Source: an uncultured Bacilli bacterium
Lineage (GTDB): Bacteria > Bacillota_I > Bacilli_A > RF39 > UBA660
Assembly: GCA_947631045.1 (NCBI GenBank)
Contig: CANRJV010000009.1
Coordinates: 1 to 40,653, forward strand
DNA: 40,653 nucleotides
Direction of reading: 5' to 3'
Below, piece by piece: positions 1 through 40,653 of the stretch (position 1 is the stretch's first letter; each line of letters starts with the position of its first letter). A model generated the notes under the pieces. It saw only the letters and a program-made list of their open reading frames with translations, searched no databases and had not been told where the DNA came from. The position numbers and the translations under genes are program-made.

Positions 1-2
1 AT

Positions 3-71
3 ATAAATGCAAGTATAAACATAATGTATGAAGGGATAATAAGTTACTATAAAGAGATATATCAAAATTAA
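3..71 (+). CDS. 3' end of an unidentified protein (partial)
   Basis: An open frame enters from the left edge and ends at TAA (69-71), giving a 22-residue C-terminal tail ending YYKEIYQN. Codon use (AT-rich third positions) resembles the neighbouring genes. The fragment is too short to assign to a family. In Bacillus the gene upstream of holA is comEC, but nothing in this tail confirms that. Confidence 0.4.
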   Translation: MNASINIMYEGIISYYKEIYQN

Positions 72-91
72 AAATAAAAAAAAATAATAAA

Positions 92-190
92 AACAAGTAC
101 GGCAGCGACTGTCGGAAATATGGCCTGTGGAGGAGTGAAATCCTATGAAACAGGAAAGATAAGCCGTGAGGCTTATCAAGGTGAAACGAA
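92..190 (+). ncRNA. Unclassified structured RNA element
   Basis: This is a G+C-richer island inside very A+T-rich intergenic DNA. Three hairpins can be drawn in succession: CGGCAG/CTGTCG (100-105 with 109-114); CCTGT/ACAGG (124-128 with 150-154), which encloses AGGA/TCCT (131-134 with 141-144); and a perfect 8-bp stem GATAAGCC/GGCTTATC with a GTGA tetraloop (158-165 with 170-177). It is followed by GGTGAAACGAAA and an A/T-rich run. I compared it from memory with the T-box, FMN, SAM, TPP, lysine, glycine, cobalamin, SRP and RNase P consensus cores and it fits none. It could be a cis leader or a stand-alone sRNA. No long ORF overlaps it, and about 215 bp separate it from holA. Confidence 0.45.
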
Positions 191-399
191 ATAAATTTTA
201 TTGAGTTTTACTTTTTGTTCTTAATAATAATTTTAATCTTCTTACTAATAAGGCAAAAAAATTATATTATTTATATATAAATAACCATTTGGCGGTCAAA
301 ATGATTCAAAGATGTTGCGATTTTCCTTTATTAGAAGAAAAATGTCAAGAATTTAATAGAGAAAAAGTCCATTGATATATTCCCACATAATTATTTTTG

Positions 400-414
400 T
401 GAGATAATATAGAC
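400..414 (+). promoter_or_regulatory. Extended -10 promoter abutting the holA start codon
   Basis: TG at 400-401 followed by GATAAT at 403-408 forms an extended -10 element. Transcription would be expected about 7 bp downstream, at or next to the holA ATG (415). There is no Shine-Dalgarno sequence in the 20 bp before that ATG, so holA may be translated from a leaderless mRNA. Confidence 0.4.
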
Positions 415-1371
415 ATGAATACATATTTAATCGTTAGTGAAACAATTTATTTTATGGAAGAAAAATTAAAGGAATTAAAATCAGGCATTGCTAATGTTGT
501 AACTTTTAATTTGCAAGAAAATACTATAGATGAGGTTTTAGAAGAAGCCAGTTACTTTTCCATGTTTAATGATGATAAATGTGTAATTGTCAAAAATGCT
601 AAATTTGTGGGGACAAGCACTAAAGAAAATTCTAATAAAGCCAAAGAGCAAGCCGAAAAAGTTTTAAAATATTTGGAAAAAGAAAATCCGCATACGCGAC
701 TTATTTTTCTTTATAATGGTAAAGTAGATAATAAGAAAAAATTTGTGAATATTATGAAAGAAAATAATCACTTATTTATCTATCCTAGTCTTACTAAGAC
801 GGATATCAAAAATGAATTAAATAAAATTGCGGGAGAAGCTAAATATAAAATTGATGATAAAAGTTTATGGCATATTATTAATAAATCGAATGGTAATTTT
901 GATTTAGCCATTAATGAGCTTAAAAAGATTATGCTTTATTATAATAATCCTTGTCAAATTATGTATGATGATGTTATTCATTTAACCGCTAAAACTGTTG
1001 ATGAGAATAACTTTAAGCTAGTCGATAGTATTATTGGAAGAGACTTACCTAATGCCTTAATTTATTTAAATGAAGCTAAAGTTTTGAAAGTTGAACCTAG
1101 TGTAATTCTTTCTCTTTTATATAGAGAATTTCGGTTAATGTTATCTTCCTTAATATTAGAAAAGAAAAAAACTAATTATAACAGTATTTTACAAGAGTTG
1201 AGATTAGCTGATTGGCAATATCAAAAAGTCAAAAATAATTTAAGATTATATAATGAAAAGGAAATAAAAGAAGAAATTGTCAAATTAAGTGATTTAGATT
1301 ATAAATATAAAAGCGGCTTAATTAATCGTGATGTAATATTGATTTCTTATATTATGGATTTATGCAGTTAA
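415..1371 (+). CDS. holA: DNA polymerase III subunit delta
   Basis: The product is a 318-aa protein of the HolA/YqeN family, the delta subunit of the clamp loader that opens the beta sliding clamp during replication. The length fits the family (about 340 aa). The N-terminal AAA+-like region has the typical delta pattern: an early segment on taking in the polypeptide and target (SYFSMFNDDKCVIVKNAKF), a LIFLYNGKVD strand in place of Walker B, and an all-helical C-terminal collar from about residue 210 (SIIGRDLPNALIYLNE, the delta signature). It has no Walker A motif, as expected for delta. It stands alone in front of mnmA. The ATG at 415 has no ribosome binding site; an extended -10 lies directly upstream, so a leaderless transcript is plausible. 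The family call is confident. Confidence 0.9.
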   Translation: MNTYLIVSETIYFMEEKLKELKSGIANVVTFNLQENTIDEVLEEASYFSMFNDDKCVIVKNAKFVGTSTKENSNKAKEQAEKVLKYLEKENPHTRLIFLYNGKVDNKKKFVNIMKENNHLFIYPSLTKTDIKNELNKIAGEAKYKIDDKSLWHIINKSNGNFDLAINELKKIMLYYNNPCQIMYDDVIHLTAKTVDENNFKLVDSIIGRDLPNALIYLNEAKVLKVEPSVILSLLYREFRLMLSSLILEKKKTNYNSILQELRLADWQYQKVKNNLRLYNEKEIKEEIVKLSDLDYKYKSGLINRDVILISYIMDLCS

Positions 1372-1403
1372 ATATGCTAGAATAAAGGACCGAGGTGGCA
1401 AAG

Positions 1404-2498
1404 ATGAAAACAGTAGTTATTGGCATGTCAGGTGGTGTTGATAGTGCCGTAGCGGCTTATTTATTAAAAAAAGAAGGATATAATGTTATTGCTCTTTTTA
1501 TGCGGAATTGGGATAGTACCATTAATGGAGAAGACTATCAAAATGATGATATTATCTGTCCCCAAGAAAGAGATTATAACGATGCCAAAAAAGTTTGTGA
1601 AGAATTAAATATTCCGCTTCATAGAGTGGATTTTATTAAAGAATATTGGGATTATGTCTTTAAATATTTTTTAAAGGAATTAGAAAAAGGAAGAACTCCT
1701 AATCCGGATATGTTATGTAATAAATATATTAAATTTGATTTATTTAAAAAAGAAGCCGAAAAATTAGGAGCTGATTATATAGCTACTGGTCATTATGCTC
1801 GCATTAAAGATGGTAAACTTTTAAGGGCCGTTGATTTAAATAAAGATCAAACTTACTTCCTTGCGGATGTTTCCTTAGATGGATTTAAAAATGTCTTATT
1901 TCCAATAGGAAACTTAAAAAAAGAAGAAGTAAGAAAGATTGCCGAAAGAGAACATTTAGAAGTAGCGAAAAAGAAAGATTCTACCGGAATTTGCTTTATT
2001 GGTGAAAGAAATTTTCAAAAATTTATTCATAACTATTTAAAAGAGAATAAAGGGCCAATTATTGATGTTAAAACGAAAAAAGAAATTGGCACCCATAATG
2101 GATTAATGAATTATACAATTGGTCAAAGAAAAAATGTGGGTTTGTCAGGACATACCGAAAGACATTTCGTCTGTGGTAAAAATGTCAAAGATAATATTTT
2201 ATACGTAACGATTGGTGACGAAGAATACTTATATAGTGATGCTTGCAAAATAAGTAATGTTAATTTTATTAGTGCTGTTCATCCCGCTTTTTGTACGGCT
2301 AAATTTCGTTATCGAGGGGAAGATGTTCCGGTACAACTTGAGTATTTAGAAAATAATGAAATTTTAGTTAAATACCCAGATAAAGCTAAAAGTGTCACCC
2401 CAGGCCAAGCATGTGTTTTATATTTAGGCGAAGAGTGTCTTGGCTGTGGCTTTATTGAAACAGTTTATAAAGATGGTGAAAGACTTTGGTATTTATAA
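1404..2498 (+). CDS. mnmA: tRNA-specific 2-thiouridylase MnmA
   Basis: MnmA makes the 2-thio group of wobble uridine 34 in the tRNAs for Lys, Glu and Gln, using ATP to adenylate C2 and persulfide sulfur passed by a cysteine desulfurase. The PP-loop motif SGGVDS lies near the N-terminus. The catalytic pair is present: a Cys in NPDMLCNKYIKF and a second Cys in DSTGICFIGER. The GHYAR motif that contacts tRNA is also present. I chose the ATG at 1404 because GAGGTGG (1392-1398) is an ideal Shine-Dalgarno; the GTG at 1395 lies inside that site. The protein is then 364 aa, normal for the family. Its 3' end overlaps the convergent spoVB-like gene by 34 bp. Confidence 0.93.
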   Translation: MKTVVIGMSGGVDSAVAAYLLKKEGYNVIALFMRNWDSTINGEDYQNDDIICPQERDYNDAKKVCEELNIPLHRVDFIKEYWDYVFKYFLKELEKGRTPNPDMLCNKYIKFDLFKKEAEKLGADYIATGHYARIKDGKLLRAVDLNKDQTYFLADVSLDGFKNVLFPIGNLKKEEVRKIAEREHLEVAKKKDSTGICFIGERNFQKFIHNYLKENKGPIIDVKTKKEIGTHNGLMNYTIGQRKNVGLSGHTERHFVCGKNVKDNILYVTIGDEEYLYSDACKISNVNFISAVHPAFCTAKFRYRGEDVPVQLEYLENNEILVKYPDKAKSVTPGQACVLYLGEECLGCGFIETVYKDGERLWYL

Positions 2499-3793
2499 TT
2501 CTTTAAAAAATGATATACAAAATAAATATTTAAGGAAACGACCACTAAAATATTTAATATTTCGGAAATAACTAAAGAATACATCCCAACATGAACTAGC
2601 GAAAATACCCCTAAAGAGGCGAGTTTAATGAAGACTCCCGCAATCGTAATTTTCATCGTTACATGAGCTTTATCAATAGCTTGCAAAAAACTCATTAAAA
2701 TATTTTCAATATAAAAAAGGGGAAATATAGGACTGAGAACTTTGATATAATTAAGCCCAAGGGTAGTATTATATAATTTAGTTAAAATAAAATTATCAAA
2801 AAAGATGAGAATAACTGAATAAGTAATACCAATACTTAGAGAAAAGAAAAGGGCTTCCTTTAATCTTTTCAGCATTAATTTTTTATTCCGATTTAAATAA
2901 TGTTTACTAATCTCTGGGATTAAAGCTGATGAAATAGCGGTAATAAAAAAAGATGGGACTGTTAAAATCGGAATCGTATAAGCATTATAAGCGCCATATT
3001 CTACTAAAATATAATTATTAGTGTAACCAGAATATAAAAGTAAATTTGTTAAAATTATGGGCTCAAAAAAATAGCCAATATTCCCAATAATCCGGGAAGA
3101 GACCGTGGGAAGAGAAATATTTAAAATGTTTTTTAAAGTATATTTATCGGGGATAAGATTATTTTTATAAATTTTAATATTTTTAGGTAAGAATAGTAAA
3201 TTAATAAATATCGATACTAATTCTTCAATAAAGGAAAATAAAAATAGAGAAGCAGCCGCTAAAATATCACTTTTGGCCATTAAAGGTGGTACTAGTAAAT
3301 AAATAAGTATGCCTCTTACTATTTGTTCAATAACATTGGAAACAACATTGGGAATCATATTTTGTTTTCCATAAAAATAGCCTTTAATGATTGATGAAAT
3401 AGAAATAATCGGAAATGTTAAACTCATCGCAATTAATAATAAAAAACATCTTTCTTCATGAAGAAGATGAATCGCAATATATTTAGAGGCAAATAGCATA
3501 AATATGACAACTAAAAAATTTATCGCCATGATAAGAATAGTTGAAGTCGAAATTATTTTTAAATTATTATGTTTATTTTCGGCGACTAATTTAGAGATTG
3601 TGGTAGGTAAAGCTAGAGTAGCAATCGTAATTAATAAAGAATAAGTTGGCATGACTAAAGAATAAAGGCCAATAACTTCCGCACCTACGATTCTCGTATA
3701 AATAATTCTAATAATAAAACCGAGGATTTTAGTAATAATTCCTCCGAGGATTAAGATCAAAGTGGATTTTACAAATATATTTTTACTTTTCAT
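2465..3793 (-). CDS. spoVB: SpoVB-like polysaccharide/lipid flippase (MOP family)
   Basis: This 442-aa integral membrane protein of the MOP/MATE-like polysaccharide transport family has about 12-14 hydrophobic segments throughout. The N-terminus (MKSKNIFVKSTLILILGG, then LGFIIRIIYTRIVGAEVIGLY) is characteristic of SpoVB/YtgP/MurJ-type lipid II or wall-precursor flippases. The SpoVB assignment rests on gene order: in Bacillus subtilis spoVB neighbours comN and the rel-dtd region, exactly as here. SpoVB acts in spore cortex synthesis, but paralogues serve vegetative wall synthesis, so the exact substrate is inferred. It is about 75 residues shorter than B. subtilis SpoVB. The start at 3793 follows AAAGGTGATT. 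The gene is divergent from comN and convergent with mnmA. Confidence 0.75.
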   Translation of the reverse strand: MKSKNIFVKSTLILILGGIITKILGFIIRIIYTRIVGAEVIGLYSLVMPTYSLLITIATLALPTTISKLVAENKHNNLKIISTSTILIMAINFLVVIFMLFASKYIAIHLLHEERCFLLLIAMSLTFPIISISSIIKGYFYGKQNMIPNVVSNVIEQIVRGILIYLLVPPLMAKSDILAAASLFLFSFIEELVSIFINLLFLPKNIKIYKNNLIPDKYTLKNILNISLPTVSSRIIGNIGYFFEPIILTNLLLYSGYTNNYILVEYGAYNAYTIPILTVPSFFITAISSALIPEISKHYLNRNKKLMLKRLKEALFFSLSIGITYSVILIFFDNFILTKLYNTTLGLNYIKVLSPIFPLFYIENILMSFLQAIDKAHVTMKITIAGVFIKLASLGVFSLVHVGMYSLVISEILNILVVVSLNIYFVYHFLKNYKYQSLSPSL

Positions 3794-3856
3794 AAATCAC
3801 CTTTAAAAGCCAAATAAAATAGTATATAATAATATTATGAAAGAAGGCATTTAATT

Positions 3857-4120
3857 ATGGCTTTAGAAAATGAAAAATTTGCATCCTTAAATGATTTATA
3901 TAATCGGTTACTTCCCGCTTTAAAAACGAAATCAGCCGACTTAAAACGGGAGAAATTAAATATATCGGAAAAAGATATATGGTCTTATTGTCTTAAAAAT
4001 AAATGGAGTAATAAAACGGATTTAAGAATGCATGAACTTGTCGATGATATTCTAAATGTTGATGCCTTTAAATTAGAAATATACCTTAAGAAAAATATAA
4101 TACAATATGAGGAGATATAA
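3857..4120 (+). CDS. comN: ComN-like post-transcriptional regulator family protein
   Basis: The product is an 87-aa protein resembling the YrzD/ComN family (post-transcriptional regulator family). The recognisable pattern is a short N-terminal helix (LLPALKTK), then ISEKDIWSYCLKNKWSNK, then LHxLVDDIL-type MHELVDDILNVDAF, with a C-terminal YL-rich helix. In B. subtilis ComN acts after transcription on comE mRNA and localises with DivIVA; whether that applies here is unknown. The gene lies between spoVB (-) and rel (+), matching Bacillus order, and rel starts on the next base after its stop, so the two are co-transcribed. A TATAAT lies about 30 bp upstream, and the ribosome site AGAAGG is at about 3842-3847. 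The family assignment is from remembered pattern and context. Confidence 0.6.
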   Translation: MALENEKFASLNDLYNRLLPALKTKSADLKREKLNISEKDIWSYCLKNKWSNKTDLRMHELVDDILNVDAFKLEIYLKKNIIQYEEI

Positions 4121-6253
4121 ATGAAAGATACCAATATAACCTTTGAATCATTAAAAGAAAAACTTAATTATTTTCCGGAAAGTTCTTTAAAGAAAATTGA
4201 AGATGCTTATTTTTATGCGAAAAAAGAACATGAAGGAGAAAAAAGATTAACGGGCGATGATTTTATAACCCATCCTTTGCATGTGGCGGAAATTTTAGCT
4301 TCTTTAAATGCGGATGATGTGACGATTATTTCCGCCTTACTTCATGAAGTATTAAATAATGGAAAAGATGCCACGAAAGAAGAAATAGAAGAAAAATTTG
4401 GTAGTGAAGTGGCTACTATTGTCGATAGTATTTCTAAAATTAATAAATTAGAGTTAATGGATGAAACGGAATCATCCGCCATTTATTTACGAAAAGTTTT
4501 GGTAGGACTTGCTGAAGATCCCAGGGTTTTATATATAAAACTAGCAGATCGTCTTCATAATATGCGGACAAACTGGGCTATAAAACCGGAAAAGCAAAAA
4601 GACAAAGCCAATGAAACAATGAGTGTTTTAGTTCCTATTGCCCATCGTTTAGGGATTAATTCCATTAAAAGTGAACTTGAAGATATTTGTCTTAGTTATC
4701 TAAAACCTGATGTTTATCAAGACATTCTAGAAAGACTTGATAAAACTAAATTAGAACTAAATGATAATTTACAAGAAATGAAGGAAAGTTTATCGCATTT
4801 ACTTACTGATAATGGGATTGAACATGAGATAAAAGGAAGAGTCAAAAGTGTTTATAGTATTTATAATAAACTTAATAATGGTAAACGATGGGATCAAATT
4901 TATGATATTTTAGCATTAAGAATTTTCGTCAAAAAAGAAACAGATTGTTATACCGTTATTGGCTTGATTCATTCAAAATATCGTCCTTTGCCAAAGCGAT
5001 TTAAGGATTATATTGCTAATCCCAAAGCGAATATGTATCAATCTTTGCATACCTCTGTTTTTGGTTCTGATGGAGAAGTTTATGAAGTGCAAGTAAGAAC
5101 ATACGAAATGGATGAAATAGCCGAAAAAGGTATGGCTTCCCATTGGTCATATAAAGAAAAGGGAACTAAAAAAGTTCAAGCTTTAATGGAACAAAAATTA
5201 GAGATGTTTCGAAACATTATCGAAACTAATAATGAAGAATCTGATTCTTCATTCGCTTCAAATGTCGAAAATGATTTACTAGGAGAACTTATTTATGTCT
5301 TTACTCCAAAAGGTGATGTTATCGAGCTTCCAAAAGATGCTACACCGCTTGACTTTGCTTACCGAATTCATGGTAGAGTCGGAGATACCACTGTGGGGGC
5401 TATTGTTAATGATAATATTGTTCCTCTTTCATATAATTTAAAGAACAATGATATTGTCAAAATAATTACGAATAATAATGCGTCTCCTAATCAAGACTGG
5501 TTATCATTCGTTAAAACATCTCAAGCAAAATCTCGGATTAAATCTTATTTTAGTAAAAAAGAAAGAGAAGAACACATTTTAAAAGGAAAAACTATTTTAG
5601 AAAAAGAAATTAGAAAGAAAAAACTTAGTATTAACGAGGTCTTAAGTGAAGAAAATTTAAATAAAATATTTAAAGATTTAAAAATTGAAAATTTAGATGA
5701 ATTATATTTACAAATTGGCTCTCTTCGTTATACGGCGGGTTATATAATTGCTCTTACAGTAGAAGATAAACATAATGTCGAAGATGTCTTAATGGAAAGA
5801 ATTAAACCTACTGTGGTTAAGCAAGATAAAGACGATATTATTGTCGATGGTAATGCAAATATTATGTATTCTTTAGCCAAATGCTGTAAACCAGTTAAAG
5901 GTGATGATATTATTGGTTTTATTACAAAAGGCGAAGGCGTAAGTGTTCATAAAAGTACCTGTCCTAATGCCAAAAATAAAAGTGATAGACTAATTAAAGT
6001 TGAATGGAATATGGCTTCTGACAGTATGTATATTACTGATTTGGCTATTTTAGTTAATAATCCGAATTTTCTGGCTGATTTAGTGAATGAAGCATCCAAA
6101 GAAAAAATTCATATTATGGAGATTAAAAATAAAGATATTGATAATGGTACTTTATGCAGTATAACAATTAAAGTTAAAGATAAAGAAGCCCTAGAACACT
6201 TTAAAAATCAATTAAATAATTTTAAAAATATTAAAATATTGGAGAATATATGA
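4121..6253 (+). CDS. rel: Rel (p)ppGpp synthetase with degenerate hydrolase site
   Basis: This is a long RSH protein of 710 aa: HD domain (about 25-190), synthetase (about 235-350), TGS (about 385-450), zinc-finger/RIS (about 590-625, AKCCKPVKGD) and C-terminal ACT. Synthetase residues look intact: a G-loop-like RVKSVYSIYNK, the DILALRI Asp, RFKDYIA, MYQSLHT and EVQVRT. In the HD domain, H51, H75 and D143 are present, but the canonical HDVVED motif reads HEVLNN: the metal-binding Asp is Glu76, and the catalytic Glu-Asp pair is Asn79-Asn80. I infer that (p)ppGpp hydrolysis is weak or lost while synthesis is retained, as in E. coli RelA. The ribosome site GAGGAGA lies in the end of comN, and dtd follows with a 4-bp ATGA overlap. 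Confidence 0.93.
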   Translation: MKDTNITFESLKEKLNYFPESSLKKIEDAYFYAKKEHEGEKRLTGDDFITHPLHVAEILASLNADDVTIISALLHEVLNNGKDATKEEIEEKFGSEVATIVDSISKINKLELMDETESSAIYLRKVLVGLAEDPRVLYIKLADRLHNMRTNWAIKPEKQKDKANETMSVLVPIAHRLGINSIKSELEDICLSYLKPDVYQDILERLDKTKLELNDNLQEMKESLSHLLTDNGIEHEIKGRVKSVYSIYNKLNNGKRWDQIYDILALRIFVKKETDCYTVIGLIHSKYRPLPKRFKDYIANPKANMYQSLHTSVFGSDGEVYEVQVRTYEMDEIAEKGMASHWSYKEKGTKKVQALMEQKLEMFRNIIETNNEESDSSFASNVENDLLGELIYVFTPKGDVIELPKDATPLDFAYRIHGRVGDTTVGAIVNDNIVPLSYNLKNNDIVKIITNNNASPNQDWLSFVKTSQAKSRIKSYFSKKEREEHILKGKTILEKEIRKKKLSINEVLSEENLNKIFKDLKIENLDELYLQIGSLRYTAGYIIALTVEDKHNVEDVLMERIKPTVVKQDKDDIIVDGNANIMYSLAKCCKPVKGDDIIGFITKGEGVSVHKSTCPNAKNKSDRLIKVEWNMASDSMYITDLAILVNNPNFLADLVNEASKEKIHIMEIKNKDIDNGTLCSITIKVKDKEALEHFKNQLNNFKNIKILENI

Positions 6254-6693
6254 AAGTTGTAATTCAAAGAAGTAAATACAGTAATGTTAAAATTGAAAAT
6301 AAAATATATAATGAGATACCCCATGGTTTAGTCGTTTTCTCTTGTTTTACGGATGGTGATACCATTGAGGATATTAATTATATAGTCAAAAAAATTGTGA
6401 ATTTACGCATTTTTGATGATGAAGAAGGTATCATGAATAAAAGTATTTTAGATAAAGAGGGAAAGATTTTATCGATTAGTCAATTTACTTTATATGCGGA
6501 TACGAAAAAAGGAAATCGCCCTAGTTATATTAAAGCTTTAAATGGCCAAGAAGCTATTAAGTTATATGATACTTTTAATAATGAATTAAATAAATTGGTT
6601 CCCACTGTAACTGGTGTCTTTGGAGCCGAAATGGAAATAAATATTCAAAATGATGGTCCAATTACCATTATTATTGATTCGAAATGTAAATAA
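6250..6693 (+). CDS. dtd: D-aminoacyl-tRNA deacylase
   Basis: Dtd removes D-amino acids (and glycine mischarged on tRNA-Ala) from tRNA in the cytosol, acting as a homodimer. The 147-aa length is typical. The two family signatures are visible: SQFTLYADTKKGNRPSY, which supplies the active-site segment, and NDGPITI near the C-terminus, which carries the cross-subunit Gly-Pro motif. The start codon overlaps the rel stop (ATGA), implying translational coupling. The rel-dtd pair is widely conserved in Firmicutes. Confidence 0.93.
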   Translation: MKVVIQRSKYSNVKIENKIYNEIPHGLVVFSCFTDGDTIEDINYIVKKIVNLRIFDDEEGIMNKSILDKEGKILSISQFTLYADTKKGNRPSYIKALNGQEAIKLYDTFNNELNKLVPTVTGVFGAEMEINIQNDGPITIIIDSKCK

Positions 6694-6716
6694 TTTTTCT
6701 AAATAAAGGGGGATTT

Positions 6717-7388
6717 ATGAAAAATATTGATTCAACTTATACGAATAATTCGTATTGTAACCTCTGCCAAGGTAAGTGCTGCAAAAGTTGTGGATGTTTT
6801 TACTATCCTGAAGATGTTAATTTAACTTTTGATAATCTAATATCTTTATTAAAAGAAGGACGCGTATCTATTAGTACGATGATTAGTTTTAAATATAAAT
6901 CTTTAAAAGAACAGGAAATTGCCTTCATGCTTCTTTTAAGAGAAAGAAATATTAAAAGAGATGTTATTGATTTATTTTCGCTTCCTACTACTTGTGCTTC
7001 CTTAACTAAGAAAGGGTGTATGTATTCAGAGGCTAAAAGACCAAGCGGCGGTTTACATTTAATCCCCGCTTTTAAACCAGTGCTTTGCCATTATGATGAA
7101 GAGCATTTTTCGAAACTCTCTGAGTGGCAACAATATCAAGAATTATTGTCATCTGTCATCTTTCAAATGACAGGTCTTAGTTTTGAAGAAAAGTTAGAAG
7201 AAGACATTGAAAATTACTTTTATGGTTTTTTAAAAGAAAACTTTGAAGAAGTAGATTCAAGTAGTTTAACAGAACATAAAGTTATGATTTTACCAATTAT
7301 TGAAAGAATGTATCCCCATTTAAAAGAAAAAGCTCAAGAAAGAATTAAGAATGAGAATACTTTATCTCTTAAAAGAACACCCAAATAA
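6717..7388 (+). CDS. YkgJ-type cysteine-cluster protein
   Basis: The product is a 223-aa protein with an N-terminal cysteine cluster, CNLCQGKCCKSCGC (about residues 18-31), and further Cys in TTCAS, KKGCMY and VLCHYDE. The pattern CxxCxxxCC plus distal Cys matches the YkgJ/UPF0153 family of putative zinc- or iron-sulfur-binding proteins, whose function is not established. The C-terminal third is charged and helical. It has its own ribosome site (AAAGGGGGATTT) 24 bp after dtd and probably shares the comN-rel-dtd transcript. A terminator-like hairpin follows at 7421-7448. Confidence 0.6.
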   Translation: MKNIDSTYTNNSYCNLCQGKCCKSCGCFYYPEDVNLTFDNLISLLKEGRVSISTMISFKYKSLKEQEIAFMLLLRERNIKRDVIDLFSLPTTCASLTKKGCMYSEAKRPSGGLHLIPAFKPVLCHYDEEHFSKLSEWQQYQELLSSVIFQMTGLSFEEKLEEDIENYFYGFLKENFEEVDSSSLTEHKVMILPIIERMYPHLKEKAQERIKNENTLSLKRTPK

Positions 7389-7391
7389 CTA

Positions 7392-7448
7392 TTTACTAAT
7401 AAGCTCTTTTGTGCTAAAATAATCCCTAATTCAGGGGGATTTTTTTTA
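7392..7448 (+). promoter_or_regulatory. Overlapping promoter, intrinsic terminator and ribosome site
   Basis: TTTACT (7392-7397), a 17-bp spacer and TAAAAT (7415-7420, with an extended TG) form a good promoter. Directly downstream AATCCC (7421-7426) pairs with GGGATT (7436-7441), followed by a run of T, which is an intrinsic terminator for transcripts arriving from comN-rel-dtd. A transcript started here at about 7427 would lack the left arm, so AGGGGGAT is freed to act as the Shine-Dalgarno for the ATG at 7449. The three signals share the same 50 bp. Confidence 0.5.
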
Positions 7449-8933
7449 ATGATAAGAGAAGAAAATTTGCATAAATTATATGCTTTGGTTAGCCAAAATG
7501 AAACTTTAAATTATAAAACTTTATATTCTTGTGGTTTCAAAGCGATGGATATTATAGAACTAGTTTTAAAAAAATATTTACGAGTTAAAGGATTTGATAG
7601 CTTTGAATTTGAAAATCCGTCTAAACTTTATGAATACTCATTTTCATTGCTTGCTAAAGGAAGAATTCAAGAAGCTAAAAATGGTTTTAAAACTTGTCTT
7701 AAAATAGATGCTAATTTTTATCCGGCGGCTTTACAATTATTTATAAAATCTTTAGAAACTAGCGAATATGACTGGGCTCTTTCTTACTTTCGCATTATGA
7801 CTAAAAATAAAAATCTTTCTTTAGATGAAAAAAACTTTTTTCTTTATCTTTTGAGTTTTTTAGCCAATTTAAGTCAAGAAGAGAAAGACTGTTTAAAAGA
7901 ACTCCATACCGGAGATATTTTAATTGCTGATAAAGAAAATAATGAAATAAATGAAGTCAGAAAATTATCTTTTTATCAAAAGTTTACAAGTGCTAAGAGA
8001 AAATTAAACGAATTATTTCCAATTGGGGGTGATTATCCAGCAGAAATTAAAGCTTTAAAAATTCTTTTAAATAAAAACATTAAATTACAAAAAGAAAACT
8101 ATGCACTTCTTTCCGAAATGGCTTGTAAAGAAGATTATCACTCTATAATTGTTTTTATAAGTAGATTAAAAGAAAAGCAAGCTTCTAATTCTTATCTTAA
8201 TATAATTTTATACTTAGCTAAAACTATGGAAAATATTCTTAAAAATGGTTTAATTCCTGATGTTAAAGTAAAAAAAACTAAATCTTTTAAAAGAGCAGTT
8301 TATGGTAATAATTTTGCTTTAGCCTATAAAATAAAAAGAAATAAAGAAGGTCACTCTAATCATGATGCTGTTTACTTTTTATTATCTAAATTAATTATGT
8401 TAACGAATAAAAATAAAACTAATATTCCGTTTGATGATAGTTTAAAAATTCCAGAATTAGTCATTGCGGCCGAAGAAAACGGGATTGTTATCTTACCCCA
8501 AATGGCTAAAGAAAGAAGAAGGGCTATTACCTTAGATTTACAAAGTTATCCTAATATTAGTGTCTTTTTAATTGGCTTAAGTGGGGCTGAACGTTTAGTT
8601 ATTAAGGCAGGAGGAGCTGATGAAAAGAAAACCAATGTCAGTGAATTAGTAAAATTAAGCAAAGAAACATATTCTTTAGGCAATTATGAAGAATGTCTGA
8701 TGGTCAATATGGAACTTTTAAAACATTGTCGTTTTAATTTAGAAACCTATGCTAAATTAGGGATATGTTATTATAAGTTAGGTAATTATGCTTTAGCTAT
8801 TGATTATCTTACTATTCCTACTGAAATAGCTAAAGCTCAAAATTTAAGCTCAGCTTATGATTATTCCAATTTAATTAATCATTTAAAATGTCTTTTGGAA
8901 AATCCAGATAATATAAAAGGAGGACGAAAATAA
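7449..8933 (+). CDS. TPR-like protein A of a tandem paralogous pair, function unknown
   Basis: The product is a 494-aa predicted cytosolic, mostly helical protein with no signal peptide or membrane segment. TPR-like helix pairs are visible at the N-terminus (about 65-115: YEYSFSLLAKGRIQEAKNGF, then a second repeat) and at the C-terminus (about 395-460: YSLGNYEECLMVNMELLKH, YAKLGICYYKLGNYALAIDYL). Between them lies a short beta-containing domain (about 335-385, ENGIVILPQM to LVIKAGGAD). That C-terminal layout recurs in the next gene, which begins one base into this gene's stop, so the two are paralogues made together. I do not recognise the family. It could be a scaffold or a regulator like tetratricopeptide sensors, but no partner is evident. 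Confidence 0.7.
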   Translation: MIREENLHKLYALVSQNETLNYKTLYSCGFKAMDIIELVLKKYLRVKGFDSFEFENPSKLYEYSFSLLAKGRIQEAKNGFKTCLKIDANFYPAALQLFIKSLETSEYDWALSYFRIMTKNKNLSLDEKNFFLYLLSFLANLSQEEKDCLKELHTGDILIADKENNEINEVRKLSFYQKFTSAKRKLNELFPIGGDYPAEIKALKILLNKNIKLQKENYALLSEMACKEDYHSIIVFISRLKEKQASNSYLNIILYLAKTMENILKNGLIPDVKVKKTKSFKRAVYGNNFALAYKIKRNKEGHSNHDAVYFLLSKLIMLTNKNKTNIPFDDSLKIPELVIAAEENGIVILPQMAKERRRAITLDLQSYPNISVFLIGLSGAERLVIKAGGADEKKTNVSELVKLSKETYSLGNYEECLMVNMELLKHCRFNLETYAKLGICYYKLGNYALAIDYLTIPTEIAKAQNLSSAYDYSNLINHLKCLLENPDNIKGGRK

Positions 8934-10234
8934 TGAATGATATTGAAACATTTAAAACTTATTTACAAAATGGTGAATATGATAAAGCTAAATTATTGGT
9001 GGATTTTATTTTAGATGATGAAAGTCCTGATTACCATCATCAAAAAAATTTAATTTTATTTATGTTTAGTATTATTGATGAGCTATCGTCTGAAGAAAAA
9101 ATTAAGGCTTATACCACTATTTCTTTTGATGTTTTATTAAATCCGAATGATCAATTTCGTAATAGCATTATTACTTATATCCTAAATCAACAATATTCAA
9201 AAGCTTTGAGATTATTGAATGTTTTGATGGACAAAGAACAAGGATCAAATGGTAAGGTATCCCGTTTTGATTTAGTTTTATATGAATTATTACATGCTTT
9301 ACTAAGAAAAAGAGATCAAGAAGAAATTTTCTTTAAAAGCCTTTACAGAGAAGAAAAATATACAGAAATTTTAAATTATTTAGATGATGAAGCCAAGAAA
9401 CATCGTTTATCAAGAACTAATAGTATTATTAGAAAATTATTAAAAGTTTATCTTAATATTTTAGCTGCTAATGAAGTTCCTGTTATGCTTCCAAAATTAA
9501 ATAATTTGGATAATTTTAATGCTTATTTTGAAGTTCATGATTATTATAATGCTTACTTAGCTATTTGTAAGAATGCCGCTAAGGCTAGAAAAGATTTTCC
9601 TAAAAATATTTATTTAGACCTTTTAAATAAAATTAATATCCTAATATCTAAAATAAATAAAGAAAATAATCGGGATAGTAGTCCAATTATGGAGGTTACT
9701 ACTACTTTTGATTTTCGCGCCTTTGCCGACCAAATTACTTGTTTAATGCCCCAAATTGAAAGGGAAGGGTTAATTGTTTTTGAACCAGCCGATAGTTTAA
9801 TTAATAAAAAAAGAAAAGAAGTAATAAAAAAATTTCCTAATCTTTCGGCCATCAAAATCGGGGATAATTTAGAACAACTAGTGATTTTAAAAGCTAATAA
9901 AGAGGATAATAGAATGCCTATAGAGTTAATGAGTGAATTAAGAAAATGCTATAATGAAATGGATTATCAAAGGGTCATTTTACTGGGAAAGGAATTAATA
10001 ATGTTATCTCATTTAACGGTAAAAGATCTTTTAATGATAGCTATAAGTTATTTAAATTTAGGAATTAATGATTTAGGAATTTTCTACTTGAAATTAGCGA
10101 TCAATTTTGGTAAAAAACTTGATAAAAATAGCAAAGATAAAGGGTGGAGTTATTGGGATTTAGAAAATATTTTAGAATACTTTGAAGAGAAAGAGAGAAC
10201 TAAAACAATTGACGAAGGAGTCTACAAAAGATAA
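8933..10234 (+). CDS. TPR-like protein B of a tandem paralogous pair, function unknown
   Basis: The product is 433 aa, soluble and helical. Its last 170 residues parallel protein A: REGLIVFEPADSL corresponds to ENGIVILPQMAKE, FPNLSAIKIGDNLEQLVILKA to YPNISVFLIGLSGAERLVIKA, and YNEMDYQRVILLGKELIML to YSLGNYEECLMVNMELL. The region between, roughly residues 40-200, is alpha-helical and low in recognisable motifs. The start overlaps the stop of protein A (TAATG), with GGAGG just upstream (8920-8924), so expression is coupled. The gene ends at the promoter of the hisS T-box. Function is unknown; a heteromeric complex with protein A is an inference from coupling. Confidence 0.7.
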   Translation: MNDIETFKTYLQNGEYDKAKLLVDFILDDESPDYHHQKNLILFMFSIIDELSSEEKIKAYTTISFDVLLNPNDQFRNSIITYILNQQYSKALRLLNVLMDKEQGSNGKVSRFDLVLYELLHALLRKRDQEEIFFKSLYREEKYTEILNYLDDEAKKHRLSRTNSIIRKLLKVYLNILAANEVPVMLPKLNNLDNFNAYFEVHDYYNAYLAICKNAAKARKDFPKNIYLDLLNKINILISKINKENNRDSSPIMEVTTTFDFRAFADQITCLMPQIEREGLIVFEPADSLINKKRKEVIKKFPNLSAIKIGDNLEQLVILKANKEDNRMPIELMSELRKCYNEMDYQRVILLGKELIMLSHLTVKDLLMIAISYLNLGINDLGIFYLKLAINFGKKLDKNSKDKGWSYWDLENILEYFEEKERTKTIDEGVYKR

Positions 10235-10243
10235 ATAATTCAA

Positions 10244-10476
10244 TTGACTTAAGAAGGAAAAAGAAGTAGAATAATACTATAGATTTTCTATAAAAAGAGA
10301 AGTAATTTAACCATGAATATTTTAAAGAGAAGACGGTGGGTGGAAAAGTCAAATAGATGGTAAATGAAAGACACTTTTAGATAAGTAGGAACGCTATTGA
10401 GCGATAAAAATTAAAGACCTAGAAGTAAGGTGGTACCGTGAAATACTTTTCGCCCTTATATGACTAGGTCTTTTTG
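10244..10476 (+). promoter_or_regulatory. sigma-A promoter and T-box leader of the hisS operon
   Basis: TTGACT (10244-10249), a 17-bp spacer and TAGAAT (10267-10272) give a start near 10279. The leader contains the T-box sequence AAGGTGGTACCGTG (10427-10440), which binds the 3' end of uncharged tRNA. It also contains an intrinsic terminator made from AAAGACCTAG (10413-10422) and CTAGGTCTTT (10464-10473). Uncharged tRNA would stabilise the antiterminator and allow transcription into hisS. The purine-rich AGAGAAG segments at 10299 and 10327 fit Stem I. I cannot fix the specifier codon by eye; a CAT in AACCATGAA (10311-10319) would suit His but this is only a candidate. Confidence 0.85.
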
Positions 10477-10497
10477 TTTAAGAAAGAAGGAAGAAAA

Positions 10498-11760
10498 ATG
10501 ATTAATAAACCTAAAGGATGCGTGGATATTACCGGTGATGAATCACTTTTATGGGAATATGTTAACGATGTCGTTAGTACGATGATGCGAACTTATAATT
10601 ATGAATTAATTAGAACCCCAATTTTTGAAGCTAGTGAACTTTTTCACCGCAGTGTGGGGGCTTCATCTGATATTGTCAAAAAAGAAACTTATGATTTTCA
10701 AGATAAGGGAAATAGAAATCTTACTTTAAGACCGGAAGGCACAGCCGGAGTAGTCCGTTCTTATATTGAGAATAAATGTTATGCTTTACCAGATATTAAA
10801 AAGTATTATTATAATGGCACAATGTATCGGTACGAAAGACCGCAAAATGGAAGATTAAGAGAATTTACCCAATTTGGAGTAGAAGTTTTAGGTAGCAATG
10901 ATCCTATTGTCGATGCGGAAGTTATTAGTTTACAATATAAAATTTTAGAGGCTCTTCATATTGAAAATTTAGAAGTTAAAATTAATTCTCTAGGAGATGC
11001 GGAATCGAGAGATAATTATAAAAAAGCTTTGGTAAGTTATTTAGAACCACATTTAAATGAATTATGCGAAGATTGCCAAGAAAGATTTAAGACCAATCCT
11101 TTAAGAATCTTAGATTGCAAAGTAGATGCCGATAGTGATATTTTAAAAAATGCTCCCAAGACCATTGATTATTTAAATAAAGAAAGTAAAGAAAGATTTG
11201 AAACTGTTTTAAAATATTTAGATCTATTAGAGATTGATTATGAAGTTAATCCGAATATTGTAAGAGGTCTTGATTATTATGATCATACAGTTTTTGAAAT
11301 AGTTTCTCTAGATCATAATGAAACTAGTCAAAGTGTTTTAGGAGGCGGTGGCCGTTATAATAAATTAATTAAAGAATTAGATGGCCCTGATAGTTATGGA
11401 ATTGGTTTTGCTTGTGGTATTGACCGCATTATTGCTATTTTAAAAGAAATGGATTTATATAAAGATGTTAAAAGACAAGTCGAAGTTTATGTTATGTATG
11501 TTTCTGAAGAAGAAAAATTACATGCTTTAGATATTGTCCAAAATTTACGTTTAAATGGGGTTGTGACTGAAACGGATAATTTGGGAAGAGGTTTAAAAGG
11601 TGAATTTAAAGAAGCCGATCGTTTACAAGCTAAACTACTTATCATTTTAAATAATGAAGATTTGCAAAAAGGCTTAGTTAATATCAAAGATAATGCCACT
11701 AAAGAAGAAGAAAAAGTCGATCTTTCGGAAATAGTTGAGTATATCATTGGCAATTTATAA
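10498..11760 (+). CDS. hisS: Histidyl-tRNA synthetase
   Basis: This class II aminoacyl-tRNA synthetase charges tRNA-His. Visible motifs are PKGCVDITGDE at the N-terminus, motif 2 (MYRYERPQNGRLREFTQFG), HisA (RGLDYYDHTVFE), the glycine-rich SVLGGGGRYN, motif 3 around YGIGFACGIDR, and a C-terminal anticodon-binding domain (about 330-420). I chose ATG 10498, preceded by AGAAGGAAG, over an upstream TTG at 10474 that lies in the T-box terminator. The protein is then 420 aa, the usual size. It is the first gene of the T-box operon; aspS starts 9 bp after its stop behind GGAGG. Confidence 0.95.
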   Translation: MINKPKGCVDITGDESLLWEYVNDVVSTMMRTYNYELIRTPIFEASELFHRSVGASSDIVKKETYDFQDKGNRNLTLRPEGTAGVVRSYIENKCYALPDIKKYYYNGTMYRYERPQNGRLREFTQFGVEVLGSNDPIVDAEVISLQYKILEALHIENLEVKINSLGDAESRDNYKKALVSYLEPHLNELCEDCQERFKTNPLRILDCKVDADSDILKNAPKTIDYLNKESKERFETVLKYLDLLEIDYEVNPNIVRGLDYYDHTVFEIVSLDHNETSQSVLGGGGRYNKLIKELDGPDSYGIGFACGIDRIIAILKEMDLYKDVKRQVEVYVMYVSEEEKLHALDIVQNLRLNGVVTETDNLGRGLKGEFKEADRLQAKLLIILNNEDLQKGLVNIKDNATKEEEKVDLSEIVEYIIGNL

Positions 11761-11769
11761 GGAGGAAGT

Positions 11770-13497
11770 ATGGAAAATATTTATCGTAATCGCTATTGTG
11801 GCGAAGTAAGTAAAGAAGATATAGATAAACAAATTAAAGTCGCTGGATGGATTAATTCGATTAGAAATTTAGGAAGTCTTGTATTTATTACTTTAAGAGA
11901 TGAAAGTGGTATCGTTCAAATAATTAGTGAAGATGCTAATCTTTTTGAAGGAATAACCAGAGAAAGTACGGCAAGTATTACGGGAACGGTCAGAAAAAGA
12001 AGCGATGTTAATCCAAATATGAAAACCGGCGAAGTCGAAATTGTCTTAGAAAAAATCGAAATTTTAGGTAAATGCTTAAATGTTTTACCTTTTGAAATTG
12101 GAAGAAGCAAAGAGGCTTCTGAAGAAACTAGACTTAAATATCGGTATTTAGATTTAAGAAATAGTGCTGTTCATGATAAAATTAAATTAAGAGTGGATGT
12201 TATTGATTTCATCAGAAAAACGATGAAAGATTTACATTTTACTGAAATTGCAACCCCAATAATTACGGCAAGTAGTCCGGAAGGGGCTCGAGATTTTGTT
12301 ATTCCATCAAGAAATTATAAAGGCAAATTTTATGCTTTACCCCAAGCTCCACAAATATATAAACAATTATTAATGGTTTCAGGATTTGATCGGTATTTTC
12401 AAATTGCTCCCTGTTTTCGAGATGAAGATTGCCGGGCTGATCGGACTTTAGAATTTTATCAATTAGATTTAGAAATGAGTTTTGCTACTGCGGAAGATGT
12501 TTATGCTGTTGGAGAAAAAGTTTTCTATGATACATTTACGCATTTTTCTAATAAAGAAGTATCAAAGCCCCCATTTAAAAGAATTTCTTTTAAAGAGGCG
12601 ATGAGTAAATATGGTTCTGATAAACCTGATTTACGAAATCCCCTTATTATTGAAGATGTAAGTGAAATTTTTAAAGAATCAGCATTCAATGGTTTTAAAG
12701 GAAAAAAAGTTTTAGCTATTAAAACTAATACTTGCGATAAACCTAATTCTTGGTTTAAAAAATTAGAAGAATATATTAAAGAAAAAGGAGCTCTAAGACT
12801 AAGTTATCTTAAATGTGAAAATGGCGAATTAAAATCCACTATTACCAAATTCTTAAATGGTGAAGAAATAAATAATTTAAAGAAAACTTTAAATATTGCA
12901 GATGGTAATGTCGTATTTATTTTAGCCGGAGGAAAAGAAATCGTTAAAATTGCCGGAATATTACGAAACCATTTAGGAAGTGAACTTTCTTTAATAGATG
13001 AAAATAAATTTGAATTTTGCATTGTCAATGATTTTCCAATGTATGAATACAATGAAGAAGAAGAAAAATGGGACTTTGGCCATAATCCTTTCAGTATGCC
13101 TAAAGGTGGTTTAGAAGCCTTAAATAGTGGTGATATAGAAAATATTGTCGCTTATCAATATGATTTTGTTTGTAATGGCTGTGAAATGGCGAGTGGAGCT
13201 GTTCGCAACCATGATATTGAAATAATGAAAAAAGCCTTTGATATTGCGGGTTATGATGAAGAAGTCATTAAAAATAAATTTAGAAGTCTTTATACGGCTT
13301 TCCAATATGGAGCACCTCCTCATGCTGGAATGGCTCCAGGTATCGACCGCATTATTATGCTTTTATCGGAAGAAGAAAACTTAAGAGAAGTACAATTATT
13401 TCCTCCAAATGTTTCTGGTATGGACCTTTTAATGGGAAGTCCAAATACTTTAGATGAGAAACAATTAAGAGAATTACATATTAAAGTAAGAGATTAA
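11770..13497 (+). CDS. aspS: Aspartyl-tRNA synthetase
   Basis: This is a 575-aa bacterial-type AspRS: N-terminal OB-fold anticodon domain (1-110), class II catalytic core, and the GAD insertion domain (about 285-410). Motif 2 is FRDEDCRADRTLEFYQLDLEM, and motif 3 is GAPPHAGMAPGIDRIIMLL, both close to consensus. The ribosome site GGAGGAAG directly follows the hisS stop. With asnS and gatCAB in the same operon, whether this AspRS also charges tRNA-Asn cannot be judged from sequence alone; the presence of AsnRS argues it need not. Confidence 0.95.
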   Translation: MENIYRNRYCGEVSKEDIDKQIKVAGWINSIRNLGSLVFITLRDESGIVQIISEDANLFEGITRESTASITGTVRKRSDVNPNMKTGEVEIVLEKIEILGKCLNVLPFEIGRSKEASEETRLKYRYLDLRNSAVHDKIKLRVDVIDFIRKTMKDLHFTEIATPIITASSPEGARDFVIPSRNYKGKFYALPQAPQIYKQLLMVSGFDRYFQIAPCFRDEDCRADRTLEFYQLDLEMSFATAEDVYAVGEKVFYDTFTHFSNKEVSKPPFKRISFKEAMSKYGSDKPDLRNPLIIEDVSEIFKESAFNGFKGKKVLAIKTNTCDKPNSWFKKLEEYIKEKGALRLSYLKCENGELKSTITKFLNGEEINNLKKTLNIADGNVVFILAGGKEIVKIAGILRNHLGSELSLIDENKFEFCIVNDFPMYEYNEEEEKWDFGHNPFSMPKGGLEALNSGDIENIVAYQYDFVCNGCEMASGAVRNHDIEIMKKAFDIAGYDEEVIKNKFRSLYTAFQYGAPPHAGMAPGIDRIIMLLSEEENLREVQLFPPNVSGMDLLMGSPNTLDEKQLRELHIKVRD

Positions 13498-13511
13498 AAG
13501 GAGAATGAAAA

Positions 13512-14876
13512 ATGGATTTAAGAAATTTATTTAAAGATACAAAAAAATATCTTGATACGGAAGTAACTATTTGTGGTTGGATTAGAAACCATCGAGATCA
13601 AAAAACTTTTGGTTTTATTGATTTTTCTGATGGAACAGTCCAAGACCATTTACAAGTTGTTTATGATGAAAATTTAAGTAATTTTAAAGATGTTCAAAAA
13701 TTATTAGTAGGTTGCGCTATTTCAGTAACGGGAAAAATTATTCCTTCTAAAGGAAATCAAGAAATAGAAATGCAAGCTAGTAAAATTGAACTACTAGGAG
13801 ATTGTCCCGAAGATTATCCCATTCAACCAAAAAAACATACGCGGGAATTTTTAAGAGAGCAAGCCTATCTTCGCCCTAGAACTAACCTTTTTCAAGCTGT
13901 TTTTAGAGTAAGAAGCATTGCGGCCTTTGCCATTCATAAGTATTTTCAAGAAAGAGGATATGTTTATTTCCATGCGCCATTAATTACTTCATCTGACTGT
14001 GAAGGAGCGGGGGAGATGTTCCAAGTTACCACTATTCCTTTAGATAAAATTAAAGGGGAAGTCGATTATTCCAAAGATTTCTTTGGTAAGATGGCTAATC
14101 TTACGGTAAGTGGTCAATTAGAAGCCGAGACATTTGCCCTTGCTTATAAAAAGACTTATACTTTTGGACCTACTTTTAGAGCGGAAAATTCCAATACCAA
14201 AACCCATGCTTCCGAATTCTGGATGATTGAACCCGAAATTGCTTTTTGTGATTTAGAAGGTGATATGGATATCATGGAAGATATGCTTAAATATATTGTT
14301 AAGTATGTTTTAGATAACGCTCCAAAAGAAATTGAATTTTTTGATAAATTCGTCGAAAATGGCTTAAAAGATCGCTTAACTAAACTAATAAATAGCAAAT
14401 TTACAAGAATTGACCATAAAGATGTCATTACTATTCTAAAAGAAGCTAAAGTTGATTGGGAATTCCCTCCTGAATATGGGGAAGATATTGCGAAAGAACA
14501 TGAAAAATACATTACTGAATATTTTAATGGCCCCGTATTTATTAAAAACTGGCCTAAAGATATTAAAGCTTTCTATATGAAACTTAACCCAGATAATGAA
14601 ACAGTGGCAGCTGTAGATTTAGAGGTTCCAGGGGCTGGTGAATTAATTGGAGGTTCTCAAAGAGAAGAAAATTACGATAAATTAATTAAAAGAATGCAAG
14701 AATTACATATGGAAACTGAAGGAATGGAATGGTATTTGAATCTAAGAAAATTTGGGGGATGTGTTCATTCCGGATTTGGAATGGGATTTGAAAGATTACT
14801 TATTTATCTAACAGGAGTCGATAATATTAGAGATGTTATTCCTTATCCAAGAACACCAAAATCTTGTGATTATTAG
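13512..14876 (+). CDS. asnS: Asparaginyl-tRNA synthetase
   Basis: AsnRS charges tRNA-Asn with free asparagine. The 454-aa length is typical. The OB-fold anticodon domain is followed by the class II core with motif 2 (FGPTFRAENSNTKTHASEF) and motif 3 (HSGFGMGFERLLIYLTG). The C-terminus YPRTPKSCDY is of the Firmicutes type. The ribosome site AAAGGAGAA lies 14 bp after aspS. Having AsnRS and GatCAB together suggests that the amidotransferase is needed mainly for Gln-tRNA. Confidence 0.95.
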   Translation: MDLRNLFKDTKKYLDTEVTICGWIRNHRDQKTFGFIDFSDGTVQDHLQVVYDENLSNFKDVQKLLVGCAISVTGKIIPSKGNQEIEMQASKIELLGDCPEDYPIQPKKHTREFLREQAYLRPRTNLFQAVFRVRSIAAFAIHKYFQERGYVYFHAPLITSSDCEGAGEMFQVTTIPLDKIKGEVDYSKDFFGKMANLTVSGQLEAETFALAYKKTYTFGPTFRAENSNTKTHASEFWMIEPEIAFCDLEGDMDIMEDMLKYIVKYVLDNAPKEIEFFDKFVENGLKDRLTKLINSKFTRIDHKDVITILKEAKVDWEFPPEYGEDIAKEHEKYITEYFNGPVFIKNWPKDIKAFYMKLNPDNETVAAVDLEVPGAGELIGGSQREENYDKLIKRMQELHMETEGMEWYLNLRKFGGCVHSGFGMGFERLLIYLTGVDNIRDVIPYPRTPKSCDY

Positions 14877-14884
14877 AGGTTATC

Positions 14885-15187
14885 ATGCATAATTTTACGA
14901 AAGAATTAGTTGATGATTTAGCTGATAAACTTTTAATTGGTTTAACAGATGACGAAAATAAATTAATTTTAAATGAGTTTAATATTATTGATGAAACAAT
15001 GGAATTAATTACCAAAATACCAAATATTTCGGAAGTTACTCCCATGACACATGCTTTAGATGATCAAACATATACACCAAGAGCAGATGAAAAAGAAGAA
15101 AGCATTAAAATCGAAGATATCCTAGCTAATTGTGATTTCTATGAAGGAAGAGAAATAAAGGTTCCGAAAGTAGTTGGGGGTGAATAG
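14885..15187 (+). CDS. gatC: Aspartyl/glutamyl-tRNA amidotransferase subunit C
   Basis: The product is a 100-aa GatC, which wraps around GatA and stabilises the GatAB interface. The pattern LADKLLIGLTDDENKLILNEF near the N-terminus and the C-terminal VPKVVG segment are typical. It is shifted towards acidic residues as usual for the family. It directly abuts gatA (the next codon after its stop), and lies 8 bp after asnS. Confidence 0.9.
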   Translation: MHNFTKELVDDLADKLLIGLTDDENKLILNEFNIIDETMELITKIPNISEVTPMTHALDDQTYTPRADEKEESIKIEDILANCDFYEGREIKVPKVVGGE

Positions 15188-16660
15188 ATGAATTATATAA
15201 AAACAATTGAAGAATTACATGAAATGCTTACAAATGGAGAAGTTACTAGCGAAGAGTTAGTTCAAGATTCTTTAAAAAAAGCTCATTTAGTTAATGATAA
15301 ATGCCATGCTTTTGTCACTCTTTTAGATGACGCTAAAGGAGGGTTTGTTACTGATGATTTACTTTCGGGGCTTCCTTATGGCATTAAAGATAATTATTCT
15401 ACCAAAGGAATTTTATCAACTGGTTCATCTAATACCTTAAAAGATTATGTTCCTTTCTTTAGCGCTACGGCTGTTCTTAATTTGGAAAAACATAACGTCA
15501 TTCCCATTGGTAAAACAGCAATGGATGAATTTGGGATGGGAGGAACAGGAACTACTGCCCATACCGGTAATATCTTAAATCCTTGGGATTTAAAAAGAAT
15601 GGCGGGAGGTTCATCTTCTGGTAGTGCGGCTTCGGTGGCGGCTGGGGTATATCCTTTTGCCTTAGGTAGTGATACAGGAGATTCCATTAGAAAACCGGCC
15701 GCATTCTGTGGTATTGTCGGTTATAAACCAACTTATGGCATGATTAGTCGTTATGGGTTATTTCCTTTTGCATCCTCTTTAGACCATTGTGGATGTCTTA
15801 CCAGATCTGTTAAAGATGCGGCGATTGTTGTAGATGCAATGAAAGGCCAAGATAAAAATGATTTAACTAGTTGGGATTCTTCTAGTATTCATCTTTATGA
15901 TTCTTTAGATGGCAAAGTAAAGGGTAAAAAACTTTTCTATATTAAAGAAATAGTTAATATGGAAAATTATCCTGATGCTTCCAGCGAATTAAAAGAACAC
16001 TTAGATAATTTTCATAAAACCTTGAAACTTCTAGAAGAAGAAGGCGTAAGTGTTGATGAAGTAAGCATCGATAGAGATTTAATCAATGCGATATTTAGTG
16101 TTTATCAATGCCTATCTTGTGCTGAAGCCACTTCCAATATGTCCAATTTAACCGGAATTATTTTTGGCCCAAGAGGAGAAGGTAAAAATATTAATGAAAT
16201 GATGAAAGACCATCGAACAAAAGGATTTTCCTCCTTAATTAAAAGAAGATTTGTCATTGGTTCTTACGTTTTACAAAAAGAAAATCAAGAAAAATATTTC
16301 GTTAATGCCCAAAGAGTCAGAAGATTAATCGTCGATAAAATGAATGAATTATTTCAAAAATATGATGCATTAATTATGCCAGTTAGTACGGGACCGGCTC
16401 CTTATATTGATGGTAGTAAAGATGAAATAACTAAAGATAATACTACAAATTTAGAAGAACATTTACAAATTGGTAATTTTGGTGGTTTTCCTTCTATTAC
16501 GATTCCGAATGGCTTTGTAAGTAATTTACCTGTGGGTATTAATATAACTGGTAAATGCTATGATGATGTAAATGTCCTAAATATTGCTTATGCTTTAGAG
16601 AGTAAAATGCCTTATAAAAATCAAATTGCTCCCTTATTAAAGGAGGAAGATTATGAATAA
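15188..16660 (+). CDS. gatA: Aspartyl/glutamyl-tRNA amidotransferase subunit A
   Basis: GatA is the glutaminase that supplies ammonia to GatB. It is an amidase-signature enzyme of 490 aa with the Ser-cisSer-Lys triad: K67 (YGIKDN), cis-Ser143 in AGGSSSGSAAS, and the nucleophile Ser166 in GSDTGDSIRKPA. Two positions differ from the most common consensus: GGSSGGS reads GGSSSGS (Ser144), and TGGS reads TGDS (Asp165), just before the nucleophile. The triad itself is intact, and the TGDS form may be a lineage variant. It overlaps gatB by 8 bp. Confidence 0.95.
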   Translation: MNYIKTIEELHEMLTNGEVTSEELVQDSLKKAHLVNDKCHAFVTLLDDAKGGFVTDDLLSGLPYGIKDNYSTKGILSTGSSNTLKDYVPFFSATAVLNLEKHNVIPIGKTAMDEFGMGGTGTTAHTGNILNPWDLKRMAGGSSSGSAASVAAGVYPFALGSDTGDSIRKPAAFCGIVGYKPTYGMISRYGLFPFASSLDHCGCLTRSVKDAAIVVDAMKGQDKNDLTSWDSSSIHLYDSLDGKVKGKKLFYIKEIVNMENYPDASSELKEHLDNFHKTLKLLEEEGVSVDEVSIDRDLINAIFSVYQCLSCAEATSNMSNLTGIIFGPRGEGKNINEMMKDHRTKGFSSLIKRRFVIGSYVLQKENQEKYFVNAQRVRRLIVDKMNELFQKYDALIMPVSTGPAPYIDGSKDEITKDNTTNLEEHLQIGNFGGFPSITIPNGFVSNLPVGINITGKCYDDVNVLNIAYALESKMPYKNQIAPLLKEEDYE

Positions 16661-18077
16661 ATATAAAGCCGTTATTGGTTTAGAAATGCACTGTGAAATG
16701 AAAAGTAATTCTAAAGTATTTTCCAGTGCTGAAAATTCATATAATGATACTCCTAATGCCAATATTAGACCAATTGATATGGCTTTTCCGGGAACTTTAC
16801 CTACTGTCAATTTAGAATGTATTAGAAAAGCTTTATTAATGTCTCTAGTATTAAATTGTAAACAACCAGAATACATGTATTTTGACCGGAAAAATTACTA
16901 TTATCCTGATTTACCAAAAGGATATCAAATCACGCAAATGCACGACCCCGTGGGTGTATGTGGTCATATTACTATTGAAGTAGATGGCGAAGAAAAAGAA
17001 GTTTTAATTCACGATATCCACTTAGAAGAAGATAGTGCAAGTCTAGATCATTACAGCACCATATCTTTAATTGATTACAATAGAGCAGGAGTGCCTTTAT
17101 TAGAACTGGTAACGGAACCATGTTTTTCTTCGTCTAAAGAAGCCGTTATGTTTCTAGAATACATGCGAAGATGCTACCAATATTGTGACGTTTCGGAAGC
17201 CGATACCAAAAAAGGTCAAATTCGTTGTGATGTCAATGTTTCCATTATGGATGAAGATGCCACGGAACTGGGAACTAAAGTTGAAATTAAAAATATTAAT
17301 TCGTTTGCTAATGTGGCAGCCGCCATTGAATATGAAATTAAAAGACAAAGCGAATTAAAAGATGCGGGACGTTATGATGAAGTAGAACAAGAAACGAGAA
17401 GGTTTGATGAAGAAAGTGGCACAACCATTAGAATGAGAGGCAAAGTTGATGCCATCGATTATAAATATTTTGTTGAGCCAAATATTCCGAAATTTAAAAT
17501 TGACCCAGCTTGGCTTCAAGAAATAAAAAAGACCATTCCAGTTTTACCTCGCGAAAGAAAAATAAAATATATTAAAGACCTAGGTTTAACTGAATATGAT
17601 GCCAATATTATCATTAAAGAAAAAGAATATGCCGATTATTTTGAAGAATGTGTTGCTTTAGGAATGAATCCTAAAACAGTAGCCAATTATCTGACTGTAC
17701 AAATAATTGCTTATTTAAATAAAGAAGGCATTACTTTAAAAGAATTTTACTTAACTCCTAATTTATTAAAACAAATTATTGAAGAGTTAGAAAAAGGCAC
17801 TATTTCTTCTAAGCAAGCCAAAGAAATATTTAATAAAGCCCTTTTAGAAAAAAAAGAACCGAAAACTTATCTAGAAGGAACAACGCAATTGTCCGATGAA
17901 AAAGTTTTAGAAGATATCATTATTAAAATTTTAAATAATAGTCAAAGCCAAATAGAAGAGTATAAAAATGGCAAAACAAATTTATTCCAATACTTTGTCG
18001 GTCAAGTTATGAAAGAAACTAAAGGTAAAGCTAATCCTAATATGGTAAGAGATATATTAACAGATAAATTAAAATAA
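16653..18077 (+). CDS. gatB: Aspartyl/glutamyl-tRNA amidotransferase subunit B
   Basis: GatB phosphorylates Glu-tRNA-Gln (or Asp-tRNA-Asn) and amidates it with ammonia from GatA. The 474-aa protein starts with the signature AVIGLEMHCEMKSNSKVF, followed by FDRKNYYYPDLPKGYQITQ and the metal-binding DIHLEEDSA. The YqeY-like tail domain occupies about 330-474. Its ribosome site AAAGGAGG lies inside the end of gatA. It is the last gene of the T-box operon; an orphan RNA element and a strong terminator follow. Confidence 0.95.
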   Translation: MNKYKAVIGLEMHCEMKSNSKVFSSAENSYNDTPNANIRPIDMAFPGTLPTVNLECIRKALLMSLVLNCKQPEYMYFDRKNYYYPDLPKGYQITQMHDPVGVCGHITIEVDGEEKEVLIHDIHLEEDSASLDHYSTISLIDYNRAGVPLLELVTEPCFSSSKEAVMFLEYMRRCYQYCDVSEADTKKGQIRCDVNVSIMDEDATELGTKVEIKNINSFANVAAAIEYEIKRQSELKDAGRYDEVEQETRRFDEESGTTIRMRGKVDAIDYKYFVEPNIPKFKIDPAWLQEIKKTIPVLPRERKIKYIKDLGLTEYDANIIIKEKEYADYFEECVALGMNPKTVANYLTVQIIAYLNKEGITLKEFYLTPNLLKQIIEELEKGTISSKQAKEIFNKALLEKKEPKTYLEGTTQLSDEKVLEDIIIKILNNSQSQIEEYKNGKTNLFQYFVGQVMKETKGKANPNMVRDILTDKLK

Positions 18078-18080
18078 AAA

Positions 18081-18194
18081 GGGGACATTCAGTTTCGTCA
18101 AGTTGAATGCCTACCCACTATATAGTGTTAGACAATTATTCTAGCAAGTGTAATGTGAACCCCATTTCTTAAGCAAAAAAGAAATGGGGTTTTT
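18081..18194 (+). ncRNA. Orphan element resembling the TA antisense RNAs, plus operon terminator
   Basis: Directly after the gatB stop comes GACATTCAGTTT, then TTGAATGCCTACC, a perfect palindromic hairpin CACTATATAGTG, and GTTAGAC. The same order (CATTCAG hairpin, GCCTACC, second hairpin, GTTAGAC) occurs in the antisense RNAs at 22.76 and 23.60 kb. Here the 5' GAAA-loop hairpin and the strong promoter are missing; TAAAAT at 18070-18075 is a weak -10. No peptide gene lies opposite. The element ends in CCCCATTTCTT/AAGAAATGGGG plus T5 (18160-18194), which also ends the hisS-gatB transcript. It could be a 3'-UTR-derived sRNA, a stand-alone antitoxin RNA, or a decayed module. Confidence 0.5.
18160..18194 (+). 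terminator. Intrinsic terminator of the hisS-gatB operon
   Basis: An 11-bp perfect stem CCCCATTTCTT (18160-18170) with AAGAAATGGGG (18179-18189) is followed by TTTTT. Confidence 0.85.
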
Positions 18195-18297
18195 AATAAG
18201 TATCTTTTATTTAAAATTTTAAAGAATAGATATACATATTTAAATTAAGTATCGATTTTTCAGCATTTATAGTATAATCATACGAGGAGGTATATTA

Positions 18298-19026
18298 ATG
18301 AATAATAATACAGAAAAACTAATAAAAAAACTCCAAATTGAATTTAAGAACCAGTATAAAAGTGGAATATATGGTTATACTCAAAAATTTTTTTCTTACA
18401 ATTCCAATAAAATTGAGGGTAGTACTCTAACTATTAAACAAACTACCGCAATATTTGATACTGGTTCTTTAAGCCCAGCCGATAGTTATATTAGGACTAA
18501 AGATATTGAAGAGACTACTGGTCATTTTTTAATGTTTAATAATATGCTTAGTAATTTTAAAGAACCATTAAGTGAAGAAATAATTAAAAAATATCATTAT
18601 CATTTAAAAAGTGGAGTATTTGAAGATATCGCTAATGGATTCCCGATTGGTGAATATAAAAATAGAGCCAATATAGTAGCGGATGTTAAAACTGTTAGTC
18701 CTACTGAAGTGCCAAATAAAATGGGTGAATTATTAAATAAATATAATAAATTAGAACATGTTACTTTAGAAGATATAGCCAAATTTCATGTTGTTTATGA
18801 AAGTATTCATCCTTTCCAAGATGGCAATGGAAGAACAGGACGAATTATTATTTTCAAAGAATGCTTAAAAAACAATATATTTCCTTTAATCATTGAAGAT
18901 GATCGAAAGCAAGAATATTATGACGCTTTAAATGAAGCCCAAAAAAATAATGATTATAAAAAAATAATTGATTTATTTTATCAAGAGCAAAAAGTATATT
19001 ACAACAATGTTAGAGATTTAATTTAA
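18298..19026 (+). CDS. Fic-domain AMP-transferase, class II autoinhibited
   Basis: The product is a 242-aa Fic protein. The catalytic loop HPFQDGNGRTGR starts at H171 and matches HPFx[D/E]GNGRxxR in full, so transfer of AMP (or another nucleotide moiety) to a protein hydroxyl is expected. An inhibitory helix motif (S/T)xxxE(G/N) is present N-terminally as S36-NKI-E40-G41, which places it in the class with a built-in N-terminal inhibitor, so no separate antitoxin gene is needed and none is seen. It has its own ribosome site (GAGGAGG) and TATAAT (18273-18278). It stands alone between the gatB terminator and rnc, a position that in relatives holds no fic gene, suggesting insertion by transfer. 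The target protein is unknown. Confidence 0.88.
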   Translation: MNNNTEKLIKKLQIEFKNQYKSGIYGYTQKFFSYNSNKIEGSTLTIKQTTAIFDTGSLSPADSYIRTKDIEETTGHFLMFNNMLSNFKEPLSEEIIKKYHYHLKSGVFEDIANGFPIGEYKNRANIVADVKTVSPTEVPNKMGELLNKYNKLEHVTLEDIAKFHVVYESIHPFQDGNGRTGRIIIFKECLKNNIFPLIIEDDRKQEYYDALNEAQKNNDYKKIIDLFYQEQKVYYNNVRDLI

Positions 19027-19049
19027 ACAGATATAAGTATCTGTTTTTT
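19026..19049 (+). terminator. Terminator after fic
   Basis: AACAGATA (19026-19033) pairs with TATCTGTT (19038-19045) across a TAAG loop and is followed by T residues to 19049. It separates fic from the rnc promoter (TGG-TATAAT at 19061-19066). Confidence 0.75.
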
Positions 19050-19084
19050 AAATTTTATGGTATAATCTTGTTATGGTGATTATA

Positions 19085-19735
19085 ATGGAATTCCTAGAAA
19101 AATATAATTTAAAAAATATTAATAAAGATTTACTAGAAGAGGCTTTAACCCATAGTAGTTATTCTAATGAACATAAGAATGTCCATAATTATGAAAGATT
19201 GGAATTTTTAGGAGATGCCGTATTAGAACTAATAACTAGTGAATATTTTTATGAAAATACTGATTATAAAGAAGGCGAAATGACTAAAAAAAGAGCAAGT
19301 TTTGTTTGTGAACAAGCCCTTTCATATTATGCCAAAGAAATGGGAATACCTAAATTTATTAAAGTTGGTCATGGTCAAGAAGGAAATATCAATGATACAA
19401 TAATCGCCGATGTTTTTGAAAGCGTTCTAGGAGCCGTTTATTTATCTTTTGGTTATGATTTTGCCAAAGATTACATCTATAAAATAGTTGTTCCTTATAT
19501 TGAAAAAGATTTTGTCTTTTTTGGGGATTATAAAACTATGCTTCAAGAATGTGTTCAAACCGATAAGAAATCTTTAGAATATGTTTTAGTAAATGAATCT
19601 GGCGAAGCCCATAATAAAACTTTTGAAGTAGTTGTCAAAATAGATGATATTATCTATGGCCGGGGAATTGGTAAAAGCAAAAAAGAAGCCGAGCAACATG
19701 CCGCTTTTGATGCTTATAAAAAATCAGCAAAGTAG
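19085..19735 (+). CDS. rnc: Ribonuclease III
   Basis: RNase III cuts double-stranded RNA in rRNA precursors, mRNAs and antisense duplexes. The signature ERLEFLGDAVLELI and the catalytic Glu in DVFESVLGAVYLSFG are present, followed by a C-terminal dsRNA-binding domain (about 145-216, with GKSKKEAEQHAA). I chose ATG 19085, which follows GGTGAT (19075-19080), over the ATG at 19073; the protein is 216 aa. Its neighbour smc is the usual partner in Firmicutes. RNase III would be the natural nuclease for the toxin/antisense RNA duplexes encoded 3 kb downstream (inference). Confidence 0.95.
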   Translation: MEFLEKYNLKNINKDLLEEALTHSSYSNEHKNVHNYERLEFLGDAVLELITSEYFYENTDYKEGEMTKKRASFVCEQALSYYAKEMGIPKFIKVGHGQEGNINDTIIADVFESVLGAVYLSFGYDFAKDYIYKIVVPYIEKDFVFFGDYKTMLQECVQTDKKSLEYVLVNESGEAHNKTFEVVVKIDDIIYGRGIGKSKKEAEQHAAFDAYKKSAK

Positions 19736-19744
19736 GTTATTAAT

Positions 19745-22678
19745 ATGTATTTAAAAAGTGTAAAAATAGAAGGATTTAAATCGTTTGCCAATAAGACGGT
19801 TTTTGAATTTAATAAAGGCATTACCGCCATTGTTGGTCCCAATGGAAGCGGAAAAAGTAATATCGTTGATGCCATTCGCTGGGTTTTAGGAGAGCAATCT
19901 TTAAAATCTTTACGGGGTGGAGCTAATATGAGCGATGTTATTTTCAGTGGCTCTAGTACTAAAGAAGCCATGAATAAAGCATCTGTTACTTTAACATTCG
20001 ATAATTCTGATCATTATTTAAATACGCCTTTTGAAGAAGTAGAAGTCAAAAGATGTGTCTATAAAAGTGGTGAAAATGAATATTATTTAAATAATACAAA
20101 GGTAAGACTTAAAGATATTACCGATTTATTTATTGATTCGGGAGCCAGTAGTGATGCTTTTAATATCATCTCACAAGGAACTGTTACGGATATCGTTAAT
20201 TCTAAGCCGCAAGAGCGAAGAGTTATTTTTGAGGGTGCTGCGGGAGTTTTAAAATACAAAAAAAGGAAAGAAGAGTCTTTACGAAAATTAGATAAAACAA
20301 ACGATAATCTCTCTAGTGTTAATTTAGTTATTAATGAATTAAAAGAAACATTAGACCCTTTAAAAGAGCAAGCGGAAGTAGCTCAAAAATATTTAGATTT
20401 AAAAGAATCTTTAAAAAATACCGAAATTGCTTTAATTACTAATGACATTACTACTTTGCATAAAGAATATCTTAATGCTGAGAAAACCCATGAAGAATTA
20501 ACTAATAAACTTGATAAAATGCAAAAGGTTACTAATGATGAAGAAAGCGAAAAAATAAAATTAAATATCTATAAATTAGATGATAGAATTAATGAAAATA
20601 ATAAACGCTTATTAAGTTTAACCGAAGAGATTTCTCTTTTAGACAGTGAAAAAAGAATCACAATTGAAAGAACAAAATATGAATATAGTGAAGATAAAAT
20701 AAAAAATAATTTAATTAATTTAAAAGAAGAAGAGTTATCTTTAATTAAAAATATTGATTTAAAAAATAAAAAAATAGACTCTTTAAATATTAAAATTAAA
20801 GAAAAAATGGCTTTAAATAATGAGATAACAAGTGAATTTAAAAATATTAGTTTAAGAAAAAATACTTATAATAGTGATTTAGAAGATTTAGAAAAAGAAA
20901 AGAATATTTTAGAAAATAAAATTGAGATTATCAATAATAATATTTTAAATAATGAAAAATTACCCCAAAGTATTCGAAATATTTTAAATAATCCGCGCCT
21001 TAAAGGTATTCATAATACGATTGGTAATTTAATTCAAATACCGGATGATTATGAACTAGCAGCCTCTGTAGTTCTTGGAAATGCCGCCAATTTCTTAATT
21101 GTCGATAATGAAAATAATGCGAAAGATGCTATTAATTATTTAAAAGATAATAAATTAGGAAGAGCCACATTCTTACCTCTTAATATTATAAAATCCCGTT
21201 ATTTGGAAGAAAATATAAAAGAACGCCTAAGTCAAATTAATGGTTATATAGGAATCCTTTCCGATTTAATTAAATATGATTTTGTTTATCAAAATATCAT
21301 CGAAAACCAAATGGGTAATGTCATTGTTGCTAAAGACATTGATAGTATGAATTTAATTGCCAAAATAATGGAATATCGTTACCGGGTAGTTTCTCTTGAT
21401 GGGAGTATTATTTATGCTGGTGGCTCCATTAGTGGTGGAGTACTTGCCAAAAACAATGCTTTAAATTTAAAACAAGAATTAGAAACTCATCAAAATAAAT
21501 TAGAAGAAAATCTAAGAAAATCCAATTCTTTAAAAGAAGACATTAAAAATATAAATAGTGAATACGATATTTTAATAGATAAAATTCATAATCTAAGTGA
21601 AGAAATAATTAATTTACAAGCCACTAAAAATAGTGAATTAAAACAATTAGAAGAAGAAGAAGAAAAATTAAAAACCATCAAAAATGATATTGCGGGCATT
21701 TCTAATTTAAAAGAAAATAGCCTCGATAAAAAATTAGAAGAAGTAATGGAAAAATTAACAACTTTAGAAACTGAAAAAGAAACAATTGAGAACAAATTAG
21801 AAGAAGATAAATCCGAAAAAAGTAGTTTAAATGATGATTTAAGGGAATTAGAACTTAAAAATAACGCTCTTAATTCCGAATATAAAGAAATTTCGAATCG
21901 TTTAAATGAAGTAGATGTCAATATGGCTAAATTAAATGTTAAACTAGATAATTTACTTCTTAATTTAAATGAAGATTATGGTCTTACTTATGAATTTGCT
22001 AAAGATAATTATGAATTAGAAATAGCCGAAGACTTAGCGAGAAAAGAAGTTCATAAACTTAAAAATGAAATTAAATCTTTAGGGGAAGTTAATACCGGTA
22101 GTATTTCGGAATTTGAAAGAATTAATACTCGTTATGAATTTTTAAATACCCAAAAGAATGATTTAGAAGAATCTATTTCCGGATTATTAAATATAATCAC
22201 CGAAATGGATGATATAATGACGAATAAATTTAAAGAAACATTTGCCAAAGTTTCCGAAGAATTTACTAAAGTATTTAAGATTATGTTCCAAGGTGGAGAA
22301 GGTAAATTAGTTCTTACTGACCCAACTGATTATCTAAATACCGGAGTTGATATGATAATTATTCCCCCAGGGAAAAAAATGCATAATACCCAAAGCTTAT
22401 CTGGTGGTGAAAAAGCCCTAACGGCTATATGCTTATTATTTGCCATTCTTAATGTTTCACCAGTACCATTTATTGTTCTAGATGAAGTAGAGGCTGCTTT
22501 AGATGAAGTTAATGTCGATTTATTTGGCGAATACCTAAATAAAAAGAAATTAGCTAGTCAATATATTTTGATTACACATAAAAAAAGAATGATGGAATAT
22601 GCGGATGTTTTATATGGTATTACCATGCAAAATGCTGGAATAAGTAAAGTAGTAGGAGTTAAACTGGAAGAAGTTTAA
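19745..22678 (+). CDS. smc: Chromosome segregation protein SMC (short-armed)
   Basis: SMC is the ATPase of the SMC-ScpAB condensin that loads near the origin and extrudes DNA loops. The N-terminal head has Walker A GPNGSGKSNIVDAIRWVLGE; the hinge spans about 405-570 (GNLIQIPDDYELAASVVLGN to SISGGVL); the C-terminal head has the signature LSGGEKALTAI and Walker B PFIVLDEVEAALDE. Two coiled-coil arms (about 165-400 and 580-800) link them. At 977 aa it is about 200 residues shorter than B. subtilis SMC, so each arm is about 100 residues shorter, while head and hinge look complete. It lies 9 bp after rnc. The usual downstream ftsY is absent; a small-RNA array follows. Confidence 0.95.
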   Translation: MYLKSVKIEGFKSFANKTVFEFNKGITAIVGPNGSGKSNIVDAIRWVLGEQSLKSLRGGANMSDVIFSGSSTKEAMNKASVTLTFDNSDHYLNTPFEEVEVKRCVYKSGENEYYLNNTKVRLKDITDLFIDSGASSDAFNIISQGTVTDIVNSKPQERRVIFEGAAGVLKYKKRKEESLRKLDKTNDNLSSVNLVINELKETLDPLKEQAEVAQKYLDLKESLKNTEIALITNDITTLHKEYLNAEKTHEELTNKLDKMQKVTNDEESEKIKLNIYKLDDRINENNKRLLSLTEEISLLDSEKRITIERTKYEYSEDKIKNNLINLKEEELSLIKNIDLKNKKIDSLNIKIKEKMALNNEITSEFKNISLRKNTYNSDLEDLEKEKNILENKIEIINNNILNNEKLPQSIRNILNNPRLKGIHNTIGNLIQIPDDYELAASVVLGNAANFLIVDNENNAKDAINYLKDNKLGRATFLPLNIIKSRYLEENIKERLSQINGYIGILSDLIKYDFVYQNIIENQMGNVIVAKDIDSMNLIAKIMEYRYRVVSLDGSIIYAGGSISGGVLAKNNALNLKQELETHQNKLEENLRKSNSLKEDIKNINSEYDILIDKIHNLSEEIINLQATKNSELKQLEEEEEKLKTIKNDIAGISNLKENSLDKKLEEVMEKLTTLETEKETIENKLEEDKSEKSSLNDDLRELELKNNALNSEYKEISNRLNEVDVNMAKLNVKLDNLLLNLNEDYGLTYEFAKDNYELEIAEDLARKEVHKLKNEIKSLGEVNTGSISEFERINTRYEFLNTQKNDLEESISGLLNIITEMDDIMTNKFKETFAKVSEEFTKVFKIMFQGGEGKLVLTDPTDYLNTGVDMIIIPPGKKMHNTQSLSGGEKALTAICLLFAILNVSPVPFIVLDEVEAALDEVNVDLFGEYLNKKKLASQYILITHKKRMMEYADVLYGITMQNAGISKVVGVKLEEV

Positions 22679-22693
22679 CTCTTTTTCTCTATC

Positions 22694-22722
22694 TTGAATT
22701 ATATAATCTTTTATAGTATAAT
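22694..22722 (+). promoter_or_regulatory. Promoter of antisense RNA 1
   Basis: TTGAAT (22694-22699), a 17-bp spacer and TATAAT (22717-22722) give a start at about 22729. Equivalent promoters TTGTTA-17-TATAAT lie at 23112-23140 and 23534-23562. Confidence 0.75.
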
Positions 22723-22728
22723 GAATAC

Positions 22729-22837
22729 GTCAAGGAAACTTGAATAAAATAAAAAAGGGAACATTCAGTTTACTGAATGCCTACCAGAAAAATCTGTTAG
22801 ACATTTAAGTCATTATTGGCTTAAGTGTCATTTTTTT
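22729..22837 (+). ncRNA. Antisense RNA of TA module 1 (putative antitoxin)
   Basis: This is a small RNA of about 109 nt. In order it holds a 5' hairpin TCAAG-GAAA-CTTGA (GNRA loop), an A-rich linker, hairpin I CATTCAG/CTGAATG (22762-22768 with 22773-22779), CCTACC, hairpin II CAGA/TCTG, GTTAGAC, and a terminator ACATTTAAG/CTTAAGTGT with T7 (22801-22837). It is complementary to the 3' untranslated part and last codons of toxin 1. No ORF is present in it. The layout is that of type I antitoxin RNAs such as RatA and the SR-type RNAs of Bacillus. Confidence 0.7.
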
Positions 22838-22920
22838 ATTTCAATAACTAACCAGGTTAGCAGAAGTAAAATGATAGTAATGTAGCGTAATACTTTTATC
22901 CAAAAGATTCGCTTTGGCAT
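22828..22920 (-). CDS. Small hydrophobic peptide, putative type I toxin 1
   Basis: This 30-residue peptide begins MPKRIFWIKVLR, continues with one membrane-spanning run rich in Ile and Leu (about residues 13-26, with Trp23), and ends EIKK. The positive ends and single hydrophobic helix resemble type I toxins (TxpA, BsrG, Fst, Ldr) in design, not in sequence. A strong ribosome site (GGAAGGGGG, about 22930-22938) lies 9-10 bases before the ATG. The promoter is TTGACT-18-TATTAT (22990-23019). The ribosome site can pair with an upstream CTTTTC, so translation is probably masked. Its mRNA should run through the convergent antisense RNA and end after a CATTCAG/CTGAATG hairpin with T6. It is too short for routine gene callers. 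Confidence 0.7.
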   Translation of the reverse strand: MPKRIFWIKVLRYITIILLLLTWLVIEIKK

Positions 22921-22989
22921 TATATCAAACCCCCTTCCTTAAAAGAAAAGTAGGTAGACACTCAGAATAGCTGAATATTCCTTATAAAT

Positions 22990-23019
22990 ATAATAGTAAA
23001 CTATTGTTTTTAAAGTCAA
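22990..23019 (-). promoter_or_regulatory. Promoter of toxin 1 mRNA
   Basis: Read on the minus strand this is TTGACT (23019-23014), an 18-bp spacer and TATTAT (22995-22990), giving a start near 22983 and a 5' UTR of about 63 nt. Equivalent sites precede toxin 2 (TTGACT-18-TATACT, 23414-23443) and toxin 3 (TTGACT-18-TATTAT, 23828-23857). Confidence 0.7.
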
Positions 23020-23020
23020 C

Positions 23021-23176
23021 AAAAATATGCGGATATTTTGAAAGTTTTAAAAAATCAAAACTTTATATCATTTCGGATTTCATTATCAAAACGTACAAAG
23101 GCAAAAATAAGTTGTTAATTTTATAAAATTATAGTATAATGAATATGTCAAGGAAACTTGAATACAATAAAAAGGA
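23021..23176 (+). repeat. Direct repeat, copy 1 (second at 23445-23598)
   Basis: About 155 bp starting AAAAATATGCGGAYATTTTG and ending in the GAAA-hairpin and ATACAATAAAAA of the next antisense RNA is repeated at 23445-23598 with few changes. It includes an inverted repeat AAAGTTTT/AAAACTTT (23041-23064) between modules and the antisense promoter. The first ~25 bp occur a third time at 23860-23881. Such repeats would let modules be gained or lost by recombination. Confidence 0.85.
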
Positions 23177-23258
23177 ACATTCAAATATTTCTCTGTTGGA
23201 TGTTGCCAAATCTTTGGTGGATGCGCCTAATTCATGGTTGAGTTAGGTGCTGTTTTTT
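23147..23258 (+). ncRNA. Antisense RNA of TA module 2 (putative antitoxin)
   Basis: This is a small RNA of about 112 nt with the same plan as in module 1: 5' TCAAG-GAAA-CTTGA, then hairpin I ACATTCAA/TTGGATGT (23178-23185 with 23197-23204), GCC, hairpin II CCAA/TTGG, and terminator GCGCCTAATTC/GAGTTAGGTGC with T6 (23223-23258). Hairpin I, the spacer and the terminator stem differ in sequence from modules 1 and 3, so this is a distinct specificity. The promoter is TTGTTA-17-TATAAT at 23112-23140. Confidence 0.7.
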
Positions 23259-23337
23259 ACAGTAGATGAAAAATTATTTTGAGCAATGAATAAATTACGA
23301 TTAATAGAGAAAAAATTATAATGTCTTTTTTATTCAT
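23257..23337 (-). CDS. Small hydrophobic peptide, putative type I toxin 2
   Basis: This 26-residue peptide begins MNKKD and is otherwise one hydrophobic helix (about residues 6-26) containing Lys20 and His24. It is unrelated in sequence to toxins 1 and 3 but has the same genetic setting: GGGGGTGAT ribosome site (23341-23349), promoter TTGACT-18-TATACT (23414-23443), 5' UTR of about 70 nt, and a convergent antisense RNA whose terminator T-run touches its stop codon. The mRNA would end after ACATCCAA/TTGAATGT plus T5. Confidence 0.65.
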   Translation of the reverse strand: MNKKDIIIFSLLIVIYSLLKIIFHLL

Positions 23338-23444
23338 ACCATCACCCCCATCCTAAAAGTTATTCACTCTTAAGTTGAAGGCAACACCCAACTATTTAAA
23401 TGTTCCTAAAAAAAGTATAACAAACTAATGTTTTTGAAGTCAAG

Positions 23445-23598
23445 AAAAATATGCGGACATTTTGAAAGTTTTTAAAAATCAAAACTTTATATTGTTTCGG
23501 ATTTCGTTATCAAAATGTAAAAGGCAAAAATAAGTTGTTAATTTTATAAAATTATAGTATAATGAATATGTCAAGGAAACTTGAATACAATAAAAAAG
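23445..23598 (+). repeat. Direct repeat, copy 2
   Basis: This is the second copy of the inter-module repeat described at 23021-23176. It differs by scattered substitutions and small indels, and carries the promoter and the first hairpin of antisense RNA 3. Confidence 0.85.
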
Positions 23599-23677
23599 GG
23601 AACATTCAGTTTACTGAATGCCTACCTAACAATGAGATTGGCATTTAAGTCATTACTGGCTTAAGTGTCATTTTTTT
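23569..23677 (+). ncRNA. Antisense RNA of TA module 3 (putative antitoxin)
   Basis: This RNA is nearly identical to that of module 1 in hairpin I (CATTCAG/CTGAATG), CCTACC and the terminator (CATTTAAG/CTTAAGTG, T run to 23677). It differs in hairpin II, which here reads CAAT-GAG-ATTG, and in GTTAGAC, which is replaced by a TTGGC segment. The promoter is TTGTTA-17-TATAAT at 23534-23562. Confidence 0.7.
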
Positions 23678-23759
23678 ATTTCAATAACTAACCAGGTTAG
23701 CAGAAGTAAAATGATTATAATGGAGCGTAATACTTTTATCCAAAAGATTCGCTTTGGCA
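23667..23759 (-). CDS. Small hydrophobic peptide, putative type I toxin 3
   Basis: This 30-residue paralogue of toxin 1 differs at two positions only (Tyr13 to Ser, Thr15 to Ile), both keeping the hydrophobic helix open and in frame. The ribosome site AAAGGAGG (23769-23776) is locked in a strong hairpin, CTTTTCC-GAT-GGAAAGG. The promoter is TTGACT-18-TATTAT (23828-23857). The 5' end of the mRNA carries the same ATTCAG hairpin and CTACC as the antisense RNA. Confidence 0.7.
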
Positions 23760-23956
23760 TTATATCAAACCTCCTTTCCATCGGAAAAGTAGGTAGACAC
23801 TCAGAATAGCTGAATATTCCTTATAAATATAATAGCAAACCATTGTTTTTGAAGTCAACAAAAATATGCGGACATTTTGAAAAAAATTAATTTAGGAAAT
23901 TAATTCGACAATTTTTTCACCTTCTTTGTGCTATAGTAAAGATAAGGTGATTATAA

Positions 23957-24388
23957 ATGAAAAGGACATTAATAATTATACTTGTTTGGGTTTTTTTAGG
24001 AATATTATTTACCCAGATAATTTTAAATAAAAATATCTTTAAAGGAAAAGAATATACAGTTTATGCTTTTGAAGTTGGGAGCTATAAAGAAGAAAGTGAA
24101 GCTCAAAATACGGCAAATAACTTACCATCTAGTATTATTCTAAAAGAAGATAATCAATATATAGTTTATTCGGGAATATATAAAGATATTGACGTCGTTA
24201 ATAAAATGGTTGTCTATTTTGAAAATCAAGATATAAATATCTTATTAAAAACTATCAATATCACCAGTAATTTTTATGATGAATTAGATAATTATGAAAA
24301 AATATTAGAAAACACTTTAGATGAATCAGTTTATGATAAAGTCAATCAAGGTATTCTTAATCGATATATGGAAAGTATAATGCTATGA
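23957..24388 (+). CDS. SpoIIB-like membrane-anchored SPOR-domain protein
   Basis: The product is 143 aa, with an N-terminal membrane anchor (about 4-22) and then a SPOR-like fold (about 33-95: YAFEVGSYKEESEAQNTANN, followed by YIVYSGIYKD). SPOR domains bind septal peptidoglycan stripped of peptides. In B. subtilis SpoIIB, a SPOR protein needed for engulfment, is encoded just upstream of the maf-radC-mreBCD genes; here the gene directly precedes mreC, so a SpoIIB role is inferred from position. It has an extended -10 (TGC-TATAGT), the ribosome site AAGGTGAT, and overlaps mreC by 4 bp. Confidence 0.6.
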   Translation: MKRTLIIILVWVFLGILFTQIILNKNIFKGKEYTVYAFEVGSYKEESEAQNTANNLPSSIILKEDNQYIVYSGIYKDIDVVNKMVVYFENQDINILLKTINITSNFYDELDNYEKILENTLDESVYDKVNQGILNRYMESIML

Positions 24389-25026
24389 AAAAGTTTTTAA
24401 AAAATAATTATCTATTCTTAATACTATTCCTTCTTCTATTATTAAAAGATCCAGTTTATAAATTATTCACAATTAAAGATAATGTCTATACCCCAGCTAG
24501 ATGTACTATAACCGAAAATGAATATAATAAATTACTTGAATTTAGCCAAATTAATGTCATTTATGAAAGTGATTATCTAAATACCTATATTATTTATAAA
24601 GATATCTATAATTATTTAAATGAGATAACGATTAGAGGAGGGAAAGATTTAGATTTAAAAGATAATCCGGTAATCTATGATAATACCTTAGTAGGAGTAA
24701 TATCAAAAGTAAATAAAAATAGTAGTAATGTCCGCTTACTTACTAATAAGGAGAGTAAAATATCCGTTAAGATTAATGATGAAGTTGGCTTATTAGAATA
24801 TGAAGATGGTAAATTAATCATTCGAAATATTCCTTCATCTAGTAATTTAAAAGTAGGAGATGATATCTATACTTCCGGTATTGGCAAAATTAAAGAAAAT
24901 ATCTATATTGGGACCATTAAAAATATTACTTTAGATAGTAAAAATATTGAACAAATTATTGAAGTGGATTATAAATTAAAAATAAAAGATTTATTATACG
25001 TTACGGTAATTAAGGAGTCATTATGA
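24385..25026 (+). CDS. mreC: Rod shape-determining protein MreC (short)
   Basis: MreC is a bitopic membrane protein that links MreB and the elongasome to wall synthases. The product is 213 aa, shorter than most MreC proteins (about 270-300). It has one N-terminal membrane segment (about 7-23), a short linker and the beta-barrel region (KDNPVIYDNTLVGVISKVNKN, then the SSNLKVGDDIYTSGIG motif typical of MreC). No mreB is seen nearby. Assignment relies on these motifs and on mreD following with an ATGA overlap. Confidence 0.75.
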   Translation: MKKFLKNNYLFLILFLLLLLKDPVYKLFTIKDNVYTPARCTITENEYNKLLEFSQINVIYESDYLNTYIIYKDIYNYLNEITIRGGKDLDLKDNPVIYDNTLVGVISKVNKNSSNVRLLTNKESKISVKINDEVGLLEYEDGKLIIRNIPSSSNLKVGDDIYTSGIGKIKENIYIGTIKNITLDSKNIEQIIEVDYKLKIKDLLYVTVIKESL

Positions 25027-25415
25027 TTTATTTTTTAATCCTTTTAGATATAATTATTAATAATTATACACCTTATACTTCTTTTTTCTTTATCATTTAT
25101 CTTTATCAAAAGCCTTATAAATATTATTTATTAACGGCTTTAATTTTGGACTTTTTAATCTTTAACACTTATTTCTATAATCTGATTATTCTTTCTCTTA
25201 TGTATCTTATGAATCAAATATTTAATAACTTAAATAAAAATAATTTCTATGTTTATTTATTCTTCGTCATCTTTAATTATCTATCTTATATCATTCTTTC
25301 TAATATTCTAAATTTAAATAGTCTTTATCATATTTTAATATCAATCGGGGCTAATCTAATTATCAATTTACTATTTTATCTTTTAGCCTATAAGAAAAAA
25401 TACTTAGTTTCATAA
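25023..25415 (+). CDS. mreD: MreD-like membrane protein
   Basis: This 130-aa protein is almost wholly hydrophobic, with about four or five membrane segments. Sequence identity to MreD is weak by eye, as is usual for this fast-evolving family, but size, topology and position directly after mreC support the call. The ribosome site AAGGAG lies in the mreC end. The minCD genes that follow mreD in Bacillus are absent. Confidence 0.65.
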   Translation: MIYFLILLDIIINNYTPYTSFFFIIYLYQKPYKYYLLTALILDFLIFNTYFYNLIILSLMYLMNQIFNNLNKNNFYVYLFFVIFNYLSYIILSNILNLNSLYHILISIGANLIINLLFYLLAYKKKYLVS

Positions 25416-25453
25416 GAAAATTAACTATTGCATATATTTTAGTGGTGAATAAG

Positions 25454-26065
25454 ATGGATGAATATATGAAGATTAGTCATAAAAGAAATAGTTTTAAAAA
25501 TAGTAGTAAAGAAGATAAAATGATTAAATACTTAAGAGGACTTATTACGAGAGTTTTATTAAGTATTATTTTTGTCATTAGTACCTCAATTTTTATTAAA
25601 CTTAATGCCAGTAACAAATTATACGTTGAAGATTATATCTTCCAAGATTCTTTAAAATTTACCCAAATTAATAAATGGTATCAGAATACATTTGGCAAAA
25701 TCATTCCTGATAGTAATAGTAGTAGTGAACTAGTAATGGAAAATAATGATTTAAAGAGTTTAGAATATGAAAAATATTTAGATGGGGTTAAATTTACCAT
25801 TACAAAAGGTAGCCCAATATCTTTAATTAATGGCGGAATAGTCGTTTATATAGGAGATAAAGAAGGGTATGGCAATACGGTAATTATTCAAGGTAACGAT
25901 GGCATTGATTATTGGTATGGCGGTATAACTAATGCTAATATAAATTTATATGATTATTTAGAAAAAGATGCTTTAATTGGGGAAGCCCAAAACGATTATT
26001 TATATTTAGTTTTAGAAAAAGATAAAAATTATCTATCTTATGAAGAATATCTTAAACAAGTTTAA
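25454..26065 (+). CDS. spoIVFA: SpoIVFA-like degenerate M23-family protein
   Basis: This is a 203-aa protein with one membrane segment (about 32-52) and a C-terminal LytM/M23-like beta domain (about 105-190: GGIVVYIGDKEGYGNTVII, YWYGGITN). The zinc-binding His residues of active M23 peptidases are not present, as in B. subtilis SpoIVFA, which is a regulator and not an enzyme: it anchors and restrains SpoIVFB in the outer forespore membrane. I chose ATG 25454, preceded by GGTGAAT, over the GTG at 25442. The gene overlaps spoIVFB by 26 bp. Confidence 0.7.
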   Translation: MDEYMKISHKRNSFKNSSKEDKMIKYLRGLITRVLLSIIFVISTSIFIKLNASNKLYVEDYIFQDSLKFTQINKWYQNTFGKIIPDSNSSSELVMENNDLKSLEYEKYLDGVKFTITKGSPISLINGGIVVYIGDKEGYGNTVIIQGNDGIDYWYGGITNANINLYDYLEKDALIGEAQNDYLYLVLEKDKNYLSYEEYLKQV

Positions 26066-26810
26066 AATTAGTAGTTATACTTATATTTTTATTTTAATTT
26101 GCTTTTTATGTGGATATCTAAAAAACATTTTAATCATTATGAGTATTTGTCTTATTCATGAATTAGGTCATATCTTTTTTATTAAACTATTTAAGTATGA
26201 AATAATTAAAATGGAACTTCTTCCTTTTGGAGGATTTACCACCATTAATGAACCAATTAATAGTAATATTAATAAAGATTTATTTATTGCCTTTGGCGGT
26301 ATTTTCTTTCAATTAATTTTTATTATGATATTATTTATCTTTAAAAATCATTTTAATCTTATTACTTATAATTTATATCTAAACTATAATCTTATATTAA
26401 TTATTTTTAATTTAATTCCGATTATTCCTTTAGATGGCAGTAAAATAAGTGAATTACTCTTAGAAAAATTCTTTTCCTATCATTATTCTTATCATTTAAA
26501 TTTTTATTTATCTATTTTTTCTTTATTAATATTTACCTTTATAAATTATAAGTTTAAATTAGATAATTATTTTATTATATCTTTTTTAATTTATAAAACC
26601 CTTATTTATTTAAAGGATTATCATTACTTACAAAAAAGATTTCTTTTAGAAAGATATTTATATAATTTAGAATATCAAAAAATAGATAATCATACTAAAA
26701 ATATCCAAGATTTAAAAAAGAATGTTTTTCATTACTTTAAAGAAAATAATCGGTATATCAATGAAAAAGAAAAAATAGCCCAAATATTTGACAAAAAGGC
26801 TAATTTTTGA
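26040..26810 (+). CDS. spoIVFB: SpoIVFB-like intramembrane metalloprotease (M50)
   Basis: This site-2-type protease, in spore formers, cuts pro-sigma-K within the mother-cell membrane. H40-E-L-G-H44 is the zinc motif, preceded by a hydrophobic LIH context, and the second metal motif is NLIPIIPLDGSK. Further landmarks match B. subtilis SpoIVFB: LLPFGG after the first helix pair and RFLLERYL after the last. At 256 aa, the C-terminal CBS-like ATP-sensing region is shortened to about 45 residues. No Shine-Dalgarno is seen; the 26-bp overlap with spoIVFA suggests coupling. The family call is strong, the sporulation role is inferred from context. Confidence 0.82.
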   Translation: MKNILNKFKISSYTYIFILICFLCGYLKNILIIMSICLIHELGHIFFIKLFKYEIIKMELLPFGGFTTINEPINSNINKDLFIAFGGIFFQLIFIMILFIFKNHFNLITYNLYLNYNLILIIFNLIPIIPLDGSKISELLLEKFFSYHYSYHLNFYLSIFSLLIFTFINYKFKLDNYFIISFLIYKTLIYLKDYHYLQKRFLLERYLYNLEYQKIDNHTKNIQDLKKNVFHYFKENNRYINEKEKIAQIFDKKANF

Positions 26811-26816
26811 TAAAAT
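26788..26816 (+). promoter_or_regulatory. sigma-A promoter of rplU-prp-rpmA
   Basis: A near-consensus TTGACA (26788-26793), 17-bp spacer and TAAAAT (26811-26816) lie over the 3' end of spoIVFB, giving a start near 26823. Confidence 0.8.
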
Positions 26817-26817
26817 T

Positions 26818-26910
26818 AACACGTTTAAGTCATTTCGGAAAAAACCGCACTAAAAAGGTTAAAAGACTAATTCATTTAGCACCTTAAGGGCGCGACTTAA
26901 AAATAAGCTA
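26818..26910 (+). promoter_or_regulatory. L21-type ribosomal protein leader
   Basis: A perfect 8-bp closing stem, TTTAAGTC (26824-26831) with GACTTAAA (26894-26901), encloses a small hairpin CGG/CCG (26836-26838 with 26845-26847) and an AAGGT/ACCTT arm with inner CTAA/TTTAG. The G+C content is above its surroundings. The position between the rplU promoter and its ribosome site fits the L21 autoregulatory leader known from Bacilli; the class call rests on context and shape. Confidence 0.6.
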
Positions 26911-26921
26911 GGAGGTATGAA

Positions 26922-27221
26922 ATGAAAGCCATATTTGTAACAGGTGGAAAACAATATTATGTTTCTGAAAACGATGTTATCTACGTGGAAAAATTAGATG
27001 CTGAAGTAGGTTCAACAGTTAAATTTGATGAAGTATTATTCGTTGATGGTAAAGCTGGTAACCCCACTGTTAAAGGAGCATCAGTTGAATGTAAAGTAGA
27101 AAAACAAGGAAAAAATAAAAAGATTATTGTTTTCAAATATAGACCTAAAAAGAAATATCGTAAAAAACAAGGTCATAGACAACCATATACTAAATTAGTG
27201 GTTACAAAAATTAACAAATAA
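26922..27221 (+). CDS. rplU: 50S ribosomal protein L21
   Basis: The product is a 99-aa L21. The N-terminal [20 protein letters not shown] and the basic C-terminus ([20 protein letters not shown]) are family signatures; the latter contacts 23S rRNA. The ribosome site AGGAGG lies 9 bp upstream. It is the first gene of the L21-Prp-L27 operon, with its own promoter and leader. Confidence 0.96.
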
Positions 27222-27223
27222 TT

Positions 27224-27520
27224 ATGATTAAAGTAATTTATACGAAAGAAAAGATTATAATTAGCGGTCATGCTAATTATGAATCTTATGGAAATGATAT
27301 TGTTTGTGCTAGTGTTTCAAGTATTGTTTATACAACTATTAATGCAATTTTAAATTTTAATGCTAAAGCCATTAAATATATAGATAATAATGATACTTTA
27401 GAAATTAATATTTTAAATCAAGATAAAACAACGAAAACATTAATAACTAATATGTTAGATTTATTAAATGATTTAGAAAAACAATATCCCGAAAATATAA
27501 AATTAAGTAAAGGAGAGTAA
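27224..27520 (+). CDS. prp: Ribosomal-processing cysteine protease Prp
   Basis: Prp removes the N-terminal extension of L27 in Firmicutes. The product is 98 aa. The catalytic dyad is visible as H16 in SGHANYE and C28 in DIVCASVSS, with the 12-residue spacing of the S. aureus enzyme. No ribosome site precedes the ATG, which starts 2 bp after the rplU stop, so it is probably translated by reinitiation. Confidence 0.92.
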   Translation: MIKVIYTKEKIIISGHANYESYGNDIVCASVSSIVYTTINAILNFNAKAIKYIDNNDTLEINILNQDKTTKTLITNMLDLLNDLEKQYPENIKLSKGE

Positions 27521-27523
27521 ACT

Positions 27524-27808
27524 ATGTTATTTATTAAGTTAGATATTCAAAGATTTGCCCATAAAAAAGGACAATCATCTACTGATAATGGTCGTGATTC
27601 TCGTGGACGTAGATTAGGAGCTAAACTTTCAGATGGTCAAGTTTGTAGTGCTGGTTCCATTATCTATCGTCAAAGAGGAACAAAAATTTACCCAGGAACT
27701 AATGTTGGAATGGGAAAAGACCATACTTTATTTAGTAAAATAGATGGTGTTGTTAAATACGAAAGATTGGGTAGAGATAAAAAGAAAGTAAGCGTTTACG
27801 AAGCATAA
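27524..27808 (+). CDS. rpmA: 50S ribosomal protein L27 with Prp-cleavable extension
   Basis: The product is a 94-aa L27. The mature part begins at [14 protein letters not shown], whose N-terminus reaches the peptidyl transferase centre. It is preceded by the 12-residue extension [12 protein letters not shown], matching the Firmicutes extension that Prp must remove (usual form LQFFA; here IQRFA). The ribosome site AAAGGAGAG lies in the end of prp. The terminator stem overlaps its last codons. Confidence 0.96.
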
Positions 27809-27823
27809 GTAAATGCTTTTTTT
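27791..27823 (+). terminator. Terminator of rplU-prp-rpmA
   Basis: AGCGTTTAC (27791-27799) pairs with GTAAATGCT (27809-27817), followed by a run of T to 27823. The left arm is within the last codons of rpmA. Confidence 0.8.
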
Positions 27824-27865
27824 AAATAATAAATTGAAAATAATTTAAAAATTGGAGAGAAAGTA

Positions 27866-28252
27866 ATGATTGAAATAAATAAAGTACGCTATAATAATTA
27901 TGATATTAAAATTACTTGGGGAGAATTTAATACTTCTAATAATGGCCAAAAAAGATACGGCATAGCGCCTTATATCACCTTTCATACAAATGATGTTATT
28001 AAGATTATTGGCCTTGAATTTACTTTTTCTAAATCCATGTTTTTAGATACTAAAATAGATAAAAAAACAAATGTCAAAGAATATATAAGTATTAGTTTTT
28101 ATAATGAAGATGATAAAGAATGGGATACGCCAATAATTGAAAAATGTAATTGTTTCATTACAAGAATAAATGAAAAATTTTTTAATTTGGATTTTTATAT
28201 GCAAAATAAAGATTTAGAAATAACTATAAATGAAGATATTAAATTATTTTAA
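27866..28252 (+). CDS. Unrecognised 128-aa protein
   Basis: This is a soluble, beta-rich sequence with alternating hydrophobic residues (YGIAPYITFHTNDVIKII, FFNLDFYMQNKDLEITI), and no signal peptide, membrane segment or known motif. The ribosome site GGAGAGAAA lies 7-9 bp upstream. It sits alone between the rpmA terminator and the repeat protein. I do not recognise it. Confidence 0.6.
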   Translation: MIEINKVRYNNYDIKITWGEFNTSNNGQKRYGIAPYITFHTNDVIKIIGLEFTFSKSMFLDTKIDKKTNVKEYISISFYNEDDKEWDTPIIEKCNCFITRINEKFFNLDFYMQNKDLEITINEDIKLF

Positions 28253-28345
28253 TACACATTTAATAAAAATTAACATTATTTTATAAATAATTTTTCCAAA
28301 AAATTAATTTCATGTTATAATAATAACAATTTTTAAGGAGGTTTT

Positions 28346-29527
28346 ATGAATTTAAATATTGAATTTTTAATAAAACAAGATTTCGATAAATTTATAAAAT
28401 TAGTTGAACTAGGCATCATTGATAATGAAACTGCTTGCGATGCTGTTATAGAAAGTAAAAATTCTGAATATATTTACGTATTAGCTAGAGATGGAAAAAA
28501 TATTAATATTAAAAAATTAGAAGATGCCATCATTCAAACGGGTAATGCCAAATATATTTATTATTTTGCTAAAAATGTACAAGGCGCTAATATCGAAAAA
28601 TTAGAAGATGCAATTATTCAAACGGGTAATATCGAATATATTTATAAGTTTGCTAGAGATGTACAAGGCGCTAATATCGAAAAATTAGAAGATGCTATCA
28701 TTCAAACTGGTAATGCTAAATATATTTATTATTTTGCTAAAGATGTACAAGACGCTAATACTGAAAAATTAGAAGATGCCATCATTCAAACGGGTAATGC
28801 CGAATATATTTATTATTTTGCTAGAGATGTACAAGGCGCTAATATCGAAAAATTAGAAGATGCTGTCATTCAAATTGGTAATGCCAAATATATTTATTGT
28901 TTTGCTGGAAATGTACAAGGCGCTAACATTGAGAAATTAGAAGATGCCATCATTCAAATTGGTAATGCCAAATATATTTATTATTTTGCTAGAAATGTAC
29001 AAGGCGCTAATATTGAAAAATTAGAAGATGCTATCATTCAAACTGGTAGTGCCGAACATATTTATTATTTTGCTGCTGCTATATATGGGACTAATATCGA
29101 AAAATTAGAAGATGCTATCATTCAAACGGGTAATGCCGAATATATTTATTATTTTGCTAAAAATGTCCAAGGCGCTAATATCGAAAAATTAGAAGATGCC
29201 ATCATTCAAACAGGTAATATCGAATATATTTATAAGTTTGCTAGAGATGTCCAAGGTGCTAATATTGAAAAATTACTGAATGTAATTATTGAAAGCCAAG
29301 ATATAAACCGAATTACATTTGCTAGAATCATTTTCATAGAAAGATCACAGGAAACATTGAAAAGCATAAAAACAAAAAATGATTTTGTTAATTTAATGTT
29401 TTTACTAGACCAAGAAAATTATACAGCTATTTTAAATAATAGGCAAAAATATGAACAATTATTTAGAGATGACTCTGATAATCAAGGAAGAAGTCTTAAA
29501 AGAGAAAAAAATACCTTAAAAAAATAA
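28346..29527 (+). CDS. Tandem 28-residue repeat protein
   Basis: The product is 393 aa. Residues 57-308 are nine head-to-tail 28-residue units of the form KLEDAIIQTGNAxYIYYFAx-xVQGANIE, with a divergent unit before (about 29-56) and after (from 309). Each unit probably forms a helical hairpin, building a solenoid. Units 8-9 repeat the variants of units 1-2 (A/KN then I/RD), pointing to block duplication. The N-terminal 28 residues and the C-terminal 85 (basic, ending KREKNTLKK) are unique. There is no signal peptide or membrane segment, so it is likely cytosolic. TATAAT (about 28316) and AAGGAGG precede the ATG. Function is unknown; solenoids of this type usually bind proteins. Confidence 0.75.
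   Translation: MNLNIEFLIKQDFDKFIKLVELGIIDNETACDAVIESKNSEYIYVLARDGKNINIKKLEDAIIQTGNAKYIYYFAKNVQGANIEKLEDAIIQTGNIEYIYKFARDVQGANIEKLEDAIIQTGNAKYIYYFAKDVQDANTEKLEDAIIQTGNAEYIYYFARDVQGANIEKLEDAVIQIGNAKYIYCFAGNVQGANIEKLEDAIIQIGNAKYIYYFARNVQGANIEKLEDAIIQTGSAEHIYYFAAAIYGTNIEKLEDAIIQTGNAEYIYYFAKNVQGANIEKLEDAIIQTGNIEYIYKFARDVQGANIEKLLNVIIESQDINRITFARIIFIERSQETLKSIKTKNDFVNLMFLLDQENYTAILNNRQKYEQLFRDDSDNQGRSLKREKNTLKK
28514..29269 (+). repeat. 84-bp tandem repeat array (nine units)
   Basis: Nine in-frame 84-bp units lie inside the preceding CDS and are highly similar at DNA level (many share ATTAGAAGATGC, ATCATTCAAAC and GTACAAGGCGCTAATATCGA). Most differences are synonymous or confined to four positions per unit. 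Unit number could change by slippage or recombination without breaking frame. Confidence 0.9.
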
Positions 29528-29547
29528 TTTAACTATTAATTATGAGT

Positions 29548-29580
29548 GAAGATTGTATTATATGTTACAATCTTCTTTTT
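29548..29580 (+). terminator. Terminator after the repeat protein
   Basis: A 10-bp perfect stem GAAGATTGTA (29548-29557) with TACAATCTTC (29566-29575) is followed by TTTTT. Confidence 0.8.
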
Positions 29581-29643
29581 GAATTCATATTTATTAATTT
29601 AAAATCGTATGATATAATGTTCTAAAGAATAGGGGCCAAAGCG

Positions 29644-30936
29644 ATGAAAAAATATTTTTTATTATTATTAGGATTTCTTTTAATGATACCTCAACTTGTC
29701 TATGCCGTTACTTGTAGTGCTGGTAGTGATTATAATGCCGAAATTGTTATAGATAAAGACAAAATTAGTGTCAGTGAAAAAGCCTTTATTGCGGTTAATA
29801 CCTCTTATGATTATACTGTCGATTACTACTCATTTAATAATGATATTGCTACAGTTTCTAAAGAGGGCATCATTACACCCTTAAAATTTGGTAGTGCTTT
29901 AATAAGAGTAACAATAACCTTCTTAAAAGATAATGCCATTGTAGCCACTTGTCCCGCAGTTATATCTGTTGAAGTTGTATCCAACGATTCATCACTTAAA
30001 TCCTTAAATTTAGAAGAAATAGATATTTCTAAAACTTTTAGTCCTAATATTTTAGAATATAGTGTTACGGTTCCATATGAAACCGATAAAATAAATATTT
30101 TAGCAATGGCGAGTAATCCCAGAGCCACAATTAATGGCATAGGAAGAAGATATTTAGAAGTGGGAAACAATTCCTTTGATATTGAAGTAAAAGCCTCAGA
30201 TGGAACAACAACAACTTATAAATTAAATGTTTTAAGAAGTGATCCTAGTAATGATAATAATTTAAAGAGTTTAGAAGTAGAAGGATTTAACTTAAATCCC
30301 GAATTTACCCCAGATAATCCAAAATATACTTTAGAAGTCGATGAAAATACGGAAGAAATAAATATAACTGGTGAAGTTAATCAAAAAGGGGCCTCAGTTA
30401 AAGGATTAGGTAGTCATAAACTTGCTAGTGGCATCTCTGTATACGTAATTACTGTAGAAGCCGAAAATAAAGAGAAAAAAGAGTATACCATTGAAATAAC
30501 CAAACTAAATGGTAGTAGTATCTTAGATGAATTAAAAGTTAAAGATTATAAATTAAAAGAAAAATTTAAAAGTGATTTATATACTTATAATATGGTGGTA
30601 GGAAACAACACTACTAATTTAGAAATCAACGCAAAATCAGCTAAGACTGCTAAAATAGAAATAACGGGAAATAAAAACTTAAAAGAAGGATTAAACGAAG
30701 TATTTATTAAAGTAACCGAAGAGGGTAAGAGTAGTAGTACTTATAAAATAATCGTTAATAAATTAAATGCGGAAGAAGAGAAAAGAATAGAAAAAAATAA
30801 TCTTCTTTTAAGAATATTACTGATAATATTTATTATTTCTATTATCATTATGGTTTCTTTAATTGCTGTTTTTATTAAAAGAAACTATAAGAAGAAATAC
30901 TTAATTAGTAAAAGTAAGAAAAAGAAAAATTCTTAA
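29644..30936 (+). CDS. Surface protein with cadherin-like beta-sandwich domains
   Basis: The product is 430 aa, with a signal peptide (about 1-21, ending VYA) and a C-terminal membrane anchor (about 383-405) followed by a basic tail (KRNYKKKY). The outside part holds a Big-type N-terminal domain (about 28-110) and three repeats of the cadherin-like beta-sandwich type, each opening with a SLKSLNLE-like strand and ending in a TYKLNV- or TYKIIV-like strand (about 115-198, 202-286, 287-372). It is an exported, membrane-tethered adhesin or wall-associated protein by architecture. The start follows GGGGCC. A terminator lies just after. The ligand is unknown. Confidence 0.75.
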   Translation: MKKYFLLLLGFLLMIPQLVYAVTCSAGSDYNAEIVIDKDKISVSEKAFIAVNTSYDYTVDYYSFNNDIATVSKEGIITPLKFGSALIRVTITFLKDNAIVATCPAVISVEVVSNDSSLKSLNLEEIDISKTFSPNILEYSVTVPYETDKINILAMASNPRATINGIGRRYLEVGNNSFDIEVKASDGTTTTYKLNVLRSDPSNDNNLKSLEVEGFNLNPEFTPDNPKYTLEVDENTEEINITGEVNQKGASVKGLGSHKLASGISVYVITVEAENKEKKEYTIEITKLNGSSILDELKVKDYKLKEKFKSDLYTYNMVVGNNTTNLEINAKSAKTAKIEITGNKNLKEGLNEVFIKVTEEGKSSSTYKIIVNKLNAEEEKRIEKNNLLLRILLIIFIISIIIMVSLIAVFIKRNYKKKYLISKSKKKKNS

Positions 30937-30940
30937 TTTA

Positions 30941-30969
30941 ATACTCTACTTAAAATGGTAGAGTATTTT
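30941..30969 (+). terminator. Terminator after the cadherin-like gene
   Basis: ATACTCTAC (30941-30949) pairs with GTAGAGTAT (30958-30966), followed by TTTT. Confidence 0.75.
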
Positions 30970-31032
30970 ATTATAACTTGATTATTTTAGAAGAAAATAT
31001 TATAATATATAACATATTTGAAAGGAATTTTT

Positions 31033-31668
31033 ATGAAAACATTTAGAGAAATTGATAATACAAGAGCTAATTTAAAACAACAATTAAGCAATCTTGAAAA
31101 AGAAAAAGATTATAAATATAGCTTATATGAAAAATTTTTAAGTCCTGAATATATGGCTTGGCTATTTGAAGTAGCCAGTTCTATGTCTTTAGAATATAAT
31201 GAAGATAATGAAAAAAAAGATAATGAAGAAAAAGCCCAAATTCTTTTAAGTGTTATCAATGATTATATAAGTCATAATGATCTTAAGCGCACTTATAACT
31301 TTGCTGATGATGGCGAAAGTCCAAAATATTCTTTATTAGATTATCAAATAGCTTTAAATTATCAAGGAATGATAGGCTATTTAGTAAGTAAACATGTTAT
31401 GTATAATCCATTTCATCAAGTTTATGATGCTTATAATATTACCATTGCTAGAGATAGAAAATATGATTCTAACTGTGATACGATTGATATGGACAAATTA
31501 GTAGAATTTGCTCTTAATATAGTCTCAACAAGAGAAGAAATACCTAAAAAAGAGGATGAAATAATTGAAAATTTAAAATCTGAAGGATTAAATCCTCAAG
31601 AAATAATGGATTTATTAAAAGTTGCTTATGCTAAAGTAGCCAATGAAGAAATAAGCAAAAAAAGATAG
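31033..31668 (+). CDS. Unknown 211-aa protein, paralogue of the next gene
   Basis: This is a soluble protein with a charged N-terminal coiled-coil-like stretch (TRANLKQQLSNLEKEKDY). Its C-terminal motif EIIENLKSEGLNPQEIMDLLKVAYAKV closely mirrors the next protein. I chose ATG 31033 after AAAGGAAT rather than the upstream TTG at 31018; the protein is then 211 aa, the same as its neighbour. No known family is recognised. The two genes lie 30 bp apart in one transcript upstream of 6S RNA. Confidence 0.6.
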   Translation: MKTFREIDNTRANLKQQLSNLEKEKDYKYSLYEKFLSPEYMAWLFEVASSMSLEYNEDNEKKDNEEKAQILLSVINDYISHNDLKRTYNFADDGESPKYSLLDYQIALNYQGMIGYLVSKHVMYNPFHQVYDAYNITIARDRKYDSNCDTIDMDKLVEFALNIVSTREEIPKKEDEIIENLKSEGLNPQEIMDLLKVAYAKVANEEISKKR

Positions 31669-31698
31669 TAATAATTAATAAAAAGGGGGAAGATAACA

Positions 31699-32334
31699 AT
31701 GGCTTCAATGAAAATGATGGAGGTTTATACTTGGCGAGGTAATAGTAAATTAGAAGAAGCTAGTTCTTTAAGAAAAGAAATAATGGAGAATTATGAAATT
31801 TTTTTAAGCGAAGGTTATGATTTATTTATAACTAGTCTATTTAAAACCAAGGAAAGTTTAACCGAAATAACTTTAAATAATCCAGAATTTAGAAATTTAA
31901 CTATTTTAAACGATGTCATAAATGATTATCTGACTTTAAATAAAGCAAATACTACAAAACATATTTCATTTAGAGATGAAGGAATAATCGAAAGCCATAC
32001 TTTAAGTTATAAAGGAAACTTTTTAATTATCGAAAGTTTAACTAATAAAAAAGGAACAAAACTAAGATATCATCTTATTCCTTGTTTAGATATTGATATT
32101 TTAGTAACTAATCCTATTGATATTGATAATTTAAAGTTATTTGCGGAAGCCATGCTTAAAAGCCAAAAGGATTATGCTTTAGAAGAAATAAATAATACTT
32201 TATTAAGACTTAAAATGAGTGGTTTAAGTAATGAAGAAATATTAAATACTTTACAAATGGCTTACACTAGTTTTAAAGAAAAAGAAGTCCCAGAAAATAG
32301 GCCTTTGGAAGAAAATGGTGTCAAATTAAGTTAA
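31699..32334 (+). CDS. Unknown 211-aa protein, paralogue of the previous gene
   Basis: Shared with its neighbour are an early helical segment, a VINDYLTLN block (VINDYISHN in the other), a FRDEG block (FADDG), a central beta region, and the C-terminal LRLKMSGLSNEEILNTLQMAY helix. The ribosome site GGGGGAAG lies 7 bp upstream. There is no signal peptide. Function is not recognised; equal length and adjacency suggest a recent duplication whose products may pair (inference). Confidence 0.6.
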   Translation: MASMKMMEVYTWRGNSKLEEASSLRKEIMENYEIFLSEGYDLFITSLFKTKESLTEITLNNPEFRNLTILNDVINDYLTLNKANTTKHISFRDEGIIESHTLSYKGNFLIIESLTNKKGTKLRYHLIPCLDIDILVTNPIDIDNLKLFAEAMLKSQKDYALEEINNTLLRLKMSGLSNEEILNTLQMAYTSFKEKEVPENRPLEENGVKLS

Positions 32335-32363
32335 AGATAGTGTATAAAGATAAAATACTATGA

Positions 32364-32548
32364 TATAATATAAATACCTAGTAAGGTAAGTTATTCATAT
32401 AAAACCGACTATATAGATAAATTGGGGAACTAATTATCTTGTGGTGTTGAAGACTCGCACTTTATAGTGAGGATCCTAATACTTGATATGTGTTCTACCA
32501 CCTGCGGAAGAGCGGGATTTTATCAAGATAACTACCACTAGGTTTTTT
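32364..32548 (+). ncRNA. ssrS: 6S RNA with its promoter
   Basis: TATAAT (32364-32369) is followed by a roughly 170-nt transcript unit. The ends pair as CCTAGT (32377-32382) with ACTAGG (32537-32542), and GGTA/GTTAT with ATAAC/TACC further in. An inner GTGGT/ACCAC stem and a terminal CACT/AGTG hairpin give one long rod with a central bulge, and T6 closes the unit. 6S RNA mimics an open promoter and binds sigma-A RNA polymerase. Position supports the call: in B. subtilis the 6S-1 gene bsrA lies next to yrvM (tcdA) and yrvN (rarA), and here tcdA begins 12 bp downstream. TTATCTTG/CAAGATAA offers an alternative inner helix. Confidence 0.75.
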
Positions 32549-32559
32549 GGTGATGAAAA

Positions 32560-33231
32560 ATGTATGAAAGAATTATAGAATTAATCGGCAAAGATAATTT
32601 TGCCAAATTAGAAAAAGCTAAAATATTATTAGTAGGTTGTGGAGGCGTAGGAAGTTTTGCCTATTTAGGTCTTATTAGAAGTGGTTTTAAAAATATCACA
32701 GTAATTGATAAAGATAAAGTAGAATTATCCAATTTAAATCGTCAATTAGTAGCTAATTTAAAGACTATTGGTTTCTCTAAAGTAGAAGTTGCTAAAGATA
32801 TGGCAAATGATATAAATAAAGACATCAAAATAACCGCTATAGAGGAATTTTTAGATGAAAATAATATAAATAATTTAGATAAAGATTTTGACTTCATAAT
32901 CGACGCTTGTGATACCTTAAAAACCAAATTAGAATTAATTAGATTTGCAAGTCTTAATAATATTAAAATAATTAGCGCGATGGGGATGGGTAATAGAACT
33001 AATGCCAGGAATATTAAAATTACCACTTTAGATAAAACTCAAAATGATCCTTTAGCGAAGAATTTACGAAAACTAGTCAGAGATAATCATTTGAATTTAA
33101 AAATACCGGTAGTTTATAATGAATCTTTACCATTAAAAATGGGAAAAGTAAATTCGATGATTACTTCTCCCGGTATTGCTGGACTTTTAATTGCCGATTA
33201 TATTATTAACGAATTACTTTTTGCTGATTAA
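32560..33231 (+). CDS. tcdA: tRNA threonylcarbamoyladenosine dehydratase (ThiF/TcdA family)
   Basis: TcdA uses ATP to cyclise t6A37 in ANN-decoding tRNAs to ct6A. The product is 223 aa. The ThiF/E1-like nucleotide motif LLVGCGGVGSF, the VIDKDKVELSNLNRQ segment with the Arg/Gln contact, and the DFIIDACDTLKTK motif are present. The family also includes ThiF, MoeB and HesA; the choice of TcdA follows length and gene order (6S RNA and rarA as in Bacillus yrvM). GGTGAT (32549-32554) directly follows the 6S RNA T-run. The 3' end overlaps gpsA by 18 bp. Confidence 0.85.
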   Translation: MYERIIELIGKDNFAKLEKAKILLVGCGGVGSFAYLGLIRSGFKNITVIDKDKVELSNLNRQLVANLKTIGFSKVEVAKDMANDINKDIKITAIEEFLDENNINNLDKDFDFIIDACDTLKTKLELIRFASLNNIKIISAMGMGNRTNARNIKITTLDKTQNDPLAKNLRKLVRDNHLNLKIPVVYNESLPLKMGKVNSMITSPGIAGLLIADYIINELLFAD

Positions 33232-34191
33232 GAAATTCGCTAAACTAGATGGGTCTTTTTCATTACAGACAATATCATGAATTAGATTAATAAGGGGTAT
33301 ACTTACTCCTTTTTTTTGAAGCATTAAATAAATCGAGTTTAAAGTATAATAACCTTCTACGGTGTTATCTTTTAAATATTCTTCAATTTTCTTTTGATTC
33401 TTTGTACTACCAATCACATAGCCAAAGGAATAATTCCGACTCTTAGGACTAGAACAAGTAAGAAGTAAATCACCAACACCGGCAAAAGATAAAATCGTTT
33501 TCTTTTTACCTCCTAGAGCATGAATAATATTTTTCATATCATGCAATGATTCATTAATTAAGAAGGCTTGTGTTGATTCAGAATAACCTAAGCCTTTTAA
33601 TATACCAGCCGCAATAGCAATAATATTTTTAATACTACCACATAATTGAATCCCAATTAAATCTGTCGATACTCTTAATTTTAGCGTATCATTAGCTAAA
33701 TTATTACGTACTAAATTAATCGTTTTTTTATTTAAACCAGCAATGGCTAAAGCCGCTGGTTCTTCATTAACTAAATCAATAGCAAAAGTAGGACCCGAAA
33801 TAACACAGATATTATTCGTTTTTAAAATATTTCGAACGACAACTGATAAGGGATTTAAAGTTTTATCTTCAATTCCTTTAGATGCAATACAAATCGGCGT
33901 ATCATGATAAAAAGGGCGCATACTTTCACAAACACTTGCTATATATTTCGCTGAAGTAATTAAAAAGATTAAACTAGTATTCTTTAAAGCCTCTTCATAA
34001 CTATCTGTAATTGAAACATTATCAGGATAAATAATATCCGGAAATATTCTTTGTACTTTATGAGATGCTAAAAATTCTTTTTTAGTTTCGGAATTTTCTG
34101 TCCAAAGCATAATCTTATTATCTTTCTTTTTACTAAGCATTTTAGCAATACCTAAACTATAGGCCCCGGTTCCCATGATTGTTATTTTCAT
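33214..34191 (-). CDS. gpsA: Glycerol-3-phosphate dehydrogenase [NAD(P)+]
   Basis: GpsA reduces dihydroxyacetone phosphate to sn-glycerol 3-phosphate for phospholipid synthesis. The product is 325 aa. The N-terminal Rossmann motif MGTGAYSLGIA is a variant of the common GxGxxG form. Catalytic-region landmarks are GPTFAIDL, CGSIKNIIAIAAGI (the catalytic Lys) and FAGVGDLLLTC with SRNYSFG. It overlaps rarA by 4 bp (ATGA on the minus strand), so the two are co-translated, and is convergent with tcdA. Confidence 0.92.
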   Translation of the reverse strand: MKITIMGTGAYSLGIAKMLSKKKDNKIMLWTENSETKKEFLASHKVQRIFPDIIYPDNVSITDSYEEALKNTSLIFLITSAKYIASVCESMRPFYHDTPICIASKGIEDKTLNPLSVVVRNILKTNNICVISGPTFAIDLVNEEPAALAIAGLNKKTINLVRNNLANDTLKLRVSTDLIGIQLCGSIKNIIAIAAGILKGLGYSESTQAFLINESLHDMKNIIHALGGKKKTILSFAGVGDLLLTCSSPKSRNYSFGYVIGSTKNQKKIEEYLKDNTVEGYYTLNSIYLMLQKKGVSIPLINLIHDIVCNEKDPSSLANFLISKK

Positions 34192-35387
34192 TTTTCACCC
34201 TTCATTTCTTTATGGACTTTATTTAAATTATTTTCTACTAAATTATTTTTGGCTATATAGTATTTTGTTCCTCTTAATTTTTCGGGTAAGTATTCTTGAC
34301 TTACCCAATCGTTAGGATAGTTGTGCGGATATTTATAATTAGGATTACCATTTTTAATATGACTAGGAACATTCCCAATATTTCCTTTATGAATATCTTC
34401 TAAAGCGGCATCTATAGCCATAATAGCACTGTTGCTTTTAGGAGATAAAGCCATTTCAATCGCAATTTCTCCTAAAGGAATGCGAGCCTCCGGAAGACCA
34501 ACTCGTTCAGCAGCATTAATCGCCGCATCTAGTCTTGGGCCAATGCCCGGATTAGCAAGGCCAATATCTTCATAAGCAATAACGGAAAGTCTTCTATAAA
34601 TACTATCTAAGTCTTCCGCTTCAATTAATCTAGCCATATAGTGAAGAGTAGCGTCCACATCACTACCGCGAATCGATTTTTGTAAAGCACTTAAAACATC
34701 ATAATGACCATCTTCATTTTTATCATGAATAAAAACGGGTTTGGAATTAATACTTTTAATTGTTTCAATATTTATCTCATGATTCGAAGTAGAGTAGTAA
34801 GAAATTTCTAAAAGATTTAAAGCATTCCGAACATCACCTGAAGAAAGAGAGGCAATATATTCTAAAGTTTTTTTATCTATTTTGATTCCTTCTAAAACTT
34901 TTTTAGCCCGCTCTAAAACTTTAATAATATCTTTATCTGTTAATTCGTGAAGTTCAAAAACTTGGCAACGACTCCTAATGGCGGGATTAATTTTATGATA
35001 AGGATTACTCGTCGTAAGGCCAATTAAAATAATCGTTCCTTTTTCAATATAAGGAAGTAAAATATCTTGTTTATCTTTATTCATCCGATGAATTTCATCC
35101 ACAACTAAAATAATATCGCCATAAAATTTAGCTTCTTCAATAACTTTATCAAAGTCTTCCTTTTTATTAACCGTCGCATTTAAAAATCTCGTTCTTAACC
35201 CGAGTTCTTTACTTAAAGCATAAGCAATACTAGTCTTACCAATTCCCGGTTGACCATATAAGATCATGGAAAATAATTTTTTATTCTTAACTAAATTAGT
35301 TAAAATTTTATCTTTACCAATTAAGTGGTCTTGTCCTACAACATCGCTTAATTTTTCCGGTCTTAGAGTATCTGCCAAAACTTTCAT
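34188..35387 (-). CDS. rarA: Replication-associated recombination ATPase RarA (MgsA)
   Basis: RarA is an AAA+ ATPase related to clamp-loader subunits that acts at stalled forks. The product is 399 aa. Walker A is GQPGIGKTS, Walker B VVDEIHRM, sensor 1 LIGLTTSNP and the arginine finger SRC; the C-terminal tetramerisation and MgsA domain (LARLIEAEDLDSIYRRLSVIAYEDIG, HYPND-like HNYPNDWVSQEYLP) is present. The start follows GGGGAT. TATAAT lies upstream in the divergent region shared with xer. Confidence 0.94.
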   Translation of the reverse strand: MKVLADTLRPEKLSDVVGQDHLIGKDKILTNLVKNKKLFSMILYGQPGIGKTSIAYALSKELGLRTRFLNATVNKKEDFDKVIEEAKFYGDIILVVDEIHRMNKDKQDILLPYIEKGTIILIGLTTSNPYHKINPAIRSRCQVFELHELTDKDIIKVLERAKKVLEGIKIDKKTLEYIASLSSGDVRNALNLLEISYYSTSNHEINIETIKSINSKPVFIHDKNEDGHYDVLSALQKSIRGSDVDATLHYMARLIEAEDLDSIYRRLSVIAYEDIGLANPGIGPRLDAAINAAERVGLPEARIPLGEIAIEMALSPKSNSAIMAIDAALEDIHKGNIGNVPSHIKNGNPNYKYPHNYPNDWVSQEYLPEKLRGTKYYIAKNNLVENNLNKVHKEMKGEK

Positions 35388-35467
35388 AATATCCCCGACT
35401 TTCTTACCTTTTATTATACCAAAAAGATAACTATTATTAAATAATTTGTGCTATAATTTAGATAGTG

Positions 35468-36376
35468 ATGTCAATGAAAGAAGAAGTAAAACTAGATCCT
35501 TTATGTGTGGAATATCTCAGTTATTTAAAATATGAACGCAAACTATCTCAAAACACTTATGATAGTTATCGGTATAATTTAATTAAAATAACTCTTTATT
35601 TTAAAGACCAAAGTATTCTTTCTTTAACAGAAGATGATATTAGAACTTTTTTATATAAAGTGGAAGAGACTAGTAAAACAAAAGCCCATTATTTAACAGT
35701 CTTAAAATCATTTTACGATTATTTATTAGATAATCAAAAAATAAGTATTAATCCTTGCCTTAATATCAAAATGCCGAAAATAGAAAAGAAATTACCCAAA
35801 TTTTTAACCATAGAGGAAATAGATAAGCTTCTAGATATCAATCCCACTAAGCCAATTGAATACCGCAATAAAGCCATGCTTGAATTATTATATGCAACCG
35901 GCATGCGGATTAGTGAATTATTAAATTTAACTTTAGCAAACTATAATGAAGAAGGATGCTTTGTTAAAGTAATGGGGAAGGGGAGTAAAGAGCGAATTAT
36001 TCCCATTGGGAGTATCACTATTAAATACTTAAATATGTATATTAAGGAATACAGGCCCTTAATTTTAAAAACCAAAGATTCAGAATATTTATTTGTTAAT
36101 TACACGGGTTCTAAAATGTCCCGCCAAGGATTTTTTAAACTTTTAAAAGAAAGATGTAAAGAAGCCCATATTGATAAAGAAATCTCCCCTCATGTTTTAA
36201 GACATTCTTTTGCCACTCATTTACTTAATAATGGGGCAGATCTCCGAGTAATACAAGAACTTTTAGGGCATGAAAATATTTCGACAACGGAAATATATTC
36301 TCATATTTCCAAAGAAAAAATAATTACAGATTATCAAAAACATCCCCATTATGAAAAAAAAGAAAAAGACAATTAA
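35468..36376 (+). CDS. Tyrosine recombinase of the XerC/XerD type
   Basis: The product is 302 aa: an N-terminal SAM-like core-binding domain (about 5-90) and a C-terminal catalytic domain. Catalytic residues are visible: Arg in ATGMRISELLNL, Lys in GKGSKERIIP, HVLRHSFATHLL, LGHENISTTEIYSH with the nucleophile Tyr. The length and the lack of a linked element favour a chromosomal dimer-resolving Xer protein over a phage integrase. An extended -10 (TGC-TATAAT, 35452-35457) places transcription start at the GTG/ATG (35465/35468), and no Shine-Dalgarno is present, so the mRNA may be leaderless. ATG 35474 is an alternative. Confidence 0.88.
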   Translation: MSMKEEVKLDPLCVEYLSYLKYERKLSQNTYDSYRYNLIKITLYFKDQSILSLTEDDIRTFLYKVEETSKTKAHYLTVLKSFYDYLLDNQKISINPCLNIKMPKIEKKLPKFLTIEEIDKLLDINPTKPIEYRNKAMLELLYATGMRISELLNLTLANYNEEGCFVKVMGKGSKERIIPIGSITIKYLNMYIKEYRPLILKTKDSEYLFVNYTGSKMSRQGFFKLLKERCKEAHIDKEISPHVLRHSFATHLLNNGADLRVIQELLGHENISTTEIYSHISKEKIITDYQKHPHYEKKEKDN

Positions 36377-36388
36377 TCATGTCTTTCT
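36363..36388. terminator. Bidirectional terminator between xer and the mini-protein gene
   Basis: AAAAAGAC (36363-36370) pairs with GTCTTTCT (36381-36388). T-rich stretches flank it on both strands, with a long T run on the minus strand. Confidence 0.6.
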
Positions 36389-36399
36389 CTTTATTTAAA

Positions 36400-36540
36400 T
36401 TATCTACTTTGGTTGTTACTACGAGATTTGTTGTTGCTTCTTGAGTTATTAGCATTACTTCTGTTATTAGCTCTACTGTTGCAAGATTGTTCTCTGTTAT
36501 TGCTACGAGAATTTGCTTCTTTATTATTATTTCTACTCAT
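36400..36540 (-). CDS. 46-aa Asn/Ser/Arg-rich mini-protein
   Basis: An ATG at 36540 opens a 46-codon frame ending TAA. The product contains 16 Asn, 11 Ser and 8 Arg and almost no hydrophobic residues; recurring pieces are SRSNN, RANNR and SRSNNK, with a single Cys20. GGAGGGAAG lies about 10 bp before the ATG, and a terminator follows the stop, so it looks like a real one-gene unit. It is strongly basic and probably disordered. Such a protein could bind nucleic acid or a spore structure, but I recognise no family. It is missed by common length cut-offs. Confidence 0.6.
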   Translation of the reverse strand: MSRNNNKEANSRSNNREQSCNSRANNRSNANNSRSNNKSRSNNQSR

Positions 36541-36626
36541 AACTTTCTTCCCTCCCAATATTATTATGGCAAATTGACTCTAAAGCATACCATATAAATA
36601 AAGAGGATTATTGGTAATATATGGAC

Positions 36627-37373
36627 TTACCAAATGAATAAATTAAAGACTAAAAATAGAAATCCTATAAATAACCCTAAATAAATATATTTATTTTCTT
36701 TATATGACGTGGCTTTGGGAAGCATTTCTTCAATGGAAAGAGTAATCATGATTCCGGCCACGAAGAGAAGAGTAATACTAATCATTGTATCCGTAATATA
36801 ATTTTTTAAAAATATAAAAGCGAGGAGGGCACCTAAAGGTTCAGCAAGTCCTGATAAGAAAGTAGGGAGTAACGCTTTCTTTTTAGAGCCAGTAGCATAA
36901 TAAATAGGAACCGCAATAGAAATACCTTCCGGAATATTATGCATCATAATAGCCAAAGAAAGTTTAAGACCTAAACTCTCATCTTGAACACTTCCCATAA
37001 AGGTGGCAATGCCTTCCGGAAAGTTATGAATAATTAAGGCTATCATACTCAAGATACCTAATTTATATAAAGAATCTTGTTTACTATTAATTAAGTGATT
37101 AATAATAAAGACTGTAATACCCCCAATTAAAAGAGCTAAAAGAATAATTAACCACGCTAAAGGTTTTGGAAAATTAAATAAAACAGTATATAAAGAAGAA
37201 GGTATTAAATCACTAATACTAATCCCAATCATTATGGCAATGGAAAAAGAAAGACAAAAAGTAATAAACTTATTTATTTTGTTATCTTTAATTTTAAAGA
37301 AGATAACAATACCTCCTAAAAGTGTAGACATTCCTGCTAATGATGAGATAAGAAAAGCATTTAAAGTACTCAT
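36627..37373 (-). CDS. ZIP-family divalent metal transporter
   Basis: The product is a 248-aa membrane protein with about eight helices. The two metal-site motifs of ZIP transporters are present: HNFPEGIATF (helix 4) and HNIPEGISIAVP (helix 5). It probably imports zinc or another divalent cation into the cytosol (ZupT-like). ATG 37373 follows AGGTGAAG; the GTG at 37382 lies in that ribosome site. No Zur or other metal operator is obvious. Confidence 0.9.
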   Translation of the reverse strand: MSTLNAFLISSLAGMSTLLGGIVIFFKIKDNKINKFITFCLSFSIAIMIGISISDLIPSSLYTVLFNFPKPLAWLIILLALLIGGITVFIINHLINSKQDSLYKLGILSMIALIIHNFPEGIATFMGSVQDESLGLKLSLAIMMHNIPEGISIAVPIYYATGSKKKALLPTFLSGLAEPLGALLAFIFLKNYITDTMISITLLFVAGIMITLSIEEMLPKATSYKENKYIYLGLFIGFLFLVFNLFIW

Positions 37374-37758
37374 AAACTTCACCTATCTAAATATTATTTA
37401 AATAAATTGGTAATTATAACCAATAGAAGAGAATAAATAAATCTTCTTAATTTTTATTTCAAAGGTATTGGTTTACATAATATACATTATGCAATCTTCA
37501 TATATTGCTAAAAATTACAATTATTTGTGAAACTTTCTAACTAACTTTTAAGTCTATCTTCTCTTTTTTAAAATATTTTTTGGAACTTAAAAATTATTCT
37601 AGAAAATTATTTTTATTTTTTAAATTAAATTTTGGTTTTTATTTATTATAACCTTATTAAAATATTTAATTAGGATTATACACACGTTATATCCTATTAT
37701 TTATATATTAATAAGGATATATACATGTACCCTACTTTTTAAAAGAGTAGGGAGAGAA
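37374..37758. other. Gene-free stretch with two hairpins
   Basis: About 385 bp of A+T-rich DNA without a convincing ORF. It holds a near-perfect inverted repeat TATCCTATTA/TAATAAGGATA (about 37689-37721) and CCCTACT/AGTAGGG (about 37730-37751). Neither is followed by a proper T run on the plus strand. I see no promoter strong enough to claim an RNA gene. Confidence 0.4.
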
Positions 37759-37796
37759 TTAAAAAAAGAAGTGGGGTTATATTTTCTCACTTCTTA
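37759..37796 (-). terminator. Terminator of the HTH/membrane protein operon
   Basis: On the minus strand AAGAAGTG pairs with CACTTCTT, followed by a run of T. It overlaps the stop codon of the gene that starts at 38598. Confidence 0.7.
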
Positions 37797-38598
37797 TCCA
37801 ATAATAAGTTCCATCTTTACTTTTCTTATAAGTATGTCTATATAAAGAACCATACTTTTTCATAAAATTAAAATCTATTTTTTTATTTTTTAAATTTTGA
37901 TAGGCATCGCTACATTCGCTATTCAACTCGCCATCGATGTAAGAAGAGTAGCACTTCTCTTCTACTATCTTAATAAAGTAATCATAAATGATTATTTCAT
38001 CACCCTTTTGATTAGCTTTTTTTATTCCTCTATAAATGGCAATATCGCCACCAACATTATAAGTTACTTCATCAGATAATCCACAATAGTAATTATTATC
38101 TTTTAAGTAACAGATATGAAAGCCATCAGTTTTGAAGCTTTCAACTGCACTAGGTTTTGAACCAAACATTTCTAAATACTTCTTTTCCACTTCTCCACTC
38201 GGATAAATGTTTATTTTACATTCTTTAGTTCCTTCTTCAGTTTTAAAAACCATTCCCTCATCAGTAGTACATAAACCATCTTTTTCTTTTGCTTTATAAG
38301 TTACATTATCCGTACTTTCTAATTCTACTTTATGATAGGCTAAACACAACTTGTTTTCAGTCTTTGTTTTAGAAGATGTCACTACTCCATCACTATAATT
38401 AAATAATCCCTCACAATTACCTAAATCATCTGTACTAAAATAATTGTGTAATGAAGTAACTTCATTACTTTCTGGATCAAGATTTTTACCACTGATTAAT
38501 TTAAAAGCAATTAAAATAATGGCTATAATAATTAAAACAATAATTAGAAAGATTAAAAAGGTATCATTTTCTTTTTTTACGGGTTTTTCTTTCGCCAT
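37777..38598 (-). CDS. Membrane-anchored protein with exported Cys-containing domain
   Basis: The product is 273 aa, with a short Lys-rich cytosolic start (MAKEKPVKKEND), one membrane helix (about 13-33) and an exported domain of about 235 residues with eight Cys (for example GNCEG, DGLCTT, HICYL, YYCGL, EKCYSS), an even number that fits disulfides. The exported part is beta-rich and polar. No known domain is recognised. It lies 13 bp downstream of an HTH gene and shares its transcript and terminator, so the two may form a regulator-effector pair (inference). Confidence 0.6.
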   Translation of the reverse strand: MAKEKPVKKENDTFLIFLIIVLIIIAIILIAFKLISGKNLDPESNEVTSLHNYFSTDDLGNCEGLFNYSDGVVTSSKTKTENKLCLAYHKVELESTDNVTYKAKEKDGLCTTDEGMVFKTEEGTKECKINIYPSGEVEKKYLEMFGSKPSAVESFKTDGFHICYLKDNNYYCGLSDEVTYNVGGDIAIYRGIKKANQKGDEIIIYDYFIKIVEEKCYSSYIDGELNSECSDAYQNLKNKKIDFNFMKKYGSLYRHTYKKSKDGTYYWIRSEKI

Positions 38599-38611
38599 AA
38601 ATTATTCCTTT

Positions 38612-39382
38612 CTAAACTTTTCGAGATTGAATCTCCGCAATTTTTTCAAATACTTCAGCCGCATTGCCTTCATTTATTTCGGTATAGCCAAGTTCTTTTA
38701 AAGCTTGAATTTTGGTTGTATTAAGTTGTTGCGTTCTACTCAATTTTTCTTCTTTTTTAGCCTCTATTTCTTGAACAAAACGTTTATGACTTTCCATAAC
38801 TTTACTCTTACTTGCTCCCCCATTATTGTATAATGTTAAAGCCGAATAAAGAATACTTTCAAAGATAAATTGTTTATCTTCATTAAACGCATATTCATCA
38901 GCGCTAATAAAGCCATTTGTCTTAGCCATATAAGCTAAAATATATTTTATTTCGGGAACATTATCCATTGATTGTAATAAGTTATGTAAATATTTAATTG
39001 CAGAAAAATCGTTATTCTTATTTTCTTCTAATTTTTCTTTTAATAAGAAAGCAATATCATTAAGTAAAATTCTACTTTCTTTATCTAATCCTTTTAAATC
39101 TAAGAAACTATCAAAGTCACTACCACTCTTCACTCCAATATTAAGTCTTTTTTCCACATTCATTAAATATTCCGTATCAACTTTAATACTTTCTAATTCT
39201 TCTTTTGTTCCTTCTTTTAAATCTAAAAGTTGAAGCAGAAGAATTTTCTTCTCTTTGGGCCACTTATCTAGACTATCTAATACGAGATAATTATAGACCA
39301 TTTGTCTTGATACTCCTAAATATTTTGAAAGTCTAACTTTTGAAACCCCTAATTCTTGTAACAAATCATTTAACTTATCCAT
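38612..39382 (-). CDS. HTH-domain DNA-binding protein
   Basis: The product is 256 aa. The N-terminal 45 residues form a helix-turn-helix of the XRE/phage-repressor type (VSKVRLSKYLGVSRQMVYNYL). The rest is helical and unrecognised, with a Lys/Glu-rich C-terminus. ATG 39382 is preferred; a GTG at 39391 in the same frame is possible, and neither has a strong ribosome site. A near-consensus promoter, TTGACA-18-TATAAT (39415-39444), lies upstream and contains A/T inverted repeats that could be an operator for autoregulation. The downstream partner is the membrane-anchored protein. Confidence 0.7.
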   Translation of the reverse strand: MDKLNDLLQELGVSKVRLSKYLGVSRQMVYNYLVLDSLDKWPKEKKILLLQLLDLKEGTKEELESIKVDTEYLMNVEKRLNIGVKSGSDFDSFLDLKGLDKESRILLNDIAFLLKEKLEENKNNDFSAIKYLHNLLQSMDNVPEIKYILAYMAKTNGFISADEYAFNEDKQFIFESILYSALTLYNNGGASKSKVMESHKRFVQEIEAKKEEKLSRTQQLNTTKIQALKELGYTEINEGNAAEVFEKIAEIQSRKV

Positions 39383-39414
39383 GACACTCACTACTTTCTA
39401 TAATTTACAATATA

Positions 39415-39444
39415 ATTATATATAACTTAACACTTATTTGTCAA
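39415..39444 (-). promoter_or_regulatory. Strong promoter of the HTH operon
   Basis: Read on the minus strand this is TTGACA (39444-39439), an 18-bp spacer and TATAAT (39420-39415), which is the closest match to sigma-A consensus in the window. Confidence 0.8.
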
Positions 39445-39458
39445 CTAAAAACTGATTT

Positions 39459-40106
39459 CTATTTCAAATCATTCTTTTTTATGATATAGAGTTTTTTCTT
39501 TTTATAAAAACAATAAAAGATATCTTTAACATTTAAATTCTTGGAATTTAAGGTATATTCTAGCCAAGTCATATTTTTTCCAATATATTTTAAAGCTTTC
39601 TTTTGAATGCTTCCATCAAGAATAAGAGGCATTGGATACGCCGAAGGAATTTTTAAAAAATTATATTTAAATATTGATAATTTGCCATTTGGTTCTAAAA
39701 AAGCATACTCGACTTCATCAATATTTTTAACTTCTTTTTGTCTTAAACTCAAAAGCAAATTATCCATACTATATCTTTGTTTAACCATTTCATGATAATT
39801 AATTTTTCCATTACAGATTATTAATGATGGTTTACCATCAAAAAATGTTCTAACGTGCCTTGATTTAATCGAAATATAAGCCAAAAGTATTTCTAGTAAT
39901 ACTAATAAAGAAATTGGTAAAACGGTAAGCATAATACTTTCCTTGATATTTTCAATTGATATAGCAATTAATTCCGCGATCAGAATAGAAACTATTAAAT
40001 CAATTACCCCTAGTTGTCCTATTTCTCTTTTACCCATTAAACGAAAACAAAGAAGAACAAAAAAATAAAAAAATAAAGTTCTAAATAAAACTTGAAACAT
40101 CTCCAT
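39459..40106 (-). CDS. YetF/DUF421-family membrane protein
   Basis: The product is 215 aa, with three N-terminal membrane helices (the first carrying FRLMGKREIGQLG, the DUF421 signature) and a cytosolic C-terminal domain (about 80-215: RTFFDGKPSLIICNGKINY, DNLLLSLRQKEVKNIDEVEYAFLEPNGKLSI). Members include YetF, YkjA and YrbG of Bacillus; their role is poorly known, with some in spore germination. I chose ATG 40106, after AGGTGATGG; the longer frame from 40139 would begin inside the promoter. yrbG lies next to yrzE and spoVB in Bacillus, and a YrzE-like gene is adjacent here. Confidence 0.85.
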   Translation of the reverse strand: MEMFQVLFRTLFFYFFVLLCFRLMGKREIGQLGVIDLIVSILIAELIAISIENIKESIMLTVLPISLLVLLEILLAYISIKSRHVRTFFDGKPSLIICNGKINYHEMVKQRYSMDNLLLSLRQKEVKNIDEVEYAFLEPNGKLSIFKYNFLKIPSAYPMPLILDGSIQKKALKYIGKNMTWLEYTLNSKNLNVKDIFYCFYKKKKLYIIKKNDLK

Positions 40107-40180
40107 ACCATCACCTAAATATATTATGATATTATTCATATATTTTTAATCATTACATTATAATTTATTAGGTGATTTAA

Positions 40181-40549
40181 TTGAATAAATTAATTAATTA
40201 TTTAAAATTTATCGCAATTTTTCTTATCCTAGAATTATTATTTACTTTTATTGTCTCTTTACTTAATCTTCTCGGTTTAAATAGTGGAATAACCACTATT
40301 ATAATATTTATTTTAAATATTCTACTATTCTTTATTCTTTCTTTAATAAATGCCTCTAAGATAAAGAAAAAGGGCTTCTTAGAAGGAATTATATTAGGTT
40401 TAATATTTATTGTTCTTATGGTTTTAATTAAGATAATTCTATTTGAAAATACCTTTAATTTATCGACGTTCATCTATTATTTAATCTTACTTCTTACTAG
40501 TTTATTCGGTGGCATGATTGGCGTCAACAAAAAAGAAGGCAAAAAATAA
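40181..40549 (+). CDS. Small YrzE/TIGR04086-like membrane protein
   Basis: The product is 122 aa with four predicted helices and a GGMIGVNKKEGKK end; the helix pattern and C-terminal GG(M)xG motif resemble YrzE/TIGR04086 proteins. It starts at TTG behind AGGTGAT. The gene is divergent from the YetF-family gene; in B. subtilis yrzE and yrbG are also neighbours. Function is unknown. Confidence 0.65.
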   Translation: MNKLINYLKFIAIFLILELLFTFIVSLLNLLGLNSGITTIIIFILNILLFFILSLINASKIKKKGFLEGIILGLIFIVLMVLIKIILFENTFNLSTFIYYLILLLTSLFGGMIGVNKKEGKK

Positions 40550-40576
40550 ATGGCCTAAACCATTTATTTTTAATTT
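40546..40576. terminator. Terminator after the YrzE-like gene
   Basis: AAATAAATGG pairs with CCATTTATTT across CCTAAA and is followed by TTAA; the stem covers the stop codon. It could work in both directions. Confidence 0.6.
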
Positions 40577-40653
40577 GCAATCATATCTTACCTTCGGACA
40601 GTTTTTAAATAAAGAACTTCCCGAACATTTTATTATGGAACTTAAAAAGGTGC

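Follow-up and report, generated by a model that had tools for sequence, protein, structure and literature searches.

Alpha-solenoids of the Sel1, HEAT, armadillo and PUF types consist of stacked helical hairpins, and the repeat units of such solenoids are mostly longer than 28 residues. The protein described here resembles them in that its predicted structure is a stack of helical hairpins of fixed length, which places it among the alpha-solenoid tandem repeats, but it differs from them in having no sequence-profile match to any of these types among the families listed. Concerning repeat proteins in general, the part of the genome-wide analysis by Persi, Wolf and Koonin (2016; PMC5120217) considered here describes fast divergence between the units of one protein and slower divergence between orthologous units, and attributes inter-unit divergence genome-wide to relaxed purifying selection together with positive selection.

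We analysed a window of 40,653 nucleotides from an uncultured Bacilli bacterium (the term window refers to this entire stretch), in which a single gene encodes a protein with nine very similar units (Table 1). The gene is flanked on one side by rpmA (L27, assigned by Pfam) and on the other by a gene for a surface protein (29644-30936, + strand) with Cadherin-like domains and a hydrophobic segment at each end. A 128-aa ORF (27866-28252, + strand) is located between rpmA and the repeat gene; it had no notable match in Pfam or NCBIfam and a weak match to Cas10 in PADLOC (E 0.0056). With its Shine-Dalgarno sequence, promoter-like site and intrinsic terminator, the anatomy of the repeat gene is best read as that of a monocistronic gene for a stand-alone protein; promoter-like sites in the window (39, compared with 40.9 in shuffled sequences) do not exceed chance. 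The G+C content of the gene equals that of the whole window (0.274 and 0.277, respectively). A Kyte-Doolittle scan found no hydrophobic segment in the repeat protein, which fits the proposal in the first-pass annotation of this DNA that the protein is cytosolic.

Table 1 Positions of the repeat-protein gene, its expression signals and its parts in the window
Feature	Position	Strand	Basis or remark
Promoter-like site with TATAAT at 28316-28321	28293..28321	+	Suggestive at most
Shine-Dalgarno AAGGAGG, 4 nt 5' of ATG	28335..28341	+	Read from sequence
Repeat-protein ORF, 393 aa	28346..29527	+	ORF list; homologues in other genomes
N-terminal cap, residues 1-53, containing degenerate unit 28421-28504	28346..28504	+	
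Unit 1	28505..28588	+	
Unit 2, protein sequence identical to unit 9	28589..28672	+	
Unit 3	28673..28756	+	
Unit 4	28757..28840	+	
Unit 5	28841..28924	+	
Unit 6	28925..29008	+	
Unit 7, most divergent	29009..29092	+	
Unit 8	29093..29176	+	
Unit 9	29177..29260	+	
Degenerate tenth unit, beginning only, closes solenoid	29261..29302	+	Sequence and AlphaFold2 model
Linker, low confidence, residues 320-346	29303..29383	+	pLDDT <50 at 323-345
Small helical C-terminal module, residues 347-373, conserved L, I, N, LF	29384..29464	+	Model and alignment
Intrinsic terminator: 10-pair stem 29548-29575, followed by T run	29548..29582	+	

The array (28505-29260) consists of nine 84-bp units of 28 residues each, in register and ungapped, with degenerate units at both ends; the count is that assembled in the MAG, and the longest exact repeat within the array, at 48 bp, is in principle short enough for the array to be resolved from short reads. 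TRF reported the array at 28504-29275 (period 84, 9.2 copies, 0% indels, score 1124), and no other tandem repeat in the window comes near this score, the next best reaching 102. We also noted a 41-bp AT-rich intergenic tandem repeat of ~2 copies at 37646-37725. Compared with one another, the nine units agree at 17-28 of 28 residues and 65-79 of 84 nt, with unit 7 as the outlier, confirming the nine near-identical 28-residue units previously annotated at 28514-29269, a span that covers the same array shifted in phase by 9 nt. The suggestion that units 8-9 copy the variant pattern of units 1-2 holds modestly: units 2 and 9 encode identical protein sequences and share 79/84 nt, units 1 and 8 have two amino acid differences and also share 79/84 nt, and the two-unit blocks together share 158/168 nt, the top value among all block pairs, with the runner-up at 153. 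Among the 50 family proteins with at least five units, within-protein unit identity has a median of 0.52 and is 0.72 in the window protein, tied for the highest with L036:9743. This homogeneity and the block similarity agree with the recent expansion that had been proposed for the array.

The AlphaFold2 model of the repeat protein, built with a 19-row alignment, has a mean pLDDT of 87.7 and a pTM of 0.76. In this model, each unit forms one compact two-helix hairpin with helix A at unit positions 2-12 and helix B at positions 15-24, and helices of 10-11 residues alternate across residues 27-301 (10-residue mean pLDDT 90-99, and 85 near the end); residues 323-345 have low confidence and are followed by short helices. 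With regular A/B hairpins and a pLDDT of ~96-99 over the units, the structure prediction that had been proposed as a check upheld the solenoid, and the protein is predicted to be an alpha-solenoid that is capped at its N terminus and followed by a flexible linker and a small, conserved C-terminal module. Foldseek against the PDB returned 11 matches at E ≤0.001, generic alpha-solenoids with low TM-scores (0.08-0.25 in the rows listed). VIA-align matched the model to the PP2A scaffold, a Phytophthora effector, PUF and designed repeats with Z ≤11.4 and rmsd mostly 4-10 (the top figures being Z 11.4 with rmsd 6.6 over 273 residues and Z 10.5 with rmsd 4.3 over 238), scores in the range for which the tool warns that they may reflect only the arrangement of helices common in repeats.

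The presence of PUF among these matches (Z 8.4-10.3) and the code-like spacing of the variable residues (i, i+4, i+7/8; see below) would be compatible with a modular RNA- or DNA-binding solenoid in the style of PUF or PPR proteins, in which one unit reads one base. We consider this highly improbable, because the window protein is acidic (pI 4.85 and a net charge of -1.6 per unit, with family medians of 5.34 and -0.80), the Z-scores lie in the range to which the warning of the tool applies, and the unit is 28 aa long with two helices and matches neither a PUF nor a PPR profile among the families listed.

Searches of Pfam, NCBIfam, PHROGs, PADLOC and PDB sequences gave no credible match to the repeat protein. 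In PADLOC, 0 families matched at E ≤0.01; the matches in Pfam, NCBIfam, PHROGs and PDB sequences were dismissed as chance or as weak similarities added up over the repeats, most of them with 0 passing stretches. PF22471 (Mcm2-like_OB_arc) reached 38.7 bits, above its cut-off of 27, yet no single stretch passes and 2/19 members match; because the model is helical without strand, we did not accept an OB-fold identity. Sel1, TPR, PPR, PUF, HEAT, LRV and DUF4116 were absent from all nine Pfam families found at E ≤1 with the window protein, and they were also absent among 25 of the 30 matching families, those shown, in a scan of 19 members. A distant relation to them may exist, short repeats being missable by profiles. 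Among the open-licence papers listed by literature searches, we recognised none on this 28-residue repeat. The family is uncatalogued in the profile libraries searched; its structural kind, the alpha-solenoid, is already known.

Based on sampling by species, with one genome per species and the source genome of the window counted throughout, homologues are present in 12/38 genomes of the genus and 36/291 genomes of the taxonomic family. An order-level sample gave 43/288 genomes, with every match within the same taxonomic family (f1), and a phylum-level sample 2/392, both in f1. A scan of named genomes yielded 17 loci; their titles read uncultured Bacilli, Bacillales or Clostridia, and many come from 'Lapin' samples. 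Two matches were on plasmids. The one from Paenibacillus (L049) was rejected because it reflects low complexity and goes unflagged by the unit model, and L049 has no repeat gene. We kept the other as weak: Stutzerimonas frequens plasmid protein WP_326430466.1 has three hmmsearch unit matches and just one under a stricter unit scan, and it differs from the family in having ~31% identity, belonging to another phylum and being different in the remainder of the protein. Family genes are multi-copy and often in tandem (e.g. on contigs C5 and C21 of genome G008 and contig C9 of genome G027, and at loci L036, L037 and L042). We recognised 389 units in 44 proteins (2-19 each, spacing mostly 28) after leaving out duplicates and proteins <150 aa, and 564 units, at most 20 per gene, in 60 genes after leaving out duplicates by containment and units scoring <12. 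One member (L036:9743-12124, 793 aa) has two hydrophobic segments and sequence that by eye is coiled-coil-like ahead of 14 very similar units, and is a possible membrane-anchored version.

Of the other genomes, 30 gave a Prp hit, and the rpmA flanks were read in 20 of these. Both flanks of the slot were seen in 12/20 genus relatives, and credible repeat genes were present in 0 of these 12; across the 20 flanks there was no same-site orthologue of the window gene, and a weak unit-model match (L122, E 0.0034) was set aside. Because the distance from rpmA to the Cadherin-like gene ranges from 66 to 4354 nt, the slot is generally variable. In other species, family genes are located close to the same gene cluster: L042 and L046 (the latter with only a 115-aa ORF of two units) have them between the genes for M50 peptidase and L21, and in L076 two ORFs separate the family gene from the M50 gene, upstream of which it lies. 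A further site lies directly 3' of a gene that we take, by eye, to be pheT. Here, genomes G006, G027 and G008 contain copies with 10, 12 and 19 units, respectively, the internal units of which have no one-to-one correspondence; a divergent subtype is found directly 3' of pheT in G022 and two ORFs from it in G035. In two genomes in which the site is empty (G032 and G021), the shared downstream sequence lies within ~16 bp of the pheT stop, and in G008 ~2.6 kb (roughly L061:7603-10187) with the repeat gene and a gene for a 189-aa protein, in which one hydrophobic segment is present, fills it. G027 has the same arrangement as G008. The downstream sequences are 89-93% identical. No target duplication was noticed at the filled/empty pair. 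In total, pheT flanks were read in 25/38 genus genomes, i.e. 20 fetched (the source genome included), none with the repeat gene, and five from earlier loci. In G011, the pheT match (C15:5370-7748, - strand) contains one in-frame TGA. The presence in 12/38 genus genomes, the variable slot after rpmA and the clean filled/empty pair after pheT substantiate the accessory position ascribed to the gene.

The immediate neighbours at 40 loci (including L049 without a repeat gene) contained no conserved linked partner gene, for which a search had been recommended, and recurring neighbours reflected only shared housekeeping synteny. The 189-aa membrane protein adjoins the repeat gene in the G008/G027 pair only. 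The other neighbours are diverse; one is a Fic protein by Pfam, and several are presumably housekeeping genes (FtsZ, RecA, S4, GroES and LexA, by eye). No defence-gene neighbour was recognised among the loci listed. An alternative role would be in conflict with phages or between bacteria, with the protein acting as a sensor or decoy that recognises variable foreign proteins. Patchy presence, rapid unit turnover, a variable face and the position as a lone accessory gene would all suit such a role, as would the top viral-model match, an uncultured Caudovirales phage protein (A0A6J5RY29 in BFVD; 27% identity over 228 columns, E 1.7e-10) with predicted helical repeats. This phage protein differs in being viral and uncharacterised, and its TM-score is only 0.40/0.58. 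However, phage records contained no family match, two scans of viral contigs confirmed no family member, and neither a PADLOC match nor an effector domain nor a defence neighbour was recognised, making a role in conflict very unlikely.

In the window array, amino acid variation peaks at unit positions 16, 20, 23 and 24, followed by 12 and 15, and without unit 7 the 23 minority residues are more clustered than under uniform placement (P=0.0007), as expected from the first-pass annotation, which had placed the variation after GN, in the YIYxFA segment and before VQG. Entropy in the 389 family units peaks at positions 20, 23, 16 and 24, whereas positions 21 and 22 have the lowest values, and the window minority residues track it (Spearman 0.51, the family set including the window); the residues mixed at position 20 are Y, E, K, L, N, D, S, R and W. 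The inter-unit pN/pS is 0.47 in the window array and 0.39 without unit 7. We also compared 89 recent unit pairs from 39 genes, leaving out pairs with <80% nt identity. In these pairs, pS was 0.191 and the overall pN/pS 0.55; core positions changed at 0.12x pS (0.07-0.17) and positions 16/20/23/24, which form a stripe on helix B, at a pN of 0.220, i.e. 1.15x pS (0.94-1.43). The top four positions chosen on held-out genes gave 1.11 (0.83-1.42). Positions 16 and 20 alone gave 1.32 (1.03-1.64) at the 0.80 threshold, and 1.16 (0.75-1.66) and 1.38 (0.70-2.99) at the stricter thresholds of 0.85 and 0.90 (57 and 31 pairs), both of which span 1. The search for positive selection at the stripe thus returned a rate about equal to the synonymous rate and not clearly above it. 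Exposed positions of helix A, exposure being inferred from the sequence pattern and not from the model, had a pN of 0.101, giving a helix-B stripe to helix-A ratio of 2.18 (1.69-2.94).

These rates have to be weighed against near-neutral churn, i.e. a weakly needed solenoid in which units expand by slippage or unequal crossing-over and exposed residues are relaxed, with no selected diversification. A stripe rate equal to pS within error, strong unit turnover in paralogues and presence/absence among close species are what such churn would produce. Moreover, accelerated and relaxed evolution between repeats is general according to the part of PMC5120217 considered here, and because the selection it describes is relaxed as well as positive, a neutral component is expected in this family too. 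On the other hand, the overall pN/pS of 0.55 and the core value of 0.12 indicate a maintained fold, and the exposed residues of helix A are approximately twice as constrained as those of helix B, so that exposure alone is insufficient to explain the stripe. Overall, we regard near-neutral churn as possible but doubtful. We read the helix-B stripe as a nearly unconstrained or weakly diversified face that is distinct from the other exposed face; the data support that this face varies freely, and positive selection is unproven. The diversified binding surface of the first-pass annotation therefore stands only in part: the same positions vary family-wide and one helix-B face changes at ~2x the helix-A rate, but that rate is approximately synonymous.

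Comparison of the first genes of the clusters on G008 C5 and G027 C9 allowed us to follow individual units between genomes. Both genes have 10 units, and the order of the units is kept; of 28 residues, 27, 27, 28 and 27 are shared in units 1-4 and only 18-23 in units 5-10. The next paralogue in the two clusters has no such correspondence except at its ends, i.e. the first gene is not homogenised and the adjoining paralogue is scrambled. For codons 1-168, 169-336 and the rest of the first gene, dS is 0.14, 0.34 and 0.17, respectively, and dN 0.028, 0.144 and 0.022; four neighbouring genes have dS of 0.05-0.28 and dN of 0.009-0.029. Between the orthologues L060:9153-10334 and L062:5431-6615 from two species, nucleotide identity falls abruptly from ~95% to 84% at codon 169 and returns at codon 337. 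Because dS is raised as well in the divergent region (0.34 vs 0.14), recombination is indicated as much as selection, and the raised dS suggests gene conversion of a block in this pair. The pattern implies that orthologous units can be stable and that change is regional. In the one clear orthologue pair, changes are spread across most non-core positions. The trend in the part of PMC5120217 considered here is genome-wide and not specific to this family, and the G008/G027 pair keeps units 1-4 and does not keep units 5-10 equally.

Taking these data together, we give about an even chance to the reading that the protein is a cytosolic, protein-binding solenoid adaptor that evolves by duplication, loss and recombination of units. 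In this adaptor, each 84-bp unit would encode a helical hairpin, with core residues L5, I10, I18, F21 and A22 stacking the hairpins and helix-B residues 16, 20, 23 and 24 forming an outward-facing stripe with almost no constraint on change. The solenoid would bind its partner through the helix-B face, and the acidity of the solenoid points to a protein or peptide as this partner and not to nucleic acid; the constant C-terminal module would contact a common cellular partner. New specificities would arise by duplication, loss and recombination of units, with drift or selection then acting on the stripe. Residues L59 and F60 of the C-terminal module are invariant, and L37, L40, I49 and N52 nearly so, in a set of 21 chosen sequences, among them paralogues in which few units, or none, were recognised; modelled alone, the module has a pTM of 0.47. 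From the acidic units, the mixed residues at position 20 and this constant module, we infer that a protein-binding adaptor is favoured; judged from sequence, a recognition function is plausible, and the variable outer face suggests, but does not prove, a changing binding partner. Against the adaptor, no ligand, effector domain or conserved neighbour was found at the loci examined, the loose C-terminal pattern [YF]xxLF is present in 32/60 genes and absent in 28/60, and the divergent half of the G008/G027 gene has a dN/dS of 0.42, which is <1. In addition, the stripe rate is not clearly above synonymous, and unconstrained drift would look alike.

Extending the adaptor further, these small gut bacteria may hold a repertoire of modular binders with a constant N-cap and C-terminal module and exchangeable 28-residue blocks. 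Dispersed paralogues would diversify the helix-B stripe by duplicating and exchanging units, and closely related species would thereby read different intracellular targets, e.g. proteins of phages or rival cells; we consider a repertoire of this kind unlikely, if conceivable. What the window contributes is a repeat family that is new to the profile libraries searched, with a very regular 28-residue two-helix unit that has numerous natural variants and a variable face whose positions are mapped. If it is true that this face binds ligands, the family would be a naturally occurring collection of modular binders and would make it practicable to distinguish adaptive from neutral repeat churn in reduced bacterial genomes; if the face binds no ligand, the family would cleanly exemplify how repeats turn over neutrally while their fold is conserved.
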